From Polytrichum commune (taxonomy: Eukaryota; Streptophyta; Polytrichopsida; Polytrichales; Polytrichaceae), in contig OX485809.1 in assembly GCA_950295325.1 (NCBI GenBank), positions 2,604,001-2,668,000 of the forward strand: 64,000 nucleotides of DNA. The letters run 5' to 3'. This document shows, piece after piece, positions 1 to 64,000 of the stretch; position 1 is the first letter of the stretch; the number at the start of each line of letters is the position of its first letter. A model generated the notes under the pieces. That model was not told the DNA's origin and ran no database searches. It saw only the letters and a program-made list of their open reading frames with translations. A program made the translations under genes and the position numbers.

Positions 1-754
1 GAAATTTTTGAAGTTGAGAATGAACCGAGTTTTCCTTTTGCTGATACAACAATATATGTACTAATTTCTTTTTCATTTCTATTGATTTTCTTATGGACTC
101 TTTTTCTTACCTCAAATTATAAATCTATTCTCAACATAATCTTGAACTTTCGGACAATCATTTTATTGTATATATTCATCGCAATTTTCTTGAAGTTCAA
201 TGATTCTAATTTGATTATAAACAAATCATGAAAATCACTAAATACTACTACCATAATTATGTAATCTTAAAATCATCAACAATAATTTCTCTTTTAGGGT
301 TCAACAAAGATCAAGCTCTAGAAAGCTAACATGGTGATCTAACGAAACCACAATATGCTCCAAGAAGTTAAGTGTTAAACTTGGGTACCCATCAATTGAA
401 AAATTGTCAAGATTTTTATTTCCCACGGTACGGCATGTAGATGATTTTCAAGGGCCCTTAGGTTTTGATGGTCACGGCTCTTGGTATGTGTGTAAAGCGG
501 CCTAAGTCATGAACAAAATCGGCCCGTCCTAGAGATTCCATTCTCCATGTGACCTTGGGCATGCAGATATGCCCAAAGGATTCCCCCCTTGGAAATGTGT
601 TGCGTAAAGGAGAACAATAGTGAATGTCTAGGTGTAGTTGTGCAACCCAAGTTAGTTGTCTTTATCCCAAATGGCGGGCAATGGAGATTGACTATGTTAG
701 CCAGATGCTTGAGAGTTTGACAAAGGAACTATGCATCGGTTACAAACCCATTGG
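1..754. other. AT-rich intergenic DNA, no gene seen
   Basis: No reading frame here resembles a known protein and I see no tandem repeat or RNA gene. The short frame that begins near 624 runs into the MITE starting at 763 and ends inside it, so it is not treated as a gene. Confidence 0.5.
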
Positions 755-762
755 AATTGGAA

Positions 763-1465
763 CACAGGGAGGTCACTTCATTGTCAAGTTGACACCACGT
801 GCGGACAAAGTTTGCTACCCCTATATTACATGCCATATATAATTTTAAAATTTATGATATTTTTTCTACATATACATAACCATTGATAGTATCTTTTTCA
901 TATTTTTTTGAAATTTTTAGTCATCTTCATATTTTTTAGTAATTGTTTTAGTTCAATTATGTGTCATTCTAGTTAGAAACGGTATGGTTTATGAAAAAAA
1001 AATCATCAAATTTAGTTACCACTTTTAACTATGTCATAGGTACTGTGTATATCTACTCATGAAAAAAAAATTGATAAAATTTTGACCCATTTTGGTGGTG
1101 CAACTTACCAAAAGAAGATTTTTTTTGGTCGCATGCGGTGTTCAACTTGACATCACCACCTTAGTCCACCCAACTATGGTGGGGGGGTCCTTGGACCTTG
1201 TTGTATGGGTACCTCAAAGCCCTTTGGGGGGATACCATGTCCGGTATCTTCAAGGCACTAGTGGCTAGCTAGGAACTTGTATAGTGTGTCACTATAGTGT
1301 CCATCCTCGAAAGGGGAGAGTAGTATTTGTCCCAATGTCCCCTTGTCCAGTGGGCATTGGGTCATTGGCATTACGAACGGACACTTTATTCACGCCGGCC
1401 CCTTGCTAAAAAGGGACCGGAGTTTCTCTCTCTCTTCAACTTGACAATGGAGTGATCCCCCCGTG
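763..1465. mobile_element. hAT-like MITE, copy 1 (carries an extra 293-bp segment)
   Basis: The element is bounded by inverted ends CACAGGGAGGTCACT (left) and, read from the other side, CACGGGGGGATCACT (right). It is flanked by a perfect 8-bp direct repeat, AATTGGAA, at 755-762 and 1466-1473. The similarity between the ends continues inward through CATTGTCAA and CACCACGTGCGG-like blocks. The body from about 763 to 1152 is nearly identical to the element at 38593-39002. An 8-bp target duplication is the hallmark of the hAT superfamily. No transposase is encoded, so it would depend on a hAT enzyme from elsewhere. It is 703 bp against 410 bp for copy 2; the difference is the segment at 1153-1446. 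Confidence 0.85.
1153..1446. repeat. Extra segment inside MITE copy 1, bounded by a 12-bp direct repeat
   Basis: The 12-mer TTCAACTTGACA occurs at 1141-1152 and again at 1435-1446. Copy 2 of the MITE has a single TTCAACTTTGACA at this point. Either about 293 bp were inserted with a 12-bp target duplication, or copy 2 descends from a form that lost the segment by recombination between the repeats. The segment ends in a short CT run and has no obvious inverted ends or coding capacity. Confidence 0.6.
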
Positions 1466-1473
1466 AATTGGAA

Positions 1474-3229
1474 TTGGACTTTTCGAAAGCGGTTTTAACA
1501 TTTGGTGTGAGAGGGATGTGCATCAATGGGGACCTTTATGAAAATGTGTCATCTAACTTCTTAACCAAGACACCAACCGAGTCCCGGTGAAGAGTTTCTA
1601 TAATTGTGCTCATGTTGGCAAATATAGATGTTATTTTTTTTCGGTTTTGGTATGAGTAACGTTCAATGTTGTTATCGAACATATGTATATGGTAGGCCCT
1701 TCTACTAACTGAGGTACGTGGCTCTGTTGTAGGCAGTTCCAACTCCGCATATAAAATTTGGTCATGGGATCCTTCAATGCGAATAACAATTACAAATCAC
1801 GAAGATTGTCAAGAATTGAGATGTGAACTCTATAAGAGATCAAAGTGAAGTTTTTTTTTTTTTTAAATAAAAAAATAAATTCTCTTCAAACAATCACATT
1901 AACTCTCCTCAATGTGGTGGTTAGGAAATATTAGGGGGGGGGGGGGACTCTTCATTGGGAACCTAAATGATGTGTGTGGGTCATTATGAAGCTAAACCCC
2001 CTATATATGAGAAGTTCGTAGAGAAAAACAAATGTATATATACTAATTGCAGGCTAGAAAATGGACTCATGTATTTATACTAAGCCTATTAGTTCAACGT
2101 GATGAATGCCTTCACTACATATGTAAGGTATGAATTGTGAATTAAATATGCCTTTATTACATATGAAATCCACTGTCACTTTCCAATGAGAAAATCATCG
2201 ACCATTTTTTCATCCGTAGCATGCAACTCAACAATTGCACCAAATAAACAAAGACAAAAGCACAATGACTTTAGCCAAGATGTGAAGAGGAAAACTCAAG
2301 GGAACCCAAGAGCACTCCAAAAGCCAATTTTTTAAACACCTAGAACCCAAAATGCAAACCCTAACAAGAATGGACATGGTAGTCATTAAGGACTATTATG
2401 CTACGACAACATCGGATGACATTAACACATCTATTGTCAAATTTTTCTCTAAACCTTACGGCCCCCTTTTGCACATCTGTCTTTACTTCCAAATTCTAAA
2501 TAGCCTTTTTGGATGTACCCACTAGAGAAAACACAATACGGTCCTCTCTCTTACGTATATTGTGTATGCTAATGCCCAATACACCCCCCCCCCTTACGTT
2601 AATTCATATGTGGTCTGAAGAGTCCACCCTCTGGGCTTAGATCGTTGTCCTCATTTTGAACACATAATCCAATCACATATGTACCACATGTTGTTTTGAC
2701 ACCCATTCAAATACCGGCCTCCGGTTATGAAGAACGATCACGGTAGGCCCACAAGACGTTACTCATGTCTCGAGGTGAAGGACGAGTTTGCGGCGACATC
2801 CACCCTAATTTGTGAAATTCTCAAGGAATGTCCAAAATATCTACCCAAAAAAGTATATATTGGTCACTAAGTGACAAAGGCATTGGGAGTTGATCCCATG
2901 ACTTGCTCAAATACAAACTCGTTCACGACCACGTCTATATATAGGTGGGTTAGTTCAACTGCCAATTTCTTTAGGGTTTAGGGTGGAAACCTCACAAATC
3001 TCCAAATTGGTTTGACAAAATTGGTTTGATATCATCCATAACATTCCTAGGAGTGGGCCCGACGTTTGGCATGGGTTTACATGGGAATATTGGGCGTGGG
3101 CCATTGCAACTCATATTCAAGTAAATCTAGACATATGATCATCAAAATCCAAACGTTTTGGTTGCTACAATTGGGTAGATTCGTCGATACATTTTTTGAA
3201 ACGTGAATTGCATAAGAGATGTGTGAATA
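1474..3229. other. Intergenic DNA without recognisable genes
   Basis: AT-rich sequence with homopolymer runs (G-run near 1935, C-run near 2583) and a short telomere-like TTTAGGGTTTAGGG motif near 2970. The small reading frames are not convincing. Confidence 0.45.
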
Positions 3230-3480
3230 CTTAGTGTTTATTTGAATGTTATGTTTTAAAAATATGATGAATTAAACAACATATCCTTTTTGATGTTAAA
3301 TCTATTAAAGTACATGTTGAATTGTGAAAAATGTAATCGAAACAACTGCTATAATATTTTCACAATCAACATTGCATATTCTATGGTAGGATCCTACCGT
3401 ACCATCGTATCACATGATCATGTGACATATTTCAACACATTATAACTTTGGACTTTGGACTTAGTATAATTTTATTTGAG
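3230..3480. repeat. Dispersed repeat related to 49190-49490
   Basis: Blocks such as ATCGAAACAACTGCTATAAT followed by ACATTATAACTTTGGAC and GGACTTAGTATAATTTTA recur with modest divergence in the same order and orientation at 49190-49490. Here the middle carries a single GGTAGGATCCTACC palindrome, where the other copy has a 13-bp tandem array. The nature of the repeat is unknown. Confidence 0.55.
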
Positions 3481-6400
3481 TTAGTTTTGTACCCAACCCA
3501 ACATACTCCAACCCATATCCAAGTTACAAGACATATTGGTGTTGTATGAATTTAGAGAGTTATGTCATATAAATAACCTACTAATCATTGGAGGAATGAA
3601 ACTTGAACATGCTATAATGGACCTTACACTAGCAACTCATGTTAAGGTGCCCTAGGCTAAATCACATTTGTGTTCGGCTGGGCCCCGCCCCTCCCACGCA
3701 TATTTGCAAAAGTTGGCATAGAATACCATAAATGTGCAATTGAACTTTGCAGTCACCTTTGTAGTGCTTAACTTATGAATACTTGACAACTTGTAATAAT
3801 TAATTCCACATTCAACTGAACATGTGGTGGTCGTGGTCGTGGTTGTCACCCCATTGTTTCCCACCGTTCTTGCCCAAAGAACCAAAAAGAATCCAAAAAA
3901 TAGGCCACGTGTCAGAAGATTTTTCACATAAAAACATAGACAAAAACAAACATGTGAGCAAAGAAAGAGGGAACATGTGTAGAAAGGTGGGGGCAACCCT
4001 GGGAGAGGTGGCAAGTATGGAGCCAAGGTGGTGGGCATGGCATGTCAAGGGAGACGATGATGGGTCATGAGGGGCTTGTGAGCATGGGCATGGGGGGTAT
4101 ATGGACATGGGGGCATATGGTTGCATGGGCTTTTGGGGTTGGGTTGACCCAATATATCAATTCATATGCATTGGCGCAATGAGTTGGGACGACACATGTC
4201 CAAGCTAGTAATATGTACGTTGGATCATATTTGTTAAGCATCATAGTTGTAAGGTAGGTGGACCTCTCTCGGGTTGTGACCTATTGTGGAAACCTCAAAT
4301 TAACGGTATAGTGGACACAAAGCATATCTTGAACTAATGGTCCTCAAAAGAATCAAAATCAAGGTAAGGCTTGGCATGACCTATAGGCACACACATGCAA
4401 GTATACCGTGACATAAATAGGTGCTCATGGAGGCTCCAAGTGATCGTATTGGCCATGCATGGATTTGTCAGTGTCACACTTAAATGAACCATATATTAAG
4501 CATTAGAAGCAAGCATGGTAGCCACTTGTGGTCCCACACTCTCACAATTATGAGGTGCTAAGGTAGATGTGCCTAATTCAGATACCTTTCTCTCTACACC
4601 CACCTCTAGTAAGACATGAAACATACAATCAGTGCTAGATGATTTGCAATTCCAAATCGTGCATGTAGCCATTTGCCTTGTATTTTTTGGAGCTCATATG
4701 AACATCTTATTCATTATTAAAGTGAATCTCTTGTGCTCATATAGTCTCCCCCCCCCCCCTCCCCTTTATATTCACTATTGAGCCTATAATAGTTAGCATA
4801 GTTTGTGCACATAGTCCAATCTCTTGTAACACATGTTTGTTTGGTGTCCATTCTTAGACCCACACCTAACCACAAACCACTTAATATATGTGTCCAAATT
4901 ATTGTCATGTTGGAATTGGGCATGTTTACCTTAGGTAAGATCATGATAGGTTCTTCAAGAAGCATTTTATCCCAATAAAAAGCAGGCCATGACCAAGATG
5001 GGTAGCACAGATGGATGACCCTACGTGACCACAATGGGGCATAGGAACTTTAATTCACTTTGAACTTTGGTAAGAAGTTGAGATATGATTTGATTAGTTT
5101 AACTTGCATGGACTCCAAATGGGTTCCAACTCCACTTTGCATCGCTATTTCCAACAAGACAATTGGCATACAAATTTGATAATACCCAAACTCACCATAG
5201 TGTCCACAATAGGTGTGGTTGCATTAGATGCAAAGACTGTTGCCCAACCTAAAAGAGCTTCATGACAACTTTAGAAACATGTGATTGAAGTCTTAGGAAT
5301 CCTCGTACATGACGAACTCACACATGACTGAAATAAGCACGAGTGAATCTTAATGATGAATAGTTTATCTTTTAAAGGGAAACCAAGGGACAAATACCTT
5401 GGATTGTTATAGGATTCCTTCTAGACATTAGTCCTCATAGACCAATCTTCCTTGATACTTAGTACCTTGGGTTTTGTTATTTTGATTCATACCAAAAACC
5501 TAAGTACAAATGGTAATCCAACCGATGAAGGCCACATGAAGGGTTCAAGAAGATGCAAGGAAGTAAAACATGATCTCCAACATACGGTCTCGAAAGCATG
5601 GTTGCTTGTAAGATATGGTGCGAGGTTTGGGTGAGGATCATGTGTATGTCATTCCACAAATAAATTTTCAAAGCTCAAATATGAAGATTAACCGATAATG
5701 ATAGGAGATTTAATTTAACGTCAAATTTTGCCAACTTAAACATGGAATATCTAAGTTGCTCAAATACTATGTGAGGTATACAACCCACATATCTGCATCA
5801 AATTCAACGTGGTCGAAATTGATGTTAAAGAGACTTAACATTTGGCTGGAAACTTTTTCCATAACATCTCTGTTATGACTATTGCAGGTCTTGCAAGATA
5901 TATGGAGATATCTTGCAAATACTGATACATAATCACGGAAACATCACAAATGTTGTTGCAAACGCTAACTACAAGCTCACCAAAAGGAGTTCCTTAGTCA
6001 ATATGCTGGTCCAAATGCAAAGTAACACCGTGTTCTTCAAAATTTGGGTCATCACCCACTTCCAAAAACCACAAGACGAAGGCATATTTATCCACCGTTG
6101 AATTTCATAAGTGCATGTCGATTGGTAACTTCGTAAATGAGCATGTGTCCTCTCAAAAACAATCGATGAAAGCAAGTTTTTAGTGTCATGCTTCCCTAGG
6201 TCACTATCAACGTAATTTGTCAAAAAAAAAACTCCAATTACCACTTTAAGAATCCCAAAGGAAGAGTTCATGTCATGCGTGTCCTTCAAAGTCCACAAGC
6301 TCGGGGCACGGATTGCATGGGCACCTCAAATCAAATAATCAAGTCAGCATCCCGCAGCATTGACGTCACAAGTTCAAAAGTTCTTATTACTTGCACAAAT

Positions 6401-6999
6401 TAAAATTTCATTCACCATGCATGGTACCTTGACTGGTGTGACTATTGTCAAGAATTGAAGCAACTATTTACGATGAAGCAACACGAATTACAATCTTCCT
6501 TCAACCTTGCACATTGGCCGCCACTATGCAATGCATGATCTTCATAGTGCCAACTCGGCAATTGACATTCTATAAAATGCCCACTCCCTCATTTTACAGT
6601 CTCAATGATTTGCGTATACATTGCAACAGTCCGATCTTGGTTGGTAGAATCTCACAAGAGAAGAAAGCCGATCTTGGTTCCAATCAGGTTGTTCGTTTAT
6701 GGAATTATTGTTGATTTGATAGTCCCAATTGAGATGCGACAAAGACAGTGAAAGGAACTTAGCAAAGCTATTTTTTGCAATTTATTGTCAAGCACTTCAT
6801 CAATGAGGAATATACACAGAAATAGATAAATTATTGTCCGAAGGAGAAATGATGACATGTTGTTCACGCAGTTGATGGCCATGATCATCGCACAAATGAT
6901 TGCAAAATTGTCTTCACGTGGGCTTCAATCAATCAAAATGTGACAGTGATCAAAACAAGTGCAAAGTGATTGCGGAGGAAGTTATGAAATTGAATGACA
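3481..6999. other. Intergenic DNA, no supported gene
   Basis: A somewhat GC-richer patch lies at 3820-4140, with purine-rich GTGGTCGTGG and GGGCATGG repeats that open frames on both strands; these look compositional. A C-run occurs at about 4748-4762. Nothing else is recognisable. Confidence 0.4.
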
Positions 7000-9239
7000 C
7001 TTCAATTTCTTTCCAGTCATTAGATCCATTGTCCATAACCTTCTCATAGACCGAAAGTTGTGCATGCATATTTGACAGTTGGCAACAGAAAAATGCGCAA
7101 TGTGCAGAACCCTTCAAAAGAATTGGGTTCCGGCAACAATTGTGAGAAGATTCCAGACGTAGAATCATTTGCCTTTGGAAAGGTTGGCAAGGTAGATTTT
7201 TTTTATTGCAAAATCTTGTTGTTGCGACACAATTTGTTTCTTTTCTTTTGTCCATCATGATGATGTAGAAACTCTTGATATGTGAATGTGTGTGCATTTG
7301 CATATGACGCATATGTTGCAAAGAACTTCATCAATGTAGGGTTTTGATTTCTACCTTGCTCCAGTACCATAGCATTATTCAATTAAGTGACTAGGTTGGG
7401 TGGAGCCGGGAATATGCCATGTAAGGTGCTAGAATTATACCTTATGAATGCTTGTCTAAGCAAATTCAACTTGATTAACTGTGAATTATTCATGTGAAGC
7501 ACTATCACTAAATATTGTTAGAATGGAACGACTCGTAACAATTGAGTAATGTTATGACAACGACAAGATCCTGAGCAACATGATGCAATCCTAGAAACTT
7601 TAAACAAACAAACAGCATTGGGTTATTTTTTCGCACACACATGATACATGTAAAGACAACACACAACCTCTAATGCTCCAATGTAGCAAGCTTTAGAGTA
7701 TTTTTTTGCTCGCATCTAGATCTTCACCCTGTTTCATTGTTGATCTATTGCGGCCTTTGTAGATATACTTGTGAATTTATTTCATGGTCTTCATTATTGT
7801 TCAGAAATTCAACACATACAATTCAGTCTTCTTTTGCGGGGTCATGAATTTTATTGGCTGGTGCAATATAACCAATATAAATATACGAGGCAATTGTTCA
7901 TTCAGGAACACTGTGACATTGAATAAATAAATTCAGCCCATGCACGCTCGACGATATCCCATATCAAAGCGTCATATTTCAAGTCAAATATTCATACAAT
8001 AATATTCGGCTGATCAACACCGGTCTGTCTGGACATCTAGACCTAAGGACCTTTTATATTTCACATTAATTGGGAATGGTAGTCATAGTGCCCAAATTGT
8101 CAGGATGTTGATACAACCTAGTGAAAGCACAAGTTTTGAAACAAGTCAAACATGTTGTGGGAACTACCAATGTATGAAGTTAAAAAGAATTAGTCTCCCA
8201 ATACTACAAAGATTCAAATTGTCATCTACGTCATGCTCCACAACGTCGGCAAGGCCATAATGAAGTTTAGCATGCAAATCGGCTTGGCCATGTCAAATGA
8301 ACTCCAACCGATTTTTGTTTTGTCACAGTGCCAAGCATCAGCAATGAATTAGGCACGTCTACCTTAATGCAACAGTAAATAAGCAAGATGGTGTTCCTTA
8401 ATGCAATGTTTCACTCAGATGTTGGCCATCATCACCCAAACGCAACACAACATCTTGCATACCTTGAGGAACATCTCCCACTCTTGGCAACAAAACCACA
8501 ACGCCACTACCGAAAAGATAGCACTTTCGACCCATGTGAATCTCAAAGCATATATCAAGAGCCCAACCGCCTTGCTTTTGATTGAATTCTCTAAGAACCT
8601 CATGCACTTGTGTAATGTATAAAGGAAGCGGGATGAATTCTCAATATACCTTGAAGCTTCACCATTGAAAGTTGCATACAATTGGGGATCGTTTGAGGAT
8701 TGTCGTTCTTTACACGCTGACGATATAAAGTTGCAAATTAACAAGATGCCACACTAAGGTTTGGTGACGACGACTCTGCAAAAAGGTGTCTAAATTTGAA
8801 GGAGAATTGAGACATCTTTTTATTTGCAACTTTAAAAACGGAAAGACCGAGTTTTTTGACTTGTGTGACACTCCGCAGAAGTTTTGATAGAAATTTTACC
8901 TGACATTCTTTAGATTGTGCATCATCTGCTTGAAAGCAATGGAGGGGGTCTCTGGGAGAAAGGAATTGAAGTCTTGCCATGCCAACAGCAATCAACAAAT
9001 TTTGGATTGCACATAGAGGACGTTGTGATTCTGTCACCAAGCCAAAACGAAACAATACAATACACACATGATTCATTGATTACATGCCAATAACTTTCTT
9101 CCATGAAGAATTCTCTCTCTAACCTTGTAATCTTGCTCAACTTCCACCTGGCTAAAACATAACCTTCAACCAAATACTTCCTCAAGAAGTAGGCTTTGCA
9201 AACAAGTCGGAAATGTAGGACTTTGTTTCCTGTTTTCAC
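7000..9239 (-). pseudogene. Possible remnants of a minus-strand gene, unidentified
   Basis: Several minus-strand stretches read like protein but never join into one frame. Around 8900-9200 a frame contains NLLIAVGMARLQFLSPRD and then a splice-donor-like TGTCAG|GTAAAA at about 8899. Around 8420-8700 a frame contains FLYTLHKCMRFLENS. Around 6960-7200 a frame contains VYEKVMDNGSNDWKEIEV. I do not recognise the family. This could be a decayed multi-exon gene or chance frames in repeat DNA; the evidence is weak. Confidence 0.18.
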
Positions 9240-9670
9240 GTGGAATGATCCACCTTCCAGGACAGTAGAATAATGCCTCTTGATGCTTGGTAGGCTTAGA
9301 ACTAAAGTGTGAAATCATCCCCACAAAGACAACTCCCTAGTGTCAAGTGGCAAGACAATTCAGAAATCGCTGTAAAACAAACTTACAGTGCAAAACCTCT
9401 GTGGAGTGAGTTTATCAGACCAGATTGATCCAATAGATACATCCAAGAACTATTTTCATTTGGTGCAATATATAACAAGCTTAATGACCTCCTATACAGC
9501 TCTATCATTCTAAACACGTGGACCCTCTAGCTATGAACTGGATTCAAATTCCTGTGAAGGTGGAGATGCTACATATAACAACAATTCGAGTTACACAGGA
9601 TTGATGAACAAAAATTATTTATAAGAAAAAGGGCCTCTCAATCTTGCTACTCTATAGCTGTCTAGACATT

Positions 9671-12600
9671 CTACTTCTGCATATGTTCTATTATTCTAGA
9701 CATAGACTCGGACCTCGACACCTGATTGTTTGGTCTTCGACGATATAAGTATATTGCACCTCCGAGCAATGCCAGTGTTGCCACAACAGTGGCAAGAGTG
9801 CCTACAATGATTCCTGCCTTGGTTTTCGATGACATACTGTTTGGATTAGGTCCAATGTAGGTCTGCAAACACTGTCCTCATTAGCAAATGGTATGGATTG
9901 ACAAATTCAAAGATTCTGAAAGTCCTATAGTGCTGTTCAAGACTTTTGTAATAACCAAAAGCTTAGGCCCCCTTTACACTAATGAGGTTGAGAGCTCAAA
10001 GAAAGGAGCCTTATCATTGGCATAAAGGAGCCTCTAGCCCATGCTTGTTCACTCAACTCCACTTCACACATGAGCTTTCAAATTGAGAGCTTGAACTTTT
10101 TACCAGGCATACAATGCTTAGATGGCATAAGCCTTGATGGATCCCATGTGGAATGACTAAGACAAGCTCTCAGTCATTCTTGACAAGCTCTTGGTCGAAT
10201 TCCTAAGCTACCTCAATGACGGAGGCAGCTTAGGGTGGTCTGAGAGTTTGAGCTCTCATTTTGTGGGCCCCAAAGCAATGGGCTTTCAAGCATTCATTTG
10301 CTTGTCATGAATGCTACTTTGTTTAGTATCATTCCACCCTTCATACGTCACTTTGAGCATGGCCACTTTATACTTGCTAAAACTATTGAGAGGTTGAAGC
10401 ACACTATTAAAAGCTCGAAGCTTTCAATAGGTTGAACTTTGGATGAAAGATTGTCACCTCCAAGTATTGAACTCCCAAATGTTGCAAGTTTGAGCTCTCA
10501 ACTCAAGCTCTAGGCAAATTACGAAGGGGGCCTTATTAGTCTTTGGTGACATAAATTGTAGCTCGTCCAACTACTGTAATACCCTCTTTATTTTACAAGG
10601 TTGTTCAATCTAGAGGCTAGAGAGGCACTTTGCAAGTTCTTGACGACACATATCCTGGTGTACATTGCTTCCAAAATGTGGTTCTAGCAGAGGGGCTATT
10701 CCAGATAGTAGGTCCATGTGAGTAATCTGGGACATGAGTAATCTGGGACACAAGCCTTTCCTCTAAGAAAATACTAAAATTCCACACTCAAATAGTCCTT
10801 GATGTTCTTTGTGATTGTAATGAATATTGAGAGTATCCGAATCTCACCGAGTTTGGACCAAACTCGCTCCCAGGTTGTTGAAGAACTTGAAGATTTTGGA
10901 CAGTTGTGTTCTCAATCTGGCCCTTGATCTGCATGCATCAAATCGTGAGGTTTAAACAAAATTGTGCCGGAAATTGGTAACCGGAACCCACATTGGAATT
11001 GCTTGTCTAATTGGCAACCACCTCAAATGTACTGTCTCAAGAGTGGTTGTACATCACATTATGGCTCTCATTGTGGGCAGACTATCTCAAGAACATGCAT
11101 CACCAGGATAATGTTTCTCCAAATACTCTTTTCCAGATGAGAAGCTTCATGGAGATTCTCAAACATATTGTATCCTGTCCTCCCATCCGAGCAATGGAGA
11201 AATTACAATAACATTAATTGTCACTCACCTCCCAGTACTCAGAAGTAAGTGCGACAAGATCGTATCCAGGAACCTGCGTTGCTACACTGCGGCTTCCAGT
11301 GATTGGGTCAAATGAGACTGTGCCAGAACAACCCTCAAACTGTGGAATTCCAGGACCAGATCCATTGAGTGCTGAGTAAATATTCTGTCGGGTGACAGGC
11401 ATCTTGGCTTTGATGAGGTTATCAATGATTACATAGTAGGTTTGCACAGCATCAATGAGGTGCGGGACATAAGAACGTGTTCTGTTCTTTCCTTCAGAAG
11501 GAAAACCTGTATAATTTTTTGCTTTCCAGTAGGAGTAGAATTTCTCACAATTGGTGTTATTTAAGATGGTCCCACCTGAGACACAAAGGTACCATTGTGA
11601 GTTTGTTTAACACTTGAGGAAGGCAAGAAAATATCTCTAGAACCTGACATTTCCTATATAACACACAAATTGCGACAGTAATGTTGCAGGCAAAGAGAAT
11701 GTATGAACCAACTCTTAGTTTTTACTCTTACATAGAGGCCAATAAGTGTACGAGCCTTGATTTTGAAAGTTTACTCTTCTAACTTTCAATTATTCAATAA
11801 GCATCACTGGACACGTAGAACATAAGAAAGGCACTAGAGGGTAAAACTTCAGAGTTCGATGATAAGAAGTTTATTAAAACATACCATCTGGGGCGACCCC
11901 AATCTCTCCTTGCAAAGCATTTACCAGGTCGGGATCTACAACAACCATGACATGGAAAATAAAATTCAGGAAGTTCTTAATTTCACCGCTCTGAAGTGAC
12001 ACTCCAGTTATTGGTAGGCATTGCAAACCAGAACAAAAGAGGTGCAAACCAGAGGAGATCCTTTCCCTTCAATATGGAGTAACTACACTCCAATCTGATT
12101 AAGCTGCTGTATGCACATTGGGCTCTAATAGTGTGTTCATCATGCACCATCATCTCTTCCAGATAGGTCAGCATCTTCAAAGTAGAGAGCAACAAAGTAA
12201 ACAGGAAAGAGCTACAAACAAATTTTGCTTTAAAATGTCAACAGGGATTTATGCAAGAATGAAGTAGGAAAGTCATTCTCCAGAAATGCTTAAGTACCTG
12301 TCACGTTGGTATCTACAGGATCGAAAGCAGTTACCCCATCCGACCCAAAGTACCAATATGGATATCTCAATTTATTCTGTTCACATAGGAGCGGAATCAG
12401 AAGTCATATTCCCAATTTCTCAACTCCTGCCCACTTCAAATGCTCAAGCAGGGACAGATCTATAATGAAACTTGGAGCTCCACCATTTGAAGGTCAATCC
12501 CTTAAGAGAGTGCTGACACTTAAATGCATCTGAAAGTAGTAACAAGATGCAACAGGGTGGAGGTATACCAGACTGCGAGCTGCTGACCATATATCATAGG

Positions 12601-15224
12601 CTTGAAGTGGTTGCACAGCCATGATAACAAACTCATCATTGGCAACAGAATCTAAGATAATTCCAAGCTGGGTGCTGTTAACAGTTGAATTATCTCCAAC
12701 ATCCAGCATGTATATACGAACTGTGGCATATGAACTTACAGTCTGCAAGCAACAAATTCCATCACAAACCACTCGTCGAAGATACAGGATCTTGAAGAAA
12801 ATTTCTACAAAACAGACGTAAAGAGGAAATTTGTGTGAACTTGTAACTGATTTTTAAGAACTTAAATATTGTTGAAGGTTCAACACTCCTTGTAGTCTTC
12901 AGCAACTGGTTATGCCAGATCTGTCTGGGAGGGGTCTAGAAAGTCCTTAGAGAGACCTATGATTAGTTATTTGATTTGTGTAAAGCTTGCGGGTACTCAG
13001 CCTTCAACATGTTCGGGGTTGATGCTCGGTTATTCATGCATCACAATGCGAAAATTTATTCCTCCAAAAAAATAGCAGGCATTTTAATCATAGGGATACC
13101 ATCAATCAAGTAGGTGTAGCTTCTAGGCTCCTATTCTAGACCCTGTATACATAAAGAAGTGACTAGCAATGATCGGTGGACACTACATCCATTTCATTCT
13201 CTCCTAATCACATTGATCTTAGTAATTCTCCTAATTAGTAAAAGGTGGCAATCTGAAACGGTATGAACATGCATTTCTTCCCTGAAATCGAAGCAGTGAG
13301 GGGAGCCAACGGCCTGTAATCATCATTAGTTGAGAGACGAAGTATAGACGTTGTGGATTATACAGTTACTACACGTAATTCTTAAATCCATTGTGACTCA
13401 CTAAGTATCGTGCTCTTAAGATGAGAGCATTGGTAGTCACGTGCATTTTTTAATAACAATAGAGAAGCAAGGAATACCTGGGCAAGAATGATTTTCATAT
13501 ACATGCACGTGTACAGACACGAAAGAGACTTCAAGAATTTTACATACCTCATTTATGCTAGTCGCCAAGCTCATGCTGTAGTACTTCTGGACATACAGCA
13601 ATGTGACCTTCTTTATGCCTAACTTCGCTACCTGCTCATCCATTTCACAACCTCGATTCTTTAATTAATCGGAACTTGGAAGCACTATAACTGGAGAAAG
13701 GATGTATCACTGAACACAGTAGGAACCCCACCTTCTCCCAAAACTCTGAATAATGAACATCAGTCTGCACCCTGTTGATAATAAATTAATGCGAGTAAAT
13801 CTCAAAGGCAGAAGATCCTCCCTCACACCCTTGATGGAAAATTATGTTGCTAAAAATTAGCATAGAAACTTGGTTGTCTATTGAAACCAACTCAGTCTGC
13901 TCTTACACATTCAGGTCACAAGTAATAGATTTGTGCAGACAATACTGTAACCAGTATCTGTTACAACTATTGGAGACCAATTTCAGATGAGGACATGGTA
14001 GGACATCGATTAGGATTTATTGCTTCATTAAGTGGTATGTTCTATCACTCAATGATGGGAGAGGATAGAAGAGAGTGTAGACCACCTACACTGGCTGCTA
14101 TAGCTGCTGCTTGATACTTATCACTAAATCTGCAGGAGAAAAGAAACAGAGGATCGTAAGAAATCGTCAAACATAGTTCAAACATTGGGGTACTTTATCA
14201 GAGAAAACACTTCTGATTGACAGTTAGGAGGTACAACAATTCCGTTTGTTGATTGAAAGACACTACTTCCTTGAATGGTCTACTCCTAACAGTAATAACT
14301 TGATGTAAACTTATAAGAAATTTGAGTGAGGTTAGCAATAGAGTAAGAATTCCCTGAACGTCCAGACTCTGAAATGATGACCCCAGTTGCCAATCAAAGA
14401 TATTTTAAACAGAATCATACACAGAAACATTATGTCATCTCAAAAACATGCGTTTCCCCCTCACCTTTGGGCAAGTTCTGAACTGTGTGCTTACACTGTG
14501 CGGAAGAAATTCGGAAATATTCCTCGGCTTGAGAGAAGCTCTGACGTGGCAGCAAATGATACGAGAGTGTAATTACTATACAGAAACGTTCTGGCAGCTG
14601 ACATAGCTGCATCACTGCAAGCAGGGCCTACAGCACCGATTAATTCAGGTACCACTGCAGTGACCATCATCTCTGCCGCCAGTTGCCCTTGTTGCCAATC
14701 ACATTCAGTGTTCTGAGGACTAGAGACAAGTTGATATGTTCTGTTTTCGGCATTTAAAACCTCCATGGCCACTTGGAATGCTGACCTCCTGGCACAGTAG
14801 CCCATAAGCAACGTCAAGTTGCATAAGCTGCTAATACGCCGATGCACAATCAAGTATGGAGGGGTATTCCATCCAACACAACTTCTTGTAAACACAAGGG
14901 TCTACAACTAACAGCACAATTATTCATATCTGAAGAAAAATTCCTGATCAAGGAAAAACATAGTAACACGCAGAAGATGGTCCTTCTGATGATTATTGTC
15001 TATCAAGAGCAAAAGCTCTAAAACATTTTTTAGTAATTACTGACTGTAAGGGTGGTGAGAACGTACCATTCAATTGCCAGGCTGCTGGGGATGGAGGAAT
15101 CTGGTGAAGGCGCCAGGAAACCAAGCCTATATGTTGTTTTGTTGTCTGCTTCGCCATTCCTCACAAAAGCACAGAGGAATATTACAAGAAGGAGAGATGA
15201 TACATTATCCACTTTCCTTGCCAT
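9671..15224 (-). CDS. Single-pass receptor with ANF/periplasmic-binding ectodomain
   Basis: Eleven exons on the minus strand: 15067-15224, 14495-14827, 14090-14129, 13732-13764, 13548-13631, 12569-12742, 12298-12376, 11885-11935, 11229-11575, 10848-10928, 9671-9862. All introns are GT-AG and the phases agree, giving 523 residues. The start is the Met at 15224, followed by a hydrophobic signal peptide (SSLLLVIFLCAF). Residues about 30-430 form a receptor ligand-binding (ANF/Venus-flytrap) domain: RLGFLAPSPDSS near the start, IGAVGPACSDAAMSAA, FPNFFRTV then SDKYQAAAIAA, KKVTLLYV, DEFVIMAVQP, YFGSDGV, LQGEIGV and FEGCSGTVSFDP. These resemble both plant GLR and GABA-B ectodomains. A single helix (about 476-500, AGIIVGTLATVVATLALLGG) is followed by YRRR and a 23-residue tail, then TAG. 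There is no pore, 7TM or kinase domain. It is probably a plasma-membrane protein; the ligand is unknown. The 33- and 40-bp exons are the least certain part. Confidence 0.82.
9966..10532. mobile_element. PIF/Harbinger-like MITE in the last intron of the receptor gene
   Basis: The ends are GGCCCCCTT at 9966 and its inverse AAGGGGGCC ending at 10532, flanked by TTA at 9963-9965 and 10533-10535. A subterminal GTTGAGAGCTCAAA block is also inverted near both ends. A 3-bp TTA duplication and G/C-rich ends fit Tourist/PIF-Harbinger MITEs. The element accounts for more than half of the 985-bp intron between exons 10 and 11 and leaves the splice sites intact. Confidence 0.7.
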
Positions 15225-17272
15225 GGTTCTAGTCCTCCTTTGAGGCCCTGCTTGAGCGAACACAAGAAAATTCCTACAAGTTCAAAGTAACAGAAAAATG
15301 GGTATCAGGAACAGAAAAATGGCTCAGGTTAAGGAATTCCAGAATCATACAGAGCAATTTGTCCCTGCCAGCTGTACATTGACTAGAACATCAAATGCTG
15401 AATACCAGCATAAACGATCCTAAACCAGGATGAATTGCAACAACACATTTGAACTCTCGATACAAATACCTCTTGCAATTTGCTTCTCAATAACACAACC
15501 AGGACTGGCGTGAAAATTTCTTCACCATCCTTAACTTCTGATCATCCTCAATTCGCATGAGAAAGAGTTCATAGCCTCACCTTGACTCGGGACAAAGAGA
15601 GCAATAAATAGGTTGACAGACAGGCTTCTGGTGCTCCGGGAGTCTACATCGCGTTTCAGCTTGTCAGCAGAAGCTGGGATTCCTCTGCAGCTGAAATATA
15701 AGAGACACTACCCACGTGTGAGCTGTGAGAATGACAATCTTCAGGCGGAGAACCTTCAGTGAATTTGGATCAAAACAACATATTGATATGCATATATTTA
15801 TACATGGTCCAGAGTTCCTTGACTATCAAGGGAAAGAACTCATGGTATGATCTACACAAGAACTATACAAGCACTCCATGTGTTTTTTGAACGATAGATA
15901 AGAGTGTGTCCATGAGTGGGACAGAAAAATCCCTGGGTGTACACAAGTAGCCCTAATACTGTGATTATAGATACACCGAGAAAATTCCTATTCAGGGTCA
16001 GATGTAATCCAATTCGACCACAACAATGGATTACCGATATGGTTCGCTCGCTGCCGATATGGGACCTAGTACACTGTTGTGCAAACGAACTCAATCTCTA
16101 ATTTTTGGTGACTTTATGCCAAAACCTAAATGAAAATGGCTGACAGAACAGATAAGTAGACTCTGAAATATTGAAAGTTTCAGAGGAACCAAATGTGGAC
16201 TCACCGTAATCAGTGAGGGAGATGAGGAAATTAGGCACATTCCAGGTTGATTACGCATCGTAATCTGCAAGAGATTCCACGAAGGTATTGAAACTTTGAT
16301 TAAGATGTAATATATATCTCAGCTCCAAGTCTCAATGCGCCATGGCTAATCATAGTGGACTCATAAATTAGCAAGTCACAGACACGGATAAGAAGAGTGT
16401 AATGGGGTTTCTTCATAGATTAGAGAGGAGTTCAATACCACCGGCATGAATACTCTAGAGCGGAGCTAGAAAATGCGACAAGAGGTTAAGTAACAATAGA
16501 ACTGGAGCTCACAGTCTAATGTGCAACCTCGTTCAATGTTGTTCACAATGATAAGAGCACATGCAAGATGCCTTTGTATGCGGTAAGAGAACATTGCAGT
16601 GAAGACGAAGAAATTGTTACCAAGAGAGCACAGTCAGCAACCACAATACTAGTAGCGTTGCCTGGAAATTCGTACTTAAAAAAAGACAACCTTATGAAGC
16701 TAGCTGAAGTGGAAACAGTCCATAGTTGGATTCCTCAAATTAAGAGAAAATTAAGATAAAACGTGACGAGCTATTATCACCAGAAAACACGTACATAAGA
16801 GTTTAAGTGTTATGGTTGCTTCTACAGACGCTGTGCTTACTCGGCTGTTCTTTCACGAAGCCTGTACTTTAATAAAGTCATTAAATAAAATTGCTCTGTC
16901 CAAGAGAACTGTGCATGAAGTACCTTGTCAATGCGACTAATTTTCACTCTGGACGATACAGATAGCAAGAAAAGAGATGAACACAAGGCTATCACTCTTT
17001 GCTGCAGGTCTCAAATGACCAGAAAGGATGCTATGACCCAGTGGACACCCTGAGTGCTCGCGATTGCAATAATTCCTCGGCAACCTCAAATGGATTGCCA
17101 CTCAAGACGACATGCAAGCTGCGAATCGTTCACAAACAGGGAAGTATTTGGCAAAAGCCAGAAAATTATTATGCAGGCTGCCCTTTCTTCCCAAATCCAA
17201 CAAAAATTGCTGCACAATCCCGCAAATCTCACACGGCCATGAATGCGATCGACAAGAAAGATCCTACTCACC
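15225..17272 (-). promoter_or_regulatory. Probable spliced 5' leader region of the receptor gene
   Basis: Upstream of the start codon the minus strand has a pyrimidine-rich acceptor (TTTGAACTTGTAG) ending near 15287, a donor AAG|GTGAGG at about 15580, a donor ACG|GTGAGT at about 16203 and a strong donor CTG|GTGAGT at 17271. These suggest one or more leader introns between a first exon near 17.3 kb and the coding start. No protein-coding frame in the stretch is recognisable. Which sites are used cannot be decided without transcripts. Confidence 0.35.
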
Positions 17273-17723
17273 AGAGAAGTGCGAGCTGCGCATAACTCCG
17301 TTGGTCGCTTATAGAGTCCTCGAAAGCTGCACCGAGCGAGAGGGGGAAAACAGTGATGTAAACAGTTTTGGAGAGCTGCTTTTTTGGCTGCTAAAACCAG
17401 CATGTGAGGTTCTTGCTCCACGGTGAACGGAATCTGTCGATTAACGTGTCTGCGGGTAGCACGGGGGGAGAATTTGGCGATGGGATGGTGGAGTGGAGGC
17501 CGGCAGCAAACAACAGCAGCAGCAGCGATTCATCAGCAACGGGTCCAGGGCGATGGTGGAGGAGCTTGGAAGTGAGCGGCGATAGCGGAGGGAGAAGGGG
17601 GGAGTCGCCTACGACCGAGACAACCTTGGCCCCACCACCGTGCTCACCAATCATGTTCTGCCACGTCGACATGCAGAGCCCTGTAGCTGGGTCCGTCCCC
17701 AATAATGGCACTGGCAAACACAT
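17273..17723 (-). promoter_or_regulatory. GC-rich block, likely promoter or first exon of the receptor gene
   Basis: This block is markedly richer in G and C than its surroundings, like the blocks just upstream of the other two genes in the window. Frames are open on both strands (minus 17391-17723, plus 17404-17805) but neither resembles a known protein, which fits composition rather than coding. It lies directly upstream of a strong minus-strand donor at 17271. An unrecognised short gene cannot be excluded. Confidence 0.35.
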
Positions 17724-17904
17724 TCATGCCCTCTTAGGTCGTATGTTTATTATTAGTGTTTTGTTATTCCCCCTCAGTTTTCCAGTCAGGATGAGCCTTA
17801 ATTAACACCATCATGTTATCATAGCCCAATCAGTGGTCAGGACGTTCTCTTGCACATGATGACTTGGCGTCAGGAATGCCGTGTAAGCTAAGCTTATGAA
17901 TATG

Positions 17905-17960
17905 GGGGGGGGAAGGAATTATCGCATACGAGCATACCTCTCATTCATCCACGATAAATG
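17905..17960. repeat. Solo end of a MITE family (family F)
   Basis: The sequence from the G-run through ATTATCGCATACGAGC and CATACCTCTCATTCATCC matches the inverted ends of the elements at 55400-55646 and 55701-56305. No matching second end is visible downstream, so this is a truncated copy or a diverged one. Confidence 0.5.
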
Positions 17961-18664
17961 CAAAGAAGTCCCGAAAGAGTATGCAGTCCAAAGGTTTTTT
18001 TGAAGTTGTCTGGACACTGGAATCAAAGTAGAGGCATCTGTAACCGATCACTCAAGAGATTCCGCGCCAACTCTGGAGAAGTATAAGGTGGTGTAATTTC
18101 TTCCCCGTGTAGGAAGATAAAGAAAAGGAGGACTGCCATTTTTTCGGTAATTTATTCCTTAGAATGAAATTACTATGAATTTTTGAAGCCAGAAGTCGGC
18201 TTAAACACATTACCAATGTCTAGAGTCTCCCATAACTGCTCATTTTGAGACAAAATCCTCCTCGCTTTAGCACTCAAAACCGGGGACATGTGGCATGGCG
18301 CTATTGATTCCATGGTGAACCATGATCAAAGTTGAAGACTTAGGGATAGTTTCCATGTAGGCCACTTCGCCCCCATCATATTCTAATGGAGGTGTAGATT
18401 TCACCTGGTGGCATCTGCATTTCCACTAGAATTTGGTGGACGAAGCAGCCTACATGGAATTCAACCTTAGAAAACCATGAAATGTGGAACCTTGTTTTAA
18501 CCACCCACAAAAAGAAATTATTGAAATCAAGCTGAGCCGAATTGAAATTAAGGAACCCTATATATTGCAAATGGGGTCCTAATTGGGAATGGCCACCTCT
18601 ACTCTAGCTTCAAAGACCCTGAATTGTCTTCTTGAAGTAATTTCAAATGAATCGGCAGCAAACT
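17961..18664. other. Intergenic DNA, no gene seen
   Basis: No convincing frame, RNA gene or repeat was recognised. Confidence 0.4.
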
Positions 18665-19166
18665 TAAGGTCAAGGCATCCATAGTTGACCGTGTCCATTT
18701 AACCGCTCACTATGGTCATGTAATGTTGACATGGATGAGATCTATGTTTTGTTTAGGCCAATGGAGTTAAGGTTTATGTGGTGGCGGCTTGTGGTTAATT
18801 ATCCTCATAAGATTTTTGACAATTGTCACAGCCAAGGAATAGCATTGAGATGAGTGGTTATGGGTTGACGTATAGATCAATTATGTGTAACCCTAAAATC
18901 CATGCCTGGAAATTAGTAATCAAGCACGAGCCGCCACCACATACCTTAAGTACGTTCACATGAAAAATATAGATCTCATCCATGTCAACATTACATGACC
19001 CTAGTGAGCAGTTTAATGGAATTGGTCAACTATGGATGCCTCGACCTTACCCTCATAAGAGTTTTGACTTAGGCCGTAGCCAAGCATTAGCATTTAGATG
19101 AATGGTTATGGGTTGACCTACAAATTGATTGTGTGATATCCTAACTTTACCGCTTGGAAATTTGTA
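18665..19166. repeat. Foldback with a duplicated loop: arm, loop, inverted arm, loop again
   Basis: The arm at 18665-18790 (CAAGGCATCCATAGTTGACC through GTGGTGGCGGCTT) is repeated inverted at 18929-19050 (GAGCCGCCACCACATACC through GTCAACTATGGATGCC). The about 115-bp loop at 18803-18918 (GGTTATGGGTTGACGTATAG) appears again, in direct orientation, right after the second arm at 19051-19166. The arms are about 122-126 bp with mismatches. This is a large hairpin-forming structure; no protein is encoded. Confidence 0.75.
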
Positions 19167-20144
19167 GCAATTTCCATATTCATGACATTGGATAACAAAT
19201 TGCCAAATTATTGTAGAACTATATATGTTTAAATCCTTATTGTATAAACATTATATATGTCAACTAAGGTAGTATTGGGTTACCTAAACGATAGTAAGAA
19301 CATCCATGATTTGTGGAAAATGAATCGAAATGCTTTGATGGTGTAAAGTTGGTGTGGGGCTCACAACACTCAATTGAGGATGTACATGAAGAAACCCTAG
19401 CCTTATTGTTTTACTTGCAACAACAACTCAACTAAGGGATGTCTTACACATGTGACCCAAGGGTTGTGAGAAAAAATGATTTAGGATATCTCATGGTCAC
19501 GGTCGACAGTCCGATGACCATGACCAAGAGAAATATACGTCAATTTTTAAAGGACTTGGTCATGAGACATAATGCAAAGCGGACCTAGACATGGATGTAG
19601 TATTTTTAATGAAAGTTGAAAAATGAGCAGTTCTTCTATTGAAATAACAGTACCTTAACATTAGAGTAAATATTTTCTTCTAATATGGTCACCTTATTTT
19701 CCATTGAGACAACTTATTCGGGTTCTCTCGTTGCAAAATGCATGTGACTAGCAAACATTATCCAGTTTCGGACATGTAGGACTCCATGTCTCTTTCTCAT
19801 CCATGCTCTAGCATGTGCACCCATGGCCACTTTTATTTTTGGTGACCTTGTGAAAACGAAAAGGGATGGTCACTCATGTCTCGACCGGTGATCATGGTCA
19901 TTTCAAAAAGCAGTGGTCATGGTCACCTCTTACCAGTGTAGACATTCCTTGGGGATTCACATGTAGGGGAGTTAATTCATCATTTGTGCATCTCATATAC
20001 ATCATAGGTTGGTACATGATTTGGTACATGGTTTGGCACATGTCATAGTTGCGCCACATAATCAACATAGTTGTGTCACATGATTAATCAAGTTTATGAA
20101 ATGATTTTGTAAGTAGTCATGCATTGATTTTGCACACCGATTAA
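19167..20144. other. Intergenic DNA, no gene seen
   Basis: AT-rich sequence; the region at 19485-19530 and 19880-19930 has repeated GGTCATGGTCA-type motifs but no coding signal. Confidence 0.4.
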
Positions 20145-20455
20145 GGGTGGGTTTACATTTGCTCCACGTCTAAGAAAATCGGGGTCTAGAATACCCACTT
20201 GTGAATATCTTACTTTGAACTCAAAATTTAAGCTCAAAGTAAGTTTGGTTTCAGAAAACATGGGTGGTGTGTTTTCTTGAGTCAAAACCAACAACATGTG
20301 GTGGGAAAGAAATGCACACATTAGCAGTGCATCACTTTCTTGTATTTTGGATTCATGTCCTAGTGTAAACTCTTTAGGTCCAATGTTGCTCTCTACATGT
20401 AACATAGCTCAAATTTGGTGTTTCTTTGGTCTTGGACCTTGATATAAAGCTACTC
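20145..20455. mobile_element. PIF/Harbinger-like MITE, family G copy 1
   Basis: It begins GGGTGGGTTTACAT and ends in a diverged inverse, with TAA on both sides (20142-20144 and 20456-20458). Read in reverse it aligns with the element at 56356-56750: both share GGTCCAAGACCAAAGAAAC near one end and an ACCC..TTTCTTRGA block near the other. It is 311 bp with no coding capacity. Confidence 0.6.
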
Positions 20456-20744
20456 TAAGTTGTAAGACTTGGGAGGAAAGCCTTAACCTATATACAAGTG
20501 CAATTAAGTCCATAATGCATGTGGAATATGTAAACTTGAGATTAATCCTCAATACCTACTTCTTTTGTTTGTATTTGCGCATAACCATGCAAAATAACTC
20601 AAACTTCAAAATCTAATTTGGAGGTGAGTATTGGGTTGACATTTTAGATTTTGTTTGTCAACACCACTACCCAAAAAATAATATAATGTATGTATGTATG
20701 CAAAAAATGTGCATATCATGTTCCAAAATTTGCTAATAGCACGT

Positions 20745-21200
20745 TTCTTCTTTAAACCTTCGAACTTTTTGGAAAAATTGCTAAGATTTGTTCATATCTT
20801 ATGCTAAAAGACTTCATATCACAAAAAATACTTTCAAAGATGGTCAATTGTTTAATTTTCTTAAGTCTCTTAGTGGTACACATTTCAAGGTAAAGTTCAA
20901 CTTATATGTGCAATTAGAGTCTTTCATAGAGGTTGGGGAACTCTACAAATAGCTCTATTTTGATCCTTCTTTGAGAAACTTCCTATTGCGAGCTCGTTGG
21001 GTCATTGAGTTGTGAAGCATATTTTGAAAGTTGGGTGAAACTTTTAAGACTTCCACTTTCCACCTCTCAAACTCTGAAATAATTTAAAGATCTAAGTTAA
21101 AGTATATGCATGGAATCCATTGACCTAGATTTCAAATTGGCCTATGCAATGCTAGCTTGACCCATCCATTCTAGTAGAACAAACTAGAAAACCGGTTTTA
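20745..21200 (+). repeat. Dispersed repeat R, copy 1
   Basis: Shared blocks include ATTTTGAAAGTTGGGTGAAA, CCACCTCTCAAACTCTGA, GGCCTATGCAATGCTAGC and GACCCATCCATTCTAG. The same order occurs at 21480-21690 (same strand) and, inverted, at 25618-26090. The class of element is unknown and no frame is coding. Confidence 0.6.
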
Positions 21201-21479
21201 ATATCTCGACACCACTCTTTGTGTATGGTAATTTAAGCAATAAGAAATCCAATAATGAACACAATTGGAAGGACCTTTGTATCCAATCAAGAAATCAACA
21301 AACATGCACTTTTGATAACCATGACTAGATGAGGGGAGGTTCGGTTTTCAATCCGGTTGTTGCAAATGTTTCATCATAGATAAGAATGCAAGTGCAACAC
21401 GAGTTTTGTTATGTAAATCTAATAAGTAGAAGTAGGACAACATGAAAAACAAACCGAATAACACCCACATACCTTTAAG
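21201..21479. other. Spacer between two R repeats
   Basis: No feature was recognised. Confidence 0.4.
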
Positions 21480-21690
21480 AGCCCACTAGCTCATCATGTA
21501 TAGGAGACCCTATTTTGAAAGTTGAGTGAAACTTTTGGGACCTCCTCTTTCCACCTCTCAAACTTTGAGAGAATTCTAGGATCCAAACTAGGGTATGCAT
21601 GTGAGACCCACCGTCCTAAATGCTATATCGGCATATGCAAGGCTAGCTTGCCTCACCCATCCTAATAAGACAAGGGGAGGACAAGCTAGG
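21480..21690 (+). repeat. Dispersed repeat R, copy 2 (partial)
   Basis: It matches the second half of copy 1: TATTTTGAAAGTTGAGTGAA, TTTCCACCTCTCAAACTTTG, GGCATATGCAAGGCTAGCTT, CACCCATCCTAATAAGAC. It lies just upstream of the pogo-like element. Confidence 0.6.
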
Positions 21691-21770
21691 GACAAGTTTA
21701 GGTGAGTTTCGAAATAATCCACTTGCCCACCAGATTCTAGTGAGAATAAGGACAAACTTGCCCAAATGTA

Positions 21771-22344
21771 CAGTCCACCCTCTATAAATGTTAACCCTCT
21801 CTAAATGTTAACTTTCTTCTACTCCCCACATATTGCACACTATAAATGTTAAACGTGTTAATTGTTAACAAAATGGTACTCCCTTCTTTGTAAATTTGAC
21901 TCTATAAATGTTAACGAATGAAATACAACCATAATATGGATGATAAAAACTACACATCCAAATTATAGTGACTTGCAATCTAGTTTTGGTACCATTAGAA
22001 GGTACATTGAATCACGTTCATGTGATGTGTCCAAGTATGTGGGTTTGTTGGTGCAAATTGAGAAATATTTGCAAGTTGTGCATGCAGATGAATCTCACCA
22101 AAGAACCATTGATTCATACTTCACATGTGATTTGTAAACTTGATATTGAATAAAGTTTTGATTGGGTTTGCAATTTTATGAATGGTATTCTCTCACAAGG
22201 ACTCTTCACAATTGCTTATATTTATAAATGTTAAGATTTGTATATTGCTCAAAAAAGTAATTTTATAATTGTTAACTATTAACACCTCTATAAATGTTAA
22301 CTTTGATCTACTCCCGAGGGTTAACATTTATAGAGGGTAGACTG
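21771..22344 (+). mobile_element. Pogo/Emigrant-like (Tc1-mariner) element with a transposase C-terminal remnant
   Basis: The ends are nearly perfect 29-bp inverted repeats that begin CAGTCCACCCTCTATAAATG (left) and CAGTCTACCCTCTATAAATG (right, read inverted). Both are flanked by TA (21769-21770 and 22345-22346). Further copies of TCTATAAATGTTAAC lie inside near both ends. CAGT-type ends with a CTCTATAAAT-like core and a TA target fit the Emigrant/Lemi1 branch of pogo elements. The frame at 21940-22137 encodes a 65-residue peptide with LLVQIEKYLQVVH and then QRTIDSYF, which resembles the C-terminal tail of pogo/Tigger transposases. It is a 574-bp internally deleted derivative and cannot move itself. 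Confidence 0.75.
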
Positions 22345-22383
22345 TAGTTGGAATATAGTGGGGTAGGGTTCGTATGTGCCAAC

Positions 22384-22757
22384 TACTTTGAATAGGATAT
22401 GTAGCGTCATATGGTATTTTATGTCACTATGGTAACTTTTTGGATGACACTTCTTATGAATAACTGCACAAATATTGTCATGGATGATAGATGAGTTCAT
22501 CCATTGGTCAAAAAGTACCTTCTCTTGTCAGCCACTTGTGATTGCCATAGATGATTGAAATTTGAATGAAAAATCCACTTTGTAACTGACAGTAATTGCA
22601 ACACTATAAATCTATAATCCCCCCACAATATTTTTTTACAAGGAATGACGAATAATGCTGGGTTAACATTTAGTGTTGGTGACACTATATTGTGGTGTAC
22701 AATTAGTACCGAGCAAGACAATTAGATTGGTGACACTAAACATCATTTCTAGTGTAG
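22384..22757. mobile_element. MITE, family A copy B
   Basis: The element begins CTACTTTGAATAGG and ends with an inverse of CTACACTAGAAATGATG. The interior shares CATATGGTATTTTATGTCAC, GATGACACTTCTTATGAATA and ATTGGTGACACTAAA with the elements at 51224, 55826 and 56940. It is 374 bp. The target duplication is not clear. Confidence 0.6.
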
Positions 22758-25617
22758 TTATTCTTACCATCTCAAATCTAGGTCCACCTACTAACCTCCT
22801 CCTCCTTCTCAAATCGGTCTTCAAACCTTCGGTGACTGACACTTGTAAGTTTTTTTTTTAAAAGTGTTGTAGCGGATGTATGAAAGTCTAGCAGCCCGTG
22901 ATCATGGCCCTCCACATTCTAGCATACCTCCATAATGTGGTTGGTTGACGGCTTGTTATTCCTTAAACGTTAGTGAATCTTTGGACAATATATCCCAACA
23001 TTCATTGGCCGAGCATTTCCATGTTGAATAGGAAATCAACAAAATTATGTGAGATGTGCATTGTTGTCACACATGCAAATTAGAATGCGGTGATCATCCC
23101 ATTCGTCCAATTTTGAGTGTTGTGCAAGTGTGCATATTGATTGAAACAAATCTCAAAAGCATGAAATCGTTGGGGTTTAGGGTTTGGCTGCTAAACATAT
23201 GCTAGCCTAAACGTTTAGCTTAAATACGATCTTGTCAAACCAATACCAAAATGCTTATGCAAATCAAGAAAAGTGCATTCTCAATTAAAAATTAAACCCC
23301 CCCCCCCCTCCCCCTCCTTTGAAACTTCAACTTTGCCCTATTATTGTGCCAGCCATTGACTAGTATTTTGCATGCGCTTCATGCAACAAAACAAGCATGC
23401 TTCTACATTGATGGGGGTTTAAATCCTATCTTGTAGTGAGTGGGTTTTGCTGACTTCGTCAATGTATGGGAACGTGCCTTTAATGCACACAAGCAAAGTC
23501 CCTTTGGAGTTACATGTCTTTCATATGAAAAAGCCGCATAAGCCGGGAACACCAACTATTAACGTTTGTATAGCCCACATTGATCTTACATGGCTCACAA
23601 CACTATTTGGCCATGTGGGTCGATTCCATGACCATGAAATATGTCAATTATACCCCGTGCCCCTGAATAAACTCATAATATTCAATCACTATTTATACAT
23701 TCAGGTTGCATCTGGCAATTTGGGTGGAGTTACACTCCCGACACCATGTGTATGAATTATTGTATTGTAAATCTTTAGAATACTCACAGAAAACATTGTT
23801 CATCCCAGTACTATTCCACGAAATTATTATCACTAGCAACACTAACGTTGAAAATACCGACACTATTCACAATATTCTTATTATTCAAACCGACACTTTT
23901 CATTATTCGTATCGGCATCAGTTTCTTCCTCTTTTCTTAAGTTTCTTCCGATGAAGATAAGATAGTGGATGCCCATGTTATATGCTAAATATAGAATGGA
24001 GCACAACCATGTGGTTGAATAATGTTATAGTGAATCTTCAAATAGTCCATGAATAATAAGGATAATATCATCGAGAAAATATCCACGCCAATTATGAATG
24101 TGTTAGTTGTCATCGCTCACATTATTTGGGAAAGTCTAAGAATTAAAGTGATACAAATCAAATTATGTTGATTAAAACTTTATCTGTTTTCAAACCGTAC
24201 CAATTAATGCAATAAGAGAGACTCCTTTACTTTTATGTAGTTATTAGTAAATGCAAGTAACTCAATGTGGCCCACTTGGCATGGTAAGTAACACCAACTT
24301 TAATCCATGTTTTTAACAATATATTCAATGTAGTTGTATTTCCACTATACACATCCATGTCATAAACTTGTAAACTAAAGAATAGTCCACTCGCCATCTT
24401 CATTGAACCACCACTATATATACTATTGAAGGTGGAGGAATTAACATGCTTTCATCCATCACACATATAGTATGCAATATATTGAGTGTAAATTGTCATA
24501 TATTACCATTTGCAAACCATTGGAGCATGTCGACCCTTATATGTTTTTGTATGTACATATGGGCTTGGATTGAAGCGTCTATGTAAACTCACCCTTTGTG
24601 GATGAAGAGGCTCCACTAAAAAAAGTCCCATGCAAGATTGAGGACTGATTCATTCCAATTTGACTTTGCTAGACCAATTCAAGGTTTCTAACTTTATTTT
24701 CAGTGTCAAATAGACTAATAAATTCACTTACATGCTAAAATATAATTCATGGCGTTCTCACCTTCGCAATGGATGGGTTTATGTAGACACCACTTACCCT
24801 AGCCATACATGTGAGGCACATACATGTATGGCTCACCTCTACACTTGGCACATCTATAATATCAAACTCTTCAACATGGAAAGGGGGGGGGGGAGTTGCA
24901 TTTGCTACAACCATGAGACAAAATTTGTTAAATATGGGTTCTTGCTTCATCCTCCTCATCATCCTTGGTGTATAAAACTTGAATTCTTTACAATATTGTA
25001 GAGAAACAATCTTCATAATGGTAATACTCGGTCTCATACATAACATTATTCAACTACATGCTTATGTTCCATTCTATATTCAGCATCCAACATAGGCCTC
25101 CACTATCTTACCTTCATGGGGAGAATCTTAGAAAACATGAAGAAATTGATGTCAGTACGAATAATGACTAGTGCCAGTATGAATATTATGAATAATGTCG
25201 ACATTTTCAACAATATGGATGCTATTAATAGATTTGCAATGAATAATAACGGGATGAACCATATTTCATGTGGATAATGCTAGGGATGAATAGTTATGGG
25301 AATATAACACCACCTAAATCTCCAAGTGTCAACCTGTATGTACAAATAAATCTTTGTTTGTTTGGGGGCCCACATAATATAATTGACATATTTCAGGGTC
25401 ATGGAAGTGATCCACATGGTTGAATAAAGTTATGTAGGATAGACAGCTTATTATACACATCCACTTGATCATAATTGAATGTTGTTGCTTGTGTATATTA
25501 TTTACAAGTCATTTAATCTATCCATAAAGTAAAGCATATCAAGCCATGGCTTTAGTCCCAAACCCCAAGTTTATGAGACTCAATACAAAGTCAACCAAAT
25601 GTTCTTAAAATAGCATG
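22758..25617. other. Intergenic DNA, no supported gene
   Basis: Low-complexity C/T runs lie near 23295-23320 and a G-run near 24885. Several small frames (for example plus 23447-23755) have no recognisable domain. Confidence 0.4.
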
Positions 25618-26090
25618 TACAAAATTGGTGTCAGATTATTAAAAACCAACTTTCTAGCTTGTTCTATGTACTAGGATGGGTTGGCCCATTTAACTTTGCA
25701 TAGGCTGATCTGGGGATTTAGGACAATGGATCTCATGCACACACACTACGATATTTTAGATTCTAAAACTCTCACAAAGTTTGAGAGGTGAAAAAAAATA
25801 AAGTACCAAAAATTTCACCCAACTTTCAAAATAGGCTCCAATACACGACGAGCTAACAACCTACCAATATGAAATTTTCTAAAAGAAGAATCAAACCCAC
25901 AGTTTCGTCCTTCTTTGAGGGACTCTACATATAACTCTACTACTCGAATGTTACAAATTTCCCACCCATCATTTTTGTTTTCTAGTTGTGACCAACACAT
26001 GTTAACAAGATCCTTGTGTTCATTGTTTGGAAGTTCGCATGAATAAGATGTGATATGTTTGCAAAGATTAGCTCTCAAATACCAGGGTTC
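25618..26090 (-). repeat. Dispersed repeat R, copy 3 (inverted)
   Basis: Read on the minus strand it follows copy 1 (20745-21200) over its length, including TTTGAAAGTTGGGTGAAA, CACCTCTCAAACTTTG, CCTATGCAAAGTTAAATGGG and a TCCTTCTTTGAG block. It lies immediately upstream of the hAT coding remnant at 26126, so it may belong to the 5' part of that element. Confidence 0.55.
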
Positions 26091-26125
26091 CCCTTTTAGG
26101 GTTTCGTAGTTAGATTTCAGCAAAT

Positions 26126-28497
26126 ATGACAACAACTTTGGTTCAATATGAATGGGGAGGACATGGTTTACCAAGAGGAGAGTTTTCCAACACAGAGCCA
26201 ATAACAACAGAAAACACACACAACACCATTGCGGATGTTGGAGTTACAACAGAAGAGTTGCATGTTACAGAGGAGTTGGCAGTTTGGCGTGTGCGACTCA
26301 CTCATCTATAAGACAACCACAAGTTTTGGATACCTTATCATAGAACCTCTTTAGTGTGGGCATTTTTCTTGTTACATCCACAAGTAATAAAGTTTGATGT
26401 AAAGGTACCACAAACAATGAGGTGTGTTTTGTGTCATCCAACATCATCCACTCCAATTATGTTTGAAGGGCAAAGCTTCACTATCTCATAATCTACTACT
26501 CGTTCTAGAAAAAATATCCTTAACTACAACCTTGCACATGGATCTACCTCTATGATGAAACATGTGATGAATGACCATGTTGCTGATATGGAAAGATATA
26601 AGGAAGTTGTGACAACTACTGATGTAGTGGGAAAAAAATATAAATGCAAGAAAATGAAACATGTGAACCCTAGTGCCATAATTGAATACTATGGTAGTAC
26701 TAGCCCTTATGGAAAGAATAATATAACACAATAAAGGTTTTTGGAGGATCTTGTTCTTTAGATTGCAAAATGATACATTGCATTGTCTGCAGTGGAGAAT
26801 CCATGTTTGCGGTGTTTGGTGCTGCAACGCGATCCGAAGGTATGGTTTCCCACACGAAAACAGTTGGTGAAAGAGATCATCCCATTTATGTTGCAAAAAA
26901 TTATGGAACGTTTTGTGTGGCCAACACTAGCAAGTTGTGCAACAATTGCAGTGACTTTCGATCCGTAGATGGTGCGTATGGGAGTGGACACATTCTGTTT
27001 GGTTGTGAACTTCATAGATAGCGATTGGGAACCCCGACATATCATTGTAGGTATTTTTGAAGCATCAGATATTGTAGGAGCAATTTTAGTAGTTATTGTG
27101 AAGATGTTGCTTTCAGATTTCCACCTCACATACAAAGTAATTTCGTATGTGAAAGATGAAGGTAGTATTTTTTCAAGTGAGAACTTGAACTTGAACTTGA
27201 ACATGTGGCTTCTCCTTCTTCATTTCTTCTTCTTCTAAAAGGGTACCTAAAACGGAATGTACAATGATTATAAGAAGTGTTTGGTCTTGTATGTAATCTA
27301 ATGTGTTTTCTTCCCTCATGGCCTACTAATTGCTAACTTAACAACTATAATGACCATATAATTATGAAGAATGACCATGTAAGACGCACATAACTTATTA
27401 AATTTTGTTGTTATGTTGCAGGAAACATAAGAATATGCAACGGCTATTAATATATGTTATGGTATGCCGTTGCATATTCTTATGGTATGCAGACTGCAAC
27501 CTTGCAAGCCCAAATCCCAAGTGGGTTGACTTGGGCTGTGGCAAAGGCGGTTACAAAGACTTTGCACCATGTTGTGCAACAATGCATTTTAAACCAATCT
27601 CGCGGGTATTGGCTTTTGAGCAATGCATTGTATGCAACCTACTATATAAACATCCAGCTACAAAATGAGTATCATCGAAGGATACATGTGGTGCCAGTAC
27701 TTCAATGTGGACAGATGGACTCGGAACTGCAACTACTTTATGGCCGCATGACTTTTGAATCAATTGAAGTTATCAAACCATGTCTTGCATTTGTAGGTGA
27801 GTTCACTCGTGAGAAGGCACATAATATGTTGTCTTTGATATTAGACCCTAGGTATAAGGGGTTGCACGTGATCATTGACTATGCGGGACGCGAGAAGGCT
27901 ATACACATTGTGGCAAAATATGATCAATTTGTTTTGGTGCCTTTGCTTGTGAAGGTGTCACGGTTGCTGAATCCGAGCTTGGAGAATAACTTGCCACCCA
28001 CATTGGAGGCTACCACTGATTCTTTTTTTGGGCACACGAGTTCTACAGAGGAGGCTAGTGAGGGCATGCTGAAATCAGAGCTCATTTTGTTTCAAAAGTT
28101 TTTTGTACCTGCAGATAAAGACATTATTGCTCCACTTGCATGGTGGAGGGATAATGCCCCTCGATTTCTGCACATATAATTTTTTGTGAGGCAAATTTTA
28201 GCAATACCAAATTCTGAGATCGAGACAAAAAGAATTTTTAAGTGTTGCTGGACTTTTGTATGCCTTGCATCATTGTAGGTTGGGCATCCAAAATTTAGAT
28301 GCACTCGTCATGATACTTAGAAATTGGCCCATAGATGCTAGAGATGAGTGCAACTCTTTTGCAAAATATGATCTTGGTGAATTTTTTGTTGACGAGGTTG
28401 AATTAGTGGATGCTCATGAAGATGAATTACAAGTAGCAGGTTGCTTTGAGGAAGACCGTACTTGTTCAGATGACGAATTAGATGAGTATAATTAGTA
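26126..28497 (+). pseudogene. Decayed hAT-family transposase gene
   Basis: The pieces follow hAT order. A start region lies at 26126. A BED zinc finger follows (CVLC at about 26410, then SMMKHVMNDH at about 26550). Next come RDPKVWFPTRKQLVKEIIP near 26830, DTFCLVVNFIDSDWEPRH near 26985 and VKDEGS near 27150. The segment at 27454-28179 has NQSRGYWLLSNAL, LDPRYKGL and IAPLAWWRDNAPRF. A dimerization tail at 28190-28497 has IPNSEIETKRIF, then after a shift SVAGLLYA, and ILRNWPIDARDEC. Breaks include a TAA at 26489-26491, further stops near 26730-26760, frame changes, loss of part of the central catalytic region between about 27190 and 27450, a TAA at 28177 and a one-base insertion near 28240. It cannot make a working transposase. 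Terminal repeats were not found. Confidence 0.85.
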
Positions 28498-29671
28498 TAA
28501 CGTCTAGTTCAAGATGTTGGATGGCCAAGATGCATTTTTGTTTTTTTTTATTTTAGACAAATGAAACATTTTATTTCATCGCCAACAAACCAAGATGCAT
28601 TTGTTCACCACTTGTATTTGTATGTTCACATTTATAAACAAAATTTGATGAAGTTTCATTTGTTTTGGAGCTTGAAAATTTTATTGAACTTCACCATGCA
28701 TTAAAAAGTAAGACTTAAAATTATAACAAACCATTGTTTAGCCTTGGATGTTATCAGCAAGGCGCTTGAACTGGTATTTGATATCATTGCAGAGCCATAA
28801 TTCTTGCATGTTTAATATTATACCAAGCTCTACATTTCATGACCCCCCTAGTACCTTGACAAGGCCTAATAGTGAGCTACAAAGTCATTGCATACAAGGA
28901 CCCACTGGTATCATAAAATAGTAATATCAGTCCAACACTGGTCCTAACACACCTCCAAAATCATGTAGTGTGGTCATGGACCCTCAAGTGTAGTGTGAAG
29001 TTATATGTGACCGGACCCTCAACCAAATGTTATTTCAATGAATTTCTAATCATGTGGGTCCTCACTCATGATAAAATAAAATAAATCAACGGTTCTGAGT
29101 GTTTGGAGTGCCATGGTCTCCCGGTTTTATGTTAAGCCTACCTCCAAGAGGTGATTTTGAATATAATCCAAGTGAACATGAAACATGATCCATTATGCCA
29201 TGTAAGAATCCATGTAGACTTTACATCCATCTTGCATTCACATACTCCGTTGGCCCCTCAAGCGTAGTGTGAAGTAGCGAACTTGGACCGGCTCCGCCTT
29301 TTCCACCAATGAGAGGGCTTGAAGTTTAATGGTCACGGGCTCTCAGTCTCATGTGTGAAGTGGCCCTAACTGGCATCGTAAACGGTGGGGGGGGGTGTCC
29401 CAAAACGAAACCATTTGTCGGCATGTCATTGTTGCCAAAATGTAGCCAAATTGCTTAAGATAGAAGCTACCCCTAAGCACCAAATGCCAACATTTAGACT
29501 TTAACCTTGGATAGAAAGATGAATGTCATGGATAGAAGTTGTCCACCCATGCGACTATGCCATGTTGCCAATAATGTATGTAAATGGTTATACATTCTAC
29601 ATTTTTCCTCTCGTCTTCTATCATTTCTTCAATATTTTGGTTTTCTCAAGCATGTTCTCTTTTAATCATAG
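28498..29671. other. Intergenic DNA, no gene seen
   Basis: AT-rich sequence following the hAT remnant. The 3' end of that element should lie in the first few hundred bases but no convincing terminal repeat was recognised. Confidence 0.4.
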
Positions 29672-30549
29672 GTGAGTTGGCCTCTTTGTTTCTAGGCATG
29701 TAACCTTAAAACTCTCATTCAAACATGATTCAACCACAAATTGAGCTCACATGTGATTGAGTGTGGCTGCATCAACTTGTATGTGGATAGGCATCTTTGA
29801 TTTTCGGCATTTGATCCAAAAATTGCATTCAAGTATGTTTCAACTACAATATAGGTTTATATGTGTTTGTATGTAGTTGCATCTAATTACATGGGAGTTG
29901 ATGCCTTCGATTCTAGGCATAAATGATAAAATAATAATACTAATATTAACAACATGTCATTTAAATATACATAGTGGTACTTAACACATTGAGGGGAGAA
30001 AATAACCAACAAATCATGTAATGCAAATAAAATTGAAATCCAAACTGAACACACTCACAGTCGCTCACATGAGGATGAGAGACATCTAGATTTACATAGA
30101 AATGAGGTGTTTTAAACGAGTTTAAGAAAGAAAAAAATTACATTTATATTTAATTAGTAGGCTTAGTTATCATTCACTTCGCAAGTAATAAATGAATGAG
30201 AATACTTTTTTCCCACACGTATCTCGGACCTCACCCACATAAGCCTCATTGGCCAAGTGTCACGTTATAAAGTGGAGTAGTTATGTCAAAGAATAAAGCT
30301 CATTCCAAGTGGTCTTTACTTCAATACAACACCAAATGACCATGGACGCAATGTTACATGACATCTAAATTAGGTATAAAACTCAACCACAACATGAGGG
30401 TACACGTGAGTATGATTACACCAAATCACATGTGAATTGGCGTGCTTGATTATAGGCAAGTAAGCTAAAAATTTCATTCAAATGTGATTTAACCATAACA
30501 TAAGCTTACATGTGATTAAATATGATTGCATCTCATTACATGTGAGTTG
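29672..30549. repeat. About 115-bp tandem repeat interrupted by about 450 bp of other sequence
   Basis: Units begin at 29672, 29785 and (partial) 29894, each with GAGTTGGCCTC or similar, then TAGGCAT, CATTCAAACATGATTCAACC and CACATGTGATTGAGTGTG. The pattern stops near 29930, then resumes with a partial unit at about 30380 and a further full unit at 30432-30549. This looks like a tandem array split by an insertion. Confidence 0.6.
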
Positions 30550-33500
30550 GCCTCTTAGACCAAACTTTGTACACATGTCTAAAGGGATGTTACATCCTTC
30601 TTGAGTTGATGCTCACCCGAATTTAAACGGGTCGTATGGGGAAGCTACTATCAAATGAAAATGCTATGTTCAACTGAAAATATATCTTAATATGCATGTC
30701 TCTAATGAGATTTTTGGATATTCAAGAGGAAATTCAAGAATATTGGAATATTTGTTGTGCATTATTCCAATATTAAGTTGTAATTATTATTTTCTTTCCA
30801 CGGTTGTGCATTATTGTTGTATATATTTGTTGCTACCAAAGATCATATATTTGATCAAATCCTAATGAATCTTCATCTTCCATTATAGATCATAACAACT
30901 TACCCTCTAAACAAACCATGAATTTTCATACTCCAAGGCCAATAGAGGGTTTATGTGGATGAGGTCTGGGTGGTAGAGTGGAGATAACTTATTCTAATTG
31001 GCTCATTGTTTGCCAAGCAAATGATGAATGAGCTTAATAATTAAATTTTCAAAAAATGAAACATTTTCTCTTAAGATCATGTAAATCACCTAAGTTATGT
31101 GCAAATCCAATCGTTTCTCACCTTCATGTAATCCATTGCAAATGTGTTCATTTTGCATTTCATTTTGATTTTTATTGCATAACTTGTTGATTAACATTCA
31201 ACTCGATGTATATTTACACACCATGGATTTTATCTTTTATGTCTAAAATCGACGAGGCCAACCTGCATGTCATTGCCCCCATTGAAGAGGCAGTCCAACC
31301 TCTTATATTATGATTTTACTTTTAACATCGTAGTGTATTGAATGGTAGCATTTCAAGCTAAAATTGGAGATTCACAATGATTGGTTTGGTCTTGAGGATG
31401 ATTGTGGCATGTTTGTAGCAATGACAACTAGTATGTGTGGGACACATGTGCATTATGCCATGACTATACATCTAGGGCACAAAGTCCAAATACACTGGAC
31501 TCATTGAGCACTAGATTATTGATTGGGTAAGTAGTGTATTTACGAGTGACAATCACAAATGCATGCACTATTATTGAGAGTTTTTGAAGTTTTCATCCCT
31601 AGAATAACCTATAAATTACCATATCAAACCATAAACAATCTAGAATAAACATATTTTTACATCTTTTAGGGGCAACCATGGTCAAGTATGCGGAAAAATG
31701 CTCCAGTATACTAAAACCAAATTTTTGGGGGTCAAACGCCTAAAAGTAGTAGCAAAGTGTTGTTTGAATTGAAAGTTTTTTGCCCTTCATTGTGGGGTTA
31801 GGTAGTCATTTAGAATATCAAGATGAGATCTTCAAAACTTTTCATTAAAAGTATTGCTTAAAAGGTAATGGCTAATTTTGGTTTTCATGACCTTGAATAT
31901 TTTGAAGTTGGATTTTTTTTTTCATATTCCTTGAATTTGTTATAAACTTGAGGACATTGTTACAAGACTTTACAGAAAATCACCATTCAATGTAGTTTTA
32001 TCAGTGTTTTAAACAAATTCTAGGCAACTACATGTTGAATAGATCTACTTGCACATTACTCGCACCGTCTTCTAAAATATATAGACTTTTTCTTGAAATT
32101 TGTTTTGGCAACATAAATTGCTTGGCTTTGTAGATCAAATAATGTTTTCAATGTTCATGGTTTTTTCCTTCACAAAACTCAAAGTTAGTACATAGTATCA
32201 CCTTCGCTTAAACCTATGTAAGGTACTAGAGTTGTGTACTTGACCGTGCTTGCGCCCTTCACTCTTTTCGATGTTAACAAACAAGTGATTCCGATTCAAC
32301 AACCATGTCCAATTTGCTTGTTCTTTTAAAAGCTTTTTCGTTTATTAATTTCCCACATCACTTTGCTCCCATGTTTTCATCTACACAAATACAAAAGAAA
32401 ATCCTTCGTCCCAATTTATTCATTCAAGGTAGACACAATGACTCTACCTTCGATTCCAACACAAAGTTGAGGACCGAATGGCCGTTTCCACAAAAATACT
32501 CTAGTGGTTGAGATTATGTTTCAGTCCATTGTCAACCATAACTTAATTTATTTTGTGTACACATAAGGTGTCATTGACGAGATGATGATGAGATAAAATA
32601 GTTATCTTCCAACAACCAAAACTCTCAAGTTAAGTGCTTACATGAGATGAAATGTTCATACCTTCTAACTTATTCTCTCATCTCCCACATCGGTAAGAGT
32701 AACATCTATCGATCTTCATATCCTAATGCTTGATGTGTAAGCATGGTGAAGTGCAAAGCTTACATTGTAGGATATTGTGAGTGCCCTTATTAAAACCCCA
32801 TATATATGTAGAGTTTTCATGGCCAAAAGGAAAACTATTCATAATAGTCTCATATATGTAGACGAGAATTCTAATCTTCTAAAGTAAAATGACTCAATTA
32901 TGTATAACAACAATAAGTGAGTAGAAATATAGGAGGCATTATCCTTGTACACATGCTTGTGAAATGTTCTAATTGACAAAGTTATTGAACTATGACACAT
33001 GGATGACAAATATTGCTTTATGAGGGGTATAAGGTAAATACGGATGAATATAAACCCTATTGTGGAAGACCTTCGCTAGGTTGACCACGTGCATGCACCT
33101 GCTTGCGCCCACGGGAGGGGCGGGGGGTGCTTTGGGTGCAATTCAATGTTGGGTGGGTATTTGATTTTGTTACTAGCATTTAGTTATGATTTTTGAATAC
33201 AAATTAGAAGCAAAGCACCTTCAGTTTTGATGTTTTAAGAAGGTTATTTGCTAGGTTTAGATTTTATGAGAACCACCGTTATGAGTTGCATAAAGTTGGA
33301 TTAGGTTTCTTTGGTGTTCTCATTGAAGCACGCAAGCATATAGTCTAGCTATTTGAAAATTTGAGAACCACTGTTATAAATTTAAAGAATATCTTCATAA
33401 TTGGCGATGATTTGGTGCCAATTTGAATAGTACGCTTACTCCTGCTATAGATTTATACTATCTAATGCATTTCAGGTGGAACAATACCTGTCTCATATGT

Positions 33501-33570
33501 ATAAATTATAAGCCAATCTCTCATTTAATACCTTTTACCACGTACATGTTGTATTGTATACACGAGTGCA
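30550..33570. other. Intergenic DNA, no gene seen
   Basis: AT-rich; a small G-rich patch lies at 33105-33135. Short frames (for example plus 32305-32511) are unsupported. Confidence 0.4.
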
Positions 33571-34225
33571 CAAAGAAAGGGTATTAATTTGAAATTTGTC
33601 ATATCATGAATAAATTTGCTACACAAATCATAACTCATAGTTATGTACATGTATGGAGGACCTTTAGAAAATATACAATATTTGTGTTTGTGTTGTCACT
33701 AGACTTTACATCATAAGTTGTTTATATATATATATATATAATGGATGAAACTAGGATGAATAAATTTCTCATTTCCTTATCTCATCGGGCATCATGTGTG
33801 TATGGAGGCACACTTGAAGCTAAAATTGTAAAAATAAAAAACAGTAGACAAAAAAAAAAAACTCCAACTAAGGTCCAATTTGTTGGGAGGGTTTATAGGA
33901 TAAGTAGAAAGTTCAGTAAACATTGTGTGGAGTATAGCGATCCAATTGACATGATGAACCAACCATCAAACATGGATATTGGGTTATGTTGGTATCAAAC
34001 TGGGGGTGTGCACTAAACTACAACCGTATGATTATCTGTGAGTTCACAAAGGGTATTAATTTGAACTTTGTTGTACTATATATACATATGCTACACAAAT
34101 TATATATGTCATTAGGTACATGTATGGAGGACCTTTAAAAGTACGTAACAATTGTACTTGAATGGTAGTGTAACTAGACTTTACACCATAAGGTTTTTTT
34201 GGGGGATGAAACTAGGACGAATAAT
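33571..34225. repeat. Spaced direct duplication of about 180 bp
   Basis: GGGTATTAATTTGAA at 33578, CATGTATGGAGGACCTTTA at about 33650 and ACTAGACTTTACATCATAAG recur in the same order at 34050, about 34120 and about 34170. A (TA)n tract at 33724-33740 sits in the first copy. The frame at 33741-34016 starts in the first copy and shows no known domain. Confidence 0.6.
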
Positions 34226-34485
34226 GATGAGCATGACAATCACATTCAAATCCCCTCTTATTCTAATGTGAAGTCCATTGTGGATTATGTAGAGGTAGGG
34301 AATTCTTGGTGCACCCCTGGGATAGTGTCGAAGAGTTGTCTTTTGGTTGATGTTATGGGCCTCTTCTATGTGCATTGATTGCGTGGAGTTGTTAAAGCAT
34401 CTTTTATACTACCTCATGATAGAATCAATCATTCCAACCATACCATCTACTTCTTTTGCAAGATAATGGCCATTTCTATATCACT

Positions 34486-34704
34486 ACACCGTTTATGGTA
34501 TTTAGTGGCACTTACTATTTGGAGTTACGCAATGCTATAATTATTTATCAAGAATAAAATATTTCACCAAGCAAAGTCATTTATGTTCTATAATGTCCAG
34601 ACAACCTATTCAACTTTCGTTGGTGAAAATTGAACTATGGAGTAAGAAGTTATTGCATCACGTAATTCCAAATAGTAAGTGACACTAAACACCATAAACA
34701 ATGT
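34486..34704. mobile_element. MITE, family E copy 1
   Basis: It has roughly 45-bp inverted ends: left ACACCGTTTATGGTATTTAG, CACTTACTATTTGGAGTTAC; right, inverted, ACATTGTTTATGGTGTTTAG, CACTTACTATTTGGAATTAC. It is 219 bp and non-coding. A diverged copy lies at 49498-49708. The target duplication is unclear. Confidence 0.7.
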
Positions 34705-36764
34705 GCCAATTCTTGGCACTTCCTATCATGTTGTTGACTTTCCCTACTGGTGCATGGTTTTACTCATCTACCAGCATGTCTCTTTTGTCTTGGTAGGATT
34801 GTTACCTCATCATTGTACACACCCTCATCTATTGCATGTTTCCAATAGCTAACGTCACTACCGTACTATATCCAACAAGTGAGGGAAGCTAGCATGTGAG
34901 CAATAACATCAGCTATAATTTTTTCGTTTTTAGAATATGTTTAATTTTAATTTTAATAATTTGGCTATAAATGAAGAGCAAGAGACATTTGACATTCAAG
35001 AAATGAACCTTAAAATCGTGGAATCCATGCTCTACATATTGTCAAGGGATCTATTACCATGTAGTCAACTTGGCATTTGTATATCTAGAAATAAGCTTTA
35101 ATATATTAGTATAGCTTGAATGTTAATAAGTGGGCCTCAAAAATAGCTACAATTACCTTCACATTTGGAAAGTTCATCAAATATTTGTATCAACAATGTA
35201 CTAATGTCACATCTTGATCATGTAATTATTGATTATTAGTGTTTGACAATTGTTGCAACCCTATATGATGCGGGTATGATGTACACATGCTTTGTTGTAG
35301 TTTAAAGATATGGTTGCATACATGGAGGCGTTTGTCATCACGTAGTCAACCTTGCATAGATACATGAATACATGATACACATGTTTTTATAGTACATAAC
35401 CCATTGACATTTCTTTCCCATCGTGGCATACATTGTAAGTGTTATACTCTCTCTCATTTGTTCATATGCTTTGCAGTATGTGCATTTGGATTTTGCCAAG
35501 TTGTTTTGGAAAACCGAGTGGTGGAGTGTGTGTATGAATTGGATGGAACTTAGATATGAGAATATAATTAAAGATGTTTGAGATAAATTCCAATTTGATG
35601 TGATGATAATATCCTCATATTTGTGGAGTTGGAAACCAAAATCTACTAAAACAAATACCTCATCCCCAATCCACTTTCGCTTTCAAATTTCATAAAGGCA
35701 TTAGAAATGTATTTTTTTATGCATATGATGTAGCTCATGATAATTTGACCATGCAACATGTGTCATTGAAGCCAGGGAAATAGTAGCATCTAGATTTACA
35801 TACAAATGCTTGCTTAAGTCATAAAGGTCAACACATATATTGTCAAAATTTTCTCTAAACTTTAGGACTATGATTTGTACATCTACCTCTACTTTAAAAT
35901 TTCAATAGCCATTATATTTGTAGACAACAACAAATTATAGTAAACAATAACTCCTCCTTAAGTATATTATGTATATCAATGCCTCTAAAAATCCCATATT
36001 ATCCACTCATGTTATTTGATTTGTGGTGTCCAAAGAGCATACTGCCTCCTCCCAAAAAAGTCATAGCACCCTAAATTTAGGTGCAACAATACCCCTCCCA
36101 TCTATATACTTTGTAAAACGAATTGCACAAATTAGAAGCCTTTGCTACTAGATTATAATGTATGTACTTTGTGTATGTTATGTTGGGTTTTTGGATGCAA
36201 GCACATATTGTCTAGAACAACAATAGTTAGATAAATTCCAACAATTAGAGCATGCTATGAACTTACATCTTCTATACGATCTAAGTAACAATAGCATCAA
36301 TGCAATTGACACAAAATGATGTTATGTATAACACTTGCATGCATTCAAAATCATTCCTTCTTAACACATGTATATACCACAACACATACTATTTGTCCTT
36401 AACAAGAACCTACCAAGAGCATGTGATTACTTTATTGTTTATAACAAAAAGGCCACAATCTTAAATTGTTTTAAGAGATTGTGGAAGCCTTCCTTTGGCC
36501 ACACTAGAATACTACCACGAACATAGAGTGACATGGTATTCTGTTTCAACATCCTCCATTGTATTGTGTGCAACTAATCTTTGCAAAATTTTGTGTTGAA
36601 AGCAAAACAACAATTGCATGTGTTTTGTGGTGATCTTGTTGGCATTAACCACAAAAGACAAATTACATTCATAATCCTATATGGCTCCAATGTAAACTTG
36701 AGAGTTGTGAAATTTTCACATTCCAATCCACTTCACACAAAAGGGATGGTTCCCAATATTTTGA
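34705..36764. other. Intergenic DNA, no gene seen
   Basis: AT-rich; nothing recognisable. Confidence 0.4.
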
Positions 36765-36995
36765 ACACATTAAATTTGGTTTCAATTTTACTAAGTTTTT
36801 CAAAGTTCTAAAAAAATGACAATGCCAACGCTTCCTAGGGCCTTTTGAAAAGTGCTCAAAATGTTGAAAAACACCTTCTCGCTGCTAGGGCATTTTCCAA
36901 CATTTTGGGACATTGAAGTTGGTTCCAATTTTTACTATTTTTTCAAAATTCTTTAGTGATGATGTTGCCAACACTTCATAGGGTCTTCCTAGGGT
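36765..36995. repeat. Direct duplication of about 80 bp, unit spacing near 147 bp
   Basis: GGTTTCAATTTTACTAAG followed by ATGCCAACGCTTCCTAGGG at 36778-36840 recurs as GGTTCCAATTTTTACTATT and TTGCCAACACTTCATAGGG at 36925-36985. Confidence 0.6.
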
Positions 36996-37029
36996 TGTTA
37001 TCTGCTATTGGTTTTTTTAAATAATTTTT

Positions 37030-37960
37030 TTTTAGTAAATGAGTATCTCGTCAACAAGAGGGTCATTTCCAACAAAAAATGAAACTTCGTGATTTTATTT
37101 CAATAGGAAAAAATCAATTCAAAAGTAATAAAATGGTTATACAAGACCCTCAAAATGTTTTGCAAACTGTTGTCAACTCTTGGGGGTCCATTTTTTTCTT
37201 TTCCAAATGATATCTTGTCAATGAGAAGTTCATTTCCAATCCAAAGTGGAATCTATGAACCTTTTTCCCAATGGGAAACCTCAAATTGGAAAACACGTAA
37301 TGGTCCTTCAAGGCCTTAACAATGTTTTTTTTGTTGACTATTAAGGGTCCAATTTTTTTTGATAATGAGTATCTCGTCAATCAAATGGTCATTTCCAATC
37401 CAAAGTGGAACCTATTAACCTTTTTTCCCCCAATGGGAAATCTCAAATTGGAAAGCATAGGATGGTTCTTCATGGCCTTAACAATGTTTTGATGTTGACT
37501 ATTGGGGGTCCACTTGTTTTGTATATAGGTATTTAGTTAACAAGAGCGTCCTTTCATATCTAAAGTGGGTACCTAAATGTTTTTATTCCAATGGGAAAAA
37601 AATTAATACAGAAAACACAAAATGGTCGTTCATGGCTTTAATAGTGTTTTGCTACCGACTATTGGGGTCGATTTTCTTTGGGTAAAATTGGTATCATGTC
37701 AATGAGAGGATTATCTCTAGTCCAAACTGGAATCCCTAAACCTTTAGTGGAAAAACTCAATTCAGAAACATAAATTGGTTCTTCAAGGCCTTACAATGTT
37801 TTTTTGGTAACTTGTGGGGTTCTGTTTTTTTTATATATAGGGTTATCTCGATAACGACTGGATCATTTTTAATCCAAAATGGAATCCCCAAAGAAATTTC
37901 TAATGGGAACATTTGAAATTGGAAGCACGTAATGCTTCTTAATGGGTTATTTCTGATTGG
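37030..37960. repeat. Tandem repeat of about 160 bp, six diverged units
   Basis: The phrase TATCTCGTCAA..GTCATTTCCAATCCAAAGTGGAA, followed by CCCAATGGGAAA and GTTGACTATTGGGGGTCC, recurs near 37040, 37207, 37367, 37526, 37688 and 37845. Spacing is 155-167 bp. The copies are diverged enough to be old. Frames in it are not coding. Confidence 0.8.
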
Positions 37961-38584
37961 GCATTGTCAAGAGCAATGAATGGACCCAAATGTCACGTAT
38001 GAGCCTTTTGTTTTGTAAGAAGGTTGGGGGGGGGGGGGGAGGCTTGGTTTATGACTGCCCACTCCATCCAATAAGCTAGAATGTGGGAGAAAATATTCAA
38101 AGAAATAAAGAGTTATGGAAAATGTTTTTTGTTGTTTTTTTGGTCAGCCTTTTGTGCATTCTAGAATTGTTGTTTGCATTACATTTGGTTTATGCAAGGG
38201 AAATGGAGGAGGTCACTGAAGCTACCTATGAATCTTGGAATGAACATTGGCAAATCATCAATAATTCTTATAAGTTACTCTTGTCCACTAATAATGATTT
38301 AGGTGTGATCATGCATTAAAAAAAGGTTTGAGTGTGGGAAGATAATTAAGTATAATCATCTATTAAAATTAGTATTTAGTATAATTATAGGGTTAGTGCA
38401 TGGCAACAATCACATTGACCATCTCCATTGTTACGTCTCCTCCCATATTTGGAAGTGGAGCACACATTATCTCCTTTGACAATCACGACACTCTCATTCA
38501 GAAGGTTGCAAAGCAATATTTCATTAGAAGTTGTTGGAATAATTATTGCCAAACTATACTTTCTTTGATGCCATCACCTAGCCA
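37961..38584. other. Intergenic DNA with one small open frame
   Basis: A plus-strand frame at 38083-38319 could encode 78 residues with one hydrophobic segment (FFVVFLVSLLCILELLF), but it matches nothing I know and lacks support. A G-run occurs at about 38027-38040. Confidence 0.35.
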
Positions 38585-38592
38585 TTCAAGCA

Positions 38593-39002
38593 CACCGGGA
38601 GGTCACTTCATTGTCAAGTTGACACCACGTGCGGACAAAGTTTGCTACCCCTATATTACATGCCATATATAATTTTAAAATTTATGATATTTTTTCTACA
38701 TATACATAACCATTGATAGTATCTTTTGCATAATTTTTTGAAATTTTTAGTCATCTTTATTTTTTTAGTAATTGTTTTAGTTCAATTCTGTGTCATTCTA
38801 GTTAGAAATGGTATTTTTTATGAAAAAAACAAATCATCAAATTTAGTTACCATTTTTAACTATGTCATAGGTACTGTGTATATCTACTCATGAAAAAAAT
38901 TTGATAAAATTTTGACCCATTTTGGTGGTGCAACTTACCAAAAGAAGATTTTTTTTGGTCGCACGTGGTGTTCAACTTTGACAATGGAGTGATCTACCTG
39001 TG
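38593..39002. mobile_element. hAT-like MITE, copy 2
   Basis: The ends are CACCGGGAGGTCACT on the left and, inverted, CACAGGTAGATCACT on the right. A perfect 8-bp duplication, TTCAAGCA, flanks it at 38585-38592 and 39003-39010. Inverted similarity continues through CATTGTCAA and CACCACGTGCG. The interior is nearly identical to copy 1 (763-1152), which suggests recent activity. It is 410 bp with no transposase. Confidence 0.9.
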
Positions 39003-39010
39003 TTCAAGCA

Positions 39011-40312
39011 AGAACAATATACACATAATCCAAGTAGATAACAATGTTTATTCCATCTTGGAGATAACCTTTCAAAATGCTAACTCAAAATGGCCACACC
39101 TAGGAAACCTATTGTTCCTTGCTCAAATGCTATCCTAAACATAATCAAATTATTCCTAATGCTATCATCTTTGTGACCACTCACTCAAGCATGTGGGTGT
39201 TTCTTTAACATAACCTTCTATCTTATCCTTCCCACCTTATCTTTGAGATACTTTAGATAAATACTACTTACTTAGTTTTGCAATCCTTATCCTATTGTGG
39301 TAAGACTAGCTCGAACCATTCACATAAGTGGTTCATGCGTTTTGCAAGCCTTGTGCATGTTCAAGACCCACATTTTGACACCCGCTTTTACTAGAGGAAT
39401 GTCCACTATAAAAATGTGGAACCGAATAAGCTTAGATACTTCCACATTTCCTCGAACTTTGAATGATATTGAACACATATCTGATATAGGGGCTTTGGGC
39501 AACTTGCAAGGTAGGCAATTATGTATTTGTCCAAACAACTAATTTGACATTTTCTGGTAAAATATGTGATATATATAAACAAATACTACATTAAATAATT
39601 TCAAATAGTAAGTGACACTGAATACAATATTTAGTGTAGTTGTGTCAAGCCCGCTCTCTAGGAATTTATGAACATCATAAACAAATCTAGATTGGGTCTA
39701 TCCTATCCCAATGAAGTGAAACATGACAAAATAATGTGAAATGTAATATATAATGGGGTTACATGCTTAAAAACACTTAACAACCACAAAGTGGTTAGTT
39801 TCTAGTCAAATGGCCAAATTATCAATCCCCAAACTTATGTTGGAGATAATCCTTTTGTAAGATGCTTAAGTTAGATTACAATGCACCTTTTGACTGTTGG
39901 GATTGAGCAAAGGACTTAATTTGTAGATTCTACATTGTTGAGAAAATTGAAATCAATTGCCCATAATGCAAACCAACTTCTAGGGATGCTTCAATTATAT
40001 GCATCTTATAACTTTTTCTTTTAAACTTGCTGACCTACTAATGAATATATATTATCTCTACCACAAATGAAAATTGGATGAAATTCATGTGAATACTCTA
40101 TTTGTTTACAATTTTATTGTGATCTACATGGATGAATTCATAACTAATCTAGATATGGTCTAGTCATGTTGAAAATTGGTTTCAAATTCAATATATAAGT
40201 TGCCAACTTATGTAGGATCTTACTTTAAAATTTGCACTCCTTCAAATAGACAAAGAAGTTACTCATATCCAATGCTTGGACTGTTTGGAACTAGGCCCAT
40301 ACATTCAGGGGT
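39011..40312. other. Intergenic DNA with a minute MITE-like relic
   Basis: At 39585-39638 there is CTACATTAAAT, then AAATAGTAAGTGACACT and ATTTAGTGTAG, a small inverted structure that combines motifs of MITE families A and E. Otherwise nothing was recognised. Confidence 0.4.
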
Positions 40313-40363
40313 TAAAATTACACATGCACAAACATATCATACAAGCATGTGTGTGTAATTTTG
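40313..40363. repeat. Short hairpin
   Basis: AAAATTACACATGC and GCATGTGTGTGTAATTTT form an imperfect inverted repeat around a loop of about 20 bases. Confidence 0.5.
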
Positions 40364-40420
40364 TCATGGACCTTTTTATAACTCATAATATGATGTGTAA
40401 AGGACCACATAACATTATTT

Positions 40421-40530
40421 AGATTCATAACATTGTTATGTGGGATTGACAATATTCCATGGAATATTCCCAATATATTCCCCACATTCATACTTAATAT
40501 TGTCAGTCCCACATAACATTGTTATGGATC
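40421..40530. repeat. Foldback element with about 35-bp arms
   Basis: ATTCATAACATTGTTATGTG followed by GGATTGACAATATT is repeated inverted as AATATTGTCAGTCCCACATA and ACATTGTTATGGATCC. The arms pair almost completely and the loop is about 35 bases and AT-rich. Confidence 0.65.
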
Positions 40531-42377
40531 CGACTAATGTTATGAAATGGTTATAATAGTGCATCCTTTATCATCCCTCATAAATAAGCAAAGACAATAA
40601 ATCACAACCATTATGTGCAGATGTAACAATTCCTAGAGACTTTATTGGGCTATATATTTAAACAAGCGCAATATTGTGGTATGATTCTCATGGAAGTTCA
40701 AAGAATGTTGTACTATTCCAAGGTTTATTGCTAACACATTCCATATCACATGTCGATCGGGGAGCTCTATGCTCCGTGAATCAACTTTGCTCTATCCCAT
40801 CTCAATGAAGAATCTCAATGTGGCATGTTAGCATTATGTAAAATCCAAGTTATGTTCATTGAAAAAAGAAAACTTGAGAGTTATATTACACATGCAAATG
40901 GATCTTGCCAAGCATATGCATGTAATTGTGTTATAGGCCCTTTGACATAATGACCATCTACAAATCATGTCAATTAAAATTGTGCAAATACTAAGGTTTA
41001 TAGTGGGACCCTTTCCTCTCCCTCAAAAATAGAGACAAAGAAAATGAAGTAGTATGTTTGTAAGTGGCTAGAGCTCAACTGATGTTTGAGGGTTAACACT
41101 ATAACAATCTACGATAGTCTTGAATGCTCATTTCCGGGTACGCAATTCCCATATTATATGGCCCTGCTTATGATCACTTATAATGCATTTTAGTCCAATC
41201 TCCAGTGATATAAATTTTTTTAATGTAGGAAACTCTTGTAGCCCTTATAACAAAGAATCCAAAAATGTAATTATACATAGGAAATGAACATTCCTTGAAG
41301 CATATAATTATATTAAAAACCTACTTATATGAGCTTTTCTAATACATGTAGCATAGGCCAAACTATCCAACTTTTTGGGTTTTTTAAAATAAAATTTAAT
41401 GTTTTAAAATAAAAAATAAAAAATTGCTAATGAATTTTAAATGCTATTGGACGCAACTACTCCAATTAAAATAAGTTTAAAATAGGTATTTCAATTCTTT
41501 ATATACGTTGTAGAGTTAAATAAAAAATAAATATGCAACCCAAGTTTTTCTACATCTCATTTTATTTAATTAGGTCTTCACCCAACTTTTTGGTTCTTTT
41601 ATTTTTGTATAATATGATATAATTTTTACAAAATCTGTCCTCTAAGCCGTTTTAATGTTGATGCCCCCTGCGTATAATATGGGAATTGCGTACCCGGGCG
41701 TTCATTATGCTCCCAATACAAAGCATTGTCCATGCTGCCTATGATAGTTACACATGCCAACATATCTTGCCAAAATTTGCGTGCAATCTTGTAATGAATC
41801 CTTGACAAATCAAAGCGTTGTTCAAAACCGTACAAACACTAGGGTTTCCCTCGACATTGAATGCTAAGCCTCATGCTTCCTCATTTTTATTAAATAAAAG
41901 AGATGCCATGCTCAATGGACCCTAGGGGGGAGGGGAGGGGGGGGGGGCACCCTTCACCTTAATTTGAGTACCCCTATATACGGTTTTTTTGGTGGACAAA
42001 AATAAGGATTTACATACAAAAGGATAGCCAACTTTACAATATTGGATGAATATCCATAAATTAAATGAAATATGAAGATATTGGATGGTTGTATCCAACT
42101 TAAACCCTACCTACGTTTCTATTATCTCCTATGTATGTATGCCCTTGTCATATGTAAACCATTGTACCCTAAAGCATGACATACCCATAACAATACCCAC
42201 ATTGCCAATAAAAAAGAATACTCTAATCCTATCATGTGCATTTCGTAAACCATGTTCATTAGTAATACCCCTTATGTGCACCCACATACTACATGCACGA
42301 AGTCCAGTGCGCCACGCAAACATGGAAACCTTCCCGTGGTACTAAAAGTTAAACATACATTTTTTTGATAATCATAA
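40531..42377. other. Intergenic DNA, no gene seen
   Basis: AT-rich; G-runs lie near 41930-41950. A short segment CCGGGTACGCAATTCCCATA at about 41134 recurs inverted near 41675-41697, marking another diverged inverted pair about 540 bp apart. Confidence 0.4.
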
Positions 42378-42916
42378 CATGTTTGTTCCCAACCCTTGGC
42401 TATATTATTCTCATGATCCCTAGAATAAGGAAGCATGAAGCTTACCACGGTTACGTACTGTAGTACCCCCTCCGTATCCCTCAGAAAAACCGAAGTAGAC
42501 AAAAGAAAATAAAATTGTAGCCACTGGGAAACACGGCCATAACCAGGCCGGTGCTCGCCATACAATAGGTGGAGATTCCAATGAGCTAATGTACTTATAA
42601 TAGTCGGATGCGCACCTTGGCTTACTAGACCTTTCCCATGCAAACCCTGTTGTGTTGCATTGTCACGAGCTTACTATTTTGTGTCACATTATTTAGTAAG
42701 AGTTAAGCCGACATTGTTTTGAGAATTGCAACATGTTTATTCCCAACCCTTGTCTATGTTACTCCTCTTATTATCCCTAGAATAAGGGAGCGCAAAGCTT
42801 AGCACGGTTACATAGGGCCCCTTCCATATCCTTAAAAACAGTCAAGTAGACAAAAAGAAAGAGAGAGTAAACTATAGCCATTGAGAAACATGGTTATAAC
42901 CGGGCCGGGACTCACT
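42378..42916. repeat. Direct duplication of about 185 bp
   Basis: CCCAACCCTTGGCTAT, CCCTAGAATAAGG, AAGCTTACCACGGTTAC, GAAGTAGACAAAAG and CCATAACCAGGCCGG at 42378-42556 recur in order at 42731-42916 with about 80 percent agreement by eye. Confidence 0.7.
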
Positions 42917-43039
42917 TTTGGTGGAGATTACAATGAACCAAGGTTTGTTTATAATTCCATGCCACGTGTCGGTCAGAGTGTAATTTAAGCTTACATTTAA
43001 GGGTGTGCCCGCCAGGAGGCTGCCACGTGTACAGAACGG

Positions 43040-43190
43040 CTCCCGATAAAGATTGTCGAGCAGTGTGACAGAGCTCCGAAGTCCAAGGTTCGAACCCCGA
43101 TACTGCCACCTAGCTGGGGCCTGAGTTATTACTACAGAGCCACCACCTATGTAACTCAAGCTCTGGGGAACATGCATACAGCTTTTTTGA
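43040..43190 (+). mobile_element. Candidate tRNA-derived SINE
   Basis: A consensus-like RNA polymerase III B box, GGTTCGAACCC, lies at about 43088-43098. About 35 bases upstream is an A-box-like TCGAGCAGTGTG. A T-run (CTTTTTT) near 43181 could terminate transcription. The distances fit a tRNA-type promoter, but no full tRNA cloverleaf is visible. I could not define the ends or target duplication. Confidence 0.4.
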
Positions 43191-43239
43191 CCCTCGGCGA
43201 ATGATGAGAGTCGTCCCGATGAAAACACCGGCGAGGTAA

Positions 43240-44412
43240 ATCCTGCATTAATTAGAGGCGAAGCACGTGTGCGAATCGTGCGCTTGAAACGGTCTTAAAC
43301 TACAATCCCCAGGAGGGCGACGGAACTCATCAGGCGCTTTTGGTAGTGCTTTAAGCAGCGAGATTGACGGTGGAAGTTGCATTGCAGAATTATCATCTAC
43401 ATCAGGGGCGGGCCGGTGTGGAGGAGTTAAGTTAGAGCTCTGGAGGTGCTGGTGATCGAGGGAGCAGAGGAGGAGGCAGTACGGGTAGGACTCGGGCGGA
43501 TGCAAGCAGGGTCGGAGCTGGGAACTCTGCCGGGGCAGATAGTACGAGCGGCCAGCTTGTAGGTGAGTTTTGGTGAGGGCGCTGCTCTGTCGGCGTTTCT
43601 GGTAGCACGTTTGGAGGTACTTTTGTTGTTGTTATTGTTGTTCTTAACGTCGCTGACGTACGTACGTAAGTCGAGGGAGTCGAGTCAGCGACGGAGGTCC
43701 TGGAATGAGTGGTGTCCCTCTGATCACTACGTTACTTACGTAGCGGCTCATGTGGAGGTGGTTTGAGTTAGCTGCGGGAAGTTTACAGAGGCTTCATCAA
43801 GTTCTCGCTTTATGTAATGATCGGGTTGATATTTCGAACAAAAGGAAGAGTTTCTCGAGATTCTCTCTCTCTCTCTCTCTCTCGATTCTGGACACCAAGA
43901 GGTGCAAAGTACTGTAATGAATTTCCCCCCCTCTTAATCGCTGATCAATGTGTATTAAAGGCTATGTAACTGTGTTAAGCGAGATTCTACATCACCTAGC
44001 AATATGAATGCGACGTTAAGTAGTCTTGCGTGATGGATTCCCTCTCTCTTTCTCGGCTCGTTTCTGGAAAGTAACAGCTACGAGGCTTGTGAGGAATCTT
44101 TCGCGCGCAATCGCTGTTCCAATATGTGAAGGCTATGGAGGTGGTTTCAAGAGGTAGCTGTGTTGGAAATGAAGACGGAAAATTCGATGTTCTAATCGCT
44201 TATCGTTTTGGATGCAAAGAAGCCCGCGAGAAGTAGTATCCTATCTCCCTCGCTCTCTCTCGGTATGTTTCTGGACAGCAAGAGCTACATGATGTGGACA
44301 GGACATTGTGTTGTTCGGTCACAGGAAAGGCGCACGTGGCAAGGAAGACGAAATCTCTTCTTATTCGTATCCGAGCTATGTTTTCTTATTAGCAGGGTGG
44401 CACATATCCATC
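43240..44412 (+). promoter_or_regulatory. GC-richer upstream region of the MTP gene
   Basis: The base composition rises from about 43.2 kb and a (TC)n tract lies at 43864-43884, both common near plant gene starts. Open frames here (43563-43766, 44208-44462) have no recognisable domain and are taken as leader or promoter. No TATA box or transcription start could be fixed. Confidence 0.4.
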
Positions 44413-47400
44413 ATGGGGGAGGTGGTGGAGAATCAGGATGTACCGAGGCAACAGCAGGCTGAGGACAATGCGTGGCGGCTGGACATTAATAAATTCAAAC
44501 CTACGAGGCCCGAGGCTTCGCAAAACCCCAAGGCCCACAGCGGCTGCCTGAACCAGCGCTTCGGTAAATCCTGCTACATGCCGAGTTATTTGTTGTTTTC
44601 ATAATAACGTCGTTCGAAATCAATATCTATCCATACTTTGATGGTTACTGCGGAATGGTCTGAATTTTTTTGAAATGGCATGTACCGACTTGTACGATTT
44701 CAGGTTTTCGTTCAGTATGGGGTCTATTGTCACATAGATCGACCTTCAGATCGGTTGTTCGAGATGACAGTTCATGAGTTCTGATGTAATATACATTGCT
44801 GTTATTATCAACTATTCACGTTCTTGCTGCTTCCTCTCAGTTCAGCACACCCTTTCTTGTCAGGGCGGGCTCCTAGCAACTTGATGTGATTGCCCCCCTT
44901 GCATTTGCTGCTACGGAAATGACGTCGTGGGACCGAACACATTGCCAAAGCATAGGAAACCTCAAATCCCTTGACCTTGTGTTTGTTCCTAGAGCTCGTA
45001 AAAGAAGGCAGCTAATTGAGTGGTTGTGCATCTTAAAGCCGCCGTGGATGCCCTTTTGTGTGTGTCTTCATGAAAGGTCGTGCGTCTTTTGCTGCAGGGA
45101 AAGCAAAGAAGGTCAATAAATATTATGAGCACCAGCAGGAGCTTTACAATGGATACTCAGAAGTGGATAAATTGGACGGAGTGGATGCAAGATGGGTACC
45201 AGACACCACACAGGTAAGGATTCTAATTTGTTGGCCTAGTTTATGACGCCAGTGTTGGCTTCATGTTTGGTTACGATCTCTGTTGTGATGGTAGATCCTG
45301 TTCCAAGTACTCACTACAGTACTTGATGATTCATTTTTGGGATGTGGACATGGGTTTCCTTGCGGCTACGCCTCAACGCTGGCAGTGAGATCCTCTACTG
45401 GATGTCACCACGAGGGAAATTGTGTCTATCCACATGTCCGAATCCCTCAAATTGCCATTATTGAAGACTGCTTTTTTTTTGCACTGGAGCTCAGGTCGAT
45501 GCACGCATGTATCACTATATTCGGTAATCGGAGACTTTTTAATGATTTTGAGACTATTTTAGGATGTGATTTTCAAATAGATAACAAGAAAAACACAAAA
45601 TATATTCAATGTGACTTAATGATTTGCATGGGTGGCAGTAACCAACTTGGCACAAATACATGTCATCAGAATAAGAAATTGAACTAGATATTAAACCATT
45701 TGGGTTTATTTTGAGACTTTCCAAAGTCTCTAATTAACGAATGTAGTGATCTGACAGCCACTCTTCCATGATCTGCGAGGGATTATAAATCTGCAAGTAT
45801 TTTCCAAGCGTTGCACATTAAGTTGTCATTTATGATTAGCTGCAGACAAACACGTTCACGAGAACCTGCCGAACCTCCACCTTCCAAGACGTGTTTTTAG
45901 CATACCATTCGCTCACAATGCAGGGCCCATCACTAGATAGACTGAGTGTATCACAATCGGCAAGCCTTTTGGGATATCATTTGCACACGTTTCTAGCAAT
46001 CAAGATTCTGTCGTCATTGTGAAAGGTTTCGCCTGCTTCTTGTGCAATCAACTGGGACTCATTTTCTCCGTATTTTTGCACATTGAGTAAGTGCCTAAAA
46101 TTTACTTTACATATGGAGGACTCGTCCAGAGTAAGAGATTGGATTTCCTACTCAGAGAATTTTTAGCTCTGAAAGTCGGGGACGGTATGAGAAGCTCTTG
46201 ATTAGCTTATGAACAGTAAACCTTTTCCTGTAGATGAGTCTACCAGTCTGGGTGTTTATAATCTTGCATTGTCAACATGTTGAATTGCAGGAAGAGCGAG
46301 AAAAGATAAAGAGGGGGGAAAGATTCGCCGTTCGACTATCCAATGGTTGTAACATAATAATCTTCGTAGCTAAAATTATTGCAAGTGTGAAGAGTATGTC
46401 ACTGGCAATCATCGCCTCAACGCTGGATTCATTCCTGGATTTATTGTCGGGCTTCATTTTGTGGTTTGTGACTCACTCAATGCGCAAGAGGAATCCTTAT
46501 ATGTATCCAATTGGCAAGAAACGAATGCAGCCATTGGTATAATTTTCTAACCAGTCGAAGATGTCCTATTGATGCTTGAGGAAAACATATTTCATGGGTT
46601 CCGACCTCTTGCAAGATTTCAGACTCAGAGTGTACAATGATTTCACGTTTCGTACTGTTATATGTGTTACCAAGTTCTTGTTAAACTTCACCAATGGTCT
46701 TCATTTGGTGTATTTCAACATAGCATGCAGCTAGCAGATGAGTGCATTGTTATGTTGAGAATCAAGGATTTTGTAGCATACTCATGTAACCAGATTTGTG
46801 ACTGCAGGGAATTCTAGTATTTTCTGTGATTATGGCCGCACTTGGACTCCAGATCATTATTGAGTCCGTCCGTGAGCTGCTATCTTCTGTAAGTTGCTCG
46901 AGAAAAATATTGAAACACCGCACTGTGTTCCTCATGATCTCAAGGGTTGAACTCTGCGATTGTTACAACTAGGACTTCTTTCATTCTTGTAGTTTCATTG
47001 TTTTGTTCTATTACATCAGGTGGATGTGTATTCATTATCAAACCCTGATCTGGCAGGGACCACATAACATGGACCTCAAAGGCGCCAAATTGCCCTGGGT
47101 GGTGAGTATAATGGCTGGGACAAGCGTTGTGAAGTTGGGGTTGATGTTGTACTGTTGGACTTTCAAAAATCAAATTGTCAGGACGTATGGTAAAGACCAT
47201 ATGTTTGACGTCATAACCAATGTGTTAGGTCTTGGGGCAGCACTGTTGGCAACTTGGTTCTACTGGTGGATTGATCCTACGGGTGCTATTATTGTAAGAG
47301 CCCCTTCCAATCTCTTCTGCTAGTTGTCCTCGAGGCTTGCATTTTCACACAAAGACTGCATGGTGTCATGTGAAGTGTCGGATATCCGGGTCAGTGTGTT

Positions 47401-48058
47401 CTGATGGTATGAATATTTTTTCAAATATCCTTCATACCAAGAACGCATACCTTTGAGATCTCCTGCCGATTCCTACAGGTTGGGAATTTAGATTTGACTT
47501 GTTCCTTGTGTATCGTGGACGCAAAAAGTTATCTCGTACATGAACCTTGGCTTTTAAGAAATACACACAAATTTTGGACAATGAGAACAGATCTAGTCTG
47601 GCTCTGCTATTGTTTTTTTTAACTAGGATTGTTCTAATGAAGTTGGTCAGTGATGGCTGCAGTTGGCACTTTACACGATGCGAACTTGGTCAATGACAGC
47701 GGTGGAAAATGTTCGTGCACTCAACAGTAGGACAGCAACACCTGAATTTCTTTCAAAACTCGCCTACCTTGCTTGGAACCATCACAAGTCCATTCTGAAG
47801 ATTGATACCGTGCGAGCCTACACACTTGGGACTCACGCTTTTGTTGAAGTGGACATCGTGCTGCCAAAGTATATGTCTTTTCGCGAAACCCACAACATTG
47901 GTGAGAGTCTGCAGAACAAAATAGAATCATTGCCAGAAGTTGAGCGTGCCTTTGTACATCTAGACTATGAATATGATCACCAACCTGAGCATGCGGTACC
48001 TGACTATGAATTGAACCTGAACCTGCCACAACCGCCAATGGAGCGAAGCCTGGAATGA
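44413..48058 (+). CDS. Manganese-type cation diffusion facilitator (MTP, Mn-CDF group)
   Basis: Six exons: 44413-44563, 45098-45213, 46291-46536, 46808-46888, 47057-47293, 47663-48058. Introns are GT-AG and phases agree, giving 408 residues, close to the roughly 400 of plant MTP9-11. The protein antiports divalent metal, most likely Mn2+, out of the cytosol into a vacuolar, Golgi or prevacuolar compartment. Landmarks are WRLDINKF at 21-28, [16 protein letters not shown] in exon 2, DSFLD at 135-139 in helix 2, [11 protein letters not shown] at 161-171, DHMFD at 245-249 in helix 5 and WWIDPTGA before helix 6. The cytosolic domain has [27 protein letters not shown] and [11 protein letters not shown]. 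DxxxD in both helices 2 and 5 marks the Mn group; Zn members have HxxxD. An alternative acceptor at 47019 would break the frame, so 47057 is preferred. It appears intact. Confidence 0.93.
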
Positions 48059-49189
48059 ATAAGAGACTCTTCAGCCATGGGCATAGGCTAGACTCATATG
48101 TAAGCTTGAGGGCCTTACGGTGCTAGGTGGTAAACCTGCCAGAGTGATAAACTTAAATTTGCAGTTCTTTGTTGACATACTTATCATAGTTTTGTTCTGG
48201 TCTTCAAAAATGTATACTATAGACAAGAGTAGTTGAACTTATAGAGTTGTGCCTCGTTATCTACCGCAAGGTAGATCGTAGTTTTCAAAACAATTTATTT
48301 TGGAGGAAGACCACTAGAAGAACGATGGAAATTGTTATATACTTACTTTGAGAAGTGGTGTTACTCACAAATAACACTGTCAATGTAATATGTAATTAAG
48401 ACGTGTTTACAAGAAGAGATATAGTCCACATCCAAGGCTAGCTTCTCCATTTCTGTCATAAGGCCCTGCAAATAGGATTGCATGTGTAAAGTTTCATAAT
48501 GTCCAAAATCCTAATCACAAGCTTGAGTTTATTAGTACCCTGTTTCTCATTGCATTGGACCAACATACAGTAGCCCAAATCCTCATCACAAGTTTCCGAA
48601 GACAACTCAAGGCCACATCATGAAAATCAACGAGTTGGGTTAAAGCTAACTTTGGCCTTCAGGGCCAGACAGAAGGATTGGGATCAATTAACATGTTGCA
48701 AGGAGATGAAGGTGTAGATACGAAGGCAATCTTCTCAAGCTAGTCAGTTAGGATTCCTCAAGTTTTGGGTCTCTAAACTCTTTGGCTAGAGCTTTGTTGA
48801 TCTCTACCTAAACTCATCCATGATTGGGATGGTGTTGGTCTGTGTAACGTTACATCTACTATTAAAAAACAAATTGATTCCAATGGCATTCGAGACTTTG
48901 AGTTAGTTTATTGAAATGTAGTTGGATTGAATCGGTCCTCAACCTATAGGGGCCTTTTGTTTACTAGAACCCCTTCTTCCACCACAAATGAGTTTAACTA
49001 GATGCCACTAAGTCTTTATATGAATACATAGAGGGATTGTGATAAGGGTGAATGAGGTATTTAAATAAATCTAGACATATTTTTAAAATTTGGATTTTTT
49101 AGTTGTTTCAATTTTATTAGTGGATCCATTGATATACTATAATTTTATGGGAGCTGTGTCTATCCTTAATGATTGCTTGAATGTTAAGC
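48059..49189. other. 3' flank of the MTP gene and intergenic DNA
   Basis: The 3' untranslated region should occupy the first few hundred bases; no unambiguous AATAAA signal was fixed. The rest is AT-rich with no gene. Confidence 0.4.
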
Positions 49190-49490
49190 TATTAAGATAT
49201 AATGAAAAATCAAATGATCTATTTTTAATGTTTAATGTATATAAATAGATGTTGGTTAGTGAAAATGCAATCAAAACAATTGTTATAATGTTATCATAGT
49301 CAACTCTAGATTGCTATTGGAGAATCTTACCATATAGTCCTATGATAGGTTCCTATGATAGGTTCCTATGATAGGTTCCTATGATAGGTTCCTATGATAG
49401 GTTCCTATGATAGGTTCCTATGATAGAACTCAACATGTTATAATTTTGGACATGGACTTAGTCCAATTTTACTTAATTATCAATTATGAG
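49190..49490. repeat. Dispersed repeat related to 3230-3480
   Basis: GCAATCAAAACAATTGTTAT, then CAACATGTTATAATTTTGG and ATGGACTTAGTCCAATTTTA, parallel the copy near 3.3 kb. The 13-bp array at 49339-49426 has expanded within this copy. Confidence 0.55.
49339..49426. repeat. Minisatellite, 13-bp unit, about seven copies
   Basis: GTTCCTATGATAG is repeated without a mismatch six times, preceded by a partial copy. The perfect identity implies a recent expansion. Confidence 0.95.
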
Positions 49491-49497
49491 TAGGACA

Positions 49498-49708
49498 ACA
49501 CATCATTTATGGTCTTTTGTGTCACGTAGTATTTGGGTTTACGCAATGCTTTAACTAGTCATTATAAATCTCATTTTCTACCAACAAAGGTCGAATGAGT
49601 CGTTCGGACATTATAAAACACTAGCATCTTTACTTGGTAAGACCTAACATTAGAGCACTGCGTATGTAACTCCGAAGAGTAAGTGTTACCAAATACCATA
49701 AACAGTAT
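49498..49708. mobile_element. MITE, family E copy 2 (diverged)
   Basis: CATTTATGGTCTTTTGTGTC followed by GTAGTATTTGGGTTTACGC on the left, and AGTAAGTGTTACCAAATACC followed by ATAAACAGT on the right, correspond to the ends of the element at 34486-34704. Length is about the same. Confidence 0.55.
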
Positions 49709-50608
49709 ACAGTTGTCCATGGATGATAGATGATGAATTGGTGATGAAACTCAGCAGACATGATGCTATGAGTTGCAGTTTTTGGCAGGCTTAAATTTGA
49801 CATGATAGACTAGGTTTGCATTGGTTTGCTTTGCCAGACTAAAAGCTTGCATTGCAAGTTACATCATTATGAGAGGAGATTGAAATTCTGGACCCTCGCA
49901 CAATATATGTGTTTTTGACTGTCATGGATCACTCTTTGGCAAAAAACTTAAAGTTCAGATCAGGGTGAACTTCGACATCACCATTATCAGTCATTCTTTG
50001 GGGATGGCGATGGGGATGGGCTTCAAATTTGACGTTAATTCCTTGGTGCTTGGAGCCTCTTAAAAAAAGTCAACAATTTGCGATCAATTCCACAACATTT
50101 GAAGTGCATCAACAAGCTGGACTTGTACGGTAACCAGATTCACAAACCGGCACCTTTGTTCATTCATAGCTGAGAGCCGGCCAAGAATCATAATCACTAA
50201 CATCAATTCCGAAATTCTCATTGATTGTTGAATGAAGGTCCGTGGGCAATGAATCACCAATGCTGAAACCAAGTTACAACCAGGTCGCTCAGCATGGTAT
50301 AATAAAGTTTCAGCGAAATATGAGTCTACTACGAAACAGAAACATCTATACAGTCAGATTCAGCGAGTCTAGTTATATACTCGCTGAACTAACAATCTTA
50401 TGGCATGGGTAGTTTCTGCACAATAAACGTAAAGCTGCCTGGCTCGCACATTTGCGCCAGTAATTTCAATAAGAAAACGGTTTCCGGTGGCATGAGTTGC
50501 TCACACACTTATATGCTCGTCATCGGAGCTAGCTGGCTGCTGAGTTTTGAGGCTCCCTAGTCGGTGCAAGAATGTCTGTGCCTTGGGTCAGAAGATTAAT
50601 TGATAAAA
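49709..50608. other. Intergenic DNA and 3' flank of the GDSL gene
   Basis: No gene recognised. The 3' untranslated region of the minus-strand GDSL gene should lie in the right-hand part. Confidence 0.4.
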
Positions 50609-53600
50609 TCAAGCGAGCTGGGTGGTGTTGGCCGTGCAGGAGAAGCTGGGAGTGATGTATTTTCCAGCATAGAAAAGGTTGATGGCGGCTTTGTTGATTG
50701 TGTGGGAGGGATGGATTCCATCCCAGTTCGCATGGCCACCTGGATTGTCACAAGCTGTGGTCAAATTGTATGTATTTTTACCCACCGTGCCAATCTCTCC
50801 GCACAAAACCTCCTTGTTGAAGTTGTAGTAACCCCCAGCACCACAACATGCCTTCAATGTCTCTGTGATATCTGATGCATCAAATTTTAAATCAACATGA
50901 TCAGAATGACATTAGTATACAAAGTCCCCAACTGTTCCCAAAACTACTACGAAATAGGTAATGGGTCTGAGCCAGCCTACAGAGTTTCGTAGCAGTGACG
51001 GTGGTACTATTTCCGTATTACAACTGACAGGAGGGTGAAACATGTTCATTATTGGACGTAGGGGTCAGTTCGTGACCAAGTCATCAAGTACGAGTGATAA
51101 TGTGCCTCCTCTTGTATCTTATCAAAAGTAGACACGGTAGTGAAATTGGTGGGCCTGACCACTAGGAAAGTTCATCTGTGACATTGCAGAAAACTACTGT
51201 CACAGTGCTAAAGTTTGAAACAACTGCACTAAATATGATATCTAGTGTCACCAATTCTAATTGTCTTGCTCAATACTAAATTGTAAACCACGGTATTGTG
51301 TCACCATCACTAAATGTTAACACCACATTATTTTTCATTCCTTGTATTTTTAATTAATTAATTAATTAATTAATTTGGGGTGTGTGTGGCTATAGATTTA
51401 CAGTGTTGCAATTACTATCACTTACCAGGTGAATTTTCATCCAAATTTCAATTATCCATGACAATATTTTATTAGAAGTTGTTTACAAGGGAACATAGGG
51501 TTTTGACCAATGGATGAACTCATCCAACATCCATGACAGCATTTAAAAATTTATTCATAAGAAGTGTCATCCGGAAAGTTACCATGGTGACATTAAATAC
51601 CATATGACACTAAATATCATATTTAGTGTAGCAAATATCCAAAAGCAAGTAGTCCAAGTTGAGTCTGCAACCTTTTAAGTGTCCTTGGGAGCTGTGAAGT
51701 ACTACCGTAGTACCTATACGACTTCAGCTATTTATAAAAGAAATAGCATCATATGTTCTATTTTTGGATTCGACAATCCCGCATTTAAATATTTTAAACA
51801 AGAAAATTTCCAAAAATTTGGTTTTCCCTAAAATAGTTGAATTAGTGTCAAAGTGGTAAAGGCACTATGGTATAGTTAATTGCAATGGCTATGTACTGGC
51901 TAAAACAAGAGAAAGAGAAAGAAAAAAGAAAAAGAAAAAGAACTGCTACTAATGTTACCAAAATATGAATGATGATTTACAAATCTTTTTCCAAGTGAAC
52001 TACGACATACTATTGATGTGCAAAAGTATGGAAGTTGATATCCGCATGAATTATGTTAGCCTGTTGATGTGCAAAAAGCATGAAAGTTGACATCCTTATG
52101 AATTGGGTGATGTATGCGAAGAGCCTTGCCACGGGCTATAGAAAGGCTCCAAGCGATGGCATGTTCATTACAAGACGTAGTGATCATGTCATGACTGGAT
52201 AATCTTCTACTACGGGCATGCACCTCCTCATATCCAATTAGGAATGTAGTCCACGTTAGCAAAACCACATGACCAAACCACTACGGACCACATAATGGGA
52301 CGAGAGGAGAGTGAATGATGAGCAACGAGACATCCATTGACTCTTGCCCATTATGAGACACATAATCACATAAACCGATCTGCTCATTTAGATGTAGACT
52401 ATAGGACGAAGTGTGGCCCGTGTAAATAGAAACGTGCAAGAGAGTTGTTGGAAGTGTCCTCCACTTGAAGGAGCGACCGGTTATGCATACTTGGAAGGCT
52501 TTGGAGTAGGAGGAACATAAATTTAGAAGGGTCCCTGAAGCAACGAGGATACTTACTGTAGCTGCTTGGGCTGCTCAAAACATGATTGTAAACGCCGTAG
52601 AAGTCGGCTAAGTAGAACTTGATGCTTGGGTGTCTGGCTCGGAAGGCAAGCACCTTGGCTTCCAGCTTCTTGTTGTGGGAGACGCTGATCTGGTTGAACT
52701 CCGACAGGCATCCGAAGCGGTTATACTTGTCGAGTTTCCCAGGGTACAAAGTGAGCAGGGCCGGTGTGCAACCCAGCGGTAGAAGGTTGCCAACCAGAAT
52801 TTCCTTGGCTCCGAAATCCACAAGACCCTATAACAGCAGGGCACGAGCACCACAAAGTTGGGAAATTAATGATTGAACCTGGACTAGTCTCTCAGAAGTT
52901 ATGCCTCCCAATAATTCCTTCCTCACAAGTCTCTCAATCTCTGACATCAGTCGACGGTGGAGTGATTTTATATAAGTCCAGCTCTTCAAAGTCTCAAAAA
53001 GAGAATGGCCACGTAGTTGTCATGTGTGTTGGTATTCGAGAGCATAGTCCTCTACTTTCTAGGCATATGAAGATTGATAATGAATGCAGTGTAAACAGGG
53101 GTCCGAAAAATTCCAGTCTTTGTGATGCAACACTAACTTAGTGAATGGGAGATAGCAATCAACCTCTACCTCAAGAAAATCACTGATGGCTGATACGACA
53201 AACCTAGTTGTGTGGATGCTTTCAGAAAGCACAATACTCTAATCTTCAGGCATACTAGCCAGCTCTAAGAAGATTGATATTGAATGCACCAATAACACAA
53301 GGCTCAAATATCCCAGTTTTGTGATGCAACACACAAACTTAGTAGATGGATAGGAGACAGCTTTAATCAACTTTACCTGAATAAAATCACCGATGGCAGA
53401 TACAACAGATTCAACTTGGCCGATCAACTTGCTTGCGGTTGCTGTCCCATAGAATAGCGGATGAAAGTAGTCCTGGAATCCAGCTTGCACAGCGTACATA
53501 GAGGTGTTGAGTGTGGAGTAAGCAGGCAGCTCCTGTGTAACATCTGGTCATAGAAACAAAACGCAACTCGAGTGCTTCAATTATGCATACGAGAACCAAA

Positions 53601-54759
53601 GAGGAGAGTGACAAATGATTAGGAGTCCCCCCCAAAAAAAGCTGAAAAAATCCTTATAGATAGAGGGGTCATTGCAAAAAAATTGAGTTGTGTCGATCGA
53701 CTTACAGGTCTGTTTGTAGTAGAGATCCAACCGAACCTTGTAGCGGCGCAGCCATTGCAGCTGGTAATTGAGGGAGTAAGGGGTTTGTAAACCGGTATTG
53801 GGGTACCAGTAGTCAGTCCAGTTCACGGCGGTCGCTCCTGCAACTGCAAAGTTTGTTCCCCATTGTGGTGACGTCGCAATGCTTCGGAGCCAGGGGTAGG
53901 TCGGGCCCAAGCTCAGACTGAAGGCTGTCATAAAATAATTTATTTATAGCAAAAAAGTGAGTTCACCCTTACTCTTCCAATATGCCAGAATTGGAGAACA
54001 ATGAACACTACTCCTGCGCAGTAAGGCTTAACCTTTCTCAGTGAGTGCAGAACATGAAAGTCAGAAGCAATCAAGCATGTCAAAACTCATGATGGTAATT
54101 AAGTCAAAGTCGATGATGACGACGAATAAAAATTCAGTACATCGACGTCAGTATACCCATAATTTCCAACATGCCAATGCTTGAATTAACACTTCGGTAA
54201 TGGATTTCAGAAGCCTTTCAGCATGTCAAAAGGCATGATGGTAATTAAGTCAGAGGCGATGAAGATTAAAAAATTCAGTGCACCGATCTCAGTATACCCA
54301 ATTCCAATATGCCAGATTTGGATCACAACACTCCCATTATGTCCAGTAGGGTGAGTGATGCAGAGCATGCAATTCAGAAGCAATAATTAATGAAGCGCAT
54401 CTCAAACACAACACATGAGATGGCTTAAGTCAGCGGTGACGACAATGATGAAGAATGTGGATTCATATGAATGTAAATGCTGATGTGGGCTTACAAAGGT
54501 AGTCGATGAAGTTCTTGCCATCGCACCAACGATCCGCGCCATGTCCAGGCCAAGTGATGCCGTAGGGATTCATCTCCTCATACTTAAACTGGATCGGGAA
54601 AGAAGCAATGGCGTTTCCATTCTCGGCAATGGAGTCCCCGAACGCATACACAGCCGGGTAACTGCATATGGACTTCGAGTCCACCGCCTGAAACAGGCAA
54701 CAACAACTGATCGCCACAGTTACTGCAAGCACCGACATCATCCCCACCACTCTCGCCAT
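50609..54759 (-). CDS. GDSL-type (SGNH) esterase/lipase
   Basis: Five exons on the minus strand: 54495-54759, 53706-53924, 53377-53543, 52557-52827, 50609-50871. Phases agree and the product is 394 residues, typical of plant secreted GDSL hydrolases, which cleave acyl esters in the cell wall, cuticle or apoplast. The start at 54759 gives a signal peptide (MSVLAVTVAISCCCLFQAVDS). Block I is YAFGDSIAENGNA with the nucleophile Ser43. Block II is NFAVAGATA with Gly118. Block III is VQAGFQDYF, where Gln185 stands in place of the usual Asn. LLPLGCTPALL and GCLSEFNQISVSHNKKL follow, then CCGAGG. Block V is WDGIHPS with Asp358 and His361. Intron 4 is 1.7 kb and holds a MITE; intron 3 holds a duplicated piece of exon 3. 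Exon 3 begins at 53543 because the nearer acceptor would put the frame out. The substrate is unknown. Confidence 0.92.
51224..51631. mobile_element. MITE, family A copy A, inside intron 4 of the GDSL gene
   Basis: The inverted ends are CTGCACTAAATATGATATCT on the left and CTACACTAAATATGATATTT on the right (inverted), with a possible 3-bp CAA duplication on each side. A TTAA microsatellite at 51349-51375 lies within. Length 408 bp, non-coding. It is the best preserved member of a four-copy family in this window. Confidence 0.75.
53040..53412 (-). repeat. Tandem duplication covering the 3' end of GDSL exon 3
   Basis: The segment at about 53228-53412, which includes the end of exon 3 and its donor, is repeated with divergence at about 53040-53205 inside intron 3. 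Shared blocks are AGAAGATTGATATTGAATGC, TTTTGTGATGCAACAC and the exon end. The copy still reads VVSAISDFLE before GTAGAG, against VVSAIGDFIQ before GTAAAG in the true exon. It has no acceptor upstream and is presumably not used as an exon. Confidence 0.75.
54000..54420 (-). repeat. Diverged tandem repeat in GDSL intron 1
   Basis: A unit with CAGAAGCAATCAAGCATGTC, CATGATGGTAATTAAGTCA, CAGTATACCCA and AATATGCCAGAATT recurs near 54063 and 54208, with a weaker third copy near 54373. Period is about 145-165 bp. Confidence 0.6.
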
Positions 54760-54801
54760 CTCTCCAAAAACCGGGCCAAAACCTTGCAAATTCTTCCCTC
54801 G

Positions 54802-54805
<4 letters not shown>

Positions 54806-54854
<49 letters not shown>
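54806..54854. repeat. (CT)n microsatellite in the GDSL 5' leader
   Basis: About 24 uninterrupted CT units lie 47 bases upstream of the start codon, so (GA)n on the mRNA strand. Such tracts are frequent in plant 5' leaders. Confidence 0.9.
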
Positions 54855-54859
<5 letters not shown>

Positions 54860-55399
54860 ATCAGCTCACAATCCAGTAGTACCAAGAAGTTGGCACTCAA
54901 TCGATCCCTCTCTCCTGTCAGACCCACAAGTGCAAGATGTTGATCTGCACTTGTTGTGAAGAGGATCGAACTTCTGGAGGTTGTGTGTACGATCAGACCC
55001 GTGAATCTGATGCTTGAGATTTGTTGGGGTGGGTTGAATAAAATGTGTGGGAATGGAGGAGGGTGATATAGTGCTCTCCCTTGGCGGTCCCACAAGCTGA
55101 CAGATTGTTCCATCCGAGTCTACTAGGTAGTCAGTACCGCTGCATGCTTTCCTTTCCTTTCCTCTCTGTCTGTCTGATTGTCTTGCATTTTGCTTTGATT
55201 TTCTCTTTTGCTTTTTCGTTTTTGTGTTTTTGCGATCTGCCCGAGGAGGAACCGCGCGGTTGCTCCATCGCTCCGTTTCCTGCTCCCTCCTCTCCACCTT
55301 CTCCACCTGCTACGTTGGGGTAAATTGTGGTATGCGTTGGGTACAGTGAAAGCCTGGGGCGTAGGCCAACTTTTAGACGCTAGAGGCTAGCTAGAGCTT
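54855..55399 (-). promoter_or_regulatory. GC-richer upstream region of the GDSL gene
   Basis: The region upstream of the GDSL start is less AT-rich than the intergenic DNA. A TATA-like CTATATCA on the minus strand lies near 55064-55072, about 310 bases before the start codon. Frames open on both strands here do not resemble proteins. Confidence 0.35.
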
Positions 55400-55646
55400 G
55401 GGAGGAGAGATGAGATTATTGTACACCAGCGTACCTCTTGTTCATCCAACATAAAAGCGTTAAAATAGTGTGCATCCTGGACGTTACTTATTGTGAGCTG
55501 ATTTAACATGTTGGAAATAGCTTTAAAGACCCCAAATTAATCTACTCAAGGTCATTTAAGATGACTCAACAACAAGTCTGCAAGAGGTCAAATTCTTAAG
55601 TTGGGTTGATGAGAGGTACGCTGGTATACGATAATTCCCTCCCTCC
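55400..55646. mobile_element. MITE, family F copy 1
   Basis: The left end reads GGGAGGAGAGATGAGATTAT, GTACACCAGCGTACCTCTTG. The right end inverted reads GGAGGGAGGGAATTATCG, TATACCAGCGTACCTCTCAT. Inverted ends are about 45 bp; the element is about 247 bp and non-coding. Confidence 0.7.
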
Positions 55647-55700
55647 ACTTCTCACCAATGGCAGATTCTAAGATTCAAAGGCCATGGCCCCTCCAGCTCG

Positions 55701-56305
55701 GAAAGAGGGAATCGTCGCATACGAGCGTACAGTCTCTCATCCATCCAACGCATATGAGAAGTTGACCCCTGCATGTTTTTTGCCAAATCATCTCAAATGA
55801 CTCGACAAAATTGGAGTCCTTAAAACTACATTGAATATTCTATAATAGTGTCATTTGGTATTTTATATCACCATGGTGAATTTTCTAATGACACTTCTTG
55901 TAAATATGTATACAAGTATTGTCTTCCCAACTTGGTAAATTGTGCATCGTAACATTTTTGTGATGGAATATTGTCATGGATGATTGAAATTTGGATGACA
56001 AAGCGCTTAGCACGTGACAATAGTTTCAATGCTGTCAATCTAGAATGCCCAATTTCTTTACAAGGAATGAAAAATAATGTTAACTTTACCTTCTTTTTTT
56101 TGAGTGTTGATGACACTACACAGGCAGTTTACAAATACTATTCAGCAAGACAAATAGGAATTGGTGACATGAAATACAATATATATTGTAGTATTTCCGA
56201 TGTCAAATCAACTAAAAAAAGGAACCTCCTGGTTGCATACTATTTTAGGATCTTAGTGTTGGATGGATGAGAGGCAATACGCTCGTGGACGATGATTCCA
56301 TGTCT
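55701..56305. mobile_element. MITE, family F copy 2, carrying a nested MITE
   Basis: The left end has GAATCGTCGCATACGAGCGT and TCTCTCATCCATCCAA. The right end inverted has GAATCATCGTCCACGAGCGT and CTCTCATCCATCCA. Removing the nested family A element at 55826-56191 leaves about 240 bp, matching copy 1 in size. Confidence 0.7.
55826..56191. mobile_element. MITE, family A copy C, nested in family F copy 2
   Basis: Starts CTACATTGAATATTC and ends with an inverse of CTACAATATATATTG. The interior shares GTCATTTGGTATTTTATATC, AATGACACTTCTTGTAAATA, TTGTCATGGATGATTGAAAT and AATTGGTGACAT with the other family A members. Confidence 0.65.
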
Positions 56306-56355
56306 CTATGAACAATTCCTAGATGATGAGATCGTCTCATTTTGCTTTCCGCTAA

Positions 56356-56750
56356 GAGTGGGTTTACACCAGGGTCCAAGACCAAAGAAACTCTGAAATC
56401 AAGCGATCCTTATTGGTGGAGAGAAGGTGTTTTTGGACCCAAGGAGTTTACACTAGGGTTTGGGTCCAAGGTATGAGAAAAAATTAAATAAAGTGACACT
56501 AATGTGGCATCATTTCCTTGCCAAATTTTAGCGGTCCCAACTCAAGAAAATACTCGTTGATTGAGAAAGCAATCCTCAACCTTGGGGTTCAATCTTGAGT
56601 GTCCATAAGTGAGGTCCACTAAAGGGATTTTTTGCCTTAAGTTTCTTGAACATGACTATCACTTTGGAGAGTAGAGAAATGTTGTACATTGGGGAGGGGT
56701 GATATGGACCCCAAATTTCTTGGATCCAGATTGCAAGTATAAACCCACCC
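56356..56750. mobile_element. PIF/Harbinger-like MITE, family G copy 2
   Basis: The ends are GAGTGGGTTTACACC and, inverted, GGGTGGGTTTATACTTGC. TAA precedes the left end but TTG follows the right, so the target duplication is imperfect. It aligns in inverted orientation with 20145-20455. Confidence 0.6.
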
Positions 56751-56939
56751 TTGATCTCACTTGACTAACTTAGGGTCTTTGATGCTATTTATGGGGTCAA
56801 ATATACTAAAAAAATGAAATATCCAAGCTACAAGGGGTTCCCAACGTTTTCACCTTTTTGAACCTAGTACTTGCATGAGATTTGGCACAAATCCTTGATC
56901 ATAGCCTGGTATAATGTCTACTAGAATCCATAAAGAAAA

Positions 56940-57309
56940 TTACGCTAAATATTGTATTTGATGTCACTATGATAACTCTTCTAATGACACTTATGGATAA
57001 ATTTACAAGTATTGCATGGGTCATTAAAATTTAGATGAAATCTATATCAATAATTGAAACAAAGTTTGGTATATTTTGCATCTAAACATTTCTATAATGA
57101 GATATTGTCATGGATGATTGAAATTTAGATGAAAGGTCACATAGTCAAAGACAATAACTGCAACAATGAAAATCAATAATGCCAAATAAATTCTACAACG
57201 AACGATGTTAGGTTCACATTTGGTGATGGTGACACCACATGGGCGGTTTACAATTAGTATTGAGCATGACAAATAGAATTGGTGACACTATAAACAATAT
57301 TTAGTATGG
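56940..57309. mobile_element. MITE, family A copy D
   Basis: TTACGCTAAATATTGTATTT on the left and, inverted, CCATACTAAATATTGTTTAT on the right. Interior blocks AATGACACTTATGGATAA and ATTGTCATGGATGATTGAAA are shared with copies A-C. Confidence 0.6.
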
Positions 57310-60300
57310 ACTATAGTACTTGGAAAGTTCCATCATGTTAAAGTTCTTGTAGGATGTAAATTATGGCGAGATCGAGAAGTGTTAGTGTGGGGGGGTTTAG
57401 TGTCAGCTCCTTGTAAAGGGTGAAGTAGATTTATGTCCAATGTCATTCCCTTGAGAGTGACCACAAACGTTCTACGAACACACACTCTATTCACTCCAAT
57501 CTCAGCCTCCTTGAGACTGGAATCCCTCGTCTATCGTAGGGTTTTACGAGTCGGAAGATGCCAAGTCAATTCCGATTGAATCAAAGACAATGTTGATGTG
57601 GACTAGTAGGTGAGTCATACGGGTGCGAAATAAGTATGCCAATCAACATCCTCAACCAAGGGTCTTTCATAGCGACCGTGTATGTTGAAAACGACAACAT
57701 TGAACACCCCTTGCCTCACATTTGAGTAAAATCCGACCAAGGCCCGACACCGATTTACAACATGCTTGAGTTGCATGGTAGGATTCTTCCGAAAGAATCG
57801 CACAATGTAAACTCGACTACGATGTAAAAATAAATGTGATCACTTCTTGTCTTGGTCATGAGCATGGCCACGAGAAACCCTAATTTTTATTATCATTTGT
57901 AATTTTGTCTCTGAGCCCTCCGCCACGTGTGTATAAAACAGCCCTCAGGTGGTTGATCATTGGGATCATCTGGGAATAACAAGAAGCCCCAAAAGGTGGA
58001 TTTCTATGTTGAAAGGAGCCTTAGCTAGGCCGGATGGGAAATGTATAGGAAATGACTAGTCTAATCATTGACCTCGGGTGAGGTATGTGATGCGGGTGCT
58101 TTTAGGCAACACTCCAATATTCAAAAACATTATGTGATGGAAAGGTGGGGGCATTTCGTGCAAAGGGATCATAGTGTGTAGTGTTATATACGTACCTTAT
58201 CCCAACATAGCAAGAATATGCACACCTATATTTGAGTGGTAGGTGGTTAGGTGTGGTTCTAAGAATGGATGTCAAAAGACATTGGTTTAAAAGAGGTTGA
58301 ACTACATGCCCAAAATCTGTTAACCATTTTAGGTTCAATAGTCAACAAGATTGGGGGGGGGGGATATAAGACCACTTAATGAGCACGCGAATCTTCACTT
58401 TGTTAATGAGTAAGATAACTGTGAGGCAAATAGCTACGGGCATGATTTGGATTTGGATTTTACCTTGCATTATTTTTGTGTTTCAAATTTTACGAGAAGT
58501 GGGGGCGAAGGTCAAAGGATTTGAATAGCACACGTCTGCCATAGTGCAGAAAAATGACTTCTCTATACAATGATGTTAGATAACATGTGATAACATTATT
58601 ACTAATGTAGGCGAGCCTATGACAAATACTTCCATTAGGTTTGGCCAAGTCTCCTAACGTGCAACAAGTTCAAGGGAAAAAAACCCAATCAATCAACAAA
58701 TCTTGTACAAATCCAAATGTTATAAGAATGATATTAGGATGATTGAACATCTTGTAACCCAAAAATGAATAAAATTTGGGTTCCATTTTTTGGGGATGAC
58801 AAGGATGATAAATAGATTTCATCAAAGTTCAATTGGACCATAAACATTATCCCACATAACTCTAATATTTTACCCCTTTCTTGGTATGTTATAATATTTT
58901 TTGCTATTGTTAATGCCCACATATTTGTAGGTGTAAAGTAAATACTTATGTTTTTAATAAGGCCATTTTTTTCATCAATAAAGGACTCTATGTTCACTTA
59001 CAATACGCTTTTCTATTTTTTTTTCCTTCTTAGGATTTGGACCCTATTTTTCAACTTACCTAGTTTCCTAATTTTCTAAGTGCCCACCCCAAGGTCTATG
59101 CTTGATGCTGCAATTATTTTTTATCCTTGTCTAGGGGTGGTCCCTTAAGGAGCTTAACAACGTTATGTAAAGTGATTGGAGGCTTTCTTTAAATATTTTC
59201 CACCTATTTTGACCAAGACTAATTTGTTGGTCTAAGTTTGGACAACCTACGACACAAATAAGTCATAAACATCTTGGCAATTAGTACAACCTTTACGTGG
59301 AAGTTAATGTAGGATAAGTGACAATTGGGTTGGTGACTCTCTATACCATAACAAAGGAGTGTAATACTCATGTACAAAAACATGGCTTGATTGTTGCATT
59401 CAAAAACATATGACAATAAAAGATACACAATAATACGATAGTCATAGAAGTTATTTAAGTTATTCTTAGCTTAAACTACTTGGCATCAAGTGTTCAATTC
59501 TACATGGTGGGAAAATATTAAGTATTCAACTAAAGGTTGCAACAAGTGATGCTAAAATAATGCAGACAAAAACATGTCCAATGAACATGGTTTATTCAGT
59601 AGTACGAAGACAATCATAAACAAATCAAAACCAAATCAAAATCAAATAAACATCTATTATCTTCATTTCCCTCCTTTGCCTCGTTGTTTACGTATGGATT
59701 GTGAACCAACCGTTGGGACCTACGAAGAACTAGCGTCGAGGTGGTTGCCATGCTCTGCATATGTAGAGAGCATCATCAAGCTGGTAGGTGATGTTGTTTC
59801 TTCTATCATGCTTTTGATGACACCAAATCCAACAGTTAGATGTTGGAACCAATATGAGATACAAACCCACAATCACATCCAAGACAAATCGAAATTTGAA
59901 TTCACATCCAAATTTTACTTACTAATGCATCATCAATTTGCCACCTTCCGAACACGTGCGTCCTCGTCAGTGAGGGATGTAGTGTGAGGCACACTTCCAC
60001 ACACACATGAGGATTAGCTTTGCACAAAGGTGTTAATATTGCATCGAATATAGTTGAGTCTCCCTCCAATGCCACCAAGTGTCGACCACTTCGTCTACAA
60101 GTGTGGATAGAAGCCCCTAGGAACCATATTACAATTGGCAACATCCCACAAGGCATGATCCTAAAATTTACAAAATGGTCCTCTTAGGCTTTTGGAAAGA
60201 AAAAGGAAATGGGTGTAATGCATACATCTTCATTACGTGTTTAGATTTTTGTGCAAGGTGGATTACGACAATGACAAGTTCATTTGCACTCCAACGCATA

Positions 60301-60314
60301 CCTACAACGAGGTC
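57310..60314. other. Intergenic DNA, no supported gene
   Basis: A plus frame at 59574-59987 (137 codons) has no recognisable domain. A G-run lies near 58355. Nothing else was recognised. Confidence 0.4.
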
Positions 60315-60322
60315 ATGCAACT

Positions 60323-60820
60323 CACGGGTAGATCACTTAGTGCATTTAAAAAACGATGTGCGGCATAATATAGAGAGGATTAAAATCATTTGAAATAAAA
60401 ATTATAAAGGAATTCCAAGTAATGAAGGGGCCATTAAATGTAGACAATCCCATTATAAGTAAGTTAGATGGACATAAAACGTGGGCCATTATTTTTTTGT
60501 AAAATTAATATAGGGGCTGAAGATAAGGATCCTAGAAGGTATGTTTAGTATGGTATGTAAATGGGTTTAGGACTCACGGGGATGAATGATAATTGGGATT
60601 TCCGTCTGTCCAAAATTACTTAAAAGGAATATAGAGTACAAAAAATTGCAATGACTTGGACAATATAAGTAATGAAAGGGTGCAAACAAATGGGCCATTT
60701 TTGAAATTTAAGCAATTATAGGGAGGCTTTAATTCAGCCCTTGAAGGTAAATAGCCCCAAAACAAAAAAACCCCCAGCCGCACGTGGTGCACAAAAATGC
60801 CTTAGAGTGATCTACCCGTG
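60323..60820. mobile_element. hAT-like MITE, copy 3
   Basis: Both ends carry the identical 15-mer CACGGGTAGATCACT in inverted orientation, and a perfect 8-bp duplication, ATGCAACT, flanks them at 60315-60322 and 60821-60828. A GTGCGGC block follows each end. The interior differs from copies 1 and 2, so it is a separate subfamily probably using the same transposase. Length is 498 bp, non-coding. Confidence 0.88.
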
Positions 60821-60828
60821 ATGCAACT

Positions 60829-63019
60829 ACTTGAACTTGGTGGTATTGTAGAGCATGGATATTGTTCCAAGTGTTGTGTTCACCTGCATGTTTAAGAATG
60901 TCAGAAAATGACATGAATTAATTTGGATTGTTCTTAAAAAAAATTCAAAAATGGGTTGAATTTTTTTCAACGATACATGGTAATAGGCCCCCTTCACTAT
61001 TTGTTCATTCAAAATCATAGTACTTTATGATTGAATAATTGCAATCAATCTAGAGCCAAATATAGAGTATGAACTATAACTAATGCATATTTACTATATT
61101 TGGCTTCATCGCTCACATGTATTATTGCTCATTGCTCATGTCTTAGCTTCCCTCATCATGGAAGATTCTTGGAATAAAAGCTATGAGACATTCGATCGGT
61201 TTAGCAATGTCAACTACCATGGCCCTTAAAATTCATCACTTGCGGCTATGAAAATGTTCTAGTTCAAGGCCAACATGTTAAATCAATATATAGCACTACA
61301 AAGTGTTAAAGACCCATAAAATTGATTTGTTAGAATATTTCAAGAGCTCCACCGTCGAAATACAACAAACAAAGTGGTAGTGATAGTGTCGTCCCTCCAC
61401 CACTGTTCCAAAAATGTAGGGGGATCACATAAAAGGCGAGAAGGACCACCTTTAAGTGGTGTGTTATTATGCACATGTACAAAGCACTAGAATGGCACAT
61501 GCCCTTACTATTAGGTTCCATGTTGTGTGGATTCCTACAAAGTGTGTATATATCGATCGTACATTGAGCCCCTTAGACCTTTAAGGGTTGAGAAGTGTGA
61601 CGTTCAATGAGACATCATGTTTTAGGCTTGTGGTTGATGGCCGTGATGCTTGTCCTTTGGGAATCCCTTTTAGTAAATATGAATATCGAAAAATACTACC
61701 TAGGTATGACATCCAAAAGGTTGTACCATATGTTGACGGAGCCACCAATTCCTAGATGAATCTTCAAAGGCCTTCCTAACCTGAGCATGCAACGTACCAT
61801 ATCATATTGGGGATTATGTAGAAGAAATGAAACATACTCCCAAGTTTGTGGCTTTCCGGCATTGCCAACTAGCTAGACCTTACCAAAGTATAAGGGAAGT
61901 TGGATAAAGGATGCCAATCCCAACTTGAATAGGTAGAGTCCGAGTTTGAAGCATTTCTTATTTTGATTGCCTAGAGGTCCACCAAAGAGTCTCCAAATGT
62001 TGTTTCAAATTTCTAAGACTTGTGGATATCACTTGGAGCCTTGTATAGTGAGGACATAATATGGTACTTAAGAGCTTGGAAGTTGGATTGTTACCTTTGG
62101 CTACTAGTAAGGAATAAAGGGTCATTCTCTTGGTTTGAACATAACATTATTTAGCCTCCCATCTATTTGCGGTGGGCCCACGTATTTGTCTAACTTGGGG
62201 GGGAGGGGGAATTTCTTCCTATGTTCGGGGAAAACCGACGGCTAGTTCATTATCAACCGATGGATTTTCCCTCATGGCCGGTTCAAATTTCCAACCATCG
62301 GATGGCAATCCGACTGTAATTTCAATCCTCCGGCAATTAGCCGATGGACTAGAAAATGTCCCGGAAATGTAGCCGATTCTTCTTGTGAGTTACTGGATTT
62401 TAGCCGGAAGCATCTAGAGCGCTATTTGTCTGGGGCATCTGATGATGCACTTGAGGAAGTGTGAGGCCAAAACCACCCCCCTTAGGCGTCCTAGTCCGGG
62501 TGATGGTGTTGAGAATCACATGTATTGTTCGTATCGAAAGAATGATCTCTTTGCATCCCGAGGCATACATGTCATTTTGAATCACTTTGTTTATTAGTAG
62601 TGACCTCTTGGCTTGTGACCGAATTGGCCTTCTCAAGAGTCCAACCGGCGGCCTTGGCAACACAAGCTCTTAAGGATATCCCCCTTTGGCCTTTGATTAT
62701 TCTCTTCGTTACTTGACCATTGCTAGAGTCTTCCGCTTTCTCCATCTTTTTATAAGTGATCGATTTTCTACCAAAAAGGATGTAAGTGTTGAAAAACACT
62801 CCCTTAATGGTTAGACACGCCCCCACACAATTGCCTTGCGGCCACCCTTAATTCTAACTATACTAAAAGTCCTAACTACTTTCTCATGGCTAATTAAGGT
62901 TTAAAAGAATCTAATGTGATAGATGCTAGAATATGTTTGCGCCTTATTGATTAGTGCCAACTTCAAGTAGCATTTGTAACCTTTTAATTTAACTAGCTTA
63001 TAGCCTCGGCGCTCCAGGG
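60829..63019. other. Intergenic DNA, no supported gene
   Basis: At 62222-62372 CCGACGG, CCGATGG and CCATCGG motifs recur in both orientations within a short plus frame, suggesting a small inverted-repeat relic. Minus frames at 62400-62826 are unrecognised. Confidence 0.4.
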
Positions 63020-63385
63020 CCTTAGCCCAGACCTTGGTGCTGCAAAGGCTTAGCCCAGACTTCGGTGCTGCCAGGTTTAACCCAGACTTCGGAGTTGCCA
63101 AGGCTTAGCCCAGACTTAGGTGATCCAGGGCTTAGCCCAGACTTCGGAGCTGCCAGGCTTAACCCTGACTTCGATGCTGCAAGGCTTAGCCCAGACCTCG
63201 GTGATCCAGGGCTTAGCCCAGACTTCGGAGCTGCCAGGCTTAACCCAGACTTCGGTGCTGCAAGGCTTAACCCAGACTTCGGAGCTGCCAAGGCTTAGCC
63301 CAGACTTAGGTGATCCAGGGCTTAGCCCAGACCTTGGTGCTGCAAGGCTTAGCCCATACTTCGGTGATCTAGGGCTTAGCCCAAC
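63020..63385. repeat. Minisatellite of 27-28-bp units, about 13 copies
   Basis: The unit GGCTTAGCCCAGACTTCGG plus GCTGCCA or GATCCAG recurs at 27- or 28-base spacing. Because 27 is a multiple of three, frames stay open on both strands: the minus strand reads repeats of GLSLAAPKS and the plus strand repeats of TQTSELPGL. The 28-base units shift the frame, so no single frame crosses the array. It is best taken as non-coding. Confidence 0.9.
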
Positions 63386-64000
63386 CGAACTAAAATCTAC
63401 CACAATCCACCTAATCACCTAGTTAGTCAAAGGCTCACATGCGAGCCTTTCAACTACACACTAAATGTAATCCTCTCAAGATGCTTAATCGGACAATGGA
63501 TAACTCTTTTAGTCTTTGACTAATAAACTAACTAATTAACTAACAACACTAACTAATCTACACACGTGGTTCCAAGCTCTAAGAGCTCACCTCCTTGAGG
63601 GAACTAGAGAGAGAGCTTAACTCCTTCACTTCACTAAAAACTAATCAACCCACACACGTGGCTCAAGCTCTAAGAGCTCACCTCCTTGAGAGGACTAGAT
63701 GGAGAGAGAGGAAAATGAGAGAGAAAACACCTTAAGTAGCAAAGAGGGAGAGAGGGAGAGAGGGAGAAAGAGGTGAGGATAGGGTGAGAGGATTAGCACC
63801 TCCAATCACAATCCCTTAACCTTCACCTTCAAAGTAGGGACTAATCCCCATCCACTAAGCTTCCTTCTTCCTAAACTACCAAGGTGGATCCAAAAGTGGG
63901 CATTTAACCCGTGGAGCTCACCTTGCTTCACCTTACCCCTTACTCACATAATCAAGGCATTATCCTATTGAACTCAACCCTTGAAATAACCACCCAACAC
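63386..64000. repeat. Intergenic end of window with a short duplication and GA-rich tract
   Basis: ACACGTGGTTCCAAGCTCTA and AGAGCTCACCTCCTTGAG at 63562-63600 recur 83 bases later at 63653-63690. A (GAGAGG)n-like tract follows at about 63700-63772. No gene was recognised. Confidence 0.6.

What the first reader, a model, noticed from the sequence alone, without database searches (positions are those of the whole stretch)
9671..15224. A plant receptor with an ANF/GLR-like ectodomain, one membrane helix and almost no cytoplasmic part
The exon model is continuous in frame from signal peptide to stop and contains only a Venus-flytrap ectodomain, a single helix and 23 residues ending the protein. 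Plant GLRs carry a ligand-binding core and pore after the ANF domain; GABA-B receptors carry seven helices. Here neither is present. The layout recalls the animal natriuretic-peptide clearance receptor. It might act as a decoy, a ligand carrier or a co-receptor for a channel or kinase; that is inference.
Basis: partly seen in the sequence, partly recalled or inferred. Interest (0 to 1): 0.78.

Follow-up and report, generated by a model that had tools for sequence, protein, structure and literature searches.

The report
Moss Venus-flytrap receptor without signalling domain
A plant genome, probably a moss, carries two old sister genes for a cell-surface protein that looks built to grip an amino acid outside the cell but has no recognisable channel, kinase or seven-helix part to pass the message on, so it probably works with a partner or captures amino acids.

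Summary
The gene lies on the minus strand (15224-9671) in 10 exons, not 11, and encodes 499 residues: signal peptide, Venus-flytrap (VFT) ectodomain, one membrane helix, 23-residue tail. A second gene on the same contig (47% identical, 498 residues) shares all nine intron positions and phases, the helix and a short tail, so the layout is not a prediction error. Exon-wise scans find no effector domain inside or 9.7-9.9 kb downstream of either gene. The clearance-receptor comparison holds for layout only; no sequence similarity was found. The VFT is nearest, though very distantly, to plant GLR amino-terminal domains, then to class C GPCRs. It keeps all five residues by which mGluR1 grips the amino and carboxyl groups of an amino acid (the genome's own GLRs keep three), but not glutamate's side-chain anchors. 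Best reading: a VFT "receptor-like protein" that binds a non-acidic amino acid or derivative and acts through a partner (inferred), or else a scavenger. Orthologues in other plants, expression, ligand and partner could not be tested. New variant of a known kind.

The parts
15067..15224 (-). exon 1: start ATG, signal peptide, first strand of VFT lobe 1 (residues 1-53)
   Evidence: hydropathy; donor gtacgt
14495..14788 (-). exon 2: lobe 1 core with C82, C110, S111, A132-T134
   Evidence: rings as ANF_receptor on its own
14090..14129 (-). exon 3 (40 bp), contains D154
   Evidence: paralogue exon also 40 bp
13548..13631 (-). exon 4 (84 bp), contains Y182
   Evidence: paralogue exon also 84 bp
12569..12742 (-). 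exon 5: lobe 2
12298..12376 (-). exon 6 (79 bp), FGSDG motif with D263
11885..11935 (-). exon 7 (51 bp)
   Evidence: paralogue exon also 51 bp
11229..11575 (-). exon 8: rest of VFT, C303, Y329, C376
10848..10928 (-). exon 9 (81 bp): stalk
   Evidence: paralogue exon also 81 bp
9671..9862 (-). exon 10: conserved GPNPN juxtamembrane stretch, membrane helix (about residues 452-476, GxxxG at G453-G457), 23-residue tail, stop TAG

Best explanation
The gene encodes a real, functionally constrained type I membrane protein of an old two-gene family in a land plant, probably a moss: secretion signal, amino-acid-type Venus flytrap outside the cell, one membrane helix, unconserved basic tail. Most likely mechanism: the flytrap closes on an alpha-amino acid or close derivative with a non-acidic side chain in the apoplast, and this changes the activity or assembly of a membrane partner through ectodomain and helix contacts, as plant receptor-like proteins (RLPs) do with receptor kinases; the genome's two GLR channels are an equally natural partner. 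Shown: gene structure, domain content, conserved layout, conserved ligand-site residues, purifying selection. Inferred: amino acid as ligand (about 65%), action through a partner (about 50%), identity of the partner (unknown).
For: Complete gene and a conserved paralogue. All five mGluR1 residues that grip the alpha-amino and carboxyl groups (S165, T188, D208, Y236, D318; named in passages of PMC2680970) are identical in both proteins: S111, T134, D154, Y182, D263 (3 of 3 alignment settings; the earlier alignment showed four and put D318 beside a gap). Of 66 mGluR1 S/T/D/Y residues only 11 are kept in both (one alignment), so keeping all five by chance is about 5e-5 (hypergeometric, by hand, naive). 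This genome's GLRs have F, and GLR3.4 has C, at the Y236 place. The glutamate side-chain residue K409 is replaced by Tyr in 4 of 4 settings, as in amino-acid-activated Venus kinase receptors. Both helices hold GxxxG at the same place. The tails are not conserved (3 of 18 aligned residues identical; 18,493 of 20,000 shuffles score as high), which argues against signalling by the tail. No effector domain in exon-wise scans.
Against: No ligand, expression or partner data. The five residues are partly the general signature of the fold: LivJ keeps 4 of 5, GLR3.4 4 of 5, this genome's GLRs 3 of 5 with similar residues at the other two. K409 is also Tyr in GLRs, so that residue is not specific. Alignments are at about 20% identity; no structure model was made. 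GLR3.4's own domain binds glutathione (passage of PMC11479355), so the ligand may be a peptide-like derivative. RLPs that use SOBIR1 have an acidic outer juxtamembrane stretch (passage of PMC10834447); here it is basic (conserved K449, K451). GxxxG is common in membrane helices, and the paralogue's helix is glycine-rich. A scavenger or tethered carrier fits the anatomy nearly as well.
Confidence: 0.5

Rival explanations
1. Scavenger, clearance or carrier protein: the flytrap captures apoplastic amino acids, lowers their level near GLR channels or hands them to a transporter, like a tethered bacterial binding protein.
For: No effector domain found; unconserved tail; cysteine pair C82/C110 lies where LivJ has C53/C78; Peripla_BP_6 just over cut-off.
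Against: Nothing speaks directly against it. A pure scavenger needs no conserved helix, yet helix and stalk are 42% and 53% identical between paralogues.
Confidence: 0.25
2. The protein signals by itself through its short basic tail, as has been proposed for the NPR-C tail and Gi (recalled).
For: Both tails begin with basic residues (RRR; KQKRR).
Against: Tails are not conserved beyond charge: 18,493 of 20,000 shuffled pairs score as high. Basic residues after a helix are the ordinary topology signal.
Confidence: 0.06
3. The gene model is incomplete: a longer transcript skips exon 10 and joins a downstream pore, kinase or 7TM.
For: No RNA data were available. The exon-wise scan has gaps: of this gene's own exons only exon 2 rang, and none of the paralogue's second half did.
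Against: Exon 10 with stop is conserved in the paralogue. No Pfam match at E up to 0.1 in 3 of 3 same-strand frames of window 1-9900, none but the flytrap in the gene body, and none in the 9.9 kb after the paralogue. The same scan of a GLR gene in this genome finds its Lig_chan-Glu_bd and Lig_chan exons.
Confidence: 0.05
4. A GLR that recently lost its pore, or a decaying pseudogene.
For: GLR amino-terminal domains are its nearest relatives in the genome and it groups weakly with them in the tree (63/78).
Against: 19-51 bits to GLRs against 300-303 between real GLRs. GLR introns in this domain differ: the nearest is 5 bases away and in phase 1, not 0 (by eye). Open frame and purifying selection in two copies.
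Confidence: 0.03

Closest known systems
Plant GLR channel amino-terminal domain (AtGLR3.4, PDB 7lzh; the genome's own two GLRs)
   Same: Same fold family; best profile match among solved structures (E 3.7e-9); 41-51 bits by phmmer for the window protein, 19-29 for the paralogue; weakly grouped with GLRs in the tree (63/78).
   Different: No ligand-binding core, pore or M1-M4; different introns; extra Cys at 110; Tyr at the Y236 place where these GLRs have Phe or Cys.
Class C GPCR Venus-flytrap domains (mGluR, T1R, CaSR, GABA-B)
   Same: Best or next-best matches (T1R3 E 6.4e-9 by phmmer; mGluR5 E 1.2e-7 by profile); all five mGluR1 amino-acid-gripping residues identical.
   Different: One helix, not seven; no 7tm_3 domain. 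Pairwise scores are low (mGluR1 15-19 bits, GABA-B1 4-22; the mGluR1 segment lacked its first part), and GLRs score higher with mGluR1 (37-53) than this protein does.
Venus kinase receptors (invertebrate VFT plus one helix plus tyrosine kinase)
   Same: VFT plus single helix; Tyr at the mGluR1 K409 place (passages of PMC2680970).
   Different: No kinase; this protein keeps all five core residues, whereas in VKRs only Ser165 is strictly conserved.
Natriuretic-peptide clearance receptor NPR-C
   Same: Layout: VFT, one helix, short tail; a Cys at the C110 place.
   Different: No detectable sequence similarity (-0.9 bits); none of the five amino-acid residues; binds peptides (recalled).
Plant receptor-like proteins (RLPs)
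   Same: Ectodomain, 1-2 helices, no kinase (definition in PMC10834447 passages); GxxxG in the helix.
   Different: Ectodomain is a VFT, not one of the seven types surveyed there; basic, not acidic, outer juxtamembrane stretch.
Bacterial LivJ-type amino-acid-binding proteins
   Same: Fold; cysteine pair position; S, T, D and Y at four of the five site positions, Glu at the fifth.
   Different: Soluble periplasmic protein; 11-19 bits only.

Membership tests
PF01094 ANF_receptor / type I Venus flytrap | Match above curated cut-off | tested here: met
   91.4 bits, cut-off 25.4; paralogue 94.6
Plant GLR channel | Lig_chan pore / ligand-binding core (PF00060) | tested here: not met
   Absent from the protein, the gene body and 9.7 kb downstream (positive control). 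The two PF00060 matches that the genome search listed are on C1 and C6, near the two GLR VFT matches
Plant GLR channel | GLR-grade similarity in the amino-terminal domain | tested here: not met
   19-51 bits against 300-303 for true GLRs
Class C GPCR | 7tm_3 domain (PF00003) | tested here: not met
   Not in protein, gene body or downstream. Genome search found none, but its control rang nowhere, so absence from the genome is not shown
Amino-acid-binding Venus flytrap | mGluR1 S165, T188, D208, Y236, D318 conserved | tested here: met
   5 of 5 identical in both proteins in 3 of 3 settings; 4 of 5 aligned in the earlier alignment
Amino-acid-binding Venus flytrap | Measured amino-acid binding | not testable with these tools
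   Needs purified ectodomain
Glutamate-specific flytrap (mGluR) | K409 (and R323) side-chain anchors | tested here: not met
   Tyr at the K409 place, 4 of 4 settings; at R323 F/L in 3 of 4 and D in the fourth. R323 as an anchor is recalled
NPR-C clearance receptor | Sequence homology to the NPR ectodomain beyond fold | tested here: not met
   -0.9 bits; 0 of 5 site residues in NPR-C
Venus kinase receptor | Tyrosine kinase domain | tested here: not met
Plant RLP (broad sense) | Ectodomain, 1-2 TM helices, no kinase | tested here: met
   definition
SOBIR1-type LRR-RLP | GxxxG helix and acidic outer juxtamembrane | tested here: not met
   GxxxG present; juxtamembrane is basic, by eye

The most novel reading that the evidence does not exclude
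A previously undescribed class of land-plant extracellular amino-acid receptors: Venus-flytrap receptor-like proteins with a complete class-C-type amino-acid site, separate from GLR channels, kept as an old pair in a bryophyte and working through partner channels or kinases.
Probability: 0.33. Interest if true: 0.8.

Novelty: new variant of a known kind. Interest (0 to 1): 0.56.

Why it matters
GLRs are the plant proteins usually credited with a Venus-flytrap amino-acid sensor at the cell surface (for example the passages of PMC13210842 seen). A tethered flytrap with an intact amino-acid site and no effector would be a second, modular way to sense or buffer apoplastic amino acids. P. patens has only two GLRs, and losing both abolishes sperm chemotaxis and makes the plant sterile (PMC11479355 passages), so a partner that tunes amino-acid sensing in such a plant is directly testable by knockout and ligand binding.

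Tried and rejected
Clearance-receptor relationship: rejected on sequence. Truncated GLR or pseudogene: rejected. Conserved signalling motif in the tail: I saw S-x-x-R-[IV]-[IM]-[ED] in both tails by eye; shuffling rejects it (18,493 of 20,000 shuffles reach the score). Shared intron with GLRs: near but not the same place, and another phase. Bacterial or viral close relatives: none in two scans of genome contigs (59 and 48 pattern matches, none confirmed) and one of viral contigs (42, none confirmed); these scans use short peptide patterns and reach close relatives only. Tree placement: the two proteins group weakly with GLRs (63/78), unresolved. Organism: moss is inferred from seven chromosome-sized contigs that hold 406.1 of 407.8 Mb and from two GLRs (PMC13120521 passage on an ancestral moss with seven chromosomes); not proven. 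Literature: judged by titles and starts of abstracts, the searches (2 papers; 6; 4; 15 of 18 listed; 12 of 1,116 listed; 3) listed no paper on a VFT single-helix protein in plants; this is weak evidence of absence. Papers were seen as passages only: PMC4995503, PMC11479355, PMC2680970, PMC13210842, PMC10834447, PMC13120521; none was read whole.
Full report
Gene model. On the minus strand, ten exons with GT..AG introns (15224-15067, 14788-14495, 14129-14090, 13631-13548, 12742-12569, 12376-12298, 11935-11885, 11575-11229, 10928-10848, 9862-9671) give 1,500 bases, 499 residues and TAG. The join between exons 3 and 4 is ambiguous from this gene alone; I took the one that matches the paralogue.

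Paralogue. The genome search with PF01094 listed seven stretches: two on C1 and two on C6 (the two GLRs), one on a 24 kb contig, C21, that also matches Peripla_BP_6 and is probably bacterial contamination, one in the window gene and one at C7:38.15 Mb. The last, read through, is a ten-exon gene of 498 residues with the same intron places and phases (9 of 9), five internal exons of identical length (40, 84, 79, 51 and 81 bp), and the same end: stalk, one helix, an 18-residue tail, stop. Identity is 47%. A protein search of the genome gave 16 matches at E up to 10: 9 in the window gene, 4 in the paralogue, one each in the two GLRs, and one weak match (E 6) elsewhere. So the family has two members here, as far as this exon-by-exon search shows.

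Constraint. Codon positions 1, 2 and 3 differ at 38%, 33% and 60% of aligned codons; of 229 codons for identical residues 129 differ silently; 75 of 117 four-fold sites differ; NG86 dN 0.47, dS 2.49, the latter saturated. Identity by region: signal peptide 8 of 22, ectodomain 189 of 385 (49%), stalk 18 of 34 (53%), helix 11 of 26 (42%), tail 3 of 18 (17%). The protein up to and including the helix is under constraint; the tail shows none.

No effector found. Pfam finds only the flytrap above cut-off in both proteins, besides a borderline Peripla_BP_6 in the window protein. Three same-strand frames of window 1-9900 (9.7 kb beyond the stop) and three of the 9.9 kb that begin 24 bases before the paralogue's stop hold no Pfam match at E up to 0.1. 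In the gene body only exon 2 rings, as ANF_receptor (33.4 bits); the second half of the paralogue, exon 8 included, gives no match. So these intron-blind scans can miss a short or divergent exon. As a positive control the same scan of the GLR gene on C1 finds ANF_receptor, Lig_chan-Glu_bd and Lig_chan. The genome search listed two Lig_chan matches, near the two GLR flytraps. A 7tm_3 search found nothing, but its controls rang nowhere, so it shows little.

Relatives. Against solved structures the single protein matches T1R3 (E 6.4e-9) and GLR3.4 (E 2.1e-8) best; the two-sequence profile matches GLR3.4 (3.7e-9), T1R3 (4.9e-8) and mGluR5 (1.2e-7). No natriuretic-peptide receptor is among the 60 rows shown of 103 or of 98. 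All-against-all phmmer: window protein to GLRs 41-51 bits, GABA-B1 21-22, mGluR1 14-15, LivJ 11, NPR-C -0.9; paralogue to GLRs 19-29, mGluR1 19, LivJ 18-19, GABA-B1 4, NPR-C -0.7; GLRs of this genome to GLR3.4 300-303, and GLRs to mGluR1 37-53. The mGluR1 segment lacked the first part of its domain, so its scores are low estimates. The two proteins form one clade on a long stem (2.23 changes per column; 100/100), weakly nearest to GLRs (63/78).

Ligand site. PMC2680970 (passages) lists Ser165, Thr188, Asp208, Tyr236 and Asp318 as the five main amino-acid-recognition residues of mGlu1, citing Acher and Bertrand 2005 (not read), and Lys409 as responsible for glutamate binding. In three alignment settings both proteins have S, T, D, Y and D there. 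In the earlier alignment, which held full-length proteins and a bacterial row that I dropped later, four were aligned and D318 fell beside a gap. This genome's GLRs have S, T, D, F, E; GLR3.4 S, T, D, C, D; LivJ S, T, D, Y, E; GABA-B1 S, S, A, V and G or N; NPR-C E, L, Y, L, E. So much of the signature is general to amino-acid-type flytraps, and what is special is that all five are kept. Eleven of 66 mGluR1 S/T/D/Y residues are kept in both proteins; the naive chance that these include all five is 5e-5 (my arithmetic), an overstatement because site residues are conserved in general. K409 is Tyr in both proteins, and also in GLRs. The cysteines C82 and C110 stand where LivJ has C53 and C78, and GABA-B1 and NPR-C also have both; GLRs and mGluR1 lack the second one; C303 and C376 are shared by both paralogues.

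Mechanism. Shown: anatomy, conservation, site residues. Inferred: secretion to the plasma membrane, amino-acid binding, closure of the flytrap, and action through a partner. Since the tail is not conserved but stalk and helix are, and both helices carry GxxxG at the same place, contact within the membrane or outside it is the likely route. The RLP comparison rests on the definition in PMC10834447 (passages), whose seven surveyed ectodomain types do not include a flytrap ('anf' occurs 0 times in its main text). Against a SOBIR1-like partner, the outer juxtamembrane stretch is basic. A scavenger or carrier role remains a serious rival.

Limits. No plant genome other than this one could be searched, so I cannot say whether other plants carry orthologues or whether databases already list them. 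No expression data. No structure model. 

Noticed in passing
window 47780-47965, + strand: Weak match to the dimerisation domain of zinc transporters (ZT_dimer, E 4.7e-5, 23.8 bits, under the curated cut-off of 26.7, one frame of three scanned), so an exon of a cation diffusion facilitator gene may lie here.
   Followed up: no
L004 (G000:C21:1-4500): A 24 kb contig with a bacterial-type periplasmic binding protein frame (Peripla_BP_6, E 1.3e-34), probably bacterial contamination of the assembly.
   Followed up: partly
L002 and L003 (G000:C1:22.94 Mb, C6:17.80 Mb): The genome's two full GLR genes; the intron in the flytrap after AIA is phase 1 in both (by eye), 5 bases from a phase 0 intron of the window gene.
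   Followed up: partly
window 16981-17805, both strands: Overlapping stop-free frames of 104-147 residues on both strands in a G+C-richer patch (0.45); no Pfam match for the one frame tested (136 residues, plus strand).
   Followed up: partly
window 27451-28176, + strand: Longest stop-free frame of the window (242 codons), no Pfam match at E 0.001.
   Followed up: partly
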